Source: Janthinobacterium sp. PAMC25594 (GTDB lineage Bacteria > Pseudomonadota > Gammaproteobacteria > Burkholderiales > Burkholderiaceae_D). Taken from it: a stretch of 64,000 nt of DNA. A program made the position numbers and the translations under genes. This document shows, piece after piece, positions 1-64,000 of this stretch (positions are counted from its first letter, which is position 1; every line of letters begins with the position of its first letter). The stretch spans positions 4,774,001-4,838,000 of the forward strand of contig NZ_CP080377.1 of NCBI RefSeq assembly GCF_019443505.1, in the 5' to 3' direction. Below the pieces are notes generated by a model. The model ran no database searches and was not told the DNA's origin. It saw nothing but the letters and a program-made list of their open reading frames with translations.

Positions 1-57
1 CGGGCGCGGGCGGGCCGCGGGCGCGCTGGCTTTTAGTGCCGGTTTTATTGCCGCCAT
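1..57 (-). CDS. Partial PilO-like pilus/secretion assembly gene (5' end only)
   Basis: An ATG at 57 opens a minus-strand frame (MAAIKPALKASAPAARPRP...) that runs off the left edge. It overlaps the stop of the PilN-like gene by 13 bp, the same tight overlap seen throughout this gene chain. Only 19 codons are visible, so the product cannot be read. A PilO/MshJ-like protein is expected from the order F-E-PilM-PilN in pilus clusters; that is inference from position only. Confidence 0.5.
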   Translation of the reverse strand, partial: MAAIKPALKASAPAARPRP

Positions 58-587
58 TGCGCCTCCAGCTGAAAACGGTAAGGGTGTTCGGGGGCGTTGG
101 CGTGCATCTCGTGCTTGAGCAGATACACGGAGCTGAACATGGGCTGCTGGTTCAGGAAGGCCAGGTAGTTGAGCATGTCCTGCGGCGTTTCCGCTTCGGC
201 GGCGATTTTCAGCACGCTGGCGCCATCCTGTCCCTGCTGCGCGTTCAGGTCCAGCCCCAAGAGGGCCACGCGCACGTCGCGCGGCGCCTGCACCGTCCTG
301 ACCAGGCGCGTGATGGGCAGGTTGAGCTGGCGCACGGCGGCGGCCACCTGTTTCAGTTCGAGGTCGCGCTCGCGCTGCTGGCTTGCCGAAAGGGGCGCGC
401 GCACGGGACGCGCGGGCTGCAGCTGCGCCAGTTGGGCTTCCAGGCGCCGCATTTCCTGCGCCTGCACCAGCCAGTACACGGCGGCCGGCAGCAGCATCAG
501 GCTGCCCGCCAGGCACAGGGCCAGGCGCCAGCCCTTGAAGGTCTGCCTTGCTCCGGGCGGCAGGAATTCCAGGCGGCTCAGGCCCAT
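45..587 (-). CDS. PilN/MshI2-like inner-membrane assembly protein
   Basis: A protein of 180 residues starting MGLSRLEFLPPG. It has a short basic cytoplasmic N-terminus, one membrane segment at about residues 22-43 (LALCLAGSLMLLPAAVYWLV) and a periplasmic coiled-coil-prone stretch (EMRRLEAQLAQLQ), followed by an alpha/beta domain. This is the PilN/GspL C-terminal layout: such proteins pair with a PilM-like partner and link the cytoplasmic ATPase to the periplasm. I chose the ATG at 587, which overlaps the upstream PilM-like stop by 10 bp, rather than an ATG at 737 deep inside that gene. Family assignment rests on topology and context. Confidence 0.7.
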   Translation of the reverse strand: MGLSRLEFLPPGARQTFKGWRLALCLAGSLMLLPAAVYWLVQAQEMRRLEAQLAQLQPARPVRAPLSASQQRERDLELKQVAAAVRQLNLPITRLVRTVQAPRDVRVALLGLDLNAQQGQDGASVLKIAAEAETPQDMLNYLAFLNQQPMFSSVYLLKHEMHANAPEHPYRFQLEAQWRQ

Positions 588-1366
588 GCGGCCTCCCGCA
601 TCAGGTGGGCGGCGCCGGCCACGGGAACGGGCTGGAAGCGCCCAGTCAGATCCTCCTGCGGCACGCCGCTCAAGTCGATCAGCGTCACGTGTTCGATGGC
701 GTCGAGCTGCGGCGCGCGCAAGTTCCAGCGCCGCCACGCGCTATCCAGTTCCTCGCCCCAGGCGGCGCCGCAGGACTGGCTGTGCAGGGCCGTGATGCGC
801 CCGCCGCTGCTTGTCGCCAGCAGCAGCCGTCCCGCTTCCACCAGGGCGAAGGCGGCAGGTTTGCTACCGGCGATGCTGCGCCAGGCCGGTCCGACGATGG
901 GTTCGATGGACAGGCAGCGCCGGCCATGCGCGGCCGCCGCATCCTGCACGCCTTGCAGCAGGGCCGCATCGATGCCGCAGGCCAGGCGCGGCTTGCCGTA
1001 AGGCGCATCGTCGGTCGCCAGGCGCCAGGCGCGCGCGCCATCGCCATACACGGCAGCGAACTGGCTATGCAGGAAGCGCTGTGCGCTGGTTTGGTCGAGC
1101 AAGGCGCCGCTCCACGGCAGCATCAGCATGGCGCACCAGCGGCTGGCCAGGCTGACGGCGAGCGGCAGTTTTTTGCCGCCATCCTGTTCGAGCCAGCCGC
1201 GCAGGGCGCCCAGCGCCACTTCCCAGCTGGCGTCGGGGTTCAGGATCGGCAGGTGGAAGGCGCTGTCGGGCAAGGGACGGCCGGCGCGGCGCAGCACGCC
1301 GTCCAATCCGTGCGGCGCCAGGTGCAGGCACACGGTGGCGCGGGTAACGCGTTCAATAAGTGACAC
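578..1366 (-). CDS. PilM/MshI-like actin-fold assembly protein
   Basis: A 262-residue cytoplasmic protein starting at a GTG (MSLIERVTRATVCLHLAPHGLDGV). It overlaps the stop of the E ATPase by 14 bp and the PilN-like start by 10 bp, so the chain is probably translationally coupled. Its place between the ATPase and a PilN-like membrane protein, its size and its lack of membrane segments point to a PilM/GspL cytoplasmic-domain role, recruiting the ATPase to the inner membrane. I cannot see a clean actin-fold phosphate motif, so the fold is inferred from neighbours more than from sequence. Confidence 0.6.
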   Translation of the reverse strand: MSLIERVTRATVCLHLAPHGLDGVLRRAGRPLPDSAFHLPILNPDASWEVALGALRGWLEQDGGKKLPLAVSLASRWCAMLMLPWSGALLDQTSAQRFLHSQFAAVYGDGARAWRLATDDAPYGKPRLACGIDAALLQGVQDAAAAHGRRCLSIEPIVGPAWRSIAGSKPAAFALVEAGRLLLATSSGGRITALHSQSCGAAWGEELDSAWRRWNLRAPQLDAIEHVTLIDLSGVPQEDLTGRFQPVPVAGAAHLMREAAWA

Positions 1367-3050
1367 GATTGAGCTCCGCTAAAGTGGTTTCACCGCGCCG
1401 CACCAGGTCCAGGCCCGCTTCGCGCGCCAGGCGAAAACCGTTGCGCGCCGCTTCTTCCTTCATCTGGCTCAGGGGCGCGCGCGTGCAGATCATTTCGCGC
1501 ATGGCATCGCTGAGCATCAGCACTTCGGCAACGGCCTTGCGGCCCTTGTAGCCGGTGCCGCGGCAATGGCCGCAGCCCTTGCCGGCCATGAATTGCCAGT
1601 CCTGCACCTGATGCAGGGCCAGGCCGCTGTCGCGCAATTGCTGCGCATCGGCCAGCACTTCGGCACTGGCGTCGACGGCGCAATGGACGCAATTGAGGCG
1701 CAGCAGGCGCTGCGCCACGATGCCGTTCAGGGCCGCCGCAAAGCTGTAGGCATCGACGCCCATGTGCAGGAAGCGGCCCACCACATCGAACACATTATTC
1801 GCGTGCACGGTGGTAAATACCAGGTGGCCCGTGAGCGCCGCTTGCACGGCGATCTGCGCCGTTTCGTCGTCGCGGATTTCGCCGATCATGATCTTGTCGG
1901 GATCGTGGCGCAGGATGGAGCGCAGGCCGCGCGCGAACGTCAGTCCCTTTTTTTCATTGACGGGAATTTGCAGCACGCGCGGCAAGCGGTATTCGACGGG
2001 GTCTTCGATGGTGACGATCTTGTCGCGCCCCGTATTGATTTCCGTGATGGCCGCGTACAGGGTGGTGGTCTTGCCGGAACCCGTGGGGCCTGTCACCAGC
2101 AGCATGCCGTGCGGCTTGGCGGCCAGGCGGCGGATCTGCTCGATGGCATCTTCGTTCAGGCCCAGGCTTTCCAGGCGCAGCGCCTGCGCCGCCTCCGTCA
2201 GCGCGCGCCGGTCCAGCAGGCGCAGCACGGCGTCCTCGCCAAAAATATTCGGCATGATGGAGACGCGGAAATCGATTTCCGCCCCCTTGACGCGCACCTT
2301 GAAGCGGCCATCCTGCGGGATGCGCCGTTCGGCGATGTCGAGATCGGCCATGACCTTGATGCGCGAGATGATCTGTTCGGCCATCGCCAGCCCCTGCACC
2401 TGGCCCGCCTGCACCAGCACGCCGTCGACGCGGTACTTGATGACCAGGCTGGCCACGTCGCATTCGAGGTGGATGTCGCTGGCCTGGAATTTCAGGGCGT
2501 CGTAGATGGTGGAGTTCACCAGTTTCACGACCGGGCTGCTGTCCTCGCTGATGCGGATCAGCGAGATGTCTTCGATGCTCTGGTCGAGTCCTGGAATGTC
2601 ATCCCCGTGCTGCATTTCCTGCATCGCCTGCTGCACGCTTTCCTGCTGCAGCAGATAGGCGGCCAGGTCGTCCGGGTGCGCCAGCGCCACCGTGAAGGGC
2701 GTGGACAGGGTGAAGTCGGCCCACTGCAGCAGGTCTTCCGCAAATGGGTTGCCGATGACAAGCACGGGCGGCGCGCCGGGAGCGCTTGGGTGCAGCAGCA
2801 CGCAGTCGCGCTGGGCGCAATCGGTGTAGGGCAGCAGGGCAAAGGCGGGCAAGGCGGCCTGCAGCTCGGCCATCGTCCACGCCGGATAGCGGAACAGGGC
2901 GGCCAGCTGACGCAAAAAGACTTCGGGCGGCAGGGCCGCCGTTTCCTGCAGCACGGCCATCTGCGGGCGGCCCTGTTCCAGCGCGCTGGCGTGGGCCCGG
3001 CGCAGCATGGCCGCATCGAGCACGGCCCGTTCTTCGTCGCGTGCGTTCAT
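1353..3050 (-). CDS. GspE/PilB/MshE-type secretion or pilus assembly ATPase
   Basis: Hexameric ATPase that powers pilus or pseudopilus assembly at the inner membrane. The protein has 565 residues: an MshEN-like N-terminal region (about 1-150), then the T2SSE domain with Walker A GPTGSGKTT (321-329), Walker B around DKIMIGEIRD (385-394) and the His box TGHLVFTTVH (407-416). A zinc tetracysteine, CxxC at 454/457 and CxxC at 493/496, is typical of GspE/PilB. The ATG at 3050 has an AAGG ribosome site just upstream; an in-frame ATG at 3086 would lie inside the preceding gene. All expected catalytic motifs are intact. An MSHA-like system is the best guess, but a minor type II system remains possible. 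Confidence 0.9.
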   Translation of the reverse strand: MNARDEERAVLDAAMLRRAHASALEQGRPQMAVLQETAALPPEVFLRQLAALFRYPAWTMAELQAALPAFALLPYTDCAQRDCVLLHPSAPGAPPVLVIGNPFAEDLLQWADFTLSTPFTVALAHPDDLAAYLLQQESVQQAMQEMQHGDDIPGLDQSIEDISLIRISEDSSPVVKLVNSTIYDALKFQASDIHLECDVASLVIKYRVDGVLVQAGQVQGLAMAEQIISRIKVMADLDIAERRIPQDGRFKVRVKGAEIDFRVSIMPNIFGEDAVLRLLDRRALTEAAQALRLESLGLNEDAIEQIRRLAAKPHGMLLVTGPTGSGKTTTLYAAITEINTGRDKIVTIEDPVEYRLPRVLQIPVNEKKGLTFARGLRSILRHDPDKIMIGEIRDDETAQIAVQAALTGHLVFTTVHANNVFDVVGRFLHMGVDAYSFAAALNGIVAQRLLRLNCVHCAVDASAEVLADAQQLRDSGLALHQVQDWQFMAGKGCGHCRGTGYKGRKAVAEVLMLSDAMREMICTRAPLSQMKEEAARNGFRLAREAGLDLVRRGETTLAELNRVTY

Positions 3051-3060
3051 GACATGACCT

Positions 3061-4254
3061 TCAAGATAAGCTCCCCGCCAGTTCAAAGATCGGCATGTAC
3101 ATCAGCACCACCACGCCGCCGATCACCACGCCGATGATGGTCATCAAGAGCGGCTCGAGCAGGCGAGACGCCCAGTCCACCCAGCGGGCGAATTCCTCGT
3201 CGTGGAACTTGGCCGAGCGTTCCAGCATGTCGCCCAGGCGGCCCGTGTTTTCTCCCACTTTCAGCAGCGATTGCGCCACCGGCGTGGCCATGCCGGCGTG
3301 TTCCAGCGCGGTGGAAAACGGCATGCCTTCCTGTACCGCGCGGCGCGCCTGCGCCAGCTGTTCCTGCTGCGCCGGAAGCAGCATGGGCGCGACCATGGCC
3401 AGCGCCTTGTGCAGCGGGATGCCCGCGTGCAGCAGCAGGCTCAGGGCGCGGTAGAAGCGCGCCAGGCGAAATTCCGCCGCCTTGTCGGCCAGCACGGGCA
3501 GGCGCAGCAGGCGCAAGACCAGGGCCTGGCGCGCGCCGGCATTGGCAAGGCCAAAGACCACGGCGGCCACCGCAGCGGCCAGCGCACTAGCGCACAGCAG
3601 CGGATGCGCGGCCAGCGTTTGGCCAAAGCCCAGCAGCATTTGCGACATCCAGGGAATCTCGCGGCCCGAGCTTTCGTAGACGACGCTGAATTTGGGCACC
3701 ACGTAGCCGAGCAGGAACAGGGTCACCAGGCCGCCGACGACGAGCAGCATGCACGGGTAGATGGCGGCGGAAATGAGTTTTTTGCGGATGGCGTCGAATT
3801 GCAGCTGGTAGCCGACAAAGCGCGCCAGCGCCTCGGGCAGGTTGCCCGAGCGTTCGGCCGCATGCACGGTGGCGATATAAATGTCGGGGAAGATATCGGG
3901 GAAACCGGCCAGTGTGTCGGAAAAGCTCTGGCCTTGCTGCAGGGTGAGCACGATGGCGGCCAAGGTGGCCCTGGCGCCAGGGCGCGTTTCCTTGTTGTGC
4001 AGGGTGACCATGGCCTCGCCCAGGTTCAGGCCCGCTTCGAGCAGGGCCAGCAGCTCCTGGCTGAATTGCAGCAGGGGCAGGCCCTGTTTGCCCGGGCGCA
4101 GCGCGACACCCGCGTCCGGCGCGGCGCCAGCGTCGACGGCCAGCACGCGCCAGCCGCCGCGCACGGCCGCGCGGATCGCCTCGGCCTCGCTGGCGGCGTC
4201 GATGGACAGCGCCCGGCTGCCCGCCGGGCCCTGCACCTGGAGGTGGAACTGCAT
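3061..4254 (-). CDS. GspF/PilC/MshG-type inner-membrane platform protein
   Basis: A polytopic membrane protein of 397 residues that forms the platform on which the E ATPase acts. Two T2SSF repeats are visible, roughly residues 65-190 and 265-390. Membrane segments lie near 165-188 (LLVVGGLVTLFLLGYVVP), 220-240 and 370-390 (PLLMTIIGVVIGGVVVLMYMP). The repeat pattern LLxAGxxLxxAL and GENTGxL is characteristic. It is first in the visible gene order; the ATPase starts 10 bp after its stop. The 248 bp upstream hold no further pilus gene, so the promoter of this chain probably lies in 4255-4457. Confidence 0.9.
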   Translation of the reverse strand: MQFHLQVQGPAGSRALSIDAASEAEAIRAAVRGGWRVLAVDAGAAPDAGVALRPGKQGLPLLQFSQELLALLEAGLNLGEAMVTLHNKETRPGARATLAAIVLTLQQGQSFSDTLAGFPDIFPDIYIATVHAAERSGNLPEALARFVGYQLQFDAIRKKLISAAIYPCMLLVVGGLVTLFLLGYVVPKFSVVYESSGREIPWMSQMLLGFGQTLAAHPLLCASALAAAVAAVVFGLANAGARQALVLRLLRLPVLADKAAEFRLARFYRALSLLLHAGIPLHKALAMVAPMLLPAQQEQLAQARRAVQEGMPFSTALEHAGMATPVAQSLLKVGENTGRLGDMLERSAKFHDEEFARWVDWASRLLEPLLMTIIGVVIGGVVVLMYMPIFELAGSLS

Positions 4255-4457
4255 CGTCGGCTCAGGCGAGCATGGCGACGGAAGCGGACAGGAACAGGCT
4301 GCTATGAGGGAAGGTGCGTGCGGTCAAAGTAGGCATCGGTCGGGAACCATCCAAAAAAAAGTTCAATTTGTCGCGGGTACCGGCAGCAGCAAGAGGCAAT
4401 GAGTTGCTTCAGGGTAGACTGGAATTGCCAGAAAATCAATCGTGCGGTGTTGCATGC

Positions 4458-4490
4458 GCGGGCAAGCCCTTGTATCGATGGCTTGCCCGC
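4458..4490 (-). terminator. Hairpin after the M4 protease gene
   Basis: Perfect 10-bp inverted repeat GCGGGCAAGC / GCTTGCCCGC with a 13-nt loop, just beyond the protease stop on the minus strand. No T run follows on either strand, so it may stabilise mRNA 3' ends or act as a weak terminator. Confidence 0.5.
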
Positions 4491-4502
4491 ATGTTCAGCC
4501 GC

Positions 4503-7034
4503 TTACTGGGTGATCAGGCTGACCTTATCGATCACGAACGAGGTTTGCAGCGACGCGTCCTCGGTTGCGGCAAACGAGATCTGCACGGTCTGGCCCTTGT
4601 AGGCGATCAGGTCGAAGGTGCGGATCTGATAGCCGGCCGCCTTGTTCACGTTCGAGTAGGTGGCCAGGGTACCCAGCACCGTGCCGGCGCTGTTCTTCAC
4701 GGTGACGACCAGCTTGTCGTACGCGGTATTGCCCGTTTCCGCCGTGTCGATATGCAGCGCAAAGCTCAAGCTGGCGGAGGTGGCCGTGGCCGGAATGGCC
4801 ACGCTTTGCGTCAGCGATTCGCTGGCCGTGGCGCCATTGCCGCCCAGCCAGGCGTACTGCGTGCCTTCATACGCCACTTGCCCCGTAAACGTGCCGATGG
4901 CGCCCGTGGTGCCGCTCCAGCCCGTGGCGCCCGCTTCAAAGCCGCCATTGCTCACGCGTTCGGTGGCGCTGCTGGTGCCGACCGTCAGCGTGGCGTTGTT
5001 CGACGTGGCCGTCACGGCGGGCGACGAGGAATCCGTCACCGTCGCCTTGAAGACGGCGCCGCTGTCGGTCGCCACGGCCGTGAAGCTGTAGGCCGGCGAC
5101 GTGGCGCCGCTGATCACGGCGCCGTTGCGGTACCACTTGTAGGTGTACGGCGCCGTGCCGCCGCCCGCGCCCACGGCGAACGAGGCGGTGGCGCCTGGTG
5201 CGACGGTGATGCTGGCCGGCTGGCTGGTGATGCTCACCGCGCCGCCCGTCGTCGATTCATCGACGTCGGTGCCCACGTTGATGGCCGCATACGCGCGCTT
5301 GACGGCGATCGATTCGGCGCTGCCCACGCCATACAGTTCCTCGGCGGCCAGCAGCACCTTGTTGCGCGCGTCGGCATAGTTGGTCGACGAAGTGAACTTG
5401 GTGGTGGCGGCCTTGAACCAGATGCGGTAAGCCTTGTCGCTGCCGATACCGGTCATAGCCAGCGGGCTTTTGTTCAGGTAGGAGCTGTAGTAGTCGCTGC
5501 TGGCGGTGGAGTTCGAGCCTTGCGACAGGAAGTAGAACATGCGGTTGTTCGGGCCGCTGCTGTAGTGGACGTCGAGGTTCTTGATGGTGCTGCTCCACGC
5601 ATTCGGGCTGCTGCCATCCTTGCTCGGCTTATACAGCCAGCGCAGCGGCTGGCCATTCTTGGCGATTTCCTTGCCCGTCATCCAATCGTTGCCCGTATTG
5701 GGAATGCTGGTGCCCGTGCCGCCGGCACGCTCATACGCTTCCACCATTTCACCGGCGATGTCCGAACTCGATTCGTTCAAGCCGCCCGACTCCTGCGAGT
5801 AGATCAGGCCCGAGGTGGCATCCGTGATGCCGTGGCCCATCTCATGGCCGATCACGTCGATGGAGCCGAGGTTGTTGAACGAGCTGCCGCCGTCGCCGAT
5901 GTACATGCATTTGCAGTTGCTGTCGTAATAGGCGTTGTCGTAAGCCGTGTTGACGTGGGCGGCGATGTGGGTAGCCGTGTTGTTGCCGTCCAGGCTGGAC
6001 CAGCCCAGCACATTCTTGTGCGTGTCGTAGGTGTTCATCAGGCCCCACATGGCGTTCACGGCCGCCGTCTGGCCATTGGCGTTGGTGGTGCTGCCGCCGC
6101 TGATGTATTGCTGGCCGTCGCCCCAGGTATTGCTGGTGCTGCTGTACACGCTGCCCGAGGTGGTGCCGTGGTTGGCATTCGTGATGGCCATGCCGCCGAA
6201 GCTGCCGCCCGTGCCGCGGCCGGGATCCTTCATGGTGTAGGTGCTGCCCGTGAGCGTGGTGTTGAGCGGCACCTGGCCGTTGTACTGGCTGTTGCCGATG
6301 CCGGCGACGGTTTTCAGGGCTTTCCACTGGCGCAGGATGCGGCCGTCCTTGGCGCTGACGATGGTGTCGTAGTAGACGGGCTTGTTGCCGCTGATCATGC
6401 GCGTCTGCACCAGGTAGGCCAACTCGTAGTGGTCGACCACGTCCTGCACGTCGAGGGCGTTCAGTGCCGCTTCCGATTTGTTCTCGGCGCCAGCCACGCG
6501 CACCGTTTTCATCACGGGGTAGATCAGCAATTGCGCATGCGGCGGCACATGGTCGACGGCCGGCACGCCGATGCTTTTCACGGCGGCGGCGATGGCGGCG
6601 GCGGCGCTGACGGCCGGCGTGGTATCGATATCGGTGGTGGCGCTGCGGGTGACGGCATTGACGCCGCCGCTACCGAGGCCCGACGCGCGGTCCGACACGG
6701 ATTCGCTGACGATGTCGCCGGCGCTGTTGCTGACCACTACCGTCTCGGAACCGAAGACGGGCAAGCCCTTGTAGGTGTGCTGTACGCGGCTCACGCGGGT
6801 GCCGCTGACGCCCGGATGCTGGGCGCCGACGGCAAAGCCATGTTCGGTATTCAAGCCGCGGCTGCGCGCCTGTGCGGCCAGCTTGTTGACCAGGCTGGCG
6901 GTCTCTTGTGGAGACGCCAGGGCGACCGGCGCGGCCATCAGGGTCTGTGGCAGCGGCGTGGCGGCATCGGCCGTGGTGGCCATCAGCGGCAGGGCGGCGA
7001 TGGATGCGGCAACTATCGTCAAACGTAAATTCAT
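4503..7034 (-). CDS. Secreted M4 (thermolysin-family) metalloprotease with Ig-like and C-terminal accessory domains
   Basis: Exported zinc endopeptidase of 843 residues. A Sec signal peptide (1-24, ending TTADA) is followed by an FTP/PepSY propeptide (about 30-240). The M4 catalytic domain (about 245-565) has HEMGH at 397-401 and the third zinc ligand Glu421 in GGLNES. An Ig-like domain (about 595-685, SITSQPASITVAPG...) and a jelly-roll-like C-terminal domain (about 690-843, starting near RVSNGGFE) probably bind substrate or surface. I chose the ATG at 7034 because a GGAG site precedes it and the signal peptide starts there; the longer frame from 7307 adds an implausible 91-residue leader. 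The gene is monocistronic. An extracellular nutrient-gathering role is inferred. Confidence 0.92.
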   Translation of the reverse strand: MNLRLTIVAASIAALPLMATTADAATPLPQTLMAAPVALASPQETASLVNKLAAQARSRGLNTEHGFAVGAQHPGVSGTRVSRVQHTYKGLPVFGSETVVVSNSAGDIVSESVSDRASGLGSGGVNAVTRSATTDIDTTPAVSAAAAIAAAVKSIGVPAVDHVPPHAQLLIYPVMKTVRVAGAENKSEAALNALDVQDVVDHYELAYLVQTRMISGNKPVYYDTIVSAKDGRILRQWKALKTVAGIGNSQYNGQVPLNTTLTGSTYTMKDPGRGTGGSFGGMAITNANHGTTSGSVYSSTSNTWGDGQQYISGGSTTNANGQTAAVNAMWGLMNTYDTHKNVLGWSSLDGNNTATHIAAHVNTAYDNAYYDSNCKCMYIGDGGSSFNNLGSIDVIGHEMGHGITDATSGLIYSQESGGLNESSSDIAGEMVEAYERAGGTGTSIPNTGNDWMTGKEIAKNGQPLRWLYKPSKDGSSPNAWSSTIKNLDVHYSSGPNNRMFYFLSQGSNSTASSDYYSSYLNKSPLAMTGIGSDKAYRIWFKAATTKFTSSTNYADARNKVLLAAEELYGVGSAESIAVKRAYAAINVGTDVDESTTGGAVSITSQPASITVAPGATASFAVGAGGGTAPYTYKWYRNGAVISGATSPAYSFTAVATDSGAVFKATVTDSSSPAVTATSNNATLTVGTSSATERVSNGGFEAGATGWSGTTGAIGTFTGQVAYEGTQYAWLGGNGATASESLTQSVAIPATATSASLSFALHIDTAETGNTAYDKLVVTVKNSAGTVLGTLATYSNVNKAAGYQIRTFDLIAYKGQTVQISFAATEDASLQTSFVIDKVSLITQ

Positions 7035-7162
7035 TTCTGCTCCATGGTATCGGTTAAGGAAATGGTGAATGAGCTGGCCGCGATGTCTGATGGCCACCCC
7101 GGCGTGCCTGGCGGCGAGCGGATAGCCTGCCGTTTTGTGGTGGCATGACGTCGGGTAAGGGG

Positions 7163-7192
7163 ACACTAAACTTGTCGAGATCGCCATGTCAA
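7163..7192 (-). promoter_or_regulatory. Candidate sigma70 promoter for the M4 protease
   Basis: On the minus strand a perfect -35 TTGACA (7187-7192) stands 18 bp from TAGTGT (7163-7168), about 130 bp before the protease start. The -10 keeps only the three best-conserved bases, so this is tentative. Confidence 0.35.
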
Positions 7193-7373
7193 AAAATTCA
7201 AGAAATGGGTCACTACGCGAATTTTTGTTAAGAATTGAACATTTATCGGCGCTGTATCGTCGCAAAGTTTGATGTATCGCAAGCTGCAAATTTTGTTTTG
7301 GCCCCATTCCCTCAATGACGTGTTCTGTTGGAAAAACACTGTTGCGTTTTCTAAATGTTGCGATCTACACTAG

Positions 7374-7408
7374 GTCTTCGCGTTGTCCGCAGTGGCGCAC
7401 GCGAAGAC
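7374..7408. repeat. Perfect 10-bp inverted repeat in the ACT-gene leader region
   Basis: GTCTTCGCGT at 7374-7383 and ACGCGAAGAC at 7399-7408 with a 15-nt spacer, followed on the plus strand by seven A residues. It could be a regulator binding site or a leader RNA hairpin. It is not a plus-strand terminator because no T run follows. Confidence 0.6.
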
Positions 7409-7475
7409 AAAAAAAGCGCACGCGGCAATGACCGCGTCCAGATACAGCGCATCGGGAAAAAATCGGGAGTTTCAC

Positions 7476-7556
7476 ATGACATCAATTCTGTTTTCTGCTG
7501 TTGGTTTCAGCCATTTCCCCTCTGGAGCGGCCTGCATGCTGCATCCGCCTTCCTAG
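7476..7556 (+). CDS. Candidate 26-codon leader peptide
   Basis: ATG at 7476 with a GGGAG ribosome site 5 nt upstream opens a frame of 26 codons (MTSILFSAVG..., ending LHPPS) that stops at TAG 7554-7556. Two hairpins follow immediately, the second terminator-like (7576-7596). A leader ORF, hairpins and a downstream gene form the layout of a translation-controlled attenuator. The peptide has no run of one amino acid but carries three Phe and two His. Not similar to any leader peptide I know; may be chance. Confidence 0.4.
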   Translation: MTSILFSAVGFSHFPSGAACMLHPPS

Positions 7557-7575
7557 CCGCCGCTATCCGGCTCCT

Positions 7576-7596
7576 CCCCCTGCGACGGGGGCTTTT
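7576..7596 (+). terminator. Terminator-like hairpin in the leader (possible attenuator)
   Basis: Five C at 7576-7580 can pair with five G at 7587-7591 around a 6-nt loop, followed by CTTTT. A smaller AGCCG/CGGCT hairpin (7555-7572) lies just before it and overlaps the stop of the small leader ORF. Confidence 0.45.
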
Positions 7597-7706
7597 CGTG
7601 AGTCCGACCGCGCCGCCCGGCGTGGCCGCTGGCGCAGTGCATTCTCTTTTTCAGGAAGGGTTGCCGGCTCCTGGTGCGTGCACCGGAATCACCGGCCCGA
7701 AGAACT

Positions 7707-8363
7707 ATGCTTTCGATAGCGACCAAAGTGGAACAGATCGTGATGGAATCGGCGTTTCTCAGCGAGGGGCTGGGCCGGGGCTTGCTCAACCTGTCGGAAC
7801 TGGCGCGCCAGCTGCAGCCGCAATTGCAGACCGACTTATGGAAACCGGTGGGGCAGGCCGCCGTGGTGATGGCGCTGCGCCGCCTGGCCGAGCGGATGCC
7901 GCAGCAGAAAAGCGGCGAGATCGTGCTGGCGCACCGCGCGGGCGAACTGTCCACGCGCAGCGAATTGATGGTTGTTACCTACCGCTATTCCGACCAGACG
8001 TATGCCTGCCAGCGCCAGTTGCTGGCGCTGGCAGCGCCCCAGCGGGGCACGTTCATCACAGTCACGCGCGGCGTCAACGAGGTGATGGTGATCTGCAGCC
8101 GTTCGCTGCATACGCTGGTGGAAGAGGTCTTTGGCGAAGAGCAGGAACTGGCGCGCCTGGAACGGGTAACGGCCGTGACCCTGCATCTGGCGCCCGAAAC
8201 CTGCTATACGCCGGGCGTGTATCACGCCATCCTCAAGCGCCTGGCCTGGGAGCGCATCAACCTGATCAATATCATCTGCACGTATACGGAGCTGACCTTG
8301 CTGCTGGAAGCATCGCAGACGGGGGCCGCATTTTCCGTGCTGTCGAAAATCGTCGCGCAATGA
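7707..8363 (+). CDS. Conserved hypothetical protein with ACT-like C-terminal region
   Basis: A 218-residue soluble protein starting MLSIATKVEQIV. The N-terminal 70 residues look like a helical, winged-helix-like region (LNLSELARQLQPQLQ...PVGQAAVVMALRRLAERMP). The C-terminal half has the alternating pattern of one or two ACT-type regulatory domains (VTLHLAPETCYTPGVYHAILKRLAWERINLINIICTYTELTLLLE), which bind amino acids in many enzymes. No catalytic domain is present, so it may be a stand-alone amino-acid sensor. A longer frame from 7674 lacks a better start signal. A long leader with a small ORF and hairpins precedes it. The function is unknown to me; the ACT call is from pattern only. Confidence 0.7.
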   Translation: MLSIATKVEQIVMESAFLSEGLGRGLLNLSELARQLQPQLQTDLWKPVGQAAVVMALRRLAERMPQQKSGEIVLAHRAGELSTRSELMVVTYRYSDQTYACQRQLLALAAPQRGTFITVTRGVNEVMVICSRSLHTLVEEVFGEEQELARLERVTAVTLHLAPETCYTPGVYHAILKRLAWERINLINIICTYTELTLLLEASQTGAAFSVLSKIVAQ

Positions 8364-8367
8364 AAAA

Positions 8368-8395
8368 CGCCCCGCTGCATCGCTGCAGCGGGGCG
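8368..8395 (-). terminator. Rho-independent terminator of argH
   Basis: Perfect 12-bp stem CGCCCCGCTGCA / TGCAGCGGGGCG with a 4-nt loop. On the minus strand it is followed by TTTTT, so it ends argH. It may also stop convergent transcripts from the ACT-like gene. Confidence 0.9.
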
Positions 8396-8415
8396 CCTGA
8401 GCGCGCAAGCGCGGT

Positions 8416-9813
8416 TTATTTTTCCAGCTGCGTGCGCACGCGGGCGATCGCTTCGCGCACCTGGCGCGGCGCGGTGCCGCCCACGTGGTCGCGCGCGGCG
8501 ACGGAGCCTTCCAGCGTCAGCACCTCGAATACGTCTTCACCGGTCAGCGGGGAAAACGCGCGCAACTGCTCCAGCGACAGGTCGGCCAGGTCGCAACCGG
8601 CGTCGACGCAGGCGCGCACGGCCAGGGCCACCGCTTCATGGGCGTCGCGGAACGGCAAGCCCTTCTTGACCAGGTAGTCGGCCAGGTCGGTCGCCGTGGC
8701 ATAACCCTGCAGGGCTGCCGCGCGCATCGCTTCCGGTTTCACCGTGATGCCGCCGGCCATGTCGGCGAAGATGCGCAAGGTATCGATGACGGTGTCGACC
8801 GTGTCGAACAGCGGTTCCTTGTCTTCCTGGTTGTCCTTGTTGTAGGCCAGTGGCTGGCCTTTCATCAGGGTCAGCAGGCCAATCAGGTGGCCATACACGC
8901 GACCGGTCTTGCCACGCGCCAGTTCCGGTACGTCCGGGTTTTTCTTTTGCGGCATGATCGACGAGCCAGTGCAGAAGCGGTCGGCGATGTCGATGAAGCC
9001 GATGCGTGGGCTCATCCAGATCACCAGTTCCTCGGCCATGCGCGACACGTGCATCATCAGCACGGCGGCAGCGGCGCAAAATTCGATGGCGAAGTCGCGG
9101 TCCGACACGGCGTCGAGCGAGTTGTGGCAGACGTCGTCGAAGCCCAGCGTTTTTGCCACGCGCAGGCGGTCGATGGGGAAGGTGGTGCCGGCCAGGGCGG
9201 CGGCACCCAGCGGCAGGCGGTTGACGCGCTTGCGGCAATCGGCCATGCGCTCGGCATCGCGGCCGAACATTTCGACATACGCCAGCATGTGGTGGCCGAA
9301 GGTGATCGGCTGGGCCACCTGCATGTGGGTAAAGCCCGGCATGATGGTGTCGGCATGCTGTTCGGCCAGGTCCGTCAGCGCGCTGCGGAACGTCGCCAGC
9401 AGGGCGGTGATGTCGTCGATGGCGGAACGCACGTACAGGCGGATGTCGGTGGCCACCTGGTCGTTGCGTGAACGGCCCGTGTGCAAGCGCTTGCCCGCAT
9501 CGCCTACCAGTTCGGTCAGGCGCTTTTCGATATTCAGGTGGACATCTTCCAGGTCCAGCAGCCATTCGAACTGGCCGGCGGCGATTTCCTGCGAGATTTG
9601 CGCCATGCCGCGCACGATTTCAGCGTAGTCGGCCGGGCTGATGATGGCTTGCGCATGCAGCATTTCCGCATGGGCCAGCGAACCTTCGATGTCGAACAGC
9701 GCCAGGCGCTTGTCAAAAAATACAGAAGCTGTGTAGCGCTTGACGAGGTCCGAGACCGGTTCGGAAAACCGGGCCGACCAGGCTTCGCCCTTTTTGGAGA
9801 ATTGATCAGTCAT
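8416..9813 (-). CDS. argH: Argininosuccinate lyase
   Basis: Last step of arginine synthesis: splits argininosuccinate to arginine and fumarate, in the cytoplasm as a homotetramer. The length, 465 residues, is normal for the family. The fumarase/lyase signature [11 protein letters not shown] is intact at 283-293. [13 protein letters not shown] (111-123) and the catalytic-His region [13 protein letters not shown] (160-172) are also present. The start [12 protein letters not shown] is the only reasonable one. It stands alone with its own terminator, as is common in Betaproteobacteria where argH is not in an arg operon. Confidence 0.97.
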
Positions 9814-10078
9814 GAAAGAAGTCCTTTAGTGTAGGGCGATTATAAACAAGGTTGGCCTGCGTTAGGGCTTTTAGGGGCTTGCAGGGCGCTGAAATGGCCG
9901 GGAATGGGGCTGGCACGCGTCAAATGCCACGGTGAGGACATGTTGTGCGTTCCATCCGGGCTTTTTGTATTCTGTCCCGCGAATCGTGCGTTTGGTCGCA
10001 ATCCGATGGCAGTTCAAGGGCGATCGGCCTACAGTTCAATCATCGCAACACACAACCAGCCACTCAAAGGACACCATC

Positions 10079-10279
10079 ATGAACATCGCTAAAAACATGG
10101 AAGCCATCTTCGTTGCCATCATCGCCATCGCCGCCGCCGCCACCAGCCTGGCCACCGCCGCCGTGCCGAAATTCCGCGCCGCGCCCGCCCCCATCGCCGC
10201 CAGCGCCGATCAAGCCACCATGCACACCGTGTATGTCAGCGCCAAGCGTCTGAGCGCAGAAGAAAAAGCCGCCCTGTAA
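10079..10279 (+). CDS. Small exported or membrane-anchored protein, unknown function
   Basis: A protein of 66 residues, MNIAKNMEAIFVAII..., with a good AAGGA ribosome site 8 nt before the ATG. A hydrophobic Ala/Ile-rich segment (9-30) is followed by an Ala/Pro region and a charged tail (MHTVYVSAKRLSAEEKAAL). The segment could be an uncleaved anchor or a signal peptide. It stands alone between argH and the GNAT gene. I do not recognise the family. The Shine-Dalgarno sequence and codon use support a real gene. Confidence 0.65.
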   Translation: MNIAKNMEAIFVAIIAIAAAATSLATAAVPKFRAAPAPIAASADQATMHTVYVSAKRLSAEEKAAL

Positions 10280-10444
10280 GCGCGGCGATGGCATTGCCGG
10301 CAGCACAAGAAGCATCCGCAGCAAACAGCAACACCGCATCACGGACAGGCAGAACGGGCGGCGCCCCCGGTTCTATCCAGCCCTGGTGACAGCCGCAGCA
10401 AAAAGGTCGATGATCGTGCTTTTAACGATAGCAGGGCCTGCGCG

Positions 10445-10870
10445 ATGTCACATTTGATGATCAGCACCGACAAGGCGGAACTCGACGTTCCAGCCATCCA
10501 CCATTTTCTCAGCACGCAATCGACATGGGCCGTCGGCATCCCGCTGGCTACAGTACGGCGCGCCATCGACCATTCTCTATGCTTTGGCGGCACGCTTGAC
10601 GGCCGCCAGGTGGCGTTCGCCCGCGTGGTCAGCGACTACGCCACGTTTGCCTATCTGGTCGACGTGTATGTACTGGAAGAGTACCGGGGCCGCGGCTATA
10701 GCAAGCGCCTGATGGAAGCCGTGATGGCACATCCCGACTTGCAGGGCTTGCGCCGTTTCATGCTGGCCACCAGCACGGCACATGGTTTGTATGCGCGGTG
10801 TGGCTTTACGGCGCCGCTCAGGCCGGAGACGCTGATGGAGCGGTATGTGCCGGATATCTACCCGCGTTGA
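10445..10870 (+). CDS. GNAT-family N-acetyltransferase
   Basis: A 141-residue single-domain acetyltransferase that moves acetyl from acetyl-CoA to an unknown amine. Acetyl-CoA motif A is clear (VDVYVLEEYRGRGYSKRLME, about residues 72-91, with RGRGYSKRL). The C-terminal strand ATSTAHGLYARCGF is the usual motif-B region. Start signals are weak: no strong ribosome site, and ATG codons at both 10445 and 10457. It has no co-directional neighbour nearby. The substrate cannot be predicted. Confidence 0.85.
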   Translation: MSHLMISTDKAELDVPAIHHFLSTQSTWAVGIPLATVRRAIDHSLCFGGTLDGRQVAFARVVSDYATFAYLVDVYVLEEYRGRGYSKRLMEAVMAHPDLQGLRRFMLATSTAHGLYARCGFTAPLRPETLMERYVPDIYPR

Positions 10871-10894
10871 TTGCCTGAGCAGCCAGGCTGGCGC

Positions 10895-12292
10895 TCACTG
10901 CCAGTGCATCAGGCACGGCGGAATCAATAGAAGCAGCGCCAGTACCAGGTAGATCAGCTGCAGCGGGATCATCCACTTGGCCCAGGTAATCCACGGCACG
11001 CGCGCCAGCGCCAGCACGCCGACGGTGATGCCGGAGGTGGGGATCATCGGCGTGGTGAATTCGCCGAACTGGAAAGCCAGAATGGCCGTCTGGCGCGTCA
11101 CGCCCACCAGGTCGGCCAGCGGCGCCATGATGGGCATGGTCAGCGCCGCCTGGCCGCTGCCCGAATGGATGAAGAAGTTGATCACCGACTGCATGAAGAA
11201 CATCTTTTGCGCGGCAAAGACGGGGCTTGACGACGCCACCAGGGGCGTCAATGCATGCAGCATGGTGTCGATGATCTGCGCATCGCGCGCCAGGATCATG
11301 GTGCCGCGCGCCAGCGCGATCACCAGTGCCACGCTGACCATGTCGCGCGCGCCCTGCACGAAGGACGCCACCAGGCTGTCCATATCGAGCCGGCCGACCA
11401 GGCCGACGACGATGGCCATCACCAGGAACAGCGCGGCGATTTCATCGATGAACCAGTCGTACTTGACGACGCCGACGACCATCGTCAGCAAGGTCGCCAT
11501 GAAAATCCACAGCACCGCGCGGTGCGTGCGCGTCATGCCGGCAAAGCTGTCGAGGTCCATCGAATGCTCGCTGCGCTTTTCGATATCGAGAAGATAGGTC
11601 GGGCTTTTTTCCGGATGGCGCTTGATGCGCGCCGCGTACCACATCAGGAACACGATGCTGACGGCCGTGGCGATGGCCCACACGATCAGGCGGTAGCCGA
11701 TGCCGGAAAAGATCGGCACGCCGGCGATGCCCTGCGCGATGCCGACGTTGAATGGGTTCAGGAAGGCGGCGGAAAAGCCCACCTGCGAGCCGATGAAGGG
11801 AATCGACACGCCCGTGATGGTGTCATAGCCCAAGGCCAGCGCCAGCGGCACGAAGATCAGGATGAAGGGAATGGCTTCCTCGTTCATGCCGAAGGTGGCG
11901 CCGCCCAGCGAGAACATGGTGAAGAAGACGGGAATGATGGCGGCGCGCACGAAGCGTGAACTGGTATGCGCCTTGGCGATGGCCTTGATCAGCGAATCGA
12001 AGGCTTCGGTCTTTTGCAGCACGGCGAAGGCGCCGCCGACGATCAGGATGAAGCCGATGATCAGGCTGGCGTCGACGAAGCCCTTGATGGGCGCCATCAT
12101 CAGCGCGGCTAGTCCCTGCGGCTTGTTGTCCACATAGTGAAACGTGCCGGGAATGATCAGCTGCTTGCCGTTCACCAGTTGCGTGTCGAATTTCCCGCCC
12201 GGCACCAGCCAGGTCGCCAGCGCGATCATGGCCAGGATGGCGCACAGCAGGACGAAGGTATTGGGCAGCTTGAATTTTTTCATGGGTGACAT
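10895..12292 (-). CDS. YfcC-family inner-membrane transporter
   Basis: Polytopic carrier of 465 residues with about 12 membrane segments. It resembles the YfcC/DcuC-related group (start [29 protein letters not shown], then the conserved [14 protein letters not shown] and [16 protein letters not shown]). Such proteins move small carboxylates or amino acids. The ATG at 12292 directly abuts the stop of the zinc hydrolase gene, so the two are one operon; a second ATG at 12283 is equally possible. Next to a cyanophycinase and its TonB receptor, a role in taking up Asp-Arg-derived dipeptides or arginine/aspartate is plausible, but this is inference. Confidence 0.85.
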
Positions 12293-13429
12293 TTATTGGC
12301 TCAGCAGGCTGCCGCCGCGGAAGGCGATGGCGCCGGCGACCTTGCCGACGTTCATGCCGCGCAAGACGTGGCGGTGGGCGCTGCGCGCAAAGAAGACACC
12401 GGCGACGCTGCAGCGCAAGGTCGTCGTCTCGCCGCTGACGGGATCGATCAGGTCGGCCAGCGCATCGCCGGCGGCCAGTACGTCGCCCATTTCGCGCAGA
12501 TACACCAGCACGCCGTGATGCGGCGCGAGGATCGGTTCCACGCCGGCCAGCGGCGTGGGCTGGCATTGCGGTGCGGGCAGGTCGTCGCCGGCGCCGGCGA
12601 TCTCCAGCACGCCCTCGATGGCAAGAAAGCGCAGCAGGGCGGTGGCGTCGCGCTCTGCCAGGGCGTAGCTCACTTCCACTTCGCCGCGCAATTCGACGGT
12701 GGTCGACAGGCAGGCGGCGGGAATCGGATAGCGTCCATTGAAGTGCGCGTCGAGGTCCCACCACAGGCGGCTGCAGGCTTCGTCGAACGGCTCTTCGCCG
12801 GCCGCCAGTTCCAGCAGCACGGCGCGCGCGCCCAAGAGCGCGGACAGGGGCGCGATCTGCGCCGCCAACGGCGTGCCTGTATAGATATGCAGGGCCGCCT
12901 CGTTATCGCAATGCAGGTCGAGCACGATGTCGGCATCGATGGCCATGCCCAGCAGCGTCTTTTTCAGCGTCTCCGCATCCGTGGACGGCCGCCAGGCGGC
13001 GACGGCGTCGCGCGCATGCTGGCGTATCAGCGCCACGTTGGCTTGCGCATCCTGCCCCAGCTTGCCATCGAGCGTGGTTTTCAGTTCATCGGCCACGTGG
13101 CGGTAGGCGCGGTTGAAGTTGATGCCGGTGGTCAGGTCGAAGCGGCCGAACGGCGCGCCATGGATGGCTTGCGCCAGGCCGATGGGATTGGCGGCCGGCA
13201 CCAGGATCACTTCGCCGTGGATCTTGCCCGCCGCCTCCAGCGCCAGCAGTTCGCGGCGCAAAAATTGCGATACCAGCATGCCCGGCACTTCATCCGCGTG
13301 CAGCGCCGCCTGGATGTAGACTTTCTTGCCGCTGCGGCTGCCGGCCGCCGCCGTGCCAAAGTGAAAGCTGCTCAACTGGCACGATACGCTGGCGTGCGCG
13401 CTGGAGATGGAGTGCTGTTGTACTTGCAT
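12293..13429 (-). CDS. AspA/AstE-family zinc hydrolase (succinylglutamate desuccinylase/aspartoacylase-like)
   Basis: A 378-residue member of the M14-like AstE/AspA hydrolase group, which cleaves N-acyl or amide bonds of amino-acid derivatives. Zinc-site elements are visible: HADE near residue 65 (ALHADEVPGML), a second His in VLDLHCDNEAALHIY, and a catalytic Glu region TVELRGEVE. I chose the ATG at 13429 (MQVQQHSISS), preceded by GGGGCGA; the longer frame from 13507 adds 26 unlikely residues inside the divergent promoter. It is the first gene of an operon with the YfcC transporter, divergent from an RpiR regulator and cyanophycinase. It could act on beta-Asp-Arg or another acylated amino acid; the substrate is unproven. 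Confidence 0.82.
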   Translation of the reverse strand: MQVQQHSISSAHASVSCQLSSFHFGTAAAGSRSGKKVYIQAALHADEVPGMLVSQFLRRELLALEAAGKIHGEVILVPAANPIGLAQAIHGAPFGRFDLTTGINFNRAYRHVADELKTTLDGKLGQDAQANVALIRQHARDAVAAWRPSTDAETLKKTLLGMAIDADIVLDLHCDNEAALHIYTGTPLAAQIAPLSALLGARAVLLELAAGEEPFDEACSRLWWDLDAHFNGRYPIPAACLSTTVELRGEVEVSYALAERDATALLRFLAIEGVLEIAGAGDDLPAPQCQPTPLAGVEPILAPHHGVLVYLREMGDVLAAGDALADLIDPVSGETTTLRCSVAGVFFARSAHRHVLRGMNVGKVAGAIAFRGGSLLSQ

Positions 13430-13488
13430 GGTGAATTCGCCCCAAAACGGGGCGCGGTTGATGGATTTCGGTCGATTATGTAGCATTA

Positions 13489-13532
13489 TTTTCACGAAGT
13501 AAATCAATGAAAATCCTTTTACAAATATTTGT
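13489..13532. promoter_or_regulatory. Divergent control region with candidate RpiR operators
   Basis: Two symmetric elements lie in an AT-rich patch between the hydrolase/transporter operon and the RpiR gene. One is TTTTCA (13489-13494) with TGAAAA (13508-13513). The other is the perfect 12-bp palindrome ACAAATATTTGT (13521-13532). Their place between divergent genes, next to a regulator gene, makes them operator candidates. Confidence 0.45.
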
Positions 13533-13631
13533 TGAGTTTTCTTTTTGATATGAGTAGAGTAAGTTCCAGCGACCCGTTTTCGCCTTTTTATCCGTCATCC
13601 GCCATGCACAAGAACACAGGCCGCCAGTGAT

Positions 13632-14630
13632 ATGAAATCATCCGCCAGTCCTGCCCGTAACAGCTCCCGCACGCCAGTGGCCGCCGCCCTGTCGTCGCCC
13701 GATGCCGCCTTCGCGCAATCGCCGTTGGGGCAAACGCTGATGCACGTGCTGGCAAGCGGCTCGGCCTCGCAGCGGCAGATCGCCGATTACCTGCTGCGCA
13801 ACCAGATGCGCGTGACGGCGCTGGGCATCGAGGAACTGGCCGACAGCTGCCAGGTATCGACGGCCACCATCAGCCGCTTCGCGCGCGACATCGGCCAGAA
13901 GAATTATTCGGCCATGCGCAGCGCCATGGCAGAAACCCTGCAATCGCTGTTGCAGCCAGTCGACAAATTGCGCCGCACGATAGAACGGCGCGCGCGCGCC
14001 ACATCACCCGTCACGGAAAGCCTGGAGTATGCGGCCGCGAACATCGTCGCCACCTCCGATGCTCTGTCGCCGCCGGCCATGCAGGCCGTGGTGCGGCGCC
14101 TGACGCGCGCCAAGGTAGTGTATGTGATGGGATTCGGCCTGTCGGCCAACCTGGCAGGCATGCTGGTGCAGCATCTGCAGCCGTTTTGCCCGCATGTGGT
14201 GGAAGTGGTGGGCATCGGCGGTTCGGAAGTGGCGGCTGGGCATCTGGTTAATCTGACGGCGCACGACGTGCTGGTGGTGATCTCGTTCCCCCGTTACACG
14301 CTCGATTGCATCGGCCTGGCCAGCTTCGCGCGCGACCGCGGCGCCTGCGTCGTGGCGCTCACCGACTCTCCCGCATCCCCCCTGGCCGAACTGGCCGATC
14401 ATGCCTTGTATGCGCAAAGCACGCATCCCGTCCTGCCCAGCAGCGCCAGCACGGCACTGGCCATGATCGAGGCGCTGGCCGTGGCGCTGATGGTGTCGAA
14501 CAAGAAGAACGTTGAAAAAGCGGCCCGCCTGAGCGAAGTCATTTCTGCCTATCTGTACGGCGGCGAGCATGGCGTGCCAGGGCCCCGGAAAGCAGTATCC
14601 AGGCAGCGCAAGGCAGTGAAAAAATCATGA
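13632..14630 (+). CDS. RpiR/MurR-family transcription regulator
   Basis: A 332-residue regulator with an N-terminal HTH_6 domain (about 30-105; IEELADSCQVSTATISRFARDIG) and a C-terminal SIS domain (about 140-270; YVMGFGLSANLAGMLVQHL) that normally binds a phosphosugar. Here the neighbours deal with peptides and amino acids, so the ligand may differ. The 14-residue basic tail (PRKAVSRQRKAVKKS) is unusual. It lies divergent to the hydrolase/transporter operon and directly upstream of the TonB receptor and cyanophycinase, so it likely controls both arms. Confidence 0.92.
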   Translation: MKSSASPARNSSRTPVAAALSSPDAAFAQSPLGQTLMHVLASGSASQRQIADYLLRNQMRVTALGIEELADSCQVSTATISRFARDIGQKNYSAMRSAMAETLQSLLQPVDKLRRTIERRARATSPVTESLEYAAANIVATSDALSPPAMQAVVRRLTRAKVVYVMGFGLSANLAGMLVQHLQPFCPHVVEVVGIGGSEVAAGHLVNLTAHDVLVVISFPRYTLDCIGLASFARDRGACVVALTDSPASPLAELADHALYAQSTHPVLPSSASTALAMIEALAVALMVSNKKNVEKAARLSEVISAYLYGGEHGVPGPRKAVSRQRKAVKKS

Positions 14631-14665
14631 TAAAAATTAGATATATACCATCGGGGAGAGTTGCA

Positions 14666-17467
14666 ATGTACATGAAAAGACAGGATGGCGGTTCCGTATT
14701 GCCACGCGAGTCGCTGCTGGCGCAAGGCGTGCGCCTGGCGCTGGGCGCCTTGAGCGTATCGGCGGCGCTGGGCATGCTGGCCGGCGGCGCGCAGGCGCAG
14801 GAACAGGAGCAGGCGCGGGACGGGGAGCCGGCGCCGAAAAAAATGCAGCGCGTGGAGATCACGGGGTCGGCCATCAAGCGGCTGGAATCGGAAACGGCGC
14901 TGCCGGTGCAGGTCATCACGCGCGCCGATATCGAGAAGGCGGGCGTGACGACGGCGGCCGAACTGATGGCGCGCGTGTCGGCCAACGTGGGCGGCCTGAC
15001 CGATGGCGCCAGTATCAACGTGGGCGGTGACCAGCGCGGCTTCAACAGCGCCAACCTGCGCGGCGTGGGCACCTCATCGACCCTGGTGCTGCTCAATGGC
15101 CGGCGCATGGCGAACTTTGCCTCGCCCGGCGACGATGCGGGCGTGGACCTGAATAACATTCCCGCCGCCGCCCTGCAGCGCGTGGAAGTATTGCTCGACG
15201 GTGCCTCGGCCCTGTACGGCACGGACGCCATCGGCGGCGTCATCAATTTTATTACGCGCAAGGATTACCAGGGCGTGGAGCTGAACGTCTACGGCAGCGG
15301 CACGCAGGAAGGCGGTGCCGGCAAGCGCACGGCCAGCATCACGGCCGGCACGGGTGACCTGGCGACGGATGGCTACAATATCTTTGCCGTGGTCGACCTG
15401 CAAAAAACCGACCGCCTCAGCTCCTCGCAGCGCAAGTTCATCCCGAACCTGCAGATTCCGCAGCGGTTGGGGCATCTGCTGTCGAACTTTACCAGCCCGG
15501 CGAATATCCGCCTGTCCAACGCCCAGCGCGCGCACTTGCAGGAGAATGGCTTCCAGCTCAATGGCCAGCCGATCACCAACCGGCAGATCAATCTCTCGAT
15601 CCCGAACTGCGCGCCGCCGGCCAATCTGTATTTGCCGGCGGGCACGGGCGGCGTCGACGCCTGTACCTACGATTATATGGGCGACACGGAGCTCTATCCG
15701 AAGACGGACAAGCAGAACCTGCTCACGCGCGGCGTGCTGAAACTGAATAACGACCACCAGCTGTACGCGGAAGTGGCACTGAGCCGCTCACGCAGCTATT
15801 ACGTGGGCTCGTCGGCGCGCGTGATTGGCTACCTCGATTACAGCAAGGTGCCGCAGCTGGCCAATGCCGGCTTCGATACGGCGGTCGATGCAGATGGCGA
15901 CCCGGTAGGGCGCGAACTGGAACTGCGCATGCGACTGAACGAGGCGGGCATGCGCACCAGCCAACTGACCAGCGAAAGCCAGCGTATCGTGGTGGGCGCC
16001 ACCGGCACGCTCGCCGGCTGGGATTACGACGTGGGCCTGAACCATAGCGTCAATACCGTCAGGGACCGCGATACGCATGGTTACGTCCTGTACGACAAGC
16101 TGCTCGCGGGTATCGCCGCTGGCGACATCAATCCTTTCGGCCCGTCCAGCGCGAAAGGCCGGGCGCTGCTCGACAGCATCCAGGTTGACGACGAGGTGCG
16201 CCATGCGCGCGGCACCATGGATGGGCTGGACTTCAAGGCTTCGCGCGCACTGATGGCCCTGGGCGGCGGCGACATGGCGCTGGCCCTGGGCGGCGAAGTG
16301 CGGCGCGAACGCACCGAGTTCCGTCCATCGGCATTGCTGATGAGTGACAATATCAACAACGATGCGGCACCGGAGGGCGGCAAGGGCACCAGCGACAGCC
16401 GCAATGTGCAAGCCATCTACGGCGAACTGCTGCTGCCGTTTACCAAGCAATGGCAGGCACAGTTGTCTGGCCGTTATGACCATTACGAGCAGGTGGGCGG
16501 CGCCCTAAGCCCCAAGGTGGGCCTGACCTACATGCCCAGCAAGCAGGTGCTGATGCGCGCCTCGGCCGGCAAGGGTTTCCGCGCACCGTCGATGTCGGAC
16601 CTGCACCGCCCCACCGTCTACAGCAGCACGGCGACCTTGCCCGATCCCGTGCTGTGCGCCACCGTGGACAACAATTATGCCGATTGCGCGCAAAACTGGG
16701 ACACGCGCCGCTACAGCAACGACAAGCTGAAACCGGAACGCAGCCGCCAGTTCACGGCCGGCCTGGTGCTCGAACCGAGCCAGCACTGGACCTTCAGTGC
16801 CGACTACTGGAACATCAAGCGCACGGACCTGATCAGCGAGATCGGCGACGACATCATCCTGGGCAACCTGTCCAAGTACGGCAACCTGGTGCACCGCGAC
16901 GAAGACAATGAAATCCGCTACATCGAGCTGCGCAAGGAAAACCGCGGCGCGCAAAAAGCTGCGGGCATCGATATCACGGCCGACCTGCATGGCGTGAAAA
17001 CGGCGTGGGGGCGTTTTGGCGGCCACCTGAGCGGCACCTACGTGCTCGACTCGAAAATCCAGACCAGCCCTGGAGACGTGTTTATCAGTAACTTGAATAA
17101 ATTCGTCACGGACGGCGTGGTGCAGCGCTGGCGCCATACGATCACGCTCGACTGGGACAATGGCCCGTATTCGGCCAGCCTGTCGAACACGTATTCGAGC
17201 GGCTACGATGACCAGAACTCGGCCATCAATACGGACGATGGCAGCGTGGTCAAGCCGAACCGGGTGAAGGCCTACACGCTGTGGGACATGTCGGGTGCTT
17301 ATGCGGTCAGCAAGCAGTTCAAGCTGCGCGCGGGCATACAGAATCTGTTCAATACCAGCCCGCCGTACTCGAACCAGGCGTACTTCTTCCTGTCCGGCTA
17401 TGACCCTACTTATTCGGACCCGCGCGGCCGGCGCTTCTATGCCAGCGCCAATTACAGCTTCAAATAA
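14666..17467 (+). CDS. TonB-dependent outer-membrane receptor of the cyanophycinase locus
   Basis: Active outer-membrane importer of 933 residues, driven by TonB. A signal peptide (about 1-40, ending GAQAQ) is followed by a plug domain (about 55-170, VEITGSAIKRLESETALPVQVITRADIEKAGVTT...RGVGTSSTLVLLNGRRM) and a 22-strand barrel ending in an aromatic-rich strand (FYASANYSFK). The ATG at 14666 has GGGGAG 8-12 nt upstream. An alternative ATG at 14627 overlaps the RpiR stop by 4 bp, but its extra residues spoil the signal peptide. There is no STN domain or siderophore signature. Followed by an exported cyanophycinase, it probably imports cyanophycin fragments (inference). Confidence 0.9.
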   Translation: MYMKRQDGGSVLPRESLLAQGVRLALGALSVSAALGMLAGGAQAQEQEQARDGEPAPKKMQRVEITGSAIKRLESETALPVQVITRADIEKAGVTTAAELMARVSANVGGLTDGASINVGGDQRGFNSANLRGVGTSSTLVLLNGRRMANFASPGDDAGVDLNNIPAAALQRVEVLLDGASALYGTDAIGGVINFITRKDYQGVELNVYGSGTQEGGAGKRTASITAGTGDLATDGYNIFAVVDLQKTDRLSSSQRKFIPNLQIPQRLGHLLSNFTSPANIRLSNAQRAHLQENGFQLNGQPITNRQINLSIPNCAPPANLYLPAGTGGVDACTYDYMGDTELYPKTDKQNLLTRGVLKLNNDHQLYAEVALSRSRSYYVGSSARVIGYLDYSKVPQLANAGFDTAVDADGDPVGRELELRMRLNEAGMRTSQLTSESQRIVVGATGTLAGWDYDVGLNHSVNTVRDRDTHGYVLYDKLLAGIAAGDINPFGPSSAKGRALLDSIQVDDEVRHARGTMDGLDFKASRALMALGGGDMALALGGEVRRERTEFRPSALLMSDNINNDAAPEGGKGTSDSRNVQAIYGELLLPFTKQWQAQLSGRYDHYEQVGGALSPKVGLTYMPSKQVLMRASAGKGFRAPSMSDLHRPTVYSSTATLPDPVLCATVDNNYADCAQNWDTRRYSNDKLKPERSRQFTAGLVLEPSQHWTFSADYWNIKRTDLISEIGDDIILGNLSKYGNLVHRDEDNEIRYIELRKENRGAQKAAGIDITADLHGVKTAWGRFGGHLSGTYVLDSKIQTSPGDVFISNLNKFVTDGVVQRWRHTITLDWDNGPYSASLSNTYSSGYDDQNSAINTDDGSVVKPNRVKAYTLWDMSGAYAVSKQFKLRAGIQNLFNTSPPYSNQAYFFLSGYDPTYSDPRGRRFYASANYSFK

Positions 17468-17565
17468 GGCGGCAAAGCAGGAGATACCGCAATACGGCTG
17501 TCACACGCAGCGGGTAGTATCGTAGCTCGATGGCGTTGGGTTGCAAGCAGCAGTATTGGCAGCAA

Positions 17566-17588
17566 GGGCGCGCGCCAGGCGCGTGCCC
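17566..17588 (+). terminator. Intercistronic hairpin between the TonB receptor and cyanophycinase
   Basis: GGGCGCGCGCC (17566-17576) can pair with GGCGCGTGCCC (17578-17588), including one G-T wobble, followed by CCTTT. It may attenuate or stabilise the transcript between the two genes. The T run is short. Confidence 0.4.
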
Positions 17589-17612
17589 CTTTCCATGTAT
17601 TCGAGAGGCACC

Positions 17613-18866
17613 ATGAAATCATCGTCAAGCCTGTATCACACCTTCCGCGCCGCGCTGCTGTTCGCGCTGGCATTGTGCAGCTTCCATGCCGTGGCGGCGC
17701 CTGGCGGCAGTGCCATCGGCAGCGCCCCGCAGGGCACCCTCGTCATCATCGGCGGCGGCCTGCGCGCCGACAATGCCGAAGTCTGGCAGCGCATCGTCAA
17801 GTTGTCGGGCGGACCGGGCGCGCGCATCGCCGTGCTGGCCTCGGCCGCGATGAACCCGGAAAAATCGGGTGAAAGCATCATCAAAAAACTCAATCAATAT
17901 GGCGCCGATGCCTTTTTCGTGCCGCTGGCCGTCAAGCTGGCCAATCGCGATTACCGCAAGGCGGCCGAAGATCCGGCCATCGTCACGCAGATCAAGTCGG
18001 CCACCGGCATCTATTTTGCCGGCGGCGACCAGGGGCGCATCACGCAAGCCTTGCTGCGCCCGGACGGTAGCCGCACGGCCGCGCTGGAAGCCATCTGGTC
18101 GGTCTACCGCAACGGCGGCGTGATCGCCGGTTCCAGCGCCGGCGCGGCCATCATGAGCACCACCATGTTCTACGATGCCAAGCCCGTGCTCGACATGCTC
18201 AAGATGGGCGTCACGGACGGGCGCGAGATTGCGCCGGGCCTGGGCTTCATCGGCAGCGATGTCTTCGTGGACCAGCATCTGCTGGTGCGCGGGCGCTTTG
18301 CGCGCATGATTCCCGTGATGCTGAAAAAAGGCTATCACCTGGGACTGGGTATCGATGAAAACAGCGCCATGGTGGTCGACGCCATGCGCGACGTGGAAGT
18401 CATCGGCTACAGCGGCGCCTTGCTGATCGACCTGTCGGGCGCCATCAGCGACCGTGGCGTGAAAAATTTCAATATCAGCAACGCGGCCATCAGCTACCTG
18501 GACCGGGGCGACAAGTTCAACCTCGTCACACGCGTGTTTACGCCCTCGCCGGACAAGGCCGACAACAAGCTCGATCCGAACCAGCCCGACATGCGCGAAC
18601 CCGTGTTTACCAACGATATCCTCGGCAACAACGCCGTGCTCGACCTGATGGGCAACCTGATCGACAACGCGCAGCAGGAAGCCATCGGCATCGCCTTCGG
18701 CAACCCGCGCGACCCGTACCCGGACCTGGGCTTCGAGTTCCGCTTCAGTAAAACGGTCAACAGCGTCGGCTACAGTTCGACCGAGGCGGAAGCGTATTCG
18801 GTGCTGAAGCTGCGCCTCGACATCCGCCCGATCCAGCTGCGCCAGCCGCTGTACCGCTACAAGTAA
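17613..18866 (+). CDS. Exported cyanophycinase (peptidase S51 family)
   Basis: Serine exopeptidase that cuts cyanophycin into beta-Asp-Arg dipeptides. The protein has 417 residues. A signal peptide (about 1-29, ending AVAA) marks it as an extracellular/periplasmic CphE-type enzyme rather than the cytoplasmic CphB. The nucleophile elbow GSSAGA (173-178, Ser175) and the conserved GGDQ (137-140) are intact. A C-terminal extension of about 100 residues exceeds the roughly 270 residues of CphB. The ATG at 17613 has GAGAGG upstream. It follows the TonB receptor by 145 bp. Its last 10 bp overlap the convergent DUF418 gene. Confidence 0.9.
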   Translation: MKSSSSLYHTFRAALLFALALCSFHAVAAPGGSAIGSAPQGTLVIIGGGLRADNAEVWQRIVKLSGGPGARIAVLASAAMNPEKSGESIIKKLNQYGADAFFVPLAVKLANRDYRKAAEDPAIVTQIKSATGIYFAGGDQGRITQALLRPDGSRTAALEAIWSVYRNGGVIAGSSAGAAIMSTTMFYDAKPVLDMLKMGVTDGREIAPGLGFIGSDVFVDQHLLVRGRFARMIPVMLKKGYHLGLGIDENSAMVVDAMRDVEVIGYSGALLIDLSGAISDRGVKNFNISNAAISYLDRGDKFNLVTRVFTPSPDKADNKLDPNQPDMREPVFTNDILGNNAVLDLMGNLIDNAQQEAIGIAFGNPRDPYPDLGFEFRFSKTVNSVGYSSTEAEAYSVLKLRLDIRPIQLRQPLYRYK

Positions 18867-20077
18867 GCGGCGCCGCTGCGCCGCCAGCGAGGCCACGCGG
18901 CGATCGTCAAGGCCCGCAGCAGCCACTCGACGGGGCCATACGCGTGGCCGCGCAGCCACCAGCGGCTCAGGGGCAGCTGCAGGCTGAAGATGATGACAGC
19001 CAGCGCCAGCGCCAGCGCACCGAGCGGCGAGACGCTGCCCATCAAGCGCGCGCCATACGCGAGGAACAGCCAGGCGCAGATGGCCGACTGCAGCAGGTAG
19101 TTCGACAGCGCCATGCGGCCCGTATCGGCCAGCAGAGAAAACAGCGTGCCGTCGCGCAGGCGCTCGAACAGGGCCAGCGCCAATGCCAGGTAGGCGCCGG
19201 CCAGCAGCGGCGCGCTTGCCAGTCCCGCGGCCAGTCCCGCCACCTGCCATGCCTGGCTTTGCGCATATACGGAGGTCCACGCATACAAGGCGGCGCCGGG
19301 CAGTCCCACCAGCGCCCCGGCCCACAGCAGGCGGCGGCGCAGCGGCAGGTAATCGCTGGCGTGCAGCAGCATCTCGCGCTTGCCTGCGGCCAGGCCGCAC
19401 AGGAACATGGCCAGCGCGCACGGCGCCTGTACCAGCAGCAGGACGATCCAGATGTCGCTCAGTTCGCGCAGGTGCTGATGGACGACGGTGGCCGGGGTGG
19501 CGCGGTAGGCGGCCAGCGCGCTTGCCGCCTTCTGCGCCATCGCCACGGCGTTGTCCGCCGCGTCGCCCGCCGGCTGCAGGCTTTGCAGCCAGGCCATGCC
19601 GGCCCAGAACCCCACGCAGACGGTGACGAGCATCAAGGCCAGGGACAGTGCCTGGCGTTCGCCGCAGCGGTGCAGCGCCAGCAGCACGATGCCCAGCAGG
19701 GCGTAAGTGGTGAGTATGTCGCCATGAAACAGGAACACGGCATGCAGGGCGCCGATCAGCCACAGGCCCGCTTGCCGGCGCAGCATGCGCGGCACGAATG
19801 GTGCGTCGGCGCGCGCGGCCGCCTGCATCTGCAAGGTAAAGCTGTAGCCGAACAAAAAGGAAAACAGCAGATAGAACTTGGTCTCGAACAGCAGCGCGAC
19901 GAGAAAATGCGTGGCGCGGTCGACGCCGCCGTGAAAGGCGGGATCGGTCAGACCCAGGCCGAACCACGGCGTGGCGAAGGCGCCGATATTGACGACCAAA
20001 ATGCCGAACAGGGCGCAGCCGCGCAGGGCGTCGACATCGGCGATGCGCGTGGGCTGGGTTTGCATGGCGGTGCTCAT
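18857..20077 (-). CDS. DUF418/YeiB-family membrane protein
   Basis: A 406-residue inner-membrane protein with about ten hydrophobic segments. It starts with the family hallmark RIADVDALRGCALFGILVVNIGAF and later has LLFSFLFGYSFTLQ. The C-terminal DUF418 part contains GRMALSNYLLQS. The biochemical function of the family is not settled; it is related to acyltransferase-like membrane proteins. It is co-transcribed with the upstream TetR gene through an ATGA overlap (20074-20077). Its 3' end overlaps the convergent cyanophycinase gene by 10 bp. Confidence 0.88.
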   Translation of the reverse strand: MSTAMQTQPTRIADVDALRGCALFGILVVNIGAFATPWFGLGLTDPAFHGGVDRATHFLVALLFETKFYLLFSFLFGYSFTLQMQAAARADAPFVPRMLRRQAGLWLIGALHAVFLFHGDILTTYALLGIVLLALHRCGERQALSLALMLVTVCVGFWAGMAWLQSLQPAGDAADNAVAMAQKAASALAAYRATPATVVHQHLRELSDIWIVLLLVQAPCALAMFLCGLAAGKREMLLHASDYLPLRRRLLWAGALVGLPGAALYAWTSVYAQSQAWQVAGLAAGLASAPLLAGAYLALALALFERLRDGTLFSLLADTGRMALSNYLLQSAICAWLFLAYGARLMGSVSPLGALALALAVIIFSLQLPLSRWWLRGHAYGPVEWLLRALTIAAWPRWRRSGAAYL

Positions 20078-20676
20078 GCCAGGGCAGGGCGCAGGAAGCG
20101 CGCCAATAACAGGTGCAGGCTGGCGCGCTGCGCCAGCGGTGCGTAATCGGGATCGACGGCGACCCGGTTGAAGATGCCGTCGATCAGCGCGGCGATCCAG
20201 CCGGCCGTTTGCGCGGGGTCGAGCGCGGCGTCAACCTGACCTTGTGCCGCAGCGCTTTCCAGCAGCGCCTGCACGCCGGCGCGCAGCACGGCATCGTTGC
20301 GCGCCACCCTGGCCGCGATATCCGGATCGCGCATCGCTTCGGCGGCAATGTCCAGCGCCAGTCCCGCAAAATCCCCGTCGGCCGCCAGCGCCAGCACCAG
20401 GTCCATGAAATCGAGCAGGGCGCCGTACGCATCGGCGCTGCCTTGCACGCCGGCAAAATAGGCGGCCGTCTCGCCGCCTTCCTGGTCGACGATGGCGGCG
20501 ATGATGGCTTGCTTGGTGGGGAAGTAATGAAACAGGTTGCCGGGACTCATGCCCGCTTGCGCGCAGATGGCGGCGGTGCTGGTCTGGTGAAAGCCCTTGC
20601 GCGCGAAGCAGCTGCGCGCGGCGGCGAGAATGGCGTCGCGACGGGCCGCGTGTTTGCCGGGATCGATGGTGCGCAT
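20074..20676 (-). CDS. TetR/AcrR-family transcription repressor
   Basis: A 200-residue regulator. The N-terminal HTH (about 10-56) reads RRDAILAAARSCFARKGFHQTSTAAICAQAGMSPGNLFHYFPTK, a textbook TetR DNA-binding domain. The rest is the helical ligand-binding domain. It shares an operon with the DUF418 membrane protein by a 4-bp overlap and probably controls its own operon. A palindromic GACTAGTC element sits about 30 bp upstream of its start. The inducer is unknown. Confidence 0.92.
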   Translation of the reverse strand: MRTIDPGKHAARRDAILAAARSCFARKGFHQTSTAAICAQAGMSPGNLFHYFPTKQAIIAAIVDQEGGETAAYFAGVQGSADAYGALLDFMDLVLALAADGDFAGLALDIAAEAMRDPDIAARVARNDAVLRAGVQALLESAAAQGQVDAALDPAQTAGWIAALIDGIFNRVAVDPDYAPLAQRASLHLLLARFLRPALA

Positions 20677-20703
20677 GGCGTTTTGCTCCCCTTTTAATTA
20701 ATC

Positions 20704-20711
20704 GACTAGTC
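20704..20711. promoter_or_regulatory. Candidate TetR operator
   Basis: Palindrome GACTAGTC, with a further partial copy (AGTC) just to the right, in the AT-rich gap between the TetR gene and the divergent M64 peptidase gene. TetR-family repressors often bind such TGACTAGTCA-like symmetry next to their own genes. Confidence 0.4.
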
Positions 20712-20877
20712 AGTCTAATATAAATGGATTGCGTGGCGCGGTCAAACGGGTGCTTTGCAGTGCGTATTCCTGTCGCTACAATATGCCGCACCGGATTTTT
20801 CCATGCCCGCCGCTGGCGCCGCTGTTTGTTTGGAAAACCGCTTCTTTTACCCGTTTTTCTACCGTGTCAGGAATGAA

Positions 20878-22317
20878 ATGCAGCAGACCCCGATTCGATC
20901 CTTCCTCTGCGCGCTGGCGCTGGCCGCCGGCATCGTCCCTGCCGCGCAGGCTGCCGGTGCCGCCCAGCCGGCCACCATGCGCCTCGATTACCAGCACAGC
21001 GGCAATGCGCTGGGCGAGCATTATGCGGTCGAGCGCGTGCTGGTCGAACCCTTGCCATGGCCGGGCAATCTGGCGCGTCCCATCGATGACAGCAACCGCG
21101 GCAACAACCTGCTGGAAGTGGTCGATATCCAGTCGGGCAAGGTGCTGTATTCGCGCGGCTTCTCCACCATTTTCGGTGAATGGGCCAGCACCGACGAAGC
21201 GAAAACCACCACGCGCGCGTTCCAGGAATCCGTGCGTTTCCCGCAGCCCGAGCACCCCGTGCGCGTGCGCATTCTCAAGCGCGACGAACGCGGCCTGTTT
21301 TCCATTGTGTGGAGCACCGATGTCGACCCGGCGGCGCAGGAGGTGATCCGCAAGCAGCCGCCCGCGCCGGTCAAGCCGATCCCGATCCGCATCAGTGGCC
21401 CCTCGTCCGGGAAGGTCGACCTGCTGATCATGGGCGACGGCTACACGGCCGCCGAAATGGGCAAGTTCGAAGCGACGGCGCGGAAATTGGCCGAACACCT
21501 GTTTACGGTCTCGCCGTTCCGCGAGCGGGCCAATGACTTCAACGTGTGGGCCATGGCCGCGCCGACGCAGGAGTCGGGCGTGTCGCGTCCATCGACGGGC
21601 GTGCACCATGCGTCGCCGCTGGGCACGCGCTACGATATTTTCGGCAGCGAGCGTTATGTGCTGACGACGGACAACCGCGCCCTGCGCGACCTGGCGCAGT
21701 ATGCGCCGTATGAATTCATCGAAATCCTCGTCAACAACGACACCTACGGCGGTGGCGGCATCTTCGGCCAGTTCAGCACGGCGGCAGCCAACAACGACTG
21801 GGCCAATTACCTGTTCGTGCATGAATTCGGCCACCATTTCGCCGGCCTGGCCGATGAGTACTACACTTCGCCCGTGGCCTATCAGTCGAATGGCGAGCGG
21901 CAGGAACCGTGGGAGTCGAACGCCACGGCGCTGCGCGATCCGTCCAAACTGAAATGGCAGAGCCACGTCAAGGCGGGCACGCCGCTGCCGACGCCATGGC
22001 CGAAGGAAGCCTACGACAGCCATGCGCGCGAGTACCAGAAGCAGCGCGCGGCCCTGCGCGCGGCCAACCGCCCGGAAAGCGAGATGAGCGATTTGTTCAA
22101 GGCCGACCTGGCGTACACGCAGCAGCTGTTCTCGAAGGCGCCGCAGCGCCATGCTGTGGGCGCCTTCGAAGGCGCGAACTACGAGTCGTCCGGCTACTAC
22201 CGGCCCGAGATGCAATGCATCATGTTCGACCGCAGCGAGACCTTCTGCTCCGTATGCCAGGATGGCATCAGCACCATCATCGACTTGTATTCGCGTCCCG
22301 CGGCGCCGCGCCAATAA
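20878..22317 (+). CDS. Secreted M64-family (IgA peptidase-like) zinc peptidase
   Basis: A 479-residue protein with a signal peptide (1-24, ending AAQAAG), an N-terminal beta-rich region and an M64 catalytic domain. The zinc motif HEFGHHFAGLADEY starts at about residue 315, with His315, His319 and a downstream Asp as ligands. The family is named for a Clostridium IgA protease, but most bacterial members have unknown substrates. The ATG at 20878 has AGGA upstream; a frame from 20755 would add 41 unlikely residues. The gene is divergent from the TetR gene. No partner gene is evident. Confidence 0.88.
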   Translation: MQQTPIRSFLCALALAAGIVPAAQAAGAAQPATMRLDYQHSGNALGEHYAVERVLVEPLPWPGNLARPIDDSNRGNNLLEVVDIQSGKVLYSRGFSTIFGEWASTDEAKTTTRAFQESVRFPQPEHPVRVRILKRDERGLFSIVWSTDVDPAAQEVIRKQPPAPVKPIPIRISGPSSGKVDLLIMGDGYTAAEMGKFEATARKLAEHLFTVSPFRERANDFNVWAMAAPTQESGVSRPSTGVHHASPLGTRYDIFGSERYVLTTDNRALRDLAQYAPYEFIEILVNNDTYGGGGIFGQFSTAAANNDWANYLFVHEFGHHFAGLADEYYTSPVAYQSNGERQEPWESNATALRDPSKLKWQSHVKAGTPLPTPWPKEAYDSHAREYQKQRAALRAANRPESEMSDLFKADLAYTQQLFSKAPQRHAVGAFEGANYESSGYYRPEMQCIMFDRSETFCSVCQDGISTIIDLYSRPAAPRQ

Positions 22318-22559
22318 TCCTTTCAGCGCAGTGCCGCAAGGCATGGTGGGCCATGTTGCAACGCAATAGCATGGTCCCCAGTTTTATCGTTCCCCGCCTT
22401 GCGCCTCGCGCCACGGCGCCGCGCAGCTTGTGTTTCAGGCAATCTCCCCTTCTTTTGTACGGCCGCTTTTTTATGCGCCAGCCCCGCGATATTATCAAAT
22501 AAGCACCGCGATTCGATTGCTTATCAATTAGTCCATTTAAATAATATTGATGTAGAATT

Positions 22560-22573
22560 TGATGTGTATCAAT
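22560..22573 (+). promoter_or_regulatory. FNR/ANR binding site
   Basis: TTGATGTGTATCAA matches the FNR/ANR consensus TTGAT-N4-ATCAA perfectly. Its centre (22566.5) is 41.5 bp before the start expected from the -10 at 22597-22602, the exact spacing of class II FNR-activated promoters. Confidence 0.8.
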
Positions 22574-22596
22574 GTTGCATTGCCGCAATCGCACTT

Positions 22597-22602
22597 ATAG
22601 TT
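22597..22602 (+). promoter_or_regulatory. -10 element of the FNR-dependent promoter
   Basis: TATAGT, with transcription expected to start near 22608. There is no good -35, as expected for a class II activated promoter where FNR replaces it. Confidence 0.6.
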
Positions 22603-22744
22603 GACCTAGCTCAAAACGATAAGCATGCGGACCGGACTCATCGCGAATCACGTATCTAAATGCTGTAGAGTAATTTTCGCCCCGTACCAGTTCCCTGAGA
22701 ATGCACTGGTGCCGGCCTCGAATTTCAGTGACGGAAGCCGATTC

Positions 22745-22930
22745 ATGAAGATGCAGACCCCCGCGCCTGACGCGTGCAATACCCTCCATCCCCACACACC
22801 GATTGCCTTGCCGTACGCGCGCGCAGGCGGCGTGACCCTGGCCATGAGCGCGGCCGCCATGCGCGCCGGCGCGGTGCGCTGCGTGCGTGCGGCCACGCCG
22901 TGGCCCGCCCTGCGTCCAGTCCAGGCATGA
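22745..22930 (+). CDS. Possible 61-residue leader ORF coupled to fabI
   Basis: ATG at 22745 (MKMQTPAPDACNTLHPH...) runs 61 codons and ends in a TGA that overlaps the FabI ATG in the ATGA form, typical of translational coupling. The product is Ala/Arg-rich with no recognised domain. No strong ribosome site is seen (GGAAGC lies 10 nt upstream). It lies within the transcript expected from the FNR promoter. Its reality is uncertain. Confidence 0.35.
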   Translation: MKMQTPAPDACNTLHPHTPIALPYARAGGVTLAMSAAAMRAGAVRCVRAATPWPALRPVQA

Positions 22931-23712
22931 CGGCCGACTTGCGCCCACACTTGCCTTTGCAGGGCAAGCGGGGCCTGGTGGTGGGCATCGCCAACGCGCA
23001 AAGCATCGCCTGGGGCTGCGCCAGCGCATTGCGCGCGGCCGGCGCCGAACTGGCCGTGACCTGGCTCAATGACAAGGCGCGTCCGCATGTGGAACCGCTG
23101 GCGCAGCAAGTGCAGGCGGCCATCATGGCGCCGCTCGACGTGGCCGTGCCAGGCCAGCTCGAAGCGCTGTTTGCGCAGATCGAGCGGCAGTGGGGGAGGC
23201 TCGATTTCGTCGTCCATTCCATCGCTTACGCGCCCAAACAGGACTTGCATGGCCGCGTCACGGACAGTTCGGCTGACGGCTTCGCGCAGGCGATGGATAT
23301 CTCCTGCCACTCCTTCATGCGCATGGCGAAGCTGGCCGAACCGCTGATGCCGGACGGCGGCAGCCTGATGACCATGAGTTACCTGGGCGCCGAGGAAGTC
23401 ATCGCCGACTATGGCCTGATGGGGCCAGTGAAGGCGGCGCTGGAAGCATCGGTGCGCTACCTGGCGGCGGAACTGGGCCCGCAAGGCATCCGCGTCAATG
23501 CCATCTCGCCGGGGCCCCTGGAAACGCGGGCCGCTTCCGGCATTGCCCATTTCGACCGCCTGATGGCCGACGCCATCGAACGCTCGCCCATGCGCTGCCT
23601 GGCCACCATCGAGGACGTGGGCGCGCTGTGCGCCTTCCTCGCCGGCGACGGCGCGCGCGCCATCACGGGCGGCACCTTGTATGTCGATGGCGGCTACAAC
23701 ATTCTGAATTGA
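22927..23712 (+). CDS. fabI: Enoyl-ACP reductase of the FabI type
   Basis: NADH-dependent reduction of trans-2-enoyl-ACP in fatty-acid elongation. The protein has 261 residues, a normal FabI length. The Rossmann region GLVVGIANAQSIAWGCA, the active-site Tyr-x6-Lys (YGLMGPVK) and SPGPLETRAASGI are as in FabI. A frame from 22774 is open, but the N-terminus aligns from the ATG at 22927. It heads the exporter/PTA/AckA gene run rather than a fab cluster, so it may be a second, condition-specific FabI. If so, the housekeeping copy lies outside the window (not seen). Confidence 0.9.
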   Translation: MTADLRPHLPLQGKRGLVVGIANAQSIAWGCASALRAAGAELAVTWLNDKARPHVEPLAQQVQAAIMAPLDVAVPGQLEALFAQIERQWGRLDFVVHSIAYAPKQDLHGRVTDSSADGFAQAMDISCHSFMRMAKLAEPLMPDGGSLMTMSYLGAEEVIADYGLMGPVKAALEASVRYLAAELGPQGIRVNAISPGPLETRAASGIAHFDRLMADAIERSPMRCLATIEDVGALCAFLAGDGARAITGGTLYVDGGYNILN

Positions 23713-23725
23713 CTGGAAGAAGAAG

Positions 23726-25177
23726 ATGATCATGCCTGTTCCCGCTTTATCTGCGTGCGCCAGGATGGCCGCGCTGGCCACTGCACTGGCCACCACGCTG
23801 GCCCTGGCCGGCTGCGCCTCGATGGCGCCGCCGTATGCGCCACCGCCGCTGCCCGTGGCGGCGCAGTATCCGGAAACCGATCCCGCCGGCGCGCACGCGG
23901 CGGACATCGCCTGGCAAGCCTACTTTGCCGATGCGCGCCTGCAGGCGCTGATTGCGCAGGCGCTTGCCAGCAACCGCGATATTCGCATCGCCGCCCTGCG
24001 CGTGGAAGAGGCGCGCGCCGCGTATGGCATCCAGCGCGCGGAACAATTCCCCACCATTGCGCTGGGCGCCTCCGGCAGCCGTGCGCGCGTGCCCGGTGAC
24101 CTGAGTGTGACGGGCCGCCCCATGACGAGCGCGCAGTACCAGACGGGCTTGAACGTGAGCGCCTGGGAGCTCGATTTCTGGGGCCGCGTGCGCAGCCTGA
24201 AGGACAGCGCGCTGCAAACCCTGCTGGCCAGTGACGAGGCGCGCCGCGCCGTCAGCGTGGCCCTGGTGGCGCAGGTGGCCAATGGCTACCTGGGCCTGCG
24301 CGAACTCGATGAACGGGTGGCACTGGCGCGCGCCACGGTCGACAGCCGCGCCGAGTCGCTGCGCATCTTTACGCGTCGCTTCGAGGTCGGGTCGATTTCC
24401 AAACTGGACCTGACGCAGGTGGAAACCCTGCTCAGCCAGGCCCTCTCGCTGTCGGCGCAGCTGGAGCAGGCGCGCGCCGTGCAGGCGCACGCGCTGGCCC
24501 AGCTGGTGGGCGGCCCGGTCGACCTGACTCCGGACACGCGCCGCTTCGACGACGCCAGCGTGCTGCAGCCGCTGCATGCGGGCCTGCCCTCGGCCTTGCT
24601 CACGCAGCGTCCCGACCTGATGGCGGCCGAGCATCAACTGCGCGCCGCGCAAGCCAATATCGGCGCCGCGCGCGCCGCCTTCTTTCCCACCATTTCGCTG
24701 ACGGCCGCTTACGGCACGGCCAGCGCGGAATTGAGCGGCCTGTTCGACTCGGGCAGCGGCGCCTGGAGTTTCGCGCCGCGCCTGGTGCTGCCGATCTTTG
24801 ACGCGGGCCGCATCCGCGCCAACATGGACCTGGCCGAGGTACGCCGCGACGTGGCCGTGGCCAATTATGAAAAGAGCGTGCAGGGCGCGTTTCGCGAAGT
24901 GGCCGACGCGTTGTCGAACCGGCGCTGGCTGGCGCTGCAGGTCGACATCGGCAAGACCACGCTGGCCGCGCAGAGCGAACGCGCGCGCCTGGCCAAGCTG
25001 CGCTATGACAATGGCGCCGCGCCCTACCTGGAAGTGCTCGATGCGCAGCGCGACCTGCTGACGGTCGAGCAGCAACTGGTGCAGACGCGCCGCGCGCTGC
25101 TCTCCAGCCAGGTCAGCCTGTATGCGGCCCTGGGCGGCGGCGCACCCGCCGCCTCTGCCGCCGCTTCCACCCACTAA
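23726..25177 (+). CDS. Outer-membrane efflux lipoprotein (NodT/OprM family)
   Basis: A 483-residue TolC-like channel protein. A lipoprotein signal peptide ends in the lipobox LAGC (about residues 27-30), and two OEP repeats (about 65-260 and 285-470) form the alpha-barrel/beta-barrel. Motifs include QAYFADARLQALIAQALASNRDIRIA and APRLVLPIFDAGRIRANMDLAEVR. The ATG at 23726 has GGAAGAAG upstream; a second ATG at 23732 is possible. It lies 13 bp after fabI and 18 bp before the HlyD adaptor, so it is the outer-membrane part of the exporter encoded downstream. Confidence 0.93.
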   Translation: MIMPVPALSACARMAALATALATTLALAGCASMAPPYAPPPLPVAAQYPETDPAGAHAADIAWQAYFADARLQALIAQALASNRDIRIAALRVEEARAAYGIQRAEQFPTIALGASGSRARVPGDLSVTGRPMTSAQYQTGLNVSAWELDFWGRVRSLKDSALQTLLASDEARRAVSVALVAQVANGYLGLRELDERVALARATVDSRAESLRIFTRRFEVGSISKLDLTQVETLLSQALSLSAQLEQARAVQAHALAQLVGGPVDLTPDTRRFDDASVLQPLHAGLPSALLTQRPDLMAAEHQLRAAQANIGAARAAFFPTISLTAAYGTASAELSGLFDSGSGAWSFAPRLVLPIFDAGRIRANMDLAEVRRDVAVANYEKSVQGAFREVADALSNRRWLALQVDIGKTTLAAQSERARLAKLRYDNGAAPYLEVLDAQRDLLTVEQQLVQTRRALLSSQVSLYAALGGGAPAASAAASTH

Positions 25178-25195
25178 TTTGATCGCCCCGATACC

Positions 25196-26269
25196 ATGAC
25201 TCCACAACTGAAGAAAAAACTCATCCCCGCGGCGCTCGTCGTGGCCGTTCTCGTGCTGGGCTATGTGGCCTGGCAAAAAATGCGTCCCACCGGCCCCGGT
25301 GAGGGTTTTGTCAGCGGCAATGGCCGCATCGAAGCGACGGAAATCGACGTCGCCACCAAGCTGGCCGGCCGCGTCAAGGAGATCCTCGTGCGCGAGGGCG
25401 ACTTCGTCAAGGCGGGGCAGCCGCTGGCCACCATGCAGGTGGACTCGCTGACGGCCCAGCGCGACGAGGCGCGCGCGCGCCAGCAGCAGGCGTCCGACGC
25501 GGTGGTCGGCGCGCAGGCGCAGGTGGCCGTGCGCGAGAGCGACAAGGCGGCCGCGCTGGCCCTGGTGGCGCAGCGTGAAAGCGAACTCGATGCGGCCCGC
25601 CGCCGCCTGGCCCGCTCGGAAACCTTGTCGAAAGAGGGCGCTTCTTCGGTGCAGGAACTCGACGACGACCGCGCCCGCGTGCGCAGCGTGGCCGCCGCCC
25701 TGAATGCGGCCAAGGCGCAGGTGACTGCGGCGCAGGCGGCCATCGACGCGGCCAAGGCGCAAGTGGTGGGTTCGCGTTCGGCCGTGACGGCCGCCGAGGC
25801 GACCACCGCGCGCATCGACGCCGACCTGGCCGATGGCCAGCTGGCGGCGCCGCGCGACGGCCGCGTGCAATACCTGGTGGCGCAGCAGGGCGAAGTGCTG
25901 GCTGGTGGCGGCAAGGTGCTCAACCTGGTCGACCTGTCGGACGTCTACATGACCTTTTTCCTGCCCGAGACGGCGGCCGGCAAGGTGGCGATGGGCGGCG
26001 AAGTGCGCATCATCCTCGATGCGGCGCCCAATTACGTGATTCCGGCGACGATCTCGTTTGTCGCCGCCAGCGCGCAGTTCACGCCGAAGACGGTGGAAAC
26101 GGCCAGCGAGCGCCAGAAGCTGATGTTCCGCGTGAAAGCGCAGATCAGCCGCGAGCTGCTGCAAAAGCATCTGGCTTTGGTAAAAGTGGGCTTGCCCGGC
26201 GTAGCCTGGGTGCGTCTCGATGCAAAGCAGGCATGGCCGGCTGAACTGACGGCCAAGGTCCCGCAGTGA
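25196..26269 (+). CDS. HlyD/YhiI-type membrane-fusion adaptor
   Basis: Periplasmic adaptor of 357 residues that bridges the ABC pump and the outer-membrane channel. A single N-terminal anchor (about 9-26, [18 protein letters not shown]) is followed by the lipoyl halves ([33 protein letters not shown] ... [24 protein letters not shown]). Between them is a long Ala-rich coiled coil (about 85-205). The order HlyD, double ABC protein, permease matches E. coli yhiI-rbbA-yhhJ. Its stop overlaps the GTG start of the ABC gene by 4 bp. The exported substrate is unknown. Confidence 0.93.
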
Positions 26270-29016
26270 CCATGGACGTGACCCCATTTGTCGTCAGTAT
26301 CAAGGGCGTCAGCCAGCATTACGGCAAGACGGTGGCGCTCGACGCCATCGACCTCGATGTGCCGGCCGGCTGCATGGTGGGCTTGATCGGGCCCGATGGC
26401 GTGGGCAAATCGAGCCTGCTGTCGCTGGTGGCCGGCGCGCGCGCCGTGCAGCAGGGCAGCGTGATGGCGCTGGGCGGCGACATGCGCGATGCGCGCCATC
26501 GCGACGATGTCTGTCCGCGCATCGCCTACATGCCGCAAGGCCTGGGCAAGAATCTGTATCCGACTTTGTCTGTCGAGGAAAACCTGCAGTTTTTCGCGCG
26601 CCTGTTCGGCCACGATGCCGCCGAACGCCGGCGCCGCATCGACCAGCTGACCCGCAGCACGGGCTTGCACCCGTTCCTGGCGCGCCCGGCGGGCAAGCTG
26701 TCGGGCGGCATGAAGCAGAAACTGGGCCTGTGCTGCGCGCTGATCCACGATCCCGACCTGCTCATTCTCGATGAGCCGACCACCGGCGTCGATCCGCTGG
26801 CGCGCGCCCAGTTCTGGGACCTGATCGCCGGCATTCGCGTGCAGCGCCCGCAAATGAGCGTGATGGTCGCCACCGCCTACATGGATGAGGCACAGCGCTT
26901 CGACTGGCTGGTCGCCATGGATGATGGCAAGGTGCTCGATACGGGCACGCCGGCCGAACTGCTGGCGCGCACGCAAAGCGACAACCTGGAGGCGGCCTTC
27001 ATCAAGCTGCTGCCGGAAGCCAAGCGCGCAGGCCACCAGCCCGTGGTCATCACGCCGCTGGACGCGGCCAGCGCGCAGGACGTCGCCATCGAGGCGAAAG
27101 ATCTGACCATGCGCTTCGGCGATTTCACGGCCGTCGACCATGTGAATTTCCGCATCGGTCGCGGCGAGATCTTCGGCTTTCTCGGCTCGAATGGCTGCGG
27201 CAAGTCGACCACCATGAAGATGCTCACGGGCCTGCTGCCGGCAACGGAAGGCAAGGCCTGGCTGTTCGGCAAGGAAGTCGATTCCAGCGATATCGACACG
27301 CGCCGCAGGGTCGGTTACATGTCGCAGGCATTTTCCCTGTACAGCGAACTGACGGTGCGCCAGAACCTGGTGCTGCATGCGCGCCTGTTCCACGTGCCGG
27401 AAGCGGAAATCGCCGCGCGCATCGACGAAATGGCGCAGCGCTTCGACTTGCGCGAAGTGATGGACGACCTGCCCGACAGCCTGCCGTTGGGCATACGCCA
27501 GCGTTTGTCGCTGGCCGTGGCCATGGTGCACAAGCCGGAAATGCTGATCCTCGACGAGCCCACGTCCGGCGTCGACCCGATCGCGCGCGACAATTTCTGG
27601 CGCTTGATGATCGAGCTGGCGCGGCGCGACCGCGTCACCATCTTTATCTCCACCCACTTCATGAACGAGGCCGAGCGCTGCGACCGCATCTCGCTGATGC
27701 ACGCGGGTAAAGTGCTGGTCAGCGATGCACCGGCCGAACTGGTACGCAAGAAGGGGGCACCGTCGCTGGAAGCGGCCTTCATCGCCTACCTGGAAGAGGC
27801 GGGCGGCGGCACGGCGCCGGCGGAGCAGGAAAGCGAGGTGCCCGCGCAGAAGGCTGAAGTGGCCGCACCGCAGCAGGAACACCGGCGCAGCCGCTTCAGT
27901 CTTGGGCGCATGCTCAGCTACATGTGGCGCGAAACGCTGGAATTGCGGCGCGACCCCGTGCGCCTGACCCTGGCGCTGGGCGGCTCCGTGCTGCTGCTGT
28001 TCGTCATCGGCTTCGGCATCAGCCTGGATGTGGAAGACCTCAGTTATGCGGTGCTCGACCACGACCAGACCACCCTGAGCCAGAATTACACGAACAACCT
28101 GGCCGGTTCGCGCTACTTCGTCGAGCGCCCGCCGCTGCGCGACTATGCCGATATCGACAAGCGCATGCGCAGCGGCGAACTGTCGCTGGCCATCGAGATT
28201 CCGCCCGGCTTTGCGCGCGACGTGCAGCGCGGCGCGCCGGCCCAGGTGGGCGCCTGGATCGACGGCGCCATGCCGATGCGCGCCGAAACCGTGCAGGGCT
28301 ACGTGCAGGGCATGCATCAGCTGTGGCTGGCCGACCAGGCCCTGCACCGCTATGGCATCAAGATGAACAATCCCGTCGCCATCCAGACGCGCTACCGCTA
28401 CAACCCGGACGTGAAAAGCCTGCCGGCCATGGTGCCGGCCGTGATTCCCTTGCTGCTGCTGATGCTGCCGGCCATGCTGGCGGCGCTGTCCGTGGTGCGT
28501 GAAAAGGAACTCGGGTCCATCATCAACCTGTACGTGACGCCCGTCACGCGCCTGGAATTCTTGCTCGGCAAGCAGGTGCCGTACGTCGTGCTGGCCATGT
28601 TCAACTTCGCCCTCATGGCGCTGCTGGCGGTCACCGCCTTCGGCGTGCCGGTCAAGGGCAGCTTGCTGACCTTGATCGGCGCCACCTTCATCTTCAATAT
28701 CTGCGCCACCGGCATCGGGCTGTTCGCCTCGACGTTTACGCGCAGCCAGATCGCGGCCCTGTTCGTGACCATGATCGGCACCATGATCCCGGCCATCCAG
28801 TTTTCCGGCCTGCTCAATCCCGTCTCGTCGATGGAAGGCGTGGGCAAGGCGATCGGCCTGATGTACCCGGCCACGCACATGCTCAATATCAGCAGGGGCG
28901 TGTTCAACAAGGCGCTGGGCTTTGGCGACTTGCACGCCTCGTTCTGGCCCCTGCTCGTGGCGATCCCCGTGATCCTCGGCGTGACGGTGGCGCTGCTGAA
29001 GAAACAGGAGTCGTAA
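26266..29016 (+). CDS. RbbA-like ABC protein: two ATPase domains fused to an ABC-2 permease
   Basis: A 916-residue inner-membrane pump subunit. ATPase 1 has Walker A GPDGVGKS (42-49), signature LSGGMKQ (145-151) and Walker B LLILDE. ATPase 2 has GSNGCGKST (307-315) and LILDE, but its signature is degenerate ([10 protein letters not shown], 406-415). An ABC-2 membrane domain follows from about 560, with a large periplasmic loop and about five more segments after residue 715. This is the RbbA/YhiH architecture. I kept the GTG at 26266, which has AAGG 8 nt upstream and overlaps the HlyD stop; ATG at 26272 is the alternative. Confidence 0.93.
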
Positions 29017-29020
29017 GCGT

Positions 29021-30145
29021 ATGCGCCATCTTGAAAATATCTACCGCCTGGGCGTGAAGGAAATCTGGAGCCTGATCCGCGATCCGATGATGCTGATCCT
29101 GATCCTCTACACCTTCACTTTGGCCATCTACGTGGCCGCCACGGCCAAGCCGGAAACCCTGCACATGGCCTCGATCGCCATCGTCGACGAGGATGGCTCG
29201 CCGCTGTCCGGGCGCATCGCCTCGGCCTTCTTCCCGCCGCAGTTCACGCCGCCGGCCATGATCAACCAGAGCCAGGTCGATGCGGGCCTGGACGCGGGCC
29301 GGTACACCTTCGTGCTGACGATACCGCCCAAGCTGCAGGCGGACGTGCTGGGCGGGCGCCAGGCGGAGCTGCAACTGAACGTGGACGCCACGCGCATGAG
29401 CCAGGCCTTCAGCGGCAGCGGCTACATCCAGCAGATCGTCGCCGGTGAAATATCCGAATTCGCCAAACGCTATCGCGGCGCGACGGTCTCGCCGGTGGAG
29501 CTGGTGATGCGCGCGCGCTTCAACCCATCGCTGAGCCAGGCGTGGTTTGGCTCGCTGATGGAGCTCATCAACCAGGTGACGATGCTGTCGATCATTTTGA
29601 CGGGGGCGGCGCTGATCCGCGAGCGCGAACACGGCACCATCGAGCATTTGCTGGTGATGCCCGTGACGCCGGCCGAAATCATGCTGGGCAAGGTCTGGTC
29701 GATGGGCCTGGTGGTGCTGCTGGCCGCCGCCCTGTCGCTGAACCTGGTGGTGCGCGGCATGCTGCACGTGCCGATCGAAGGCTCGATCGCGCTGTTCCTG
29801 TGCGGCGCGGCCCTGCACCTGTTTGCCACCACCTCGATGGGCATTTTTCTCGCCACCGTGGCGCGCAGCATGCCGCAGTTCGGCATGCTGCTGATCCTCG
29901 TGCTGCTGCCGCTGCAGATGCTCTCGGGCGGCAGCACGCCGCGCGAAAGCATGCCCGAACTGGTGCAGAACATCATGCTGATCGCACCGACCACGCATTT
30001 CGTCGAACTGAGCCAGGCGATCCTGTACCGGGGCGCCGGCATCGACGTGGTATGGAAACCGTTCCTGGCCCTGCTGGCCATCGGCACGGCCCTGTTTACC
30101 TTCGCGCTGGCGCGCTTTCGCAAGACCATCAGCCAGATGGCGTAG
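29021..30145 (+). CDS. ABC-2 permease (YhhJ-like)
   Basis: A 374-residue membrane subunit paired with the RbbA-like protein. The ABC-2 layout is clear: an N-terminal segment (about 25-45), a periplasmic domain (45-175), then five or six C-terminal segments including AALIREREHGTIEHLLVMPVTPAEIMLGK, the coupling motif. The start MRHLENIYRLGVKE has AGGAG upstream. It ends 8 bp before a strong terminator hairpin, so exporter genes may be made in excess over the downstream metabolic genes. Confidence 0.93.
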   Translation: MRHLENIYRLGVKEIWSLIRDPMMLILILYTFTLAIYVAATAKPETLHMASIAIVDEDGSPLSGRIASAFFPPQFTPPAMINQSQVDAGLDAGRYTFVLTIPPKLQADVLGGRQAELQLNVDATRMSQAFSGSGYIQQIVAGEISEFAKRYRGATVSPVELVMRARFNPSLSQAWFGSLMELINQVTMLSIILTGAALIREREHGTIEHLLVMPVTPAEIMLGKVWSMGLVVLLAAALSLNLVVRGMLHVPIEGSIALFLCGAALHLFATTSMGIFLATVARSMPQFGMLLILVLLPLQMLSGGSTPRESMPELVQNIMLIAPTTHFVELSQAILYRGAGIDVVWKPFLALLAIGTALFTFALARFRKTISQMA

Positions 30146-30152
30146 CCCCCCG

Positions 30153-30177
30153 CGCCGGAATGGTCCGGCGTTTTTTT
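30153..30177 (+). terminator. Rho-independent terminator inside the gene run
   Basis: CGCCGG (30153-30158) pairs with CCGGCG (30165-30170) around a 6-nt loop, followed directly by seven T. It separates the exporter genes from the DUF3141-PTA-AckA genes. Partial read-through, or a second unseen promoter, would be needed for the latter. Confidence 0.8.
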
Positions 30178-30194
30178 GCATGAAAAGGATAGCC

Positions 30195-32471
30195 ATGAAG
30201 ATCGAAACTGCACCATTTTTCTCCACCGGCGGCTTGCCGTCGCTGGGCGTGCTGGGCGACTATGCGCGCGACTCGTGGCAGCGCATCGTGCTGTACGCGG
30301 ACGTGATGCGCCGGCGCGGCAACCAGTACCAGGAGCATCTGGCCGAGGAAGTGCCGAACGTGCTGGACTTCCCCGCCGAACTGGTGATGTCCGGCCTGGA
30401 GCTGGCGCGCCCCGTCAACTACGGCCTGGCGCGCATATTGACGCCCGATACACCGCAGCCAGATCCAGGCAAGCGGCCATTCGTCGTCGTCGACCCGCGC
30501 GCTGGCCACGGTCCCGGCATCGGCGGCTTCAAGGCCGAGAGCGAAATCGGCGTGGCCCTGCGCGCCGGCCATCCGTGCTACTTCATCGGCTTCCTGCCCG
30601 ATCCCGTGCCGGGACAGACGGTGGAAGACGTGATGCACGCCGAGGCGGCCTTCCTGGAAAAAGTCATCGCCCTGCATCCGCTCAGCGAGGGCAAGCCCGT
30701 CGTCATCGGCAATTGCCAGGCGGGCTGGCAAATCCTCATGACGGCGGCCATGCGCCCGGAGCTGTTCGGCCCCATCATCGTGGCCGGCGCGCCCGTGTCG
30801 TACTGGGCCGGCTGGCATGGCCGCAACCCGATGCGCTATGCGGGTGGCCTGATGGGTGGCAGCTGGGCCACGGCGCTGGCGGGCGACCTGGGCAAGGGCC
30901 GTTTCGACGGCGCCAGCCTGGTGCAGAATTTCGAGAAGCTGAACCCGGCCAACACCCTGTGGAGCAAGCAGTACAACCTGTACGCGAACATCGATACGGA
31001 AGCGCCCCGTTATCTGGAATTTGAAAAATACTGGGGCGGCCACGTGTTCCTCAACGACGTCGAGATGCAGTACATCGTCGACAATCTGTTCATCGGCAAC
31101 CGCCTGGCCACGGCGGAGTTGATCACTTCCGATGGCGTGCGTCTGGACTTGCGCAATATCCGTTCGCCCATCGTCGTATTCTGCTCGAACGGCGACAACA
31201 TCACGCCGCCGCCGCAGGCGCTGGGCTGGATCACGGACCTGTACCGCGACGACAACGATGTGCTGCTGCACGACCAGACCATCGTGTATGCCGTGCATGA
31301 CAGCATTGGCCACCTGGGCATTTTCGTCTCGGCCAAGGTGGGGCACAAGGAACACCAGAAATTCGCCAGCAATATCGACCTGATCAACCTGCTGCCGGCC
31401 GGCATCTACGAAGCGCGGATCGTCGACAAGACGCCCGATACGCCGAACGCGGACCTGGCCAGCGGCGACTACGTGCTGCAGGTCGAGCATCGCGGCATCG
31501 AGGATGTGCGCGCCATCGTGCAGCCCAGCGTGGAAAATGACCGCAAATTCGCCGCTGTCGCGCGCGTGTCCGAAGTGAACCTGGCTTTGTACCGCACGTT
31601 TGCGCAGCCGTGGGTGCGCGCCATGGTCACGCCGCAGTCGGCGCGCTTGCTGCAGCTCACGCATCCGCTGCGCGTCTCGTACGAGCGCTGGACGGACCAC
31701 AATCCGCTGGCCAAGCTGGTGGCCAAGGAGGCGGAAAAAGTGCGCGCTCAGCGCCAGCCGGTGGCGCCGGACAACCCGCTGCTGGCCATGCAGGAAGCCA
31801 TCTCCGGCGCCATCACGGCCGGCTTGAACAGCTGGCGCGACTGGCGCGATACGGTGCAGGAAACCACTTTCGACATGATTTATGGCTCACCCCTGGTGCA
31901 GGCGCTGACGGGACAAGCCCTCGGCGACACCACGCCGCCGCGCCCGCATCCCGGTATCTCGCCCGAGCATTGCGAATACGTGCGTTGCGAAACGCGCAAG
32001 ATGGACGAGGACATGCAGCATGGGGGCCTGGTGGAGGCGGCCGTGCGCGCGCTGTTCTACATCTACCGCTTCCGCATGATCGCCGACGAGCGCCGCGTCA
32101 ACCTGGCCCTCAAATTGGTCAAGCCGCAGTACACGCAGGGCTTCAGCATGGAAGAATTCCGCGGCATCGTGCGCCAGCAGGCGCGTTTGATGCTGCATGA
32201 TTTCGATGCCGCCATCGCCGCCTTGCCGACTTTGCTGTCGCGTGCGGAGCCGGATGCCATCGGCGCGCTGGGCGAATGGCTGCAGCAAGTGCTGCAAGTG
32301 CCCGAAGCGCCGACGCCGGACGAGGAAGCGAGCCTGCAGCAAATGCTGGCGGTATTCGAGCGTGCGATCAAGGCGCACGCGAAGGCGCTGCCACCGGCCG
32401 CGCATGCATCTCAAACTGCGTCCCAGCCTGCTGTCCAGGCCAAACCTGCCAAAAACACTACCTCTGCCTAG
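30195..32471 (+). CDS. DUF3141 protein, PHA-synthase-like alpha/beta hydrolase
   Basis: A 758-residue cytoplasmic protein. The first 380 residues form an alpha/beta-hydrolase fold related to polyhydroxyalkanoate synthases. The nucleophile elbow is GNCQAGW (172-178, Cys174) and the other triad members are likely Asp334 (SNGDNITPP) and His373 (SIGHLGIF), a Cys-Asp-His set as in PhaC. The C-terminal 380 residues are helical and end in an Ala/Pro/Lys tail. I chose the ATG at 30195 because AAGGA lies 7 nt upstream; the ATG at 30180 sits on the terminator T run. DUF3141 genes are often next to pta and ackA, as here. The reaction is not known to me; acyl transfer from CoA or ACP is inference. Confidence 0.85.
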   Translation: MKIETAPFFSTGGLPSLGVLGDYARDSWQRIVLYADVMRRRGNQYQEHLAEEVPNVLDFPAELVMSGLELARPVNYGLARILTPDTPQPDPGKRPFVVVDPRAGHGPGIGGFKAESEIGVALRAGHPCYFIGFLPDPVPGQTVEDVMHAEAAFLEKVIALHPLSEGKPVVIGNCQAGWQILMTAAMRPELFGPIIVAGAPVSYWAGWHGRNPMRYAGGLMGGSWATALAGDLGKGRFDGASLVQNFEKLNPANTLWSKQYNLYANIDTEAPRYLEFEKYWGGHVFLNDVEMQYIVDNLFIGNRLATAELITSDGVRLDLRNIRSPIVVFCSNGDNITPPPQALGWITDLYRDDNDVLLHDQTIVYAVHDSIGHLGIFVSAKVGHKEHQKFASNIDLINLLPAGIYEARIVDKTPDTPNADLASGDYVLQVEHRGIEDVRAIVQPSVENDRKFAAVARVSEVNLALYRTFAQPWVRAMVTPQSARLLQLTHPLRVSYERWTDHNPLAKLVAKEAEKVRAQRQPVAPDNPLLAMQEAISGAITAGLNSWRDWRDTVQETTFDMIYGSPLVQALTGQALGDTTPPRPHPGISPEHCEYVRCETRKMDEDMQHGGLVEAAVRALFYIYRFRMIADERRVNLALKLVKPQYTQGFSMEEFRGIVRQQARLMLHDFDAAIAALPTLLSRAEPDAIGALGEWLQQVLQVPEAPTPDEEASLQQMLAVFERAIKAHAKALPPAAHASQTASQPAVQAKPAKNTTSA

Positions 32472-32480
32472 AAGACCACG

Positions 32481-33896
32481 ATGACTACTACCCAAGACGA
32501 TGATTTGCATATCGTGCGTAACCGCACCTTCGACCAGATCGCCATCGGCGACACCGCCAGCATCACGCGCACCCTGAGCATGGACGATATCGCCCTGTTC
32601 GCGGTGATGTCGGGCGATGACAACCCGCAGCACCTGGATGCCGAATTTGCCGCCTCCAGCCGCTACCAGGGCGTCATCGCGCACGGCATGTGGGGCGCGG
32701 CCCTCATTTCGGCCGTGCTGGGCACGCGCCTGCCCGGCGCCGGCACCGTCTACACGGGCCAGACCCTGCGTTTCCTGCAGCCCGTGCGCGTGGGCGATAC
32801 GCTGGCCATCAGCGTCACCGTCACCGCGCGCGAGCCGCACAACCGCCACGTGACCCTGGCCTGCCGCTGCGTCAACCAGCATGGCGCCGTGGTGCTCGAC
32901 GGCGAAGCGCAGGTGATCGCGCCCGCCGAACAGATCGAACGCAAGCGCGCCACTCTGCCCGAAGTGCGCCTGCATAACGGCGACGGCACGCGGCGCCTGC
33001 TGGAACACGCGCGCACGCTGGGTCCGATCCGGGTCGCCGTGATCCACCCGTGCGATGAACTGAGCCTGGCGGGCGCGCTCGATGCCCATGCGGCCGGCCT
33101 GATTACGCCCGTTCTGGTGGCGCCGCGCGCGCGCCTGGAAGCGGTGGCGGCCGAAGCGGGCCTGAGCCTGGAAGGCATCGCCATCGAGGACGTCGAACAT
33201 AGCCATGCGGCCGCCGCGCGCGGCGCCGAACTGGCGGGCAAGGGCGAAGTGGAGGCGCTGATGAAGGGCAGCCTGCACACGGATGAACTGATGTCGGCCG
33301 TGCTGGCCGCCAGCGCCGGCCTGCGCACCAAGCGCCGCATCAGCCACTGCTTCCTGATGCAGACGCCCGCCTATCCGCGTCCTTTCATCATCACGGATGC
33401 GGCCATCAATATCGCGCCGAACCTGGCGATGAAGGCCGACATCGTGCGCAACGCCATCGACCTGGCGCACGTGATTGGCGTGGCCTGCCCGCGCGTGGCC
33501 ATCCTGGCCGCCGTGGAAACCGTGAACGCGGACATGCCGGCCACGCTGGACGCGGCCGCCCTGTGCAAGATGGCCGACCGCGGCCAGATCACGGGGGCGA
33601 TCCTCGATGGCCCGCTGGCCTTCGACAACGCCGTCTCGATCGCCGCCGCCACCGTCAAGGGCATCGTCTCCGAGGTGGCGGGCCGCGCCGATATTTTGCT
33701 GGTACCCGACCTGGAGAGCGGCAACATGCTGGCCAAGCAGCTTGAATACATGGGTGATGCGGACAGCGCCGGCATCGTGCTGGGCGCGAAAATCCCCGTC
33801 ATCCTCACCAGCCGCGCCGATTCGCGCGCCAGCCGCATCGCCTCGTGCGCCATCGCCGTGATGCTGGCCAATCATTACCGGAGCACGCCGCCATGA
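32481..33896 (+). CDS. Bifunctional MaoC-type enoyl-CoA hydratase / phosphate acetyl(butyryl)transferase
   Basis: A fusion of 471 residues. The N-terminal part (about 10-150) is a MaoC hot-dog domain with the R-specific hydratase signature D-x-N-P-x-H (Asp46, His51; DDNPQHLD) and the following IAHGMW. The C-terminal part (about 165-465) is a PTA_PTB domain, which swaps CoA for phosphate on short acyl groups. The fused enzyme could hydrate an enoyl-CoA and make acyl-phosphate for the acetate kinase encoded next, whose ATG overlaps this stop (33893-33896). Acyl specificity cannot be read from sequence. Confidence 0.92.
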   Translation: MTTTQDDDLHIVRNRTFDQIAIGDTASITRTLSMDDIALFAVMSGDDNPQHLDAEFAASSRYQGVIAHGMWGAALISAVLGTRLPGAGTVYTGQTLRFLQPVRVGDTLAISVTVTAREPHNRHVTLACRCVNQHGAVVLDGEAQVIAPAEQIERKRATLPEVRLHNGDGTRRLLEHARTLGPIRVAVIHPCDELSLAGALDAHAAGLITPVLVAPRARLEAVAAEAGLSLEGIAIEDVEHSHAAAARGAELAGKGEVEALMKGSLHTDELMSAVLAASAGLRTKRRISHCFLMQTPAYPRPFIITDAAINIAPNLAMKADIVRNAIDLAHVIGVACPRVAILAAVETVNADMPATLDAAALCKMADRGQITGAILDGPLAFDNAVSIAAATVKGIVSEVAGRADILLVPDLESGNMLAKQLEYMGDADSAGIVLGAKIPVILTSRADSRASRIASCAIAVMLANHYRSTPP

Positions 33897-35113
33897 ACGC
33901 ACCCGTCCAACATGCCGCCGATGGCGCCCTGATCCTGGTGCTCAATTGCGGCTCGTCGAGCATCAAGTTCGCCCTGTTCGAGCAAGCGGACGGCATGCTG
34001 CCGCAGCAGGCGCAATGGGGTGGCAAGGTCGAAGGTATCGGCCGCGAAAACGCCACGTACCGCGCCGGCGGCCTGCCGGCGGTCGCCTTGCAGCTCGATG
34101 CGCAGCAGCCGCATCACGCGGCCCTCGAATACATCCGCGCGCAAGTGGTGGCGCAGCTGGACGGGCGTCCGCTGCGCGCCGTGGCGCATCGCGTGGTGCA
34201 TGGCGGCAGCAAGTATTTTGCTCCCGTGCGCATCGATGCCAAGGTGCTGGCGGACCTGAAAAGTTTTGTGCCGCTCGCGCCGCTGCACCAGCCGTTCGCG
34301 CTGGAGGCGATCGAGGTGCTGCTCGAATCACGGCCCGACATCGCCCAGGTGGCGTGCTTCGACACGGCCTTCCACCACACGGTGCCGCAGGTCGAGCAGA
34401 TGCTGGCCCTGCCTTACGATGCGTGGGAGCGGGGCTTGCGCCGCTACGGCTTCCACGGTCTGTCGTACGAATACCAGTCGCTGGTGCTGGAGCAGCGTTT
34501 TGGCGCTGTCGCGCGCGGCAAGGTCATCGTGGCCCACCTGGGTAGCGGCGCCAGTCTGTGCGCCATGGAGCACCTGCAAAGCGTGGCCACCACCATGGGC
34601 TTTTCCGCGCTCGATGGTCTGATGATGGGCACGCGCTGCGGTTCGCTCGATCCGGGCGCCGTGATCTACCTGATGGAAATCGAAAAACTGTCGCTGGAAA
34701 AAGTGGCGCATGTGCTGTACCACGAGTCGGGCTTGCTGGGCGTGTCGGGCGTGTCGGCCGATCCGCCGGTGCTGCTGGCGCAGCAGGACCGGCAGGATGC
34801 CACGGGTGAGCGCATCCGCGCCGCGCTGGCCCTGTATATCCGCCGCATCGTGCGTGAAATCGGCGCCCTGACGGCCGTGCTCGGTGGGCTGGACATGCTG
34901 GTGTTTACGGCCGGTATCGGCGAGCATAGCGCCGAACTGCGCCAGCGCATCTGCGCCGAGCTCGGTTTCATCGGCCCCGTGCTCGATGCGCAGGCCAATG
35001 CGCGCAACGCCAGCCGTATTTCCACCGATGCCAGCCGCATCGTGGTGGGCGTGGAACCGGCAAATGAGGAGTGGGTGGCGGCGCGCCATGCGGCGCTGGC
35101 CGTGGGCGCATGA
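33893..35113 (+). CDS. ackA: Acetate (short-chain acyl) kinase
   Basis: A 406-residue ASKHA kinase that transfers phosphate from acyl-phosphate to ADP, giving ATP. Family hallmarks are intact: VLNCGSSSIKFALFE near residue 16, the VAHRVVHGG region, DTAFHH, HLGSGASLCA and FTAGIGEHS. The ATG at 33893 overlaps the PTA stop as ATGA, with GGAG 10 nt upstream; the longer frame from 33845 lies inside the PTA gene. With the PTA domain it completes substrate-level phosphorylation, which fits the anaerobic FNR control. It could prefer propionate or butyrate. It is the last gene of the run. Confidence 0.95.
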   Translation: MNAPVQHAADGALILVLNCGSSSIKFALFEQADGMLPQQAQWGGKVEGIGRENATYRAGGLPAVALQLDAQQPHHAALEYIRAQVVAQLDGRPLRAVAHRVVHGGSKYFAPVRIDAKVLADLKSFVPLAPLHQPFALEAIEVLLESRPDIAQVACFDTAFHHTVPQVEQMLALPYDAWERGLRRYGFHGLSYEYQSLVLEQRFGAVARGKVIVAHLGSGASLCAMEHLQSVATTMGFSALDGLMMGTRCGSLDPGAVIYLMEIEKLSLEKVAHVLYHESGLLGVSGVSADPPVLLAQQDRQDATGERIRAALALYIRRIVREIGALTAVLGGLDMLVFTAGIGEHSAELRQRICAELGFIGPVLDAQANARNASRISTDASRIVVGVEPANEEWVAARHAALAVGA

Positions 35114-35270
35114 GGATCTGAAGCGGCAGGCGGCGCTCGATGAGAAATTTTGCCGAATTGCACATATTTCTCGTTGAGTGCGCTACCGCACTGTGTGGTT
35201 TGCCAATTATCTTTACTATGAAGTCATGCCATTGCGCTACATCAAGAAACAGCGCGATGCCTGGCAAACT

Positions 35271-35299
35271 TTGAACATTTTGCCCGCCTTTAGTAAGAA
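35271..35299 (+). promoter_or_regulatory. Candidate promoter of the Ala/Lys-rich protein gene
   Basis: TTGAAC (35271-35276) and TAAGAA (35294-35299) with a 17-bp spacer, about 30 bp before the gene start, in an AT-rich patch. The 216-bp gap also holds a GAGAAAT / ATTTCTC inverted repeat (35142-35148, 35166-35172) after ackA. Confidence 0.45.
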
Positions 35300-35329
35300 T
35301 AAAATTAAACCATATTGAAAGGTCTCATC

Positions 35330-35806
35330 ATGAACAAATTACTCGCCGCCCTGATCGCCACCCTGTTTGCTACCGCCGCCTTCGCTCAAACCGCGCCGGC
35401 TACCGAAGCTGTCGTGAAAGCCCAGGCTTCCGCGCAAAAAGATGTCAACAAGGCTGCCGCTTCGGAAGCCAAAGTCGATGCCAAGGCTGACGCCAACGTC
35501 GCCAAGGCTGAAATGAAGGCTGACGAAAAGAAAGCCGACGCCCATCACAAGGCCAATAAAACCAAGGCCAAGGCTCACGACAAAGTCGTCAGCGCCGATG
35601 CGGAAGACAAGCTGAAAGCGGAAGCCAAGGCCGATAAAACCGATGCCAAGGCCGATGCGAAAGCCACCAAGACGGCCGTGAAAGCGAACGCCAAGGTCGC
35701 CAAGGAAAAAGTGGAAGCGAACGCCGATAAAGCCCTCGCCGCCACCAAGACGGCAGAAACCAAGGCCAAAGCCGACGCTGAAGTCAAGGCCGCCGCCGCC
35801 AAGTAA
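35330..35806 (+). CDS. Exported Ala/Lys/Asp-rich low-complexity protein
   Basis: A 158-residue protein. A clean signal peptide (MNKLLAALIATLFATAAFAQ) is followed by about 135 residues built almost only from Ala, Lys, Asp, Glu, Val and Thr, in KADAKA-like units. After the signal peptide there is no Cys, Trp, Tyr, Phe or Gly. Such composition gives a long charged helix or a disordered hydrophilin/LEA-like chain. The ATG at 35330 has AAAGG upstream; MKGLI in the longer frame is unlikely. It has its own promoter and a classic terminator. The periplasmic role is unknown; stress protection or polyanion binding is a guess. Confidence 0.85.
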   Translation: MNKLLAALIATLFATAAFAQTAPATEAVVKAQASAQKDVNKAAASEAKVDAKADANVAKAEMKADEKKADAHHKANKTKAKAHDKVVSADAEDKLKAEAKADKTDAKADAKATKTAVKANAKVAKEKVEANADKALAATKTAETKAKADAEVKAAAAK

Positions 35807-35840
35807 TTCCCCGTTTGCGGGCCACGGCCTGCAAGCCCCA

Positions 35841-35867
35841 AAGACAGCTTCGGCTGTCTTTTTTTTT
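35841..35867 (+). terminator. Rho-independent terminator after the Ala/Lys-rich gene
   Basis: AAGACAGC, loop TTCG, GCTGTCTT, then a T run to 35867: a textbook intrinsic terminator, 34 bp after the stop. Confidence 0.95.
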
Positions 35868-35972
35868 CGTCCGCCACTTTTCTTTGGCACCGCTTGCCAG
35901 TCTTGATCTGGCGCAAATGCTCCTCTTTTCGCCGTGCCATAGTGAACTGGCAAACAGACGAAGGGAGACATC

Positions 35973-38309
35973 ATGAGCACCGCTAAAACGAAAAAATCAC
36001 CGGCCACCGGTTCAGCGGAAGGCGCGCCAGCCATGTCCGCCATGCAGTCCATGCCGGTCGAAGGCGACGTGCAGGCCGACGCCGATGCGGCCGGCGGCGA
36101 CGCCATGCCAGGGCCGCGTCTGGGCGTGTCGTACGCGGATCAGGCGGCGCTCACCCAGGGCGCGGCCGCCGCGCATGCCGGCGACATGCCGGGCGGCGGC
36201 ATGCAGCAGGCATCGCAGGGCATGGCAGGCGCCAGTTGCATGCACGTGGGCGATGGCGGCGGCATGGGGGGCGACCGCGACGACGGAGGGGGCGGAGGCG
36301 GTGCAGGTGGCATGGGCGGTGGAGGTGAGCAGGGCGGCGGCACGCCGCAAGTGCGCACCTGCGCCACGATGGACGTGCATCGCCGCCTGCTGACCGAAGA
36401 TCCCTCCTATGCGAACGTACGCGCCGATATCGAAAACCTGGCCGGACTGTACGAGGGAGACAGCGGCATCGCCGGCCGTTCCGGCGTGACGCAGATACCG
36501 GTGGTGGTGCATGTGGTGTGGAACACGGCCGCGCAGAATATATCGGATGCGCAGATCGCCAGCCAGATCGATGTGCTGAACCGCGATTTCCGGCGCGTCA
36601 ACCCGGATGTGAACAGCACGCCGGCACCGTTCCTGCCGCTGACGTCCGATGCGCGCGTGGAATTCGCGCTGGCCACCACCGATCCGAACGGTGCGGCTAG
36701 CAGCGGCATCGAGCGGCGCCAGACGGCGGTGGCCTCGTTTGGCGCGGATGATGCCGTCAAGTCGCAGGCAACGGGCGGCATGGACGCCTGGCCGGCAGAC
36801 AGTTACCTGAATATCTGGGTGTGCCAGCTGGGCGGCGGCTTGCTCGGTTACGCGCAGTTCCCCGGCGGCCCGGCCGCCACCGACGGCGTGGTGATCCTGC
36901 AATCGGCCTTCGGCACGACCGGCACGGCGGCGCCGCCGTTCCACCTGGGGCGCACGGCCACGCATGAAATCGGCCACTGGCTGAACCTGAACCATATATG
37001 GGGTGACGACGGCACCGGGTGCTCGGGCACGGACAATGTCGCCGACACGCCGAACCAGGGCGGGCCGAACACGGGCCAGCCTTCATTTCCGCATATTTCC
37101 TGCAGCAACGGACCGAATGGCGACATGTTCATGAACTACATGGATTATGTCGACGATCCCGCCATGTTCATGTTCACGGCGGGCCAGGTGGCGCGCATGC
37201 AGGCCTGCCTCGATGGTCCGCGCGCCAGCATCGGCACGGGAACGGGCGGCACGGGCGCCACGCCGCGCCAGAGTTCCTCGCCCGTCGTGGCCTGGGGCGC
37301 GAACCGCCTCGACGTCTTCGTGGTGGGCACGGACCGCGCGCTGTATCACAAGGCCTGGAATGGCTCGGCCTGGGCGCCATCGGTCACCGGCTATGAAGGG
37401 CAGGGTGGTATTTGTACCAGTGCGCCGCAAGTGGTCTCGTGGGCGCCGAACCGGCTCGATGTGTTCGTCACGGGCACCGACAGCGGTCTGTTTCACAAAT
37501 CGTGGAATGGCACGGCGTGGGCGCCGTCCCTGACCGGTTATGAAGCGATGGGCGGCTTGTGCGTGGGTGACCCGCGCGCCGTGGCCTGGGGACCGAATCG
37601 CATCGACGTGTTTGTCGTCGGTACGGACCGTGGCCTGTATCACAAGTGGTGGAACGGCTCCGCCTGGGGGCCATCCTTGACGGGCTATGAAGCCATAGGC
37701 GGTCTGTGCCTGGGCCAGCCGGAAGCGGTGGCGTGGGGACCGAACCGCCTGGACGTGTTCGTCATCGGCACGGACCGGGCCCTGTACCACAAGTGGTGGA
37801 ACGGCACGGCCTGGGGACCGTCGCTGACGGGCTACGAGCGCCTGGGGGGCATTTGCACCTCGTCGCCGAAGGCCGTGGCATGGGGACCGAACCGGCTTGA
37901 TGTGTTTGTCACCGGTACCGATGGCGCGCTGTACCACAAGTGGTGGGATGGCGCGAAATGGGGGCCGTCCATCGATGGCTTCGAGCGCCTGGGCGGCATT
38001 TGCGTGGGCGAGGTGGAGGCCGTGTCGTGGGCGGCCAACCGGCTCGACCTGTTCGTCATCGGCACCGATAGCGCCCTGTACCACAAGGCCTGGAACGGCA
38101 GCGCCTGGAGTCCGTCGCTGACGGGCTTTGACAACCTGGGCGGCGTGTGTACCTCGCGTCCGCGCGCCACGGCCTGGGCGGCCAACCGCCTCGACGTGTT
38201 TGTCACGGGCACGAATGGCGCCCTGTTCCACAAGGCGTGGAACGGCACGGCCTGGTCGCCCTCCGTGAGCGGCTATGAAAGCCTGGGCGGCGTGGTATCG
38301 TGTTTCTGA
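35973..38309 (+). CDS. M43-family (pappalysin-like) zinc protease fused to a seven-repeat PLL-like propeller
   Basis: A protein of 778 residues. The N-terminal 125 residues are Ala/Met then Gly/Met-rich low complexity with no recognisable signal peptide. The M43 metzincin domain (about 130-420) has [11 protein letters not shown] at 331-341, giving all three zinc His and the Glu, and a Met-turn in MFMNYMDY. Seven 49-residue repeats (about 435-778) follow, each with AWGxNRLDVFVxGTDxALYHKxWNGxxW, like the seven-bladed fucose-binding lectin PLL of Photorhabdus. The start has AGGGAG 7 nt upstream. The lectin-like part probably targets glycans; how the protein leaves the cell is unclear. A small gene follows after 34 bp. 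Confidence 0.9.
37275..38306 (+). repeat. Seven tandem 147-bp coding repeats
   Basis: In-frame copies of 49 codons encode the propeller blades of the M43 protease. Copies 3 and 4 are very close to each other in DNA, while copies 1, 6 and 7 are more diverged (they share HKAWNG instead of HKWWNG), pointing to internal duplication. Confidence 0.9.
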
Positions 38310-38343
38310 CGTCAATGCGTCAATGCGTTAAACGGGAGGCGGC

Positions 38344-38691
38344 ATGCACGGCATGACAACGGCATTGCCCAGCGGTAGCTGGACGCATTCCTTCGAGGAG
38401 GATGCGGACGGTATCGAGGTGTACCGGCCCACGGCCACCTTCGCCTTTCCTCCTAGCCGCAAGGGGCGCAATGTGCTGGAGTTCGGCGCGCCCGCCGGCG
38501 CCATGGCGCAAGGGGAGGCGACATTGACGTCCATGGCGCCCGGCCCCGACGACCGTCCCCGCGCCGGTCCCGTTACCCGGCTGGTGCCCCTGGGCATGGG
38601 CCGCTATGCGTTCGGTGATGCCAGCGGGGCGCGGGACGTGATCGATATCGTCGAAGCCACGCCCGACGTGCTGCGCCTGGCGCGGCGTTAA
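38344..38691 (+). CDS. Small hypothetical protein downstream of the M43 protease
   Basis: A 115-residue acidic/neutral protein (MHGMTTALPSGSWTHSFEEDADGIEVYRP...) with no signal peptide or membrane segment and a strong GGGAGG ribosome site. It looks like a compact beta-rich domain. It begins 34 bp after the protease stop and is probably co-transcribed, so a link to the protease (cofactor, inhibitor, delivery) is possible but untested. The last 4 bp overlap the convergent LuxR-HTH gene. I do not recognise the family. Confidence 0.7.
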   Translation: MHGMTTALPSGSWTHSFEEDADGIEVYRPTATFAFPPSRKGRNVLEFGAPAGAMAQGEATLTSMAPGPDDRPRAGPVTRLVPLGMGRYAFGDASGARDVIDIVEATPDVLRLARR

Positions 38692-38876
38692 GGCTGGCCG
38701 CGCAGTTTGCAGGCGAGCGCCGTGCGGTTGTCCACGCCGAGTTTCTGGTAAATCGCATGCAGCTGGTTGCGCACGGTGGCCGGCGACTTGCCCAATTCCC
38801 TGGCGATGCTTTTATACGGCAAGCCTTCGGCTGCCATGGCCGCCACCAGCCGCTCGGCCGGGGTCAGGCGCTGCAT
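38688..38876 (-). CDS. LuxR/GerE-type HTH-only protein
   Basis: A 62-residue protein that is essentially a bare LuxR-type HTH: LTPAERLVAAMAAEGLPYKSIARELGKSPATVRNQLHAIYQKLGVDNRTALACKLRG contains the full four-helix GerE pattern. No receiver or ligand domain precedes it. The ATG at 38876 has a weak ribosome site. A much stronger AGGAG site serves an ATG at 38905 in another frame whose 13-codon ORF ends just inside this gene. Either translation is coupled, or a one-base frameshift separates the true start from the HTH. DNA binding is likely; targets are unknown. Confidence 0.7.
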   Translation of the reverse strand: MQRLTPAERLVAAMAAEGLPYKSIARELGKSPATVRNQLHAIYQKLGVDNRTALACKLRGQP

Positions 38877-38905
38877 GGCGGCCTGCCTGAAACGGTGTTT
38901 GTCAT
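38864..38905 (-). other. Strongly initiated 13-codon ORF overlapping the HTH gene start
   Basis: AGGAG lies 6 nt before the ATG at 38905 (MTNTVSGRPPCSA, stop TGA 38866-38864). The ORF overlaps the HTH start by 13 bp in a different frame. It is either a coupling leader or the remnant of a frameshifted N-terminus. Confidence 0.45.
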
Positions 38906-38927
38906 ACCTGCTCTCCTGTCCGTGTGC

Positions 38928-38946
38928 GGCATGCCGGTGGCATGCC
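38928..38946. repeat. Tandem GGCATGCC palindromes
   Basis: Two copies of the 8-bp palindrome GGCATGCC separated by 3 bp, 25 bp upstream of the small ORF/HTH start. The spacing of 11 bp (one helix turn) suits a dimeric regulator; autoregulation is possible. Confidence 0.4.
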
Positions 38947-39015
38947 TGCAGGGATAACGGGAGCACGGCGCCTATCTGTAAAATTATTTTGCCCTGCCGC
39001 CAGGTGCGACGGACG

Positions 39016-39043
39016 AAAAAAAAGACAGGCGAACCTGTCTTTT
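39016..39043 (-). terminator. Rho-independent terminator of parC
   Basis: On the minus strand: AAAAGACAGG, loop TTCG, CCTGTCTT, then eight T in all, 19 bp after the parC stop. It is also workable on the plus strand, with a CGAA loop and TTTT. Confidence 0.93.
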
Positions 39044-39061
39044 CGTATGGATCGATGACGC

Positions 39062-41416
39062 TTAGCCGATGGCCGCCATGGACACCGGTTTCAGCTTGGC
39101 CGCCAGCGCCTTGCCCTTCTTCGCGCGCTTGCCGAAATGCTCGGTCAGGGCCGTGGCGCCGAGCGACGCATCCTGCGGCTTCGACGCGCGGCCGATGCCC
39201 GAGACCACCACGCCGCGCTGGGTGATCGGCTGCACGGCCAGCAGCTTGTCCTTGGCATCGAGGTCGATCAGCTTGACGCCGGTGCCGCCCTTGGACAGGG
39301 TTTTCATTTCGTCGAGGCCGAATACCAGCAGGCGCGCGCCTTCCGTCAGGCAGGCCAGGGCGCTGGCCGCCTCGGGGATGACTTTCGGCGCCAGAGGCAC
39401 GTCGCCATCGTCCAGGGTGATGAAGGCCTTGCCGCCTTTCAGGCGGCTGCTCATGTCGCCCGCCTTGGCGATGAAGCCGTAGCCGGCGCTCGACGCCAGC
39501 AGCAAATTGGTGGCGCCATTGCCCGCGAAGTAGTGCAGGATGCGCACGGCGTTGCCGGGCGTGCCGCCGCTCAGGTCGCTCAAGGTCGTGATCGGTACGC
39601 CGTCGCCGCGCGCGTTGGGCAGCGCCGAGACGGGAACCGAGTAAATCTTGCCGTTGTTGCCAAAGCCCAGCAAGGTATCGACCGTGCGGCATTCGAAGGC
39701 GCCATGCAGCGTGTCGCCCGCCTTGAAGGTGAATTGCGCCGCATCGTGGCCGATGCCGGTGCGCGCGCGCACCCAGCCTTTTTCGGAAATGATGACAGTG
39801 ACCGGTTCATCGACCACCTTCTGTTCGGCCACGGCTTTTTGCGCTTCCTCGATCAGGGTGCGGCGCGCGTCGCCGAACTGCTTGGCGTCCGCTTCGATTT
39901 CGCGGATGATGGCGCGCTTCATCGAGCCCGGGTTGTCGAGCAGATCTTGCAGCGACTTTTCTTCCTTGCGCAGCTCGGCCAGCTCCTGCTGGATCTTGAT
40001 CGTTTCCAGGCGCGCCAGCTGGCGCAAGCGGATTTCCAGGATATCGTCGGCCTGGCGCTCGGACAACTTGAATGCGTCGATCAGGGCCGTCTTCGGTTCA
40101 TCCGAATTGCGGATGATCTGGATCACCTTGTCGATATTGAGCAGGATCGCTTCGCGTCCTTCCAGGATATGGATGCGGTCCTTGACCTTGCCCAGTTTGT
40201 AGCCGGTGCGGCGCGTGACGGTCTCGAAGCGGAAATCGATCCACTCGCGCAGGATGTCGCCCAGGCCTTTTTGGCGCGGACGGCCATCGCCGCCTATCAT
40301 CACCAGGTTGATCGAGGTCGACGATTCCAGCGAGGTGTGCGCCAGCAGCATCAGCATGAATTCCGTCTGGTCCTGGTTCTTCGACTTCGGCTCGAACACC
40401 AGGCGCACGGGCGCGGCGCGGCCCGATTCATCGCGGATGGTGTCGAGCGAATTGAGGATCAGCGCTTTCAGGGCCACCTGGTCCGGCGACAGCGCCTTCT
40501 TGCCCAGCTTGATCTTCGGATTCGTCAGCTCCTCGATTTCTTCCAGCACCTTTTGCGAGGAGGTGCCGGGCGGCAGTTCCGTCACGACGGCTTGCCATTG
40601 GCCGCGCGCCAGCTCCTCAATCTTCCAGCGCGCGCGCACCTTCATGCTGCCACGGCCGCTCGCATACATGTCGGCGATCTGCGATGGCGGCGTGATGATC
40701 TGGCCGCCCCCGGGGAAGTCGGGGCCGGGAATGATGGCCATCAGCTCGGCGTGCGTCATCTTCGGATCGCGGATCATGGCGACAGCCGCTTTCGCCACCT
40801 CCGCCAGATTGTGCGACGGGATTTCCGTCGCCAGGCCCACGGCGATGCCGGAGGCGCCGTTCAGCAGCACCATCGGCAGGCGCGCCGGCAGCAGCTTCGG
40901 TTCTTCCGTCGAACCGTCGTAGTTGGGCTGGAAATCCACCGTGCCCATGCCGATTTCATCCATCAGCAGCTTGGCGATCGGCGTCAGACGCGCTTCCGTG
41001 TAGCGCATGGCCGCGGCGCCGTCGCCGTCGCGCGAGCCGAAGTTGCCCTGGCCATCGATCAGCGGGTAGCGCAGCGAGAAATCCTGCGCCATGCGCACCA
41101 GCGCGTCGTACACGGACTGGTCGCCGTGCGGATGCAATTTACCGAGCACGTCGCCGACCACGGCCGCCGATTTGCGCGGCTTCGCCGTGGAATTCAAGCC
41201 CAGCTCATTCATCGCATACAGGATGCGGCGCTGCACGGGCTTCTGGCCGTCGCACACGTCGGGCAGGGCGCGGCCCTTGACGACGGAGATGGCGTAATCG
41301 AGATAGGCGCGCTCGGCAAAGGTGGACAGGGTCAGCGCTTCGCCGTCGAATACCGGTTCATCCGGCTCGATAGGCTCAGGCTGGGCATCGTCAAATAAAT
41401 TGGTTTGTGTGGACAT
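39062..41416 (-). CDS. parC: DNA topoisomerase IV subunit A
   Basis: DNA-cutting subunit of topoisomerase IV, which unlinks daughter chromosomes. The 784-residue length is in the normal range. The N-terminal catalytic part has [19 protein letters not shown] (51-69) and the active-site Tyr139 in AMRYTEARL. The C-terminal part forms the DNA-wrapping pinwheel. In the quinolone-determining stretch [12 protein letters not shown], the position equal to E. coli ParC Ser80 is Gln100 and that of Glu84 is Asp104. The gene has its own terminator. Unlike in E. coli it does not directly adjoin parE; the hscC pair lies between. Confidence 0.97.
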
Positions 41417-41464
41417 GGCGCTTGTTTCGGTGTTAAGTGGTTGCGGTTGAATTCGTGGGGCTGA

Positions 41465-43267
41465 TTATGACAGCCTGGACTTGGAAAAGGACTTGCCGTA
41501 CGTCAGATACATATAGCGCAAGGTCAGATACAGCACGGCCACGGCCAGCTCGACGCTGTTATGCATCATCGGCATGGCGCGGATGGACGGGGCGTGGCCG
41601 GCCAGCACGAAGCTGGCAAGGGACGGCACCAGCACCACCGGCCAGATCGTCTTCCATTTGAAATCGGTGGGGGAAAACAGCAAGCCGGCACACGACCAGG
41701 CATACAGCGCGGCGCCGACGAGGGCGGCCGGCAGCTGCTGCACATACAGTAGCGACAGCAAGCCCGCGCAGCCGATCAGCCATGCCGCGCGCAGGCGGGG
41801 CAAGAGCGCCTCCGGCCAGCCGCAATCGCCATACAGGCCGGTGGCGGTGCGCAGGGCTAGCATGATCAGGCAGAACATCAGCGGCGCGCTATTGCCGATG
41901 GCGAGGGCGGCGGAGCCTGCGCCGCTCAAAAACATGCCGAAGAACAGCGACGCGATCACCGTCAGGACCATCAGCATGCCATTCATCAGCTGGCGGTTCA
42001 TCGCATAAGCGATCAGAGCCGACGCGCACAGACCGGCCGAGGTGATGAGGCGCACGCTGTCATGCCATGCTGGCAGGAAGAGCAGCAAGGCCAGCAGCAG
42101 ATAGGGGGCGATCCAGGCCAGGTGCAGCAGGCCGGGACGCGCTTGCAGCACGGGCAGGCGCCGCTGCAGCGTTTCCTGCAGCGACTCCAGCTGCGTGAAC
42201 AGCGGTGCGGGCCAGCGCAGGGCGTGCATGGCAAGCAGGGCAAAGGCTAGTGCCTGGAATCCCAGCAGGCTGGCATAGGCGGCTGCGTCGCCGAGCTTGA
42301 AGCCGGCCGCATCGAGCACACCCGCGAGCATGAAGTGCAGTACGAATCCCAGGCCAAACGAGGCGAGCGCCGTCTGCTTGAAGTAGCGTTTGGAGAGGAT
42401 CGCCTGCTCCCATTGCGCGAATAGATCCGTATCGAGTTTATACGCCAGCATTTCAGCATGCTGCCAGCGTATCGTCTGCAGCAGTTCGCGCAGCTGCAGG
42501 TTGAATTTTTGGTCGAACAGCTGGCGCGCATAGGCCGACGGTGCCTGCTGCGACATGATGCAGTCCAGGCCCGGGTAGCTGTCGCGGTTGTCGCTGAAAT
42601 GGGCGAACGAGCGGTCGGCCCGGTAGCGCTGCACGGCGCTGCGCACCAGATCCGCGTGGCTGCGCGCCAGGTAGGAAAAATCGCGGTCCCAGCCCAGTTG
42701 CTCGAACAGGGCCTGGCGCAGCGACTGGTCATAGCCGGCGCCGGCGCAATAGCGCAGCGCGCACAGCTCGAATTCCTCGCGCACGTCGAGGTTCAGCAAT
42801 TCTTCGCGCTCGAGGAAGCCGGGCAGCAGGGCGGCCCCGTTGCGGCGTCGCGACTGCTCCAGGAATGCCTGCCACAGGCTGGCCGCTTCCTGGACGGGAT
42901 CGACGGCGACCACGCCCCATAGTTCCGGCGGCGCTGCGGGCTCCTGGGCTATGACGCCCCACAGTTCCGCGGACGGCTCCTGTGCGGGTTCGTCGATGAC
43001 GCCCCACAGGTCGGCCGGTTCCATGGGCCGCGCTTCTGGTGCTTCGGCCGTTTGCGCTTCCGGCAGTTCCTCGGCAAACAGGTGCGCATGGCGCAGCGCG
43101 TACTCATACGCTTCGCGCAGCTCCTGGAAGGCGGCCGGATCGTCTTCGGGTCGCGTCACCTTCAGGCGCTTCGCATACGCGCGCTTGAGGGCGCGCTCGT
43201 CGCAGGTCGGCTCCGTATCCAGGATTGCCCACAGGCTGCGCTGTCCGTTGTGCATGCCGCCGTCCAT
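41465..43267 (-). CDS. J-domain-like membrane protein, HscC partner candidate
   Basis: A 600-residue protein. Residues 11-60 follow the J-domain helical pattern (SLWAILDTEPTCDERALKRAYAKRLKVTRPEDDPAAFQELREAYEYAL), but the invariant HPD tripeptide is absent; RPEDD stands in its place. A repeated acidic stretch (ELWGVIAQEP-like, about 80-130) and a helical region follow. The C-terminal half (about 300-600) is strongly hydrophobic with some ten membrane segments. The ATG directly abuts the hscC stop. E. coli HscC also has dedicated J proteins (DjlB/DjlC), so this is probably the equivalent, but how it would stimulate ATP hydrolysis without HPD is unclear. Confidence 0.75.
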   Translation of the reverse strand: MDGGMHNGQRSLWAILDTEPTCDERALKRAYAKRLKVTRPEDDPAAFQELREAYEYALRHAHLFAEELPEAQTAEAPEARPMEPADLWGVIDEPAQEPSAELWGVIAQEPAAPPELWGVVAVDPVQEAASLWQAFLEQSRRRNGAALLPGFLEREELLNLDVREEFELCALRYCAGAGYDQSLRQALFEQLGWDRDFSYLARSHADLVRSAVQRYRADRSFAHFSDNRDSYPGLDCIMSQQAPSAYARQLFDQKFNLQLRELLQTIRWQHAEMLAYKLDTDLFAQWEQAILSKRYFKQTALASFGLGFVLHFMLAGVLDAAGFKLGDAAAYASLLGFQALAFALLAMHALRWPAPLFTQLESLQETLQRRLPVLQARPGLLHLAWIAPYLLLALLLFLPAWHDSVRLITSAGLCASALIAYAMNRQLMNGMLMVLTVIASLFFGMFLSGAGSAALAIGNSAPLMFCLIMLALRTATGLYGDCGWPEALLPRLRAAWLIGCAGLLSLLYVQQLPAALVGAALYAWSCAGLLFSPTDFKWKTIWPVVLVPSLASFVLAGHAPSIRAMPMMHNSVELAVAVLYLTLRYMYLTYGKSFSKSRLS

Positions 43268-44977
43268 TTACAGGAAGCTCTCACTCTCGACCTGACGCAA
43301 CACTTCGTCGAGCGCCTGGCGGGCCTTGCGGATGGTGTTCGGGTCCTGCGTTTCCAGCGCGGCCTGGAAATTGGCCGTGTGCGCCGCCAGGTACTGGCGC
43401 ACGTCGCCCAGCGACTGTTCATACAGGCGGTCGGCGCGCGTGACCAGGGTGCGGTTTTCCATCTGTTCGCGCGGGTGGATCTTCAGGTCGGCCAGTTCCG
43501 CAAAGCGCTGCTCGATCTGTTCCGGCGTCATCACGCCCGCATTGTCGCTGATGATCATCTTGTGGCGTTCCTGCGTGGCCAGCACCGTCACTTCCGCTTC
43601 CAGCACGCCGCTGACGTCGTAGGTGAAGCGCACGTCGATGCCGATCTCGCCCGCTTTTTTTGCGGGTATCGGAAAGCTGATCTTGCCGAGGAAGACGTTG
43701 TCGGCCACCAGGCGCGACTCGCCCTGGAAGATCGCCACGTTGATTTCCTTCTGGTTGTCGTGGATGGTGGTGATGTTTTCCGTGCGCGAGACGGGCACCA
43801 CGGAGTTGCGCTCGATGATGGGCAGGTAATGCCCGCCCTCATACTGGTTCGCGCCGACCTGGCGCGAAATCGAAATGCCCAGCGAATACGGCGCCACGTC
43901 CGTCATGACCACTTCGTCGAGGGCCGCGTCGCGCATCTTCAGGCCCGCCTGCACGGCGGCGCCCAGCGCCACGGCTTCGTCCGGGTCCAGGTGGATGGCG
44001 GGGAAGCGGCCGAACATGCGCGAGACGAGTTTGCGCACCAGCGGCATGCGCGTGGCGCCGCCGGCCAGCACCACTTCATCGAGTTCCGCGGCGCGAATGG
44101 TGGCGTCGCGCAGCGCCCGTTCCACGGGCAGGCGCAGGCGGGCCAGCAGCGGTTCGCACAGCTGCGCCAGTCTGTCTTCGCCGATCTCCCAGCTGTATTC
44201 CTTGTCCTGGTAGCGCGTGGCCATGCGCACGGATGGCTGCTCCGACAGCAGGCGCTTGACGCGTTCGGCTTCATCGCGCAGCAGTTGCTGCTGGCGCGGG
44301 TCGAACAAACGGCTGCCGGCCGCGTCGCGCAAGCCGCTGCCTTCCAGGAAGGCGTCGACCAGCACGGTGACGAAGTCTTCGCCGCCCAAAAAATTGTCGC
44401 CGGCCGAGGCGCGCACTTCCATCACGCCTTCGAACAGTTCCAGGATCGACACGTCAAACGTGCCGCCGCCCAGGTCGAAGACGAGGAATTTGCTTTCCTG
44501 TTCCTTGTCGCGGATGCCGTAGGCCAGCGCGGCGGCCGTCGGCTCGTTCAGCAGCCGCTCCACGCGCAGGCCCGCCAGCTGGCCGGCGATGCGCGTGGCC
44601 TTGCGCTGCGCATCGCTGAAATACGCGGGCACGGTGATGATGGCTTCCTCGACCTTATGGCCCAAAAAGGCTTCGGCATCTTCCTTCAGCGCGCGCAGCA
44701 CCATCGACGACAGCTCTTCCGGACGGAATTGCTGCGTGCCGAGGGTGATCTTCTTTTCGCTGCCCATGTAGCGCTTGAAGACGGCCGCCGTCAGCTGCGG
44801 GTGCGTCTGCAGGCGTTCGCGCGCGGCGCGGCCCACCAGCACGCTGCCGTCGTCATCGATGCTGACGCACGACGGTGTCAGGTGCTCGCCCAGTGCATTC
44901 GGGATGATGGCAGCCTTGCCGTCGCGCCAGATGGCGACCAGGCTGTTGGTGGTGCCCAGGTCGATACCGATGATCAT
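43268..44977 (-). CDS. hscC: Hsp70-family chaperone HscC
   Basis: Specialised Hsp70 of 569 residues, shorter than DnaK (about 640) because the C-terminal lid is reduced. The nucleotide-binding motifs are intact: GIDLGTTNSLVAIW (4-17), VFDLGGGTFDVS and VVLAGGATRMPLVR. The NEPTAAALAYG and HscC-like FSDAQRKATRIAGQ segments also fit. Its start overlaps the parE stop by 1 bp (TGATG) and the J-like gene follows without a gap, so the three form an operon. In E. coli HscC has been linked to damage responses and transcription; the linkage to parE here is notable. Confidence 0.93.
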   Translation of the reverse strand: MIIGIDLGTTNSLVAIWRDGKAAIIPNALGEHLTPSCVSIDDDGSVLVGRAARERLQTHPQLTAAVFKRYMGSEKKITLGTQQFRPEELSSMVLRALKEDAEAFLGHKVEEAIITVPAYFSDAQRKATRIAGQLAGLRVERLLNEPTAAALAYGIRDKEQESKFLVFDLGGGTFDVSILELFEGVMEVRASAGDNFLGGEDFVTVLVDAFLEGSGLRDAAGSRLFDPRQQQLLRDEAERVKRLLSEQPSVRMATRYQDKEYSWEIGEDRLAQLCEPLLARLRLPVERALRDATIRAAELDEVVLAGGATRMPLVRKLVSRMFGRFPAIHLDPDEAVALGAAVQAGLKMRDAALDEVVMTDVAPYSLGISISRQVGANQYEGGHYLPIIERNSVVPVSRTENITTIHDNQKEINVAIFQGESRLVADNVFLGKISFPIPAKKAGEIGIDVRFTYDVSGVLEAEVTVLATQERHKMIISDNAGVMTPEQIEQRFAELADLKIHPREQMENRTLVTRADRLYEQSLGDVRQYLAAHTANFQAALETQDPNTIRKARQALDEVLRQVESESFL

Positions 44978-46974
44978 CAGATATCCGCCTCCGCCTCATT
45001 GCCGTGTTCCTCGATCCAGGCGCGGCGTCCTGCCGCTTCGCCCTTGCCCATCAACATGTTGAAGCGCGCGGAGGAAGTCATGTGGTCGATTTCGCCCAGA
45101 GTCACGGGCAGCAGGCGGCGCGTGTCCGGGTTCATCGTCGTTTCCCACAGCTGCTCGGCGTTCATCTCGCCCAGGCCCTTGAAGCGCGAGATCGACCAGG
45201 CGCCCTGTTTCACGCCTTCCTTGCGCAGCTTGTCCTCGATGGCGACCAGTTCGCCGTCGTCGAGCGCATAGATTTTCTGCATCGGCTTCTTGCCGCGCGC
45301 CGGCGCGTCCACGCGGTACAGGGGCGGGCGGGCGATGCAGATATGGCCCTTGTTGATCAGGGCCGGGAAGTGCTTGAAGAAGAGCGTCAGCAGCAGTACC
45401 TGGATGTGCGAGCCGTCCACGTCCGCATCCGACAGGATGCAGATCTTGCCGTAGCGCAGGCCGGACAGATCGGGCGAGTCGCCCACGCCGTGCGGATCGA
45501 CGCCGATGGCCACCGCGATGTCGTGGATCTCGTTATTCGCGAACAGGCGGTCGCGGTCCGTCTCCCACGAATTCAACACCTTGCCGCGCAGCGGCAAGAT
45601 CGCCTGGAATTCCTTGTCGCGGCCCATCTTGGCCGAACCGCCCGCCGAGTCGCCCTCGACGAGGAACAGTTCATTGCGCGTGATGTCCGACGATTCGCAG
45701 TCGGTCAGCTTGCCCGGCAGGACGGCGACGCCCGAGGATTTTTTCTTTTCCACTTTTTGCAGCGAGCGCTGGCGCGATTGCGCCTGCTTGATCACCAGGT
45801 CGGCCAGCTTCTTGCCGTAGTCGACGTGCTGGTTCAGCCACAGTTCCAGCGGCGGCTTGGTGAAGGTCGAGACCAGGCGCACGGCGTCGCGCGAGTTCAG
45901 GCGCTCCTTGATCTGGCCCTGGAATTGCGGGTCCAGTACCTTGGCCGACAACACGAACGAGGCGCGCGCAAACACGTCTTCGGGCAGCAATTTGACGCCT
46001 TTCGGCAGCAGCGAGTGCATTTCGACGAAGTTTTTCACGGCGCCAAACAGGCCGTCGCGCAAACCCGATTCGTGCGTGCCGCCATTCGAGGTGGGAATCA
46101 GGTTGACATACGATTCGCGCACGATGGCGCCTTCTTCCGTCCACGCCACCACCCAGGCCGCGCCTTCGCCTTCGGCAAAGCCTTCCGAATCCGGGCCAGC
46201 GTACTGCGCGCCTTCGAACAGGGGAATCAGGGTTTCGCCATTCGATACCTGCGCCAGCGTTTCGGTCAGGTAGCCGCGCAAGCCTTCCGCGTACTGCCAG
46301 GTCTGCGTATCGCCCGTCTTCGCGTTGGTCAAGGTGACGGTGACGCCGGGCAGCAGCACGGCTTTCGAGCGCAGCAGGCGTTGCAGTTCCGTTTGCGAGA
46401 TATTCGGCGAATCAAAATATTTCGCGTCGGGCCAGGCGGTGACGCGCGTGCCGGATTTTTTCCCGTCGCGCGGGGCGGGGCGGGAACTCAATGGCTCGAT
46501 CACGTCGCCATTCGCAAACACCATGTGATGCAAGCCGTTGCCGTCGCTTTCCTTGCGCCAGACGGTGATTTCCAGGCGCGTCGACAGCGCATTGGTGACG
46601 GACACGCCGACGCCGTGCAAGCCGCCCGAGAACGCGTAGGCGCCGCCCGAACCCTTGTCGAACTTGCCGCCCGCGTGCAGCCTTGTAAACACGATCTCCA
46701 CCGTCGGTACGCCTTCTTCCGGGTGGATGCCGACGGGAATGCCGCGGCCATTGTCTTCGACGGTGATGCTGCCATCCGTATTTTGCGTGACGGCGATATG
46801 CGTGCAATGACCGCCCAGCGCCTCATCGGAGGCATTGTCGATCACTTCCTGAATGATGTGCAGCGGATTTTCAGTGCGGGTGTACATCCCCGGGCGCTGC
46901 TTGACGGGTTCCAGTCCTTTCAGGACACGGATGGATGATTCGCTGTAGTCGGATGCTGGTTTTTTAGTGGCCAT
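44977..46974 (-). CDS. parE: DNA topoisomerase IV subunit B
   Basis: ATPase subunit of topoisomerase IV, 665 residues. The GHKL ATPase site is at the N-terminus (EVIDNASDEALGGH, EDNGRGIPVGIHPEEGV, GGLHGVGVSVTNALS). The TOPRIM region has EGDSAGGSAKMGRDKEFQAILPLRGKVLN and SDADVDGSHI. It is the first gene of parE-hscC-J. A LexA-like box lies about 80 bp before the start, close to where its promoter should be. Confidence 0.97.
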   Translation of the reverse strand: MATKKPASDYSESSIRVLKGLEPVKQRPGMYTRTENPLHIIQEVIDNASDEALGGHCTHIAVTQNTDGSITVEDNGRGIPVGIHPEEGVPTVEIVFTRLHAGGKFDKGSGGAYAFSGGLHGVGVSVTNALSTRLEITVWRKESDGNGLHHMVFANGDVIEPLSSRPAPRDGKKSGTRVTAWPDAKYFDSPNISQTELQRLLRSKAVLLPGVTVTLTNAKTGDTQTWQYAEGLRGYLTETLAQVSNGETLIPLFEGAQYAGPDSEGFAEGEGAAWVVAWTEEGAIVRESYVNLIPTSNGGTHESGLRDGLFGAVKNFVEMHSLLPKGVKLLPEDVFARASFVLSAKVLDPQFQGQIKERLNSRDAVRLVSTFTKPPLELWLNQHVDYGKKLADLVIKQAQSRQRSLQKVEKKKSSGVAVLPGKLTDCESSDITRNELFLVEGDSAGGSAKMGRDKEFQAILPLRGKVLNSWETDRDRLFANNEIHDIAVAIGVDPHGVGDSPDLSGLRYGKICILSDADVDGSHIQVLLLTLFFKHFPALINKGHICIARPPLYRVDAPARGKKPMQKIYALDDGELVAIEDKLRKEGVKQGAWSISRFKGLGEMNAEQLWETTMNPDTRRLLPVTLGEIDHMTSSARFNMLMGKGEAAGRRAWIEEHGNEAEADI

Positions 46975-47054
46975 ACGTGTTCAAGCTAAGTAAAGACAGT
47001 GGTTGGAACGCCAGGCCAGGGCACTGCGGGGCGCAGTGACAACGGCGGCGATAA

Positions 47055-47070
47055 CTGTATGAATATACAG
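47055..47070. promoter_or_regulatory. LexA-like SOS box upstream of parE
   Basis: CTGTATGAATATACAG matches the CTGT-N8-ACAG LexA consensus with AT-rich centre. A longer overlapping palindrome, GAATATAC-A-GTATATTC (47061-47077), adds symmetry. The site is 81-96 bp before the parE start and in the only AT-rich, promoter-like segment there. Confidence 0.65.
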
Positions 47071-47248
47071 TATATTCCGTCCAGCGTCACTGGCAGAGGG
47101 CAGTGCGGCAGGCTTGGCGTCCTTGTGCGGACGCTCGCGCATTCTATCTTGTCCAGCGAGCAATAGCGCTACTCCAGGGCAACAACAGTGCGCCGTGCGC
47201 GTGGTTTGGCGCCCATTGTGGACGATTTTATGCGGTAAAGCCGCCGTT

Positions 47249-47286
47249 TTTACATCTTGTTTACAAGCACCTCCCCAGTCTTTACG
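47249..47286 (+). promoter_or_regulatory. Candidate KdpE binding repeats
   Basis: TTTACA (47249-47254), TTTACA (47260-47265) and TTTACG (47281-47286) are spaced 11 and 21 bp, one and two helix turns, 60-100 bp before the first kdp ORF. Direct half-sites at helical spacing suit an OmpR-class response regulator such as KdpE. Confidence 0.45.
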
Positions 47287-47348
47287 AATTTTTTAGACCC
47301 TTTTGGCTAATCTGCTCACTATCAAAACAAACCTGAATGAGGGTGGGA

Positions 47349-47441
47349 ATGGATATCGTGTATCTCGGCTTGATTGCCGTTTTTTTCGTCGTGGCGGCCG
47401 CCTTTGCCGTCGCCTGCGACAAATTAGGGAGCGTCAAATGA
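47349..47441 (+). CDS. Small membrane protein leading the kdp operon
   Basis: A 30-residue, single-span hydrophobic protein (MDIVYLGLIAVFFVVAAAFAVACDKLGSVK). GGGTGGGA lies just upstream. Its TGA overlaps the kdpF ATG as ATGA, so the two are probably co-translated. It is not KdpF itself, which follows, and may be an extra small subunit or a leader. It is too short for homology to be decisive. Confidence 0.65.
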   Translation: MDIVYLGLIAVFFVVAAAFAVACDKLGSVK

Positions 47442-47527
47442 ACGCGTTTTATGTGCTGGGCGCCGTGGTCTCGGCTGGCCTGCTCGTGTACCTGCTGGTG
47501 GCGCTGCTGAAGGCGGAGGAACTGTGA
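47438..47527 (+). CDS. kdpF: KdpF, small stabilising subunit of the K+ ATPase
   Basis: A 29-residue single-span peptide (MNAFYVLGAVVSAGLLVYLLVALLKAEEL). Its position, length and the YLLVALLKAEEL end are typical of KdpF, which stabilises the KdpABC complex. It overlaps the preceding small ORF by 4 bp and kdpA by 1 bp (TGATG). Confidence 0.9.
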   Translation: MNAFYVLGAVVSAGLLVYLLVALLKAEEL

Positions 47528-49332
47528 TGACGACGCAATCGATATTGCTGCTGGTGGCCTTCCTGGCCGTACTGCTGGCCGCCGGCTATCCGCTGGGCCT
47601 GTATATGGCCAGGGTGGCCGGCGACGGCCCCGTGCGCGGCCTGGGCTGGCTGCAAAAGCTGGAAAACCTGCTGTACCGCTGGTCCGGCCTGCCCGCCGAC
47701 AAGGCCATGGGCTGGAAAAGCTATGCCATCGCCCTGATCGTGTTTAACACGGTGGGCGCCGTTTTCGTGTACGGCCTGCAGCGCCTGCAGGGCTTCTTGC
47801 CCCTCAATCCACAGGGCCTGGGCGCCGTCAGCCCCGATTCCTCGTTCAATACCACCGTCAGCTTCGTCGCCAATACCAACTGGCAGGGCTACGGCGGCGA
47901 GCAGACCATGAGCTACCTGACCCAGATGCTGGGCATGGCATGCCAGAACTTCTTTTCGGCGGCCACCGGCATCGCCGTGATCTTCGCGCTGGTGCGCGGT
48001 TTCGCCTCGCGCTCGGGCAAGTCGATCGGCAATTTCTGGGTCGACCTGGTGCGTTCCACGCTGTACATCCTGCTGCCGCTGTCGCTGGCCCTGTCCGTCG
48101 TCTTCATGGGCGAAGGCATGATCCAGAATTTTTCCGCTTACAAGGAAGTGACCCTGCTCGACCACGTGGCGTATGAAACGCCGAAAGTGACGGCCGACGG
48201 CCAGCCAGTGCTGGATACGGCCGGCAAACCCGTGATGGAAGCGCAAGTGGCAACCACGCAGACGATCGCCATGGGTCCCGTCGCTTCGCAGGAATCGATC
48301 AAGCTGCTGGGCACGAATGGCGGCGGCTTCTTCAATGCCAATTCCTCGCATCCGTATGAAAATCCGACCGTGCTGTCGAACTTCCTGCAGATGCTGGCCA
48401 TCTTCATCATTCCCGCCGGCCTGTGCTTCACCTTTGGCCGCATGGTGGGCGACCTGCGCCAGGGCTGGGCCGTGCTGGCCGCCATGACCCTGATCTTTGT
48501 CGTCATGACGGCCGGCGTGATGAGCGCCGAGCAGCAAGCCAATCCGGCGTTGCAGGCGCTGGGCGTGGACCAGCAGGCCAGCAGCCTGCAATCGGGCGGC
48601 AATATGGAAGGCAAGGAAACGCGCTTCGGCATCAGCTCCTCGACCCTGTTCGCGGCGGTGACGACGGCGGCATCGTGCGGCGCCGTCAATTCCATGCACG
48701 ACTCCTACATGCCCCTGGGCGGCATGGTGCCGCTGCTGCTGATGCAATTCGGCGAAGTGATTTTCGGCGGCGTGGGCACGGGCCTGTACGGCATGCTGAT
48801 GTTCGCCATCCTGGCCGTCTTCATCGCCGGCCTGATGATAGGCCGCACGCCTGAATACCTGGGCAAGAAAATCCAGGCCTATGAAATGAAGATGGTGTCG
48901 CTGGCCATCCTGATTACGCCAGCCCTGGTATTGACGGGCACGGCGATCGCCGTGATGGTCGAACCGGGCAAGATCGGCGTGGCCAATCCGGGCGCGCACG
49001 GTTTCTCGGAGATCCTGTACGCCTTCACGTCGGCGGCCAACAACAACGGCAGCGCGTTTGCCGGCCTGTCCGCCAACACGCCGTTCTACAACGTGATGCT
49101 GGCGATCGCCATGTGGTTCGGCCGCTTCGGCGTGATCGTGCCCGTGCTGGCGGTGGCCGGTTCGCTGGCGGCCAAGCAGCGCCTGACGGCCAACGCCGGC
49201 ACCATGCCCACGCACGGCCCCATGTTCATCGGCCTGCTGATCGGCGTGGTGGTGCTGGTCGGCGTGCTCAATTACGTTCCCGCGCTGGCCCTGGGCCCGA
49301 TCGTCGAACACCTGCAACTTTTTACAAAATAA
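47527..49332 (+). CDS. kdpA: K+-transporting ATPase subunit A
   Basis: Potassium-binding channel-like subunit of 601 residues in the inner membrane. The four selectivity-filter-like regions are present, for example SFVANTNWQGYGGE, LLGTNGGGFFNANSSHPYENP and TAASCGAVNSMHDSYMP. I chose the ATG at 47527, overlapping kdpF by one base; a GTG at 47524 would add one codon. First large gene of kdpABC, induced in E. coli by low potassium through KdpDE. Confidence 0.97.
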   Translation: MTTQSILLLVAFLAVLLAAGYPLGLYMARVAGDGPVRGLGWLQKLENLLYRWSGLPADKAMGWKSYAIALIVFNTVGAVFVYGLQRLQGFLPLNPQGLGAVSPDSSFNTTVSFVANTNWQGYGGEQTMSYLTQMLGMACQNFFSAATGIAVIFALVRGFASRSGKSIGNFWVDLVRSTLYILLPLSLALSVVFMGEGMIQNFSAYKEVTLLDHVAYETPKVTADGQPVLDTAGKPVMEAQVATTQTIAMGPVASQESIKLLGTNGGGFFNANSSHPYENPTVLSNFLQMLAIFIIPAGLCFTFGRMVGDLRQGWAVLAAMTLIFVVMTAGVMSAEQQANPALQALGVDQQASSLQSGGNMEGKETRFGISSSTLFAAVTTAASCGAVNSMHDSYMPLGGMVPLLLMQFGEVIFGGVGTGLYGMLMFAILAVFIAGLMIGRTPEYLGKKIQAYEMKMVSLAILITPALVLTGTAIAVMVEPGKIGVANPGAHGFSEILYAFTSAANNNGSAFAGLSANTPFYNVMLAIAMWFGRFGVIVPVLAVAGSLAAKQRLTANAGTMPTHGPMFIGLLIGVVVLVGVLNYVPALALGPIVEHLQLFTK

Positions 49333-49341
49333 GAGGCTACC

Positions 49342-51420
49342 ATGTCACGCACAAGCCTGACCTTGTTCGATTCCGCATTGATTGGCCCCGCCATCGTCGA
49401 TGCGTTCAAAAAACTTGACCCCCGCACGCAGTGGCGCAGCCCCGTGATGTTCGTCGTCTATGTCGGCAGCATCATCACGACGCTGCTGGCCATCCAGGCC
49501 CTGAACGGCCAGGGTGAAGCGCCGTTCGGCTTCATCATCGCCGTCGCCGTGTGGCTGTGGTTTACCGTGCTGTTTGCGAACTTCGCCGAAGCGCTGGCCG
49601 AAGGCCGCAGCAAGGCCCAGGCGGCCTCGCTGCGCGCCCTGAAGCAGACGGTGATGGCAAAGAAAATGCAAACGCCGAAGTACGGCACTTCCTGGCTGCC
49701 GACGCCGGCCACCGACCTGCGCAAGGGCATGACGGTGCTGGTCGAGGCGGGTGACGTGATTCCCGCCGACGGCGAAGTGACGGCCGGCGTGGCCTCCGTC
49801 GACGAAAGCGCCATCACGGGCGAATCGGCGCCGGTGATCCGCGAATCGGGCGGCGACTTTTCGGCCGTCACGGGCGGCACCCGCGTGCTGTCGGACTGGT
49901 TGCTGGTGCGCGTTTCCGTCAACCCCGGCGAAGCCTTTATCGACCGCATGATCGCCATGGTCGAAGGCGCCAAGCGCCAGAAGACGCCGAACGAGATCGC
50001 CCTGACGATCCTGCTCGTGGCCTTGTCGATCGTGTTCCTGATCGTCACCGTGACCTTGCTGCCGTATTCGCTGTTTTCCGTGGCGGCGGCCGGCAGCGGC
50101 ACGCCGGTCACCATCACCGTGCTGATCGCGCTGCTCGTGTGTCTGATTCCGACCACCATCGGCGGTTTGCTGTCCGCCATCGGCGTGGCCGGCATGAGCC
50201 GCATGATGCAGGCCAATGTGATCGCCACCTCGGGCCGCGCCGTGGAAGCGGCCGGTGACGTGGACGTGCTGCTGCTCGATAAAACGGGCACCATCACCCT
50301 GGGCAACCGTCAGGCCTCGACCTTTGTGCCGGCGCCCGGCGTGACGGAGCAGCAGCTGGCCGACGCGGCGCAACTGGCCTCGCTGGCCGATGAAACGCCG
50401 GAAGGTCGCAGCATCGTCGTGCTGGCCAAGCAGAAGTTCAACATCCGCGAACGCGAGATGGCCAGCCTGCACGCCACCTTCGTGCCCTTCACGGCGCAAA
50501 CGCGCATGAGCGGCGTGGATATCCCTGGCGATCAGCTGGTGCGCCAGTTGCGCAAGGGCGCGGCCGATTCCATGAAAAAGTATGTGGAAGCGCTGGGCCA
50601 GCCGTATCCGGCCGAGGTGGCGCGCGCCGTCGACGATATCGCGCGCCGCGGCAGCACGCCGCTGGTGGTGGTCGATGATGGCCGCGTCATGGGTGTCGTG
50701 GAACTGAAGGATATCGTCAAGGGCGGCATCAAGGAGCGTTTTGCGGAACTGCGCCGCATGGGCATCAAGACCGTCATGATCACGGGAGACAACAAGCTGA
50801 CGGCTGCGGCCATCGCCGCCGAGGCTGGCGTGGACGATTTTCTTGCCGAAGCGACGCCGGAAGACAAGCTGAAACTCATCCGCAGCTACCAGTCCGAAGG
50901 CCGCCTGGTGGCGATGACGGGCGACGGCACCAACGATGCCCCGGCGCTGGCGCAGGCCGACGTGGCCGTGGCCATGAACTCGGGCACGCAGGCGGCGAAA
51001 GAGGCGGGCAATATGGTCGACCTCGATTCGAATCCGACCAAGCTGCTGGAAATCGTTGAAATCGGCAAGCAGATGCTGATGACGCGCGGTTCGCTGACGA
51101 CGTTCTCGATTTCGAACGACATCGCCAAGTACTTCGCCATCATCCCGGCGGCGTTCGTGGGCACCTATCCGCAGTTGAAGGCGCTCGACATCATGCACTT
51201 GTCCAGCCCCGCGTCGGCCATCATGTCGGCCGTGATCTTCAATGCCTTGATCATCGTCGTGCTGATCCCGCTGGCGCTGAAAGGCGTGCAGTACCGGGCC
51301 ATCGGCGCGGCCAGCCTGTTGCGTCGCAATCTGCTGATCTACGGCCTGGGCGGCATCATCCTGCCCTTCATCGGGATCAAGCTGATCGACATGCTGCTGT
51401 CCGCACTCAATTTAGTCTAA
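49342..51420 (+). CDS. kdpB: K+-transporting P-type ATPase subunit B
   Basis: Catalytic subunit of 692 residues. The phosphorylation site [11 protein letters not shown], the TGES loop ([16 protein letters not shown]), [31 protein letters not shown] and the hinge [37 protein letters not shown] are all intact. A GAGG ribosome site lies 6 nt before the ATG. It follows kdpA by 9 bp. Confidence 0.98.
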
Positions 51421-51430
51421 AGGAACCATC

Positions 51431-52006
51431 ATGAGCTCTATCGTACGTCCCGCCCTGGTCCTGTTTGCCGCGCTGACCGTGATCTGCGGCGTCGTTTATC
51501 CGTTTGCCACGGCCGGCATCGGACAGCTGGCTTTCAACGATGAAGCCAACGGCAGCATCGTCGAGCGTGGTGGCAAGCCCGTCGGCTCGATGCTGATCGG
51601 CCAGTCCTTCACCTCGCCCAAGTATTTTTGGGGCCGGCCATCGGCCACCGCGCCGATGGCCAATAACGGCGCCGGTTCGGGCGGCTCGAACCAGGGTCCG
51701 ACCAATCCGGCCCTGGTGGACGCCGTCAAGGCGCGCATCGCCGCCCTGAAGGAAGCTGATCCCGGCAATACGCGCGCCATTCCCGTCGACCTGGTGACGG
51801 CGTCGAGCAGCGGCCTGGACCCGGAAATCAGCCTGGCGGCAGCCCTGTACCAGGCGCCGCGCGTGGCCCGCGTGCGCGCCGTGCCGCTGGCGCAGGTGGA
51901 AAACGCCATCGCCAAGGTGCAGAAAACCGCGTATATCGGCTTTTTCGGCGAACCGCGGGTGAATGTGCTGGAACTGAATCTGGCGCTCGATGCCATGGCA
52001 AAGTAA
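51431..52006 (+). CDS. kdpC: K+-transporting ATPase subunit C
   Basis: A 191-residue subunit with one N-terminal membrane anchor (about 7-29) and a periplasmic domain. It contains VYPFATAGIGQLAFNDEANGSIV, GQSFTSPKYFWGRPSAT, and the conserved GSNQGPTNPAL and SSSGLDPEISLAAA motifs. It follows kdpB by 10 bp with AAGGA upstream. It is last in the structural kdp genes; a hairpin cluster separates it from kdpD. Confidence 0.97.
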   Translation: MSSIVRPALVLFAALTVICGVVYPFATAGIGQLAFNDEANGSIVERGGKPVGSMLIGQSFTSPKYFWGRPSATAPMANNGAGSGGSNQGPTNPALVDAVKARIAALKEADPGNTRAIPVDLVTASSSGLDPEISLAAALYQAPRVARVRAVPLAQVENAIAKVQKTAYIGFFGEPRVNVLELNLALDAMAK

Positions 52007-52023
52007 GCTGGCAACGGTGCGTA

Positions 52024-52155
52024 GGCCAGCAAACGTTGGCCTGGATCGGCGTAGGTCGGCGTAGGTCGGCTTAGCGCAGCGTAAGCCGACACCACCACCA
52101 GCCAGGCCAACAATGTCGTCGGATTACGCGCGCCCTTCGGACGCGCTAATCCGAC
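52024..52155. repeat. REP-like hairpin cluster between kdpC and kdpD
   Basis: At least three inverted repeats sit in the 179-bp gap: GGCCA/TGGCC (52024-52041), GTCGGCTTA/TAAGCCGAC (52065-52090) and GTCGGATTACGCGCG/CGCGCTAATCCGAC (52118-52155). A direct repeat GGCGTAGGTC also occurs. Related units in alternating sequence resemble REP/BIME elements, which trim or protect transcript ends. Confidence 0.7.
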
Positions 52156-52185
52156 CTACAATGCCCAAGAAGATTAAAATACAAC

Positions 52186-54923
52186 ATGCTCCCCAACGAC
52201 AGCCAACGCCCCGACCCTGATGCCCTGCTGGCGCAAGTGCAGGCGCAGGAAAAGAAAGCCGCGCGCGGCCGGCTGCGCATTTACTTCGGCGCCTCGGCCG
52301 GCGTCGGCAAGACCTATGCGATGCTGGCGGCCGCCCGCAAACTGCTGGCCGATGGCCAGGATCTGCTGGTGGGCGTGGTGGAGACGCATGGGCGCCAGGA
52401 TACGGCGGCCCAGCTGGACGGCTTGCCCGTGCTGCCCCTGAAGGCCATCGAGTACCGGGGCAAGACCTTGTTCGAGTTCGACCTGGACGAGGCCCTGTTG
52501 CGCGTGCCGTCGCTGATACTGATGGATGAACTGGCCCATTCGAACGTGGCGGGATCGCGCCATCCGAAGCGCTGGCAGGATGTCGAGGAATTGCTGGCGG
52601 CCGGCATCGATGTGCTGTCGACCGTGAATGTGCAGCACCTGGAAAGCCTCAATGATGTGGTGGGGGGGATTACCGGCGTGCGCGTGGCCGAGACCCTGCC
52701 CGACACGGTGTTCGACCGCGCCGATGAAGTGGTGCTGGTCGATATCCCCGCCGACGAACTGCTGCGCCGCCTGAAGCAGGGCAAGGTATACCAGCCGCTG
52801 CAGGCCGAGCGGGCGTCGCAGCATTTTTTCCGCAAGGGTAACCTGATCGCCCTGCGCGAACTGGCCTTGCGCCGCACGGCGGACCGGGTGCAGGACGACG
52901 TGCAGGCATACCGCGTCGAGAAATCCATCAATCCCGTGTGGAAGACGGGCGCCGCGCTGCTGGCCTGCGTGGGACCGCACGCGGGGGGCGAACACGTGAT
53001 CCGCAGCACGGCGCGCCTGGCCAGCCAGCTGAACGCGGAATGGCACGCACTGTACGTGGAAACACCACGCCTGCAGCACCTGCCGGCACGCGAGCGCGAA
53101 CGCATCCTGAAAACGCTGAAACTGGCGCAGGACCTGGGCGCGCGCACGGCCATTGTGCCGTCCGCCGACATCGCCGGCGCCGTCGTCGAGTATGCGCGCA
53201 ATGCGAATATCTCGAAAGTCATCGTGGGCCGTGGCCGCGCCAGCGTACTGGCGCGCCTGTGGCAGGCGCCGCCGTCCGTGCGCATGGCCAGTCTGGCGCC
53301 CGATATCGATTTGATCGAGGTCGGCTTGCCACCAGCCGATGCGGCGCTGCGGCGCGCGGCGGGCGACGATGCGCAGGCGCCGCGCCGGCCATCGCGCCAT
53401 TGGCGTTACCTGCTGGCCGCCGGTGCCAGCCTGGGCACGGCCCTCGCCTCGGTGCCCCTGCAACCCTACCTGGACCTGGCCAATATCGCCATGCTGTCGT
53501 TGTTGACGGTGGTGCTGGTGGCCGTGCGCCTGGGACGCGGACCGGCGGCGCTGGCCAGCCTGGTGGGCGTGGCCTGCTTCGATTTCATCTTCGTGCCGCC
53601 CCGTTTCTCGTTTGCCGTAGGCGATTTTCAGTACGTGATCACCTTTGGCGTGATGCTGGCCGTGGGCCTGATCACGGGCCACCTGACGGCCGGCCTGCGT
53701 TTCCAGGCGCGCGTGGCCTCGCACCGTGAAGCGCGCGCCCGCGCCCTGTATGAGTTTTCGCGTGAATTGTCCGGCGTGCTGCAGACGGAGCAGATTTTCG
53801 ACATCACGAAAAGCGCCATCGAGCGGGCTTTTCGCGCGCGCGCCACCTTGCTTTTGCCTGATGACGAGGGCAGTTTGCAGACCCCGAACGGCGGCGAACC
53901 GCTCGACATCGGCATCGCGCAGTGGGCCTTCGACCATGCGCAGGCGGCGGGGACGGGCACGGATACCTTGCCGGCTTCGCCCATTTTCTACCTGCCGCTG
54001 ATCGCGCCGATGCGCACGCGGGGCGTGTTGGCGCTGTTGCCGCTGGAGGCGCCAACGCACGGGCGCTGGCTGCTGGTGCCGGAACAGCGCCAGCACCTCG
54101 ATACCTTTGCCGCCCTGGCGGCCATCGCCCTCGAACGCGTGCACTACATCGACGTGGCCCAGGGCGCGCTGCTGCAGATGGAGTCAGAGCGGCTGCGCAA
54201 TTCGCTGCTGGCTGCCCTGTCGCACGACTTGCGCACGCCATTGACGTCGCTGGTGGGACTGGCCGAGTCGCTGGCCCTGTCCAGGCCCGCGTTGTCGCCC
54301 GCGCAGCTGGACATGGCGCGCTCGCTGCAGTCCGAAACCGTGCGCATGAGCGCCCTGGTGGCGAACTTGCTGGACATGGCGCGCATCGAAAGCGGGCAGG
54401 TGCGCCTGAACCTGCAATGGCAGGCACTGGAAGAAGTGGTGGGCAGCGCGCTGCGCGCCAGCGGCCCGCAATTGCTGCAGCATGCCGTGCAGACGCAGCT
54501 GGCGCCGGATTTGCCGCTGGTGCGCTACGACGCCGTGCTGATCGAGCGCGTGCTGTGCAACCTGCTGGAAAACGCGGCCAAGTACACGCCGCCCGGCAGC
54601 ACCATCACGGTCGCGGCCGGGGTGCACGGCCAGTTTTTGCAGGTGAGGGTGGCTGATGATGGCCCGGGCCTGCCGCCCGGCCGCGAAGAGGCCATCTTTG
54701 AAAAATTCACACGCGGCGAGCGCGAATCGAACAAGCCGGGCGTCGGACTGGGGCTGGCCATTTGCCGCGCCATCGTCGAAGCCCACGGCGGCACCATCCA
54801 CGCGCAGCCGCACGCGCCGGGACAGGGCGCCGCCATCGTCTTCAGCCTGCCGCTGGGCACGCCCCCTGCGCCTCCAGAGATCGAGCTCGATGACGCCAAC
54901 GACCATGAAACAGGAAAACCATC

Positions 54924-54927
<4 letters not shown>
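52186..54927 (+). CDS. kdpD: KdpD sensor histidine kinase
   Basis: A 913-residue membrane sensor for potassium limitation. The N-terminal KdpD domain has the Walker A motif GASAGVGKT (35-43) and DELAHSNVAGSRHPKRW. A UspA-like domain (about 250-380) and four membrane spans (about 405-505) follow, then GAF-like and HisKA/HATPase domains. The phospho-accepting His is at about residue 680 (LSHDLRTPLTSLVG), and NLLENAAKYTPPGS and GVGLGLAICRAIVEAHGG mark the ATPase. The ribosome site is weak. The kdpE start overlaps its stop. Confidence 0.97.
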
Positions 54928-55622
<695 letters not shown>

Positions 55623-55636
55623 CACCTGTTATTTCC

Positions 55637-55652
55637 CCTGTTTGAAAACAGG
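55637..55652 (+). terminator. Hairpin after kdpE
   Basis: CCTGTT, 4-nt loop, AACAGG shortly after the kdpE stop. No T run follows, so it is only a possible mRNA end. Confidence 0.3.
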
Positions 55653-55755
55653 CGCCGCGCGCGCCGGGGGGACGCTTTACTTTAAATTTTTGCAGCGGCG
55701 GGCCAGCTGCGCCATGTTGGCAAAGGCCCATACCACCCATGAAGAAGAAAAAACC

Positions 55756-56502
55756 ATGAATAAAATGCTACTTGCACTTGCCGTCGCGACCGCCTTTACG
55801 GGCAGCCTGGTCCACGCGGAAGAGGCCAAGCCTGACAACGAAGTCAGTTTCAACGTGGCCGGCGTGTCCGACTACCGCTATCGCGGCATCTCGCAGACGC
55901 GCCTGAAGCCAGCGCTGCAGGGCGGCGTCGACTATGTCAACAATCCGACCGGCCTGTATGCGGGTGCCTGGGCTTCCACCATCAAGTGGACCAAGGATGC
56001 GGGCGGCAGCGGCGACGTGGAAGTGGACCTGTATGCGGGCAAGCGCGGCCAGCTGACCAGTGATATCGGTTACGACGTGGGCGTGCTGGCGTATGTGTAT
56101 GCGGACAACGGCTTGAAGAATATCGGCCTGGCCAACGCGGACACGCAGGAAGTCTACGGCCAGCTGTCGTACGGCCCCGCCTATATCAAGTATTCGCACG
56201 CGGTCTCCAACCTGTTCGGTATCGTCAACAGCAAGAACAGCGGCTACCTGGACATCGGCGCGAATATCGACCTGACGAATGGCTGGACCGGCAACCTGCA
56301 CGCGGGCCACCAGAAGGTCAAAAACAATGATGCGGCTAGCTACACGGACTGGAAAGTGGGCGTCACGCGCGATTTCGGTGTCGTGACGGGCGCGCTGGCC
56401 GTGATCGGCACGAACGCGGGCAAGTCGGCCTATGCCTCGCCAGTGAATGGCAAATTCATGGGCAAGACGGCGCTGCAGCTGACGGTCAGCAAGACGTTTT
56501 AA
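55756..56502 (+). CDS. TorF-family putative porin (Gcw_chp type)
   Basis: A 248-residue outer-membrane protein with a signal peptide (MNKMLLALAVATAFTGSLVHAEE). The mature start follows the family pattern: VSFNVAGVSDYRYRGISQTRLKPALQGGVDYVNNPTGLYAGAWASTI. It ends in an alternating strand with terminal Phe (LQLTVSKTF), the outer-membrane assembly signal. In related bacteria this family often sits beside glnK-amtB, but those genes are absent here. The ATG at 55756 marks the signal peptide; the longer frame from 55642 is in the leader. It has its own terminator. Confidence 0.9.
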   Translation: MNKMLLALAVATAFTGSLVHAEEAKPDNEVSFNVAGVSDYRYRGISQTRLKPALQGGVDYVNNPTGLYAGAWASTIKWTKDAGGSGDVEVDLYAGKRGQLTSDIGYDVGVLAYVYADNGLKNIGLANADTQEVYGQLSYGPAYIKYSHAVSNLFGIVNSKNSGYLDIGANIDLTNGWTGNLHAGHQKVKNNDAASYTDWKVGVTRDFGVVTGALAVIGTNAGKSAYASPVNGKFMGKTALQLTVSKTF

Positions 56503-56522
56503 TTGACGGAGATCAGAGGAGA

Positions 56523-56548
56523 GGCGGCGCATGCGCCGCCTTTTTTTT
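56523..56548 (+). terminator. Rho-independent terminator of the TorF-type porin gene
   Basis: Perfect palindrome GGCGGCGCATGCGCCGCC followed by eight T, 20 bp after the stop. Confidence 0.95.
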
Positions 56549-56558
56549 GCATGCCGAG

Positions 56559-57101
56559 CTAGGCTGGCAGGTTAAAGACGGCGCAATACAGCTGTCCCAG
56601 GCTGACCACGCGCGCGGCCGGAATCTGTGCGGCCAGGGCATGGGCGGGGGGCGCCTGCGTGTCCGTTGCCAGCAGGACGCGCAGGTCCGGATTGACGCTG
56701 CGCGCGTGCGCGATGCGGCGCGCCAGGCCAGCCTGCGCGGCGCCGTCCACGACGCCGTCGAGCGGCACCACCAGTACGCGCGCGGCGATCAGGGCCGAAC
56801 GGCTGCCCATGGAGTCGCGGCCTTCGCTGTCGATGACGATGTCGTGGTAGCAGTGCACCAGGTGTTCCAGCTCCGGCTGCAAGCCCTTGGCGCTGATGGC
56901 GCGCGCCATCAGGCGCGGCCGCGTCAGGCTGCCATGTTTGGCCCCATCGTGCATATTCCTGGCCTGCTCCATGGCTCCCTGGCGCGGATCGGCATCGAGC
57001 AGCAATACTTTGCGTCCGGCCAGCGCGCGCGAGGCGGCCAGCCGTCCGGCCAGGATGGATTTCTCCATCCCCCCGCGTTCATCCGTGATGGCGATGATCA
57101 T
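56559..57101 (-). CDS. Small ParA/MinD-like ATPase with degenerate P-loop
   Basis: A 180-residue protein with the ParA/MinD fold pattern: P-loop region MIIAITDERGGMEKSILAGRLAA (1-23) and the Walker A' segment KVLLLDADPRQGAMEQA (31-47), then DIVIDSEG (about 88-95). In the usual KGGxGKT/S motif the first Lys is Arg9 and the second Gly is Glu13, while Lys14 and Ser15 remain, so ATP binding or hydrolysis may be altered. It is short for ParA (about 250-300) and has no ParB nearby. It overlaps the DapA-family gene by 23 bp and is the last of three coupled genes. Segregation is doubtful; a local scaffold or regulator role is possible. Confidence 0.75.
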   Translation of the reverse strand: MIIAITDERGGMEKSILAGRLAASRALAGRKVLLLDADPRQGAMEQARNMHDGAKHGSLTRPRLMARAISAKGLQPELEHLVHCYHDIVIDSEGRDSMGSRSALIAARVLVVPLDGVVDGAAQAGLARRIAHARSVNPDLRVLLATDTQAPPAHALAAQIPAARVVSLGQLYCAVFNLPA

Positions 57102-58110
57102 CTTGGCGCACGGCTGGCATGATGTTGGCGGCGGAGACCAGCTGCAGCAGACAGCCTTCGCGCGGCACGTCCCTGTCGCCGGCTGTCCATACGGGCAGTT
57201 CCATCAGGGGTTCGAGTGCTTCGGCCAGCTTGTGCTGGCCGGCGGACGACATCGGCGTCATCGGCAGGCGCAGCTCGTCGCGCACCTTGCCCTGCATGGC
57301 CAGCGCCGCCTTCACGGGGCCAGGATTGGGTTCGGCAAACAGCAGGCGGATGACGGGCAGCATGACCTTGAACAGGGCACCGGCGGCGCCGTGGCGGCCC
57401 TGCCTGACCAGGTGGTACAGCTGCGCATACAGGTCGGGGCGTATCTGGGCGGCGGCCGACATGGCGCCATGGCCGCCCATGGACAGGCTGGCCAGCAGCA
57501 GCGCATCGTCGCCGCACAGCACGTCCAGGCGCGTGTCGAGCAGCAGTTCGCCCAGTTGCTGCAGCTTGCCGCCCGCTTCCTTGATGGCGACGAAGTGCGA
57601 GTCGCGCGCCAGCAGCGCCGCCGTCTGCGGTTCGATATTGACCCCCGTGCGGGCCGGCACGTTGTACAGCACGATGGACTGGTCGGTGGCGGCGGCGATG
57701 GCCTCGAAGTGGCGCACGATGCCGTCCTGCGAAGGGCGTACATAGGACGGTGCCGAGATCAGCAGACCGGCCAGCGGATGGTCGTGATAGCGCTGTACCG
57801 TGGCGACGACGCTGCGCGTATCGCTGCCACCGATCCCCATCACGACGGGGAAGCGGGGACCGATGGCTTCGAGCACGCTATCGAGCAGCATGGTGTGTTC
57901 CGCGGCGCTCAGCATGGCCGCTTCGCCCGTGGTGCCGCACACGACCAGGCCATCGACGCCGCTGGCGGCCAGCTCGCAAGCGAGCTGCTGGGCGGCGTCG
58001 AGATCGAGTTCGCCGTCACGGAATGGCGTGACCATCGGCACCCAGATGCCCTGGAAGTGCGCGGTGATGCGCGATGAAGACATCGCCTGCTCGCAGGCAT
58101 ACTGGTTCAT
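57079..58110 (-). CDS. DapA/NAL-family class I aldolase (dihydrodipicolinate synthase-like)
   Basis: A 343-residue (beta/alpha)8 Schiff-base lyase. The catalytic Lys177 lies in FVAIKEAGG, Tyr149 in YNVPARTG, and the GTTGE loop is at 59-63, so the active site looks complete. The C-terminus is about 40 residues longer than typical DHDPS (about 292). The ATG at 58110 has GGGGA upstream and overlaps the preceding small gene as ATGA. Context with a ParA-like protein is not that of lysine synthesis; it could act on another 2-keto acid. True dapA is expected elsewhere. Confidence 0.85.
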   Translation of the reverse strand: MNQYACEQAMSSSRITAHFQGIWVPMVTPFRDGELDLDAAQQLACELAASGVDGLVVCGTTGEAAMLSAAEHTMLLDSVLEAIGPRFPVVMGIGGSDTRSVVATVQRYHDHPLAGLLISAPSYVRPSQDGIVRHFEAIAAATDQSIVLYNVPARTGVNIEPQTAALLARDSHFVAIKEAGGKLQQLGELLLDTRLDVLCGDDALLLASLSMGGHGAMSAAAQIRPDLYAQLYHLVRQGRHGAAGALFKVMLPVIRLLFAEPNPGPVKAALAMQGKVRDELRLPMTPMSSAGQHKLAEALEPLMELPVWTAGDRDVPREGCLLQLVSAANIMPAVRQDDHRHHG

Positions 58111-58415
58111 AGCGATTTCCCCTGGCTGATGCGGCCAAATTCCGCCGCCGGCAGCAGGCGCATGACGGCATCCATGGTCAGGCGCAAGGCCGGTTCCGTC
58201 ACGCACAGCCAGACCTTCATGCGTTCGGCGTGGTCGACCGCCTCGACGCGCATGAACGACAGCATGCCGCCGCACGTCCTGACGACCAGCTGGCGCAGCT
58301 CGGCCAGGCAGGACTTGTCGACCGTGATATGCATGAGGAAAGTGGGCAGGCGGGGATGGCGGTGCGGCAGTGCTTGATGCGCTTGATGCGTTTGCAGGCG
58401 TGAATGGGGTTCCAT
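58107..58415 (-). CDS. Small protein leading the DapA-like/ParA-like operon
   Basis: A protein of up to 102 residues; a shorter form from an internal Met (MHITVDKSCLAELRQ) is also possible. The core (about 28-95) alternates strands and helices (MHITVDKSCLAELRQLV...VWLCVTEPALRLTMDAVMRLLP) like a small ferredoxin-like/ACT-type domain. The His-rich N-terminal 27 residues look untranslated or flexible. The stop overlaps the DapA-like ATG by 4 bp, so the genes are coupled. I do not recognise the family. Confidence 0.6.
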   Translation of the reverse strand: MEPHSRLQTHQAHQALPHRHPRLPTFLMHITVDKSCLAELRQLVVRTCGGMLSFMRVEAVDHAERMKVWLCVTEPALRLTMDAVMRLLPAAEFGRISQGKSL

Positions 58416-58635
58416 GGTGGCTTTGCAGCGGTGGTTGAGGTACGTTCAAGATTAGCAGCGGGGGCGTAAAGATTCTCTAAAAAGCCGGGCCTTTGGTGTA
58501 AACGGACTGTATGCAGTTTTACAGCCGGCGTGTTGCGTGGATGCGCCGCGCCTGTGCTTTTGTTACAAAATTGAATCGTGCTTTGGGAGGCAGGGGTTTA
58601 TATTGAAAGCGTCTCCGCCTTCAGTCAGCCTTGCC

Positions 58636-59637
58636 ATGTCAGACGAAAAAGATCCACAGCATCCCCCTTTCACCGATTCCGCGGCGCCAGCGCCGTCAAG
58701 GCCTGACCGCGTGGGCCGCCGGGCGCCCGATGATGAGCACCGCGCGCGCGATGCGGCGCCCCGTTACCTGAAGGATAACGACACGCCGCTGGCGCTGGCC
58801 TGGCGCGTGATCTCGTCGCGCTACCGCTCCATGCGCGACAAGGCCAGCCGCGACTTCATGCGGCGCACCCTGCGCATCGGCATCTCGGCGCGCATTTTTC
58901 ACCCGGAGCCGGGCGCCACTGGCCTGCGCAGCAAGAACCTGCAATACCTGGAAGAGTCCATCGCGCAGTGGGTCATGTCGCGCGACGTGCTGGTGTTCAT
59001 GATCCCGACCGTCAATACCAGTGGCCAGCTACACCCGAGCAATATCACCTTGCGCCACTATGCGCGCCACCTCGATGGCCTGGTGCTGCAGGGCGGCGCC
59101 GACGTCTCGCCGCAGACGTATTCCGAGGCGGCCACGCGGCCCGAATGGAGCGGCGACCGCGCGCGCGACCTGTACGAACTGGAACTGCTGCACGAATTCG
59201 TCGATGCGGGCAAACCCGTGCTGGGTATTTGCCGCGGCTGCCAACTGATCAACGTGGGCTTTGGCGGCACCCTGTACCAGGACATCGCCTCGGACGTGGC
59301 AGGCGCGACTTCTCACGTCAACGACCTGTATGACCGCCACCGCCATACCATCGTCTTCCCGAAAGGCTCGTCGCTGGCGGGCATGTTTCCGAAGACGGGC
59401 GAGGCGCTCGTCAATTCCATCCACCACCAGTCGGTCAAGGACCTGGGGCGCGATATCACCGTGGAAGCGTATTCGCAGGGCGACAATATCGTCGAAGCCA
59501 TCCGCTACCAGCGGGCGCGCTTCGTCATGGGCTTGCAGTGGCACCCGGAATTCCATTCGGCGGGCGGCGTCGAACTGCTCGATTGCACCCCCATCCTTGA
59601 TAATTTTTTGCGCGCGGCGCGGGAGACGCGGTTTTGA
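58636..59637 (+). CDS. Class I glutamine-amidotransferase-like hydrolase (peptidase C26, PuuD-like)
   Basis: A 333-residue hydrolase with a basic, disordered N-terminal extension (about 1-75). The C26 domain includes LDGLVLQGGADVSPQTY, the nucleophile elbow GICRGCQLINV (Cys199) and the catalytic His in LQWHPEFHS. Such enzymes cut gamma-glutamyl amides, for example gamma-glutamyl-GABA in putrescine breakdown, but no other puu gene is near. The ATG at 58636 lacks a strong ribosome site; the longer frame from 58537 is less likely. Its stop overlaps the TTG start of the next gene. Confidence 0.88.
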   Translation: MSDEKDPQHPPFTDSAAPAPSRPDRVGRRAPDDEHRARDAAPRYLKDNDTPLALAWRVISSRYRSMRDKASRDFMRRTLRIGISARIFHPEPGATGLRSKNLQYLEESIAQWVMSRDVLVFMIPTVNTSGQLHPSNITLRHYARHLDGLVLQGGADVSPQTYSEAATRPEWSGDRARDLYELELLHEFVDAGKPVLGICRGCQLINVGFGGTLYQDIASDVAGATSHVNDLYDRHRHTIVFPKGSSLAGMFPKTGEALVNSIHHQSVKDLGRDITVEAYSQGDNIVEAIRYQRARFVMGLQWHPEFHSAGGVELLDCTPILDNFLRAARETRF

Positions 59638-60713
59638 GTACGCATCTGATCCGCCGGCGCACCTTGCTGGCCGGCCTGCTGGCGCTGCCCCTGGCCGGCT
59701 TGCGCGCGGCGCCGCGCCCGCATGAGGGGGCGCTGCCGTTTGCGCTGACGTCCGCTGCGCGCGCCCGCACGCTCAAGGCGCGGGTGGCGCCGGCCATTGC
59801 CGAGCAGGTGGTCAAGGCGGCGCGCAAGGATGCGGCGCGGCCCGTGCACCTGATGGCCGAAGTGCGCACGGGCGGCTTGCTGAAGGGAGAAGGCGGACGC
59901 GAGACCAGCCAGCAGGCGCAGGAAGACTGGCGCCAGGCGCGCCTGCAGGCGCTGGCCTGGCGCTTGTCGGGAGAAATGCCGCATTTCGAAGCGGCGCGTC
60001 AGCTGCTGCTGGCCTGGAGCGGCAGCTATGCACCCTCGTTCAGCCCTGTCGACGAGACGGAGCTGGCCAGCCTGCTGATGGGCTTTGATCTGGTACAGGA
60101 GCGCTTGAGCGGCGTCGAGCGCGAGCAGGTACAGGCGTTTTGCCGCACCCTGGCGCACGGGTATCTGAGTGATCCCGTCAAGGTGGGCGGCCCGTCCACG
60201 GCGCGCAACAACTGGCATAGCCACCGCATCAAGATCGGCACGGCCGCCGCGTATGTCACGGGCGACGCCTTGCTGATCGCGCGCGCGAAGGAGCGCTTCC
60301 TGGCGCACGTGCCGCGCAATATCGGCGCCGGCGGCGTGCCCTTCGACTTCGAGCAGCGCGACGCCCTGCATTACACCACCTACAGCCTGGAGCCGTTGTT
60401 GACGACGGCCCTGATGGCGCAGGCGCATGGCGACGACTGGTATGGCGCGCCGGAAGCTCGGCGCCTAGCCGAGGCGCTGGCCTGGCTGGCGCCGTATGCG
60501 CAGGGCAGAAAGACGCACGAGGAATTCGCGAAAAGCGCCGTGCCCTTCGACCGCAAGCGCGTGGCGGCCGGCGAAAAAGGATTTACGGGGAATTGGGAGC
60601 CCAGGGGCGCCGCCAATGTGTACCTGCTGGCGGCGCGCTTCGACCCCGCTTACCTGCCGCTGGCGCTGGAGTTGCGCCCGCCAGCCTGGGCGCTGGCGCT
60701 GTACGGAACTTAG
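59634..60713 (+). CDS. Alginate lyase-like exported protein (PL5-related)
   Basis: A 359-residue alpha/alpha-barrel-type protein with a Tat-like or Sec signal (HLIRRRTLLAGLLALPLAGLRAA). It contains ARNNWHSHRIKIGTAAAYVTGD and LHYTTYSLEPL, patterns shared with the PL5 alginate lyase/alginate_lyase Pfam family. The start is TTG at 59634, overlapping the C26 hydrolase stop (TTGA), with GGGAG upstream. Substrate could be alginate or another uronate polymer. The pairing with a C26 hydrolase is odd and may reflect only transcription coupling. Confidence 0.8.
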   Translation: MSTHLIRRRTLLAGLLALPLAGLRAAPRPHEGALPFALTSAARARTLKARVAPAIAEQVVKAARKDAARPVHLMAEVRTGGLLKGEGGRETSQQAQEDWRQARLQALAWRLSGEMPHFEAARQLLLAWSGSYAPSFSPVDETELASLLMGFDLVQERLSGVEREQVQAFCRTLAHGYLSDPVKVGGPSTARNNWHSHRIKIGTAAAYVTGDALLIARAKERFLAHVPRNIGAGGVPFDFEQRDALHYTTYSLEPLLTTALMAQAHGDDWYGAPEARRLAEALAWLAPYAQGRKTHEEFAKSAVPFDRKRVAAGEKGFTGNWEPRGAANVYLLAARFDPAYLPLALELRPPAWALALYGT

Positions 60714-60726
60714 TCAGAACTTCGCG

Positions 60727-63198
60727 TTAAAACTTCGTGCGCACGGTGAACATCACATTGCGCGGTTCGCCGTAGAAGCCCGTCTGGAACAGGCCCAGTC
60801 CCGTGAAGTACTTCTTGTCGAGCAGGTTGTTCACGTTGAGGCTGGCCGTGACGTTCTTGCTGATTTCGTAGCGCGCCATCAGGTTGACCAGCGCATAGCT
60901 GCCCTGCTTGATGCGCGAATAGTCCACGATGGCGGGGTTCCAGATATTGCCGTAGTAGCTGCTTTGCCAGTTGATGCCGCCACCGACGGTCAGCTTGTCC
61001 AGGCTGGCCGGCAGGCGCCATGTGCCCTGTACACGCACCAGGTGGGCCGGCTGCGTCGTTTGCAGCATGGTGGAAAAGACATCCTTGCCATCCGCGTCGC
61101 GCACGTGGGTGTAGGTATAGCCGGCGCTCAGCTTCACATCCTTCATCACTTCGCCCGTCACCTCCATTTCCACGCCGCGGCTGGTGACGCCGTCGATGGC
61201 TGTATACGCTTCTTCGCCGTTGACTTCGCCCACAGAGCTGGCCACGTTGCTTTGACGGATCTGGAACAGGGACGCGCTGGCATTGACCTTGCCATCCAAA
61301 TATTCTGCCTTCACGCCTGCTTCAACACCCTTGCCGCGCACGGGCGACAGAAAGTTGCGGTTCACGTCGCGGTTGCTCTGCGGCGCGAAGATGATGGTGT
61401 AGCTGCCGAACACGGAATAGGTCTTGTCGAGGTCATACACGACGCCCGCATACGGCGTGATGACGTTATTTTCCTCGATGCGCGAGGTGATGCGCGCGGT
61501 CTTGGGGGCGAAGAAGCTGCGCTCCTGCTCCTGCTTGTAGTTGCTGACGCGCGCGCCGACGATAAGGGACAAGGCATCGGCTGGCCGCAGGCGCACGGCG
61601 CCATACAGGCCGCTCTGGCGCGTGCTGTCGTTGTCGTTGCCCAGGCGGGTAAAAGCGGGTTCCGCATACTGGCCGCGCCAGTCAAAGTAACTGCCGTCCA
61701 GGGGCGGATAGACCGATTCGTAGACGGGGCCATCCTGCTTCGCGCTGGAATGGGAGTAGCCGATCATCGCTTCATGCCGACGGCCGAAGGCCGTAAATGG
61801 GCCGCTGGCGTCGACGTTGACGGTGCTCTGGCGGCGGTCGCCCTTGTATTTGCCCATGAAGAAAAACGTGCCTGCGCCTGTGACAGGATCGGGATTGCCG
61901 CCGCTGGCAGAACCGAGCACGCTGTCATGCTTGCTGCGCAGCTGGTTGGCGCTCAATTTCAGTTTCCACTCGTTGGCGAAGCTATGTTCGAGCGACGTGA
62001 ACAGCGTGGTGTTCCGCATGTCGCGGCGGCTCCAGTCGGTGGCCGGATTCCACGAAGTGGGGAAATCCGTGCAGCTGCCATCGGAAAACAGCACGGGGAA
62101 GCCCGTCCAGGTCGAGCCGCGCGGCTTGTAATCCTGGTGCGTGAAGCCGGCCGTCAGCAGGGTGACAGGTGTCAGGTCCGCCTCGATGATGCCGTAGGCG
62201 ACGGATTTTTGCTGCTTGTAGCGGTCCAGGTACGAGTGCTTGTCCTGGTAGGCGCCCACCAGGCGGCCGCGTACCGTGCGGCTTTCGTTCAGGGGGCCGG
62301 AGATATCGGCTTCGCCGCGGTAGTTGTCCCACGATCCCGCGCCCAGGGTGGCCGAACCCTCGAAGCTGGCGGTGGGGCGCTTGCGCACCATGTTGACGGT
62401 GGCCGACGGGTCGCCCGAGCCGCTCATCAAGCCCGTCGCGCCCTTCAGTACTTCGATGCGGTCATAGATGGCCATGTCGCTGTTGGTCGTGCCCCAGTCG
62501 TACACGCCGTCATAGATGGCCGACACGCCGTCGTACTGGAAATTGGTGACGGCAAAGCCGCGCGCCTGGAAGCTCCAGCGGTCGCTGTCATAGTTTTGCA
62601 CGCTCACGCCATTGACGTTTTTCATGACGTCGGAGACAGCGTTGCTGTTGTGGTCATCCATCTGCTGGCGCGTGACGATGGTCAGCGACTGTGGCGTTTC
62701 GCGCTGCGTCAGGACCAGGCCCGTGGCGCCGCTGGCTGGCCCGCCCGTGTAGCTGTCCGTGCCGCTGGTGGCGGCGCTGCGCTCGGCCGCCGCCACTACG
62801 GTGACGCCGCTCATGACGGCCACGCCGCGGCTGTCCGCCGTGGGTGCGCTGGCGCTGGCGGGGATCTTTTGCAGCAGGTAGCCGCCATTCGATTGCGGCA
62901 CGGCTTGCAGGCCGCTGCCGGCCAGCAGCACGCGGAAGCCCTCCTGCAAGCTGTAGCTGCCTTGCAGGCCGGTGCTGCGCAAGCCTTGCGTGGCCTCGCT
63001 GGAGAACGACAATAGAATGGCGCTGTCGCTGCCGAAGCGCGTCAGCACGTCACCGAGCGCGCCGGCCGGGATGCCATAGACGCGCACTTGCTGGCTTTGT
63101 GCCAGCGCTGGCGCCGGCAGGGCCAGGGCCATGCCGATCTGCGACAGGGCGCAGGCCAGGACGGTGCGGGTAAGGAGGGAACGCGAAGCGTGGTGCAT
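60727..63198 (-). CDS. TonB-dependent siderophore receptor with STN signalling domain
   Basis: An 823-residue outer-membrane receptor. A signal peptide (about 1-34, ending ALAQ) is followed by an STN domain (about 35-110), which talks to a FecR anti-sigma factor. A plug (about 140-270, TQRETPQSLTIVTRQQMDDHNSNAVSDVMKNVNGVSVQNYDSDRWSFQARGF) and a siderophore-type barrel end in MFTVRTKF. The ATG at 63198 has AAAGG upstream. It lies 95 bp after the FecR gene, so a FecIR-like switch is expected, with the sigma factor beyond the right edge. The siderophore is not predictable. Confidence 0.94.
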   Translation of the reverse strand: MHHASRSLLTRTVLACALSQIGMALALPAPALAQSQQVRVYGIPAGALGDVLTRFGSDSAILLSFSSEATQGLRSTGLQGSYSLQEGFRVLLAGSGLQAVPQSNGGYLLQKIPASASAPTADSRGVAVMSGVTVVAAAERSAATSGTDSYTGGPASGATGLVLTQRETPQSLTIVTRQQMDDHNSNAVSDVMKNVNGVSVQNYDSDRWSFQARGFAVTNFQYDGVSAIYDGVYDWGTTNSDMAIYDRIEVLKGATGLMSGSGDPSATVNMVRKRPTASFEGSATLGAGSWDNYRGEADISGPLNESRTVRGRLVGAYQDKHSYLDRYKQQKSVAYGIIEADLTPVTLLTAGFTHQDYKPRGSTWTGFPVLFSDGSCTDFPTSWNPATDWSRRDMRNTTLFTSLEHSFANEWKLKLSANQLRSKHDSVLGSASGGNPDPVTGAGTFFFMGKYKGDRRQSTVNVDASGPFTAFGRRHEAMIGYSHSSAKQDGPVYESVYPPLDGSYFDWRGQYAEPAFTRLGNDNDSTRQSGLYGAVRLRPADALSLIVGARVSNYKQEQERSFFAPKTARITSRIEENNVITPYAGVVYDLDKTYSVFGSYTIIFAPQSNRDVNRNFLSPVRGKGVEAGVKAEYLDGKVNASASLFQIRQSNVASSVGEVNGEEAYTAIDGVTSRGVEMEVTGEVMKDVKLSAGYTYTHVRDADGKDVFSTMLQTTQPAHLVRVQGTWRLPASLDKLTVGGGINWQSSYYGNIWNPAIVDYSRIKQGSYALVNLMARYEISKNVTASLNVNNLLDKKYFTGLGLFQTGFYGEPRNVMFTVRTKF

Positions 63199-63292
63199 GG
63201 AATAAAACCTTTCGTGGATGCGCAAGATGGAGACTACCTGTCTACCAAGTCACGCGAGCACGCTGAAACAGCTCACTTTGCAGAAAATATAT

Positions 63293-64000
63293 TCAGCGCG
63301 CCGCCAGTTCGATCCTGACGACTTGATGGCCCCAGAAGCGCGTGACGGTATTGCGCCGCAGTTGCAGGCTGGCGCTGACGGCGTCGAGGATGGCGCCCAC
63401 ATCGGCCAGCGGGTAGGAACCGGACACGCGCAGGCTGGCGACGGCGGGCGTACAGCCCAGCGGATGGTCGCTGTAGCGCGACAGCTCGGCGAGGAAATCG
63501 GCCAGGCGCATGTCGCGCGCCACCAGCATGCCATCGAGCCATGCGCCGCCATACGGCGCAAGCGCCTGGCGGTGGCAGTTCGTGCCGTCGAAATGCGCGC
63601 CTTCGCCGGGATGCAGCACCAGGCGCTGTGCGCCATCGCCGGCCAGCACGGCGACGGCCCCTTCGAGCACGCCGGCGCTGGCGTATTGCTGGTGCAGGCG
63701 CACGGTGAAGCGCGTGCCCAGCGCCTGCAGGCTGCCATGCGGCGTGCCGACGAAGAACGGTCGTTGTGCCGCATCCTTGCCGGTGGCGATGAAGATTTCA
63801 CCGGCCAGCAGTTCAATACGGCGCTGCGCGCCGTTGTAAACGACATTCACGGCGCTGCTGGTGTTGAGCGTGAGCTGCGTGCCGTCATCAAGGGTCACGA
63901 CGCGGCGCTGGTTGACGCCCGTGCGGTAGTCGGCCGTCCAGCTGCGCCAGGGGCTGCGGCGTTCGAATGCATACAGCGAGGCGCCGCAGGCCAGCAGCAG
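63293..64000 (-). CDS. FecR-type anti-sigma regulator (5' end outside window)
   Basis: The visible 235 codons run to the right edge. A membrane anchor (LLLACGASLYAF) is followed by the FecR periplasmic domain (SWTADYRTGVNQRRVVTLDDGTQLTLNTSSAVNVVYNGAQRRIELLAGEIFIATGKD) and a C-terminal STN-contact region (SGSYPLADVGAILDAVSASLQL). It lies upstream of a TonB receptor with an STN domain, so the pair forms a transmembrane signalling unit. The N-terminal cytoplasmic sigma-binding part is cut off. Confidence 0.93.
   Translation of the reverse strand: MLLACGASLYAFERRSPWRSWTADYRTGVNQRRVVTLDDGTQLTLNTSSAVNVVYNGAQRRIELLAGEIFIATGKDAAQRPFFVGTPHGSLQALGTRFTVRLHQQYASAGVLEGAVAVLAGDGAQRLVLHPGEGAHFDGTNCHRQALAPYGGAWLDGMLVARDMRLADFLAELSRYSDHPLGCTPAVASLRVSGSYPLADVGAILDAVSASLQLRRNTVTRFWGHQVVRIELAAR

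Follow-up and report, generated by a model that had tools for sequence, protein, structure and literature searches.

What would place a dedicated enoyl reductase, an efflux pump, a PhaC-like protein, a fused hydratase-acyltransferase and an acyl kinase behind a single FNR-type box in Janthinobacterium sp. PAMC25594? The gene families, catalytic motifs, conserved box and synteny computed here for the window, the whole 64-kb stretch of DNA analysed, lead us to a tentative answer, to which we give a probability of roughly 0.4: an FNR-activated oxygen-limitation module that would ferment C4 (R)-3-hydroxyacyl units, with a co-regulated exporter. If this is true, bacteria regarded as respiring could survive oxygen loss by fermenting stored plastic, and both the functionally uncharacterised domain DUF3141 and the RbbA exporter would gain testable functions.

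Nine co-directional ORFs behind an FNR-type box

Eight tightly spaced genes follow the box, in the order fabI, OMF, hlyD, rbbA, yhhJ, DUF3141, maoC-pta and ackA. Together with a leader ORF they all lie on the plus strand, as do all features given by coordinate below, and are separated by gaps of -4 to +34 nt. Eight of these ORFs were assigned to known families; the ninth, the 61-aa leader (22745..22930), overlaps fabI by ATGA, gave no match in a Pfam search and is kept in part of Janthinobacterium. Coordinates, strand and family matches confirm the sequence-only reading of this locus as nine co-directional, short-gap ORFs behind a perfect FNR box. Downstream of ackA, an Ala-rich small ORF (35315-35806) is followed by a terminator-like hairpin (35840..35861).

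The FNR/Anr-type box TTGATGTGTATCAA (22559..22572), identified by pattern scan, is the only site without mismatch in the window and is conserved in Janthinobacterium and at other loci. Perfect sites number 64 in the 6.55-Mb genome, against one for the control pattern, and with 64 genome-wide we rejected the lone box as statistically striking per se; its position and conservation, not its mere presence, are what exceed chance. A -10-like hexamer, TATAGT (22596..22601), lies 23 nt past the box, with the transcription start expected near 22607, and occurs at the identical distance in 18/18 upstream regions compared. Class II FNR promoters carry TTGAT-N4-ATCAA ~22-23 nt upstream of the -10 hexamer, and the spacing here appears class II FNR-like. 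A second, imperfect palindrome, TTGACCTAGCTCAA (22601..22614), overlies the expected start site. A sigma-70 promoter-pair scan of the region returned no site on the plus strand and three on the minus strand, against 1.9 in shuffles.

The palindrome TTGAYNNNNRTCAA is present at 47 of the 78 testable heads of related loci (three of 81, L070, L079 and L107, were left out as too short) and in 9 of 1095 other upstream windows, some of which are not real gene starts because the gene caller is crude and at times picks opposite-strand frames. The remaining 31/78 heads lack it, which counts against our reading. No palindrome occurs anywhere in the stretches scanned of the Sinorhizobium medicae, Burkholderia aenigmatica and Cupriavidus plasmid loci, which is evidence against universal FNR control. 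The genome encodes an FNR-like regulator (G000:C1:3998321) in which a Cys cluster, CSTCSMHQLC, and an ESVSR motif were read by eye, so that box, spacing to the -10 hexamer and regulator, the sequence features of a class II FNR promoter, are all present. FNR-type control, first proposed from the box, thus gains comparative support from the enrichment at related heads, the kept -10 spacing and the encoded regulator, and is a likely mode of regulation at this locus.

FabI, MaoC-PTA and AckA suggest a C4 route

The first enzyme of the run (22927..23712) is a FabI-type enoyl reductase that scores 447.1 bits against NF005717 (cut-off 337) and carries the Y-x6-K motif as YGLMGPVK at residue 162; a second FabI-like copy elsewhere in the genome is 44% identical. 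Its annotation is enoyl-ACP, a point against our reading, in which the operon FabI presumably acts on crotonyl-CoA.

The MaoC-PTA protein (32481..33896) is defined by profile, structure matches and motif, and exceeds the cut-off of NF006045 with 747.7 against 282 bits. Its MaoC half contains DDNPQH at residue 46, scores 76.4 bits against PF01575 (cut-off 27) and finds its best matches in the (R)-specific enoyl-CoA hydratases 5cpg and 1iq6. The PTA half scores 291.1 bits against phosphate butyryltransferase TIGR02706 and 65.4 against canonical Pta TIGR00651, and among solved structures it matches best to 7vg9, a phosphate butyryltransferase. Against a butyryl substrate stand the TIGR02706 cut-off of 410.5 bits, which the PTA half does not reach, and the NCBIfam name of the fusion, enoyl-CoA hydratase/phosphate acetyltransferase. 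By these matches the MaoC half appears PhaJ-like and the PTA half PTB-like, which suggests a C4 (R)-hydroxyacyl route and would narrow the "surplus acyl groups" of the sequence-only reading accordingly.

AckA (33893..35113) belongs to the acetate/propionate kinase family, with 333.3 bits against TIGR00016 (cut-off 293.4), and was the only match in a genome search for further copies. Its start at 33893 is likelier than the 33845 of the mechanical ORF list, because ATGA there overlaps the MaoC-PTA stop. The protein falls in the acetate/propionate clade and not with butyrate kinase, and neither PhaA nor PhaB is found in the window's operon; both facts weigh against C4 fermentation. ATP recovery by PTA and AckA, as originally suggested, is consistent with the enzyme families.

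Arranged as a pathway, C4 units, drawn from PHB or from the path that leads from acetyl-CoA to PHB, would enter as (R)-3-hydroxybutyryl-CoA, which MaoC would dehydrate to crotonyl-CoA. The dedicated FabI would reduce this to butyryl-CoA at the expense of NADH, the fused PTB-like domain would form butyryl-phosphate, and AckA would release butyrate and ATP. We infer each of these reactions, along with substrate chain length, direction and the joining of the steps into one pathway.

DUF3141 is PhaC-like, next to an RbbA-type exporter

The DUF3141 protein (30180..32471), assigned by family match and motif, has a PhaC-type alpha/beta hydrolase fold with a predicted Cys179-Asp339-His378 triad. These three residues and G182 are identical in 115/115 DUF3141 sequences, and at position 177 there is G in 90 of them and A in the other 25, which places the triad Cys in a GxCxxG-like box. 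In hhalign, D339 and H378 pair with D469 and H497 of the PhaC at L049, at a probability of only 35% and with the Cys region uncovered. The fold and the invariant triad support the earlier description of DUF3141 as PhaC-like. At 17.8 bits it stays far below the cut-off of class I PHA synthases (TIGR01838, 622.65), and we rejected it as a bona fide PhaC; the genome also holds a class I PhaC and a second PhaC-like gene. A canonical intracellular PhaZ is encoded in the genome, which excludes DUF3141 as the sole PHB depolymerase and counts against our reading. By sequence, DUF3141 probably handles the 3-hydroxyacyl pool; as a PhaC-like cysteine acyltransferase, it would shift 3-hydroxyacyl groups into or out of an oligomer or polymer. 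The DUF3141 tree, built with FastTree only, covers 94/115 rows after removal of 21 near-identical or short sequences and has several long branches.

The exporter genes comprise a NodT-family outer-membrane efflux protein (OMF; 23726..25177; TIGR01845, 396.4 bits, cut-off 210.05), a HlyD-family periplasmic adaptor (25196..26269; family match), RbbA (26266..29016) and an ABC-2 permease (29021..30145; family match), the exporter's second half, which from its position we take to be YhhJ-like. RbbA, in which two ABC ATPase domains and an ABC-2 permease form one polypeptide, scores 1606.5 bits against NF033858 (cut-off 1050), contains two Walker A motifs and is adjoined by HlyD and the ABC-2 permease. 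In E. coli, yhiI-rbbA-yhhJ encodes the HlyD-RbbA-YhhJ exporter; the same three genes are present in the window, which differs in adding a NodT-type OMF and in setting them in a metabolic, FNR-headed run. The cargo of the co-regulated HlyD-RbbA-YhhJ-OMF complex is probably a product that is toxic or derived from acyl groups. The paper listings returned by literature searches showed no substrate for an RbbA exporter.

Between yhhJ and DUF3141, a conserved terminator-like hairpin with a T run (30152..30171) divides the exporter genes from the second half, a feature absent from the sequence-only reading, so that a single uninterrupted transcript is not a given. It may split the operon, which would count against our reading; terminator-like sites in the region (9, against 10.3 in shuffles) are not above chance.

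Gene order is kept within Janthinobacterium and modular outside it

The complete gene set is present in 18/20 named Janthinobacterium loci. Outside the genus the set behaves as separate modules: the exporter is missing where DUF3141-pta-ackA-fabI recurs, and fabI accompanies pta-ackA again in distant taxa. The taxonomic samples gave no case of DUF3141 together with RbbA: 0/30 DUF3141 loci of the family/class sample adjoin RbbA, and in 15 other genomes of the class sample with RbbA over the cut-off, 0/16 RbbA loci adjoin DUF3141 and no DUF3141 was found anywhere. On these counts of 0/30 and 0/16 we rejected a universally conserved nine-gene operon; the gene order that the sequence-only reading expected to be conserved among relatives holds within the genus and only partly beyond it.

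Gene content at other loci also counts against our reading. None of the partners accompanies DUF3141 at 25/30 loci of the family/class sample, ten island loci have maoC-pta and ackA and no fabI in the stretch examined, and pta occurs without maoC in Achromobacter, Sinorhizobium and some Burkholderia loci. Among the named loci, 12 show no partners, part of which may be truncation because some contigs end near DUF3141. In favour of our reading, PHA enzymes join the cluster elsewhere, with a thiolase in a Pseudoxanthomonas locus (L107) and several PHA genes at L066 (below), and the genome itself has the class I PhaC, the second PhaC-like gene and PhaZ.

Known clusters and alternative readings

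The metabolic core has published counterparts. Burkholderia s.l. "group D1/D2" clusters are described as phaC-pta(phaJ fusion)-ackA-fabI (PMC8231600) and a Cobetia/Halomonas cluster as phaC1-fabI-bi-pta-ackA (PMC8686332). With these the window shares a PhaC-type gene, a PhaJ-PTA fusion, ackA and fabI; it differs in having DUF3141 where they have phaC, and the parts of both papers available to us describe neither an exporter nor an FNR promoter. By the same excerpts, the four-gene phaC-like/pta/ackA/fabI core has been published before as a cluster associated with PHA, so the original statement that no function had been described for the whole set needs qualifying for that core; the known cluster type accounts for neither the pump nor the complete pathway.

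S. medicae pSymA carries DUF3141-pta-ackA-fabI in that order, which would correspond to the Sinorhizobium orf-pta-ackA-fabI operon that is PhoB-controlled in S. meliloti (Summers 1999, as cited in PMC8231600, itself seen in excerpt). In contrast to the window, that operon has pta without maoC, lacks the exporter and is reportedly under phosphate control; no FNR/FixK-type palindrome was found in the S. medicae stretch.

Clostridial butyrate fermentation proceeds through thl-hbd-crt-bcd/etf-ptb-buk. The proposed route resembles it in principle, in that hydroxybutyryl-CoA would yield butyrate while NADH is oxidised and ATP is gained, and differs in using an R-specific MaoC, FabI instead of Bcd/Etf, a MaoC-PTA fusion and AckA instead of Buk, in an operon without thiolase or 3-hydroxybutyryl-CoA dehydrogenase. 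Levels of PTB and butyrate kinase in Bacillus cereus peak once PHB is degraded and oxygen is limiting, and the sections consulted assign both enzymes to a different route, one that starts from acetyl-CoA (PMC7236355); by analogy, this pattern may be a partial precedent for fermentation.

The same enzymes might instead assimilate carbon. PTA and AckA are reversible, and in reverse they would activate acetate or short acids, MaoC would give (R)-3-hydroxyacyl-CoA and DUF3141 would polymerise it, storing carbon at low oxygen. At one locus (L066), the neighbours of the cluster are a phasin, acetoacetyl-CoA reductase (PhaB) and a member of the PhaC family that does not reach the class I cut-off, as storage would predict. 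Assimilation does not account for a dedicated enoyl reductase, an enzyme that favours reduction, offers no reason for FNR to switch on an ATP-costing step, and sits poorly with the 17.8 bits of DUF3141. We consider it unlikely here, even though excerpts propose it for phaC-pta-ack-fabI of Burkholderia s.l. (PMC8231600) and suggest that AckA/Pta feeds PHV in Cobetia (PMC8686332).

Modularity in other genomes would also fit genes that share a promoter and no single pathway. A spare FabI and a unit that makes acetate and ATP would then have been brought together with a PhaC-like hydrolase and an efflux pump as a general low-oxygen or envelope-stress set. The model would be the low-oxygen-induced lxa locus of Burkholderia cenocepacia J2315, where stress proteins are encoded together with phbB and a phosphate acetyl/butyryl transferase (PMC6127331, in excerpt). 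It differs from the window in having ~50 genes and six universal stress proteins, and the same excerpt mentions neither exporter nor DUF3141; no Usp match was found among the 22 window proteins put to Pfam (9 + 10 + 3). In a distant sampled genome (L136), AckA and phosphoketolase are instead the partners of an RbbA exporter and a perfect FNR box, as mere co-regulation would allow. The consecutive placing of the enzymes in a known reaction order, the fusion of MaoC to PTA and the return of FabI with pta-ackA in distant taxa argue for a pathway and make simple co-regulation improbable.

A narrower proposal confines the core to DUF3141 and the pump, with DUF3141 making a short (R)-3-hydroxyacyl ester, the RbbA exporter secreting it, and FabI, MaoC, PTA and AckA only tuning precursors. 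The cysteine acyltransferase-like triad fits, and 7/60 non-Janthinobacterium named loci, in Halomonas, Dyella, Pandoraea and Burkholderia sp. lig30, hold both exporter and DUF3141 with no pta or fabI in the stretch examined. The absence of RbbA beside any of the sampled DUF3141 loci and of DUF3141 from the 15 other RbbA genomes, the hairpin between the two, and the lack of such a cargo in the paper listings searched leave this pairing distinctly improbable. Most ambitious, and very unlikely as a whole, would be a full FNR-switched PHB-to-butyrate fermentation by the R-stereochemical route in a respiring betaproteobacterium, with disposal of NADH and a gain of ATP, and with the RbbA exporter secreting the 3-hydroxyacyl product of DUF3141; if true, it would assign a tested function to DUF3141 and a natural cargo to RbbA exporters.

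A near-identical version of the locus, with ~89-98% DNA identity over 14-22 kb, is present in records from three proteobacterial classes, and the trait therefore appears to move between species.

Organization of the operon

The operon occupies the + strand of a 6.55-Mb chromosome, closest among named relatives to Janthinobacterium, with eight genes spanning positions 22927 to 35113 at intergenic distances of -4 to +34 nt. Family profile scores place FabI (447.1 bits against a cut-off of 337), the NodT-type OMF (396.4 against 210.05), RbbA (1606.5 against 1050), DUF3141 (Pfam, 957.9 against 29.7), the MaoC-PTA fusion (NF006045, 747.7 against 282), and AckA (333.3 against 293.4) within their families, and HlyD and the second permease both exceed Pfam cut-offs. 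A 61-aa leader ORF (22745-22930, + strand), positioned between the FNR promoter and fabI, ends in a stop that overlaps the fabI start. It is present in many, not all, Janthinobacterium loci, among which its reading frame survives some indels.

Between yhhJ and the DUF3141 gene lies a hairpin with a T run (30152-30171), with exact arms in 14 of the 18 named exporter-bearing Janthinobacterium loci and at least five consecutive T in 6/18. Given this partial conservation, expression of the second half of the operon may differ from that of the exporter half; terminator-like sites across the region are not above chance (9 observed, 10.3 expected). Downstream of the operon, a small Ala/Lys-rich ORF (35315-35806) with a signal-like start, related to an ORF in 21 loci, is followed by a terminator-like hairpin (35840-35861). 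On the minus strand, a 522-aa divergent ORF (20776-22344) without a Pfam match adjoins the FNR promoter.

The FNR-type box and its recurrence

The operon box, TTGATGTGTATCAA (22559-22572), is perfect, and a TATAGT hexamer starts 23 nt past it, as in class II FNR promoters. This distance is constant in 18/18 Janthinobacterium upstream regions compared, also where the leader differs. The upstream regions of the first genes of related operons (heads) were scanned for the consensus TTGAYNNNNRTCAA within 420 bp, yielding 78 testable heads; three more, including that of the Pseudoxanthomonas locus L107, were left out as too short. Matches are present at 47 of the 78, comprising 20 of 21 Janthinobacterium heads, the window's own among them, and 27 of the 57 from other taxa; by first gene, they occur at 4/4 fabI, 6/13 OMF, 2/4 hlyD, and 15/36 DUF3141 heads. 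Other upstream windows of the same loci match in 9 of 1095 cases, a contrast that overstates the number of independent events because related loci are not independent. An earlier, stricter scan placed a box with at most one mismatch at 41/78 heads.

The box recurs at heads in Delftia, Achromobacter, Microvirga, and Halomonas. A universal box at such loci is counter-indicated by the 31 of 78 heads without a palindrome and by plasmid loci of Sinorhizobium medicae, Burkholderia aenigmatica, and Cupriavidus, which likewise carry none. Genome-wide, perfect palindromes number 64 versus 1 for the control pattern, and the genome encodes a regulator whose N-terminus holds a cysteine cluster and whose recognition helix is FNR-like, both recognised by eye.

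Proposed metabolic route

The closest matches of the MaoC half are (R)-specific enoyl-CoA hydratases, and that of the PTA half is a phosphate butyryltransferase, with TIGR02706 scoring 291.1 bits versus 65.4 bits for canonical Pta. MaoC would convert (R)-3-hydroxybutyryl-CoA to crotonyl-CoA; FabI, as the missing reductase, would yield butyryl-CoA and dispose of NADH; the PTA half would form butyryl-phosphate, from which AckA would release butyrate and ATP. This order would employ every enzyme, with substrates and direction as we infer them, and would suit FNR control because of the NADH disposal. The AckA query matches nothing in the genome but the operon's own gene. By contrast, the PTA family has further members (C1:1779032 and, as a long frame, C1:4672180, chromosome coordinates), and there is a second FabI-like gene. 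For PHA metabolism the genome encodes an intracellular PhaZ and, besides its class I PhaC, another PhaC-like protein.

Two papers describe a phaC-type/pta/ackA/fabI cluster (PMC8231600, PMC8686332), and a third reports a phb/pta-containing Burkholderia locus under low-oxygen control (PMC6127331). The DUF3141-pta-ackA-fabI genes present in S. medicae have the gene order reported for a PhoB-controlled S. meliloti operon, as cited in PMC8231600. The metabolic core and low-oxygen phb/pta control are known, and our literature search found no paper joining the exporter, DUF3141, and the butyrate-type pathway.

Gene order in relatives

DUF3141 exceeds its cut-off in 37 of 40 genomes searched within the genus, own included. 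Gene order was compared in 80 named loci, the best of 400 relatives in the DUF3141 search (20 Janthinobacterium, 60 others), in which all fractions are biased because loci were selected for similarity to the window's DUF3141. The conserved order expected by the sequence-only reading holds within the genus, where FabI, exporter, DUF3141, MaoC-PTA, and AckA occur together in 18/20 of these loci, and is partial elsewhere, where 4/60 carry all five markers. In the remaining two Janthinobacterium loci the exporter alone is missing and fabI immediately precedes DUF3141, which gives the exporter the look of a cassette. The 60 loci from other genera include 15 with RbbA, PTA, and AckA (among them the four complete sets), 18 with PTA, AckA, and FabI without RbbA, 7 with RbbA without PTA or FabI, and 12 with none of the markers, some on short contigs.

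Co-occurrence is sparser in taxonomic samples than in these similarity-chosen loci. Among 140 genomes of the class, RbbA exceeds its cut-off in 16 and DUF3141 is found in 2, own genome in both counts; the 15 other RbbA-bearing genomes have no DUF3141, and none lies near their 16 RbbA loci. The family sample (155 genomes) has DUF3141 in 36. At 30 DUF3141 loci from outside the genus (29 family, 1 class), PTA and AckA are found in 3, FabI in 4, RbbA in 0, and no marker in 25. One of 16 sampled loci (L136, from a distant genome that gave no DUF3141 match) has a perfect FNR box at 499 before hlyD-rbbA-yhhJ, OMF, ackA, and phosphoketolase (L136:499-11988), a second pairing of an RbbA exporter with an acyl-phosphate-to-ATP enzyme behind such a box.

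In a quick DUF3141 tree of 94 rows with long branches, RbbA and MaoC markers are confined to one clade (45 rows, 99% local support), and PTA-AckA(-FabI) is also found on branches outside it. This distribution suggests that the metabolic core came first and that a single lineage later recruited the exporter and the MaoC fusion.

A near-identical version in three proteobacterial classes

Ten loci (L066-L071, L074, L075, L078, L106) have ~14-22 kb in common at 89.5-97.9% DNA identity, which points to recent transfer. Their titles name Lysobacter (a MAG), Stutzerimonas, Achromobacter, Pseudomonas putida, Thalassospira, Malikia, Thauera, Zoogloea, and two further MAGs with names to phylum or class only; by these names the records belong to alpha-, beta-, and gammaproteobacteria, across which the transfer would have occurred. 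The shared stretch thus looks like an island of recent transfer that carries genes for PHA metabolism, the exporter, and stress proteins. L066 additionally encodes a phasin (PF09361, 31.5 bits), an acetoacetyl-CoA reductase (TIGR01829, above cut-off), a second SDR, a GltS-type symporter, a universal stress protein, and a PhaC-family protein (488.5 bits, under the 622.65 cut-off). The Pseudoxanthomonas locus L107 also encodes an acetyl-CoA C-acetyltransferase, so that thiolase, reductase, MaoC-PTA, FabI, and AckA are found together.

Other DUF3141 contexts

On the Burkholderia aenigmatica plasmid (L177:1-17364), phbB and an acetate kinase gene precede those for HlyD, a permease, and TolC, after which come DUF3141, pta, a second acetate kinase gene, and fabI; its RbbA and DUF3141, absent from the record annotation, were identified by our searches. 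A heavy-metal-type P-type ATPase (cluster c49) is encoded near DUF3141 in L053, L065, L072, L076, and L055, the L053 copy having CPC and DKTGT motifs as read by eye, and a small Met-rich ORF (c52) accompanies DUF3141 in the first four of these loci, not L055.
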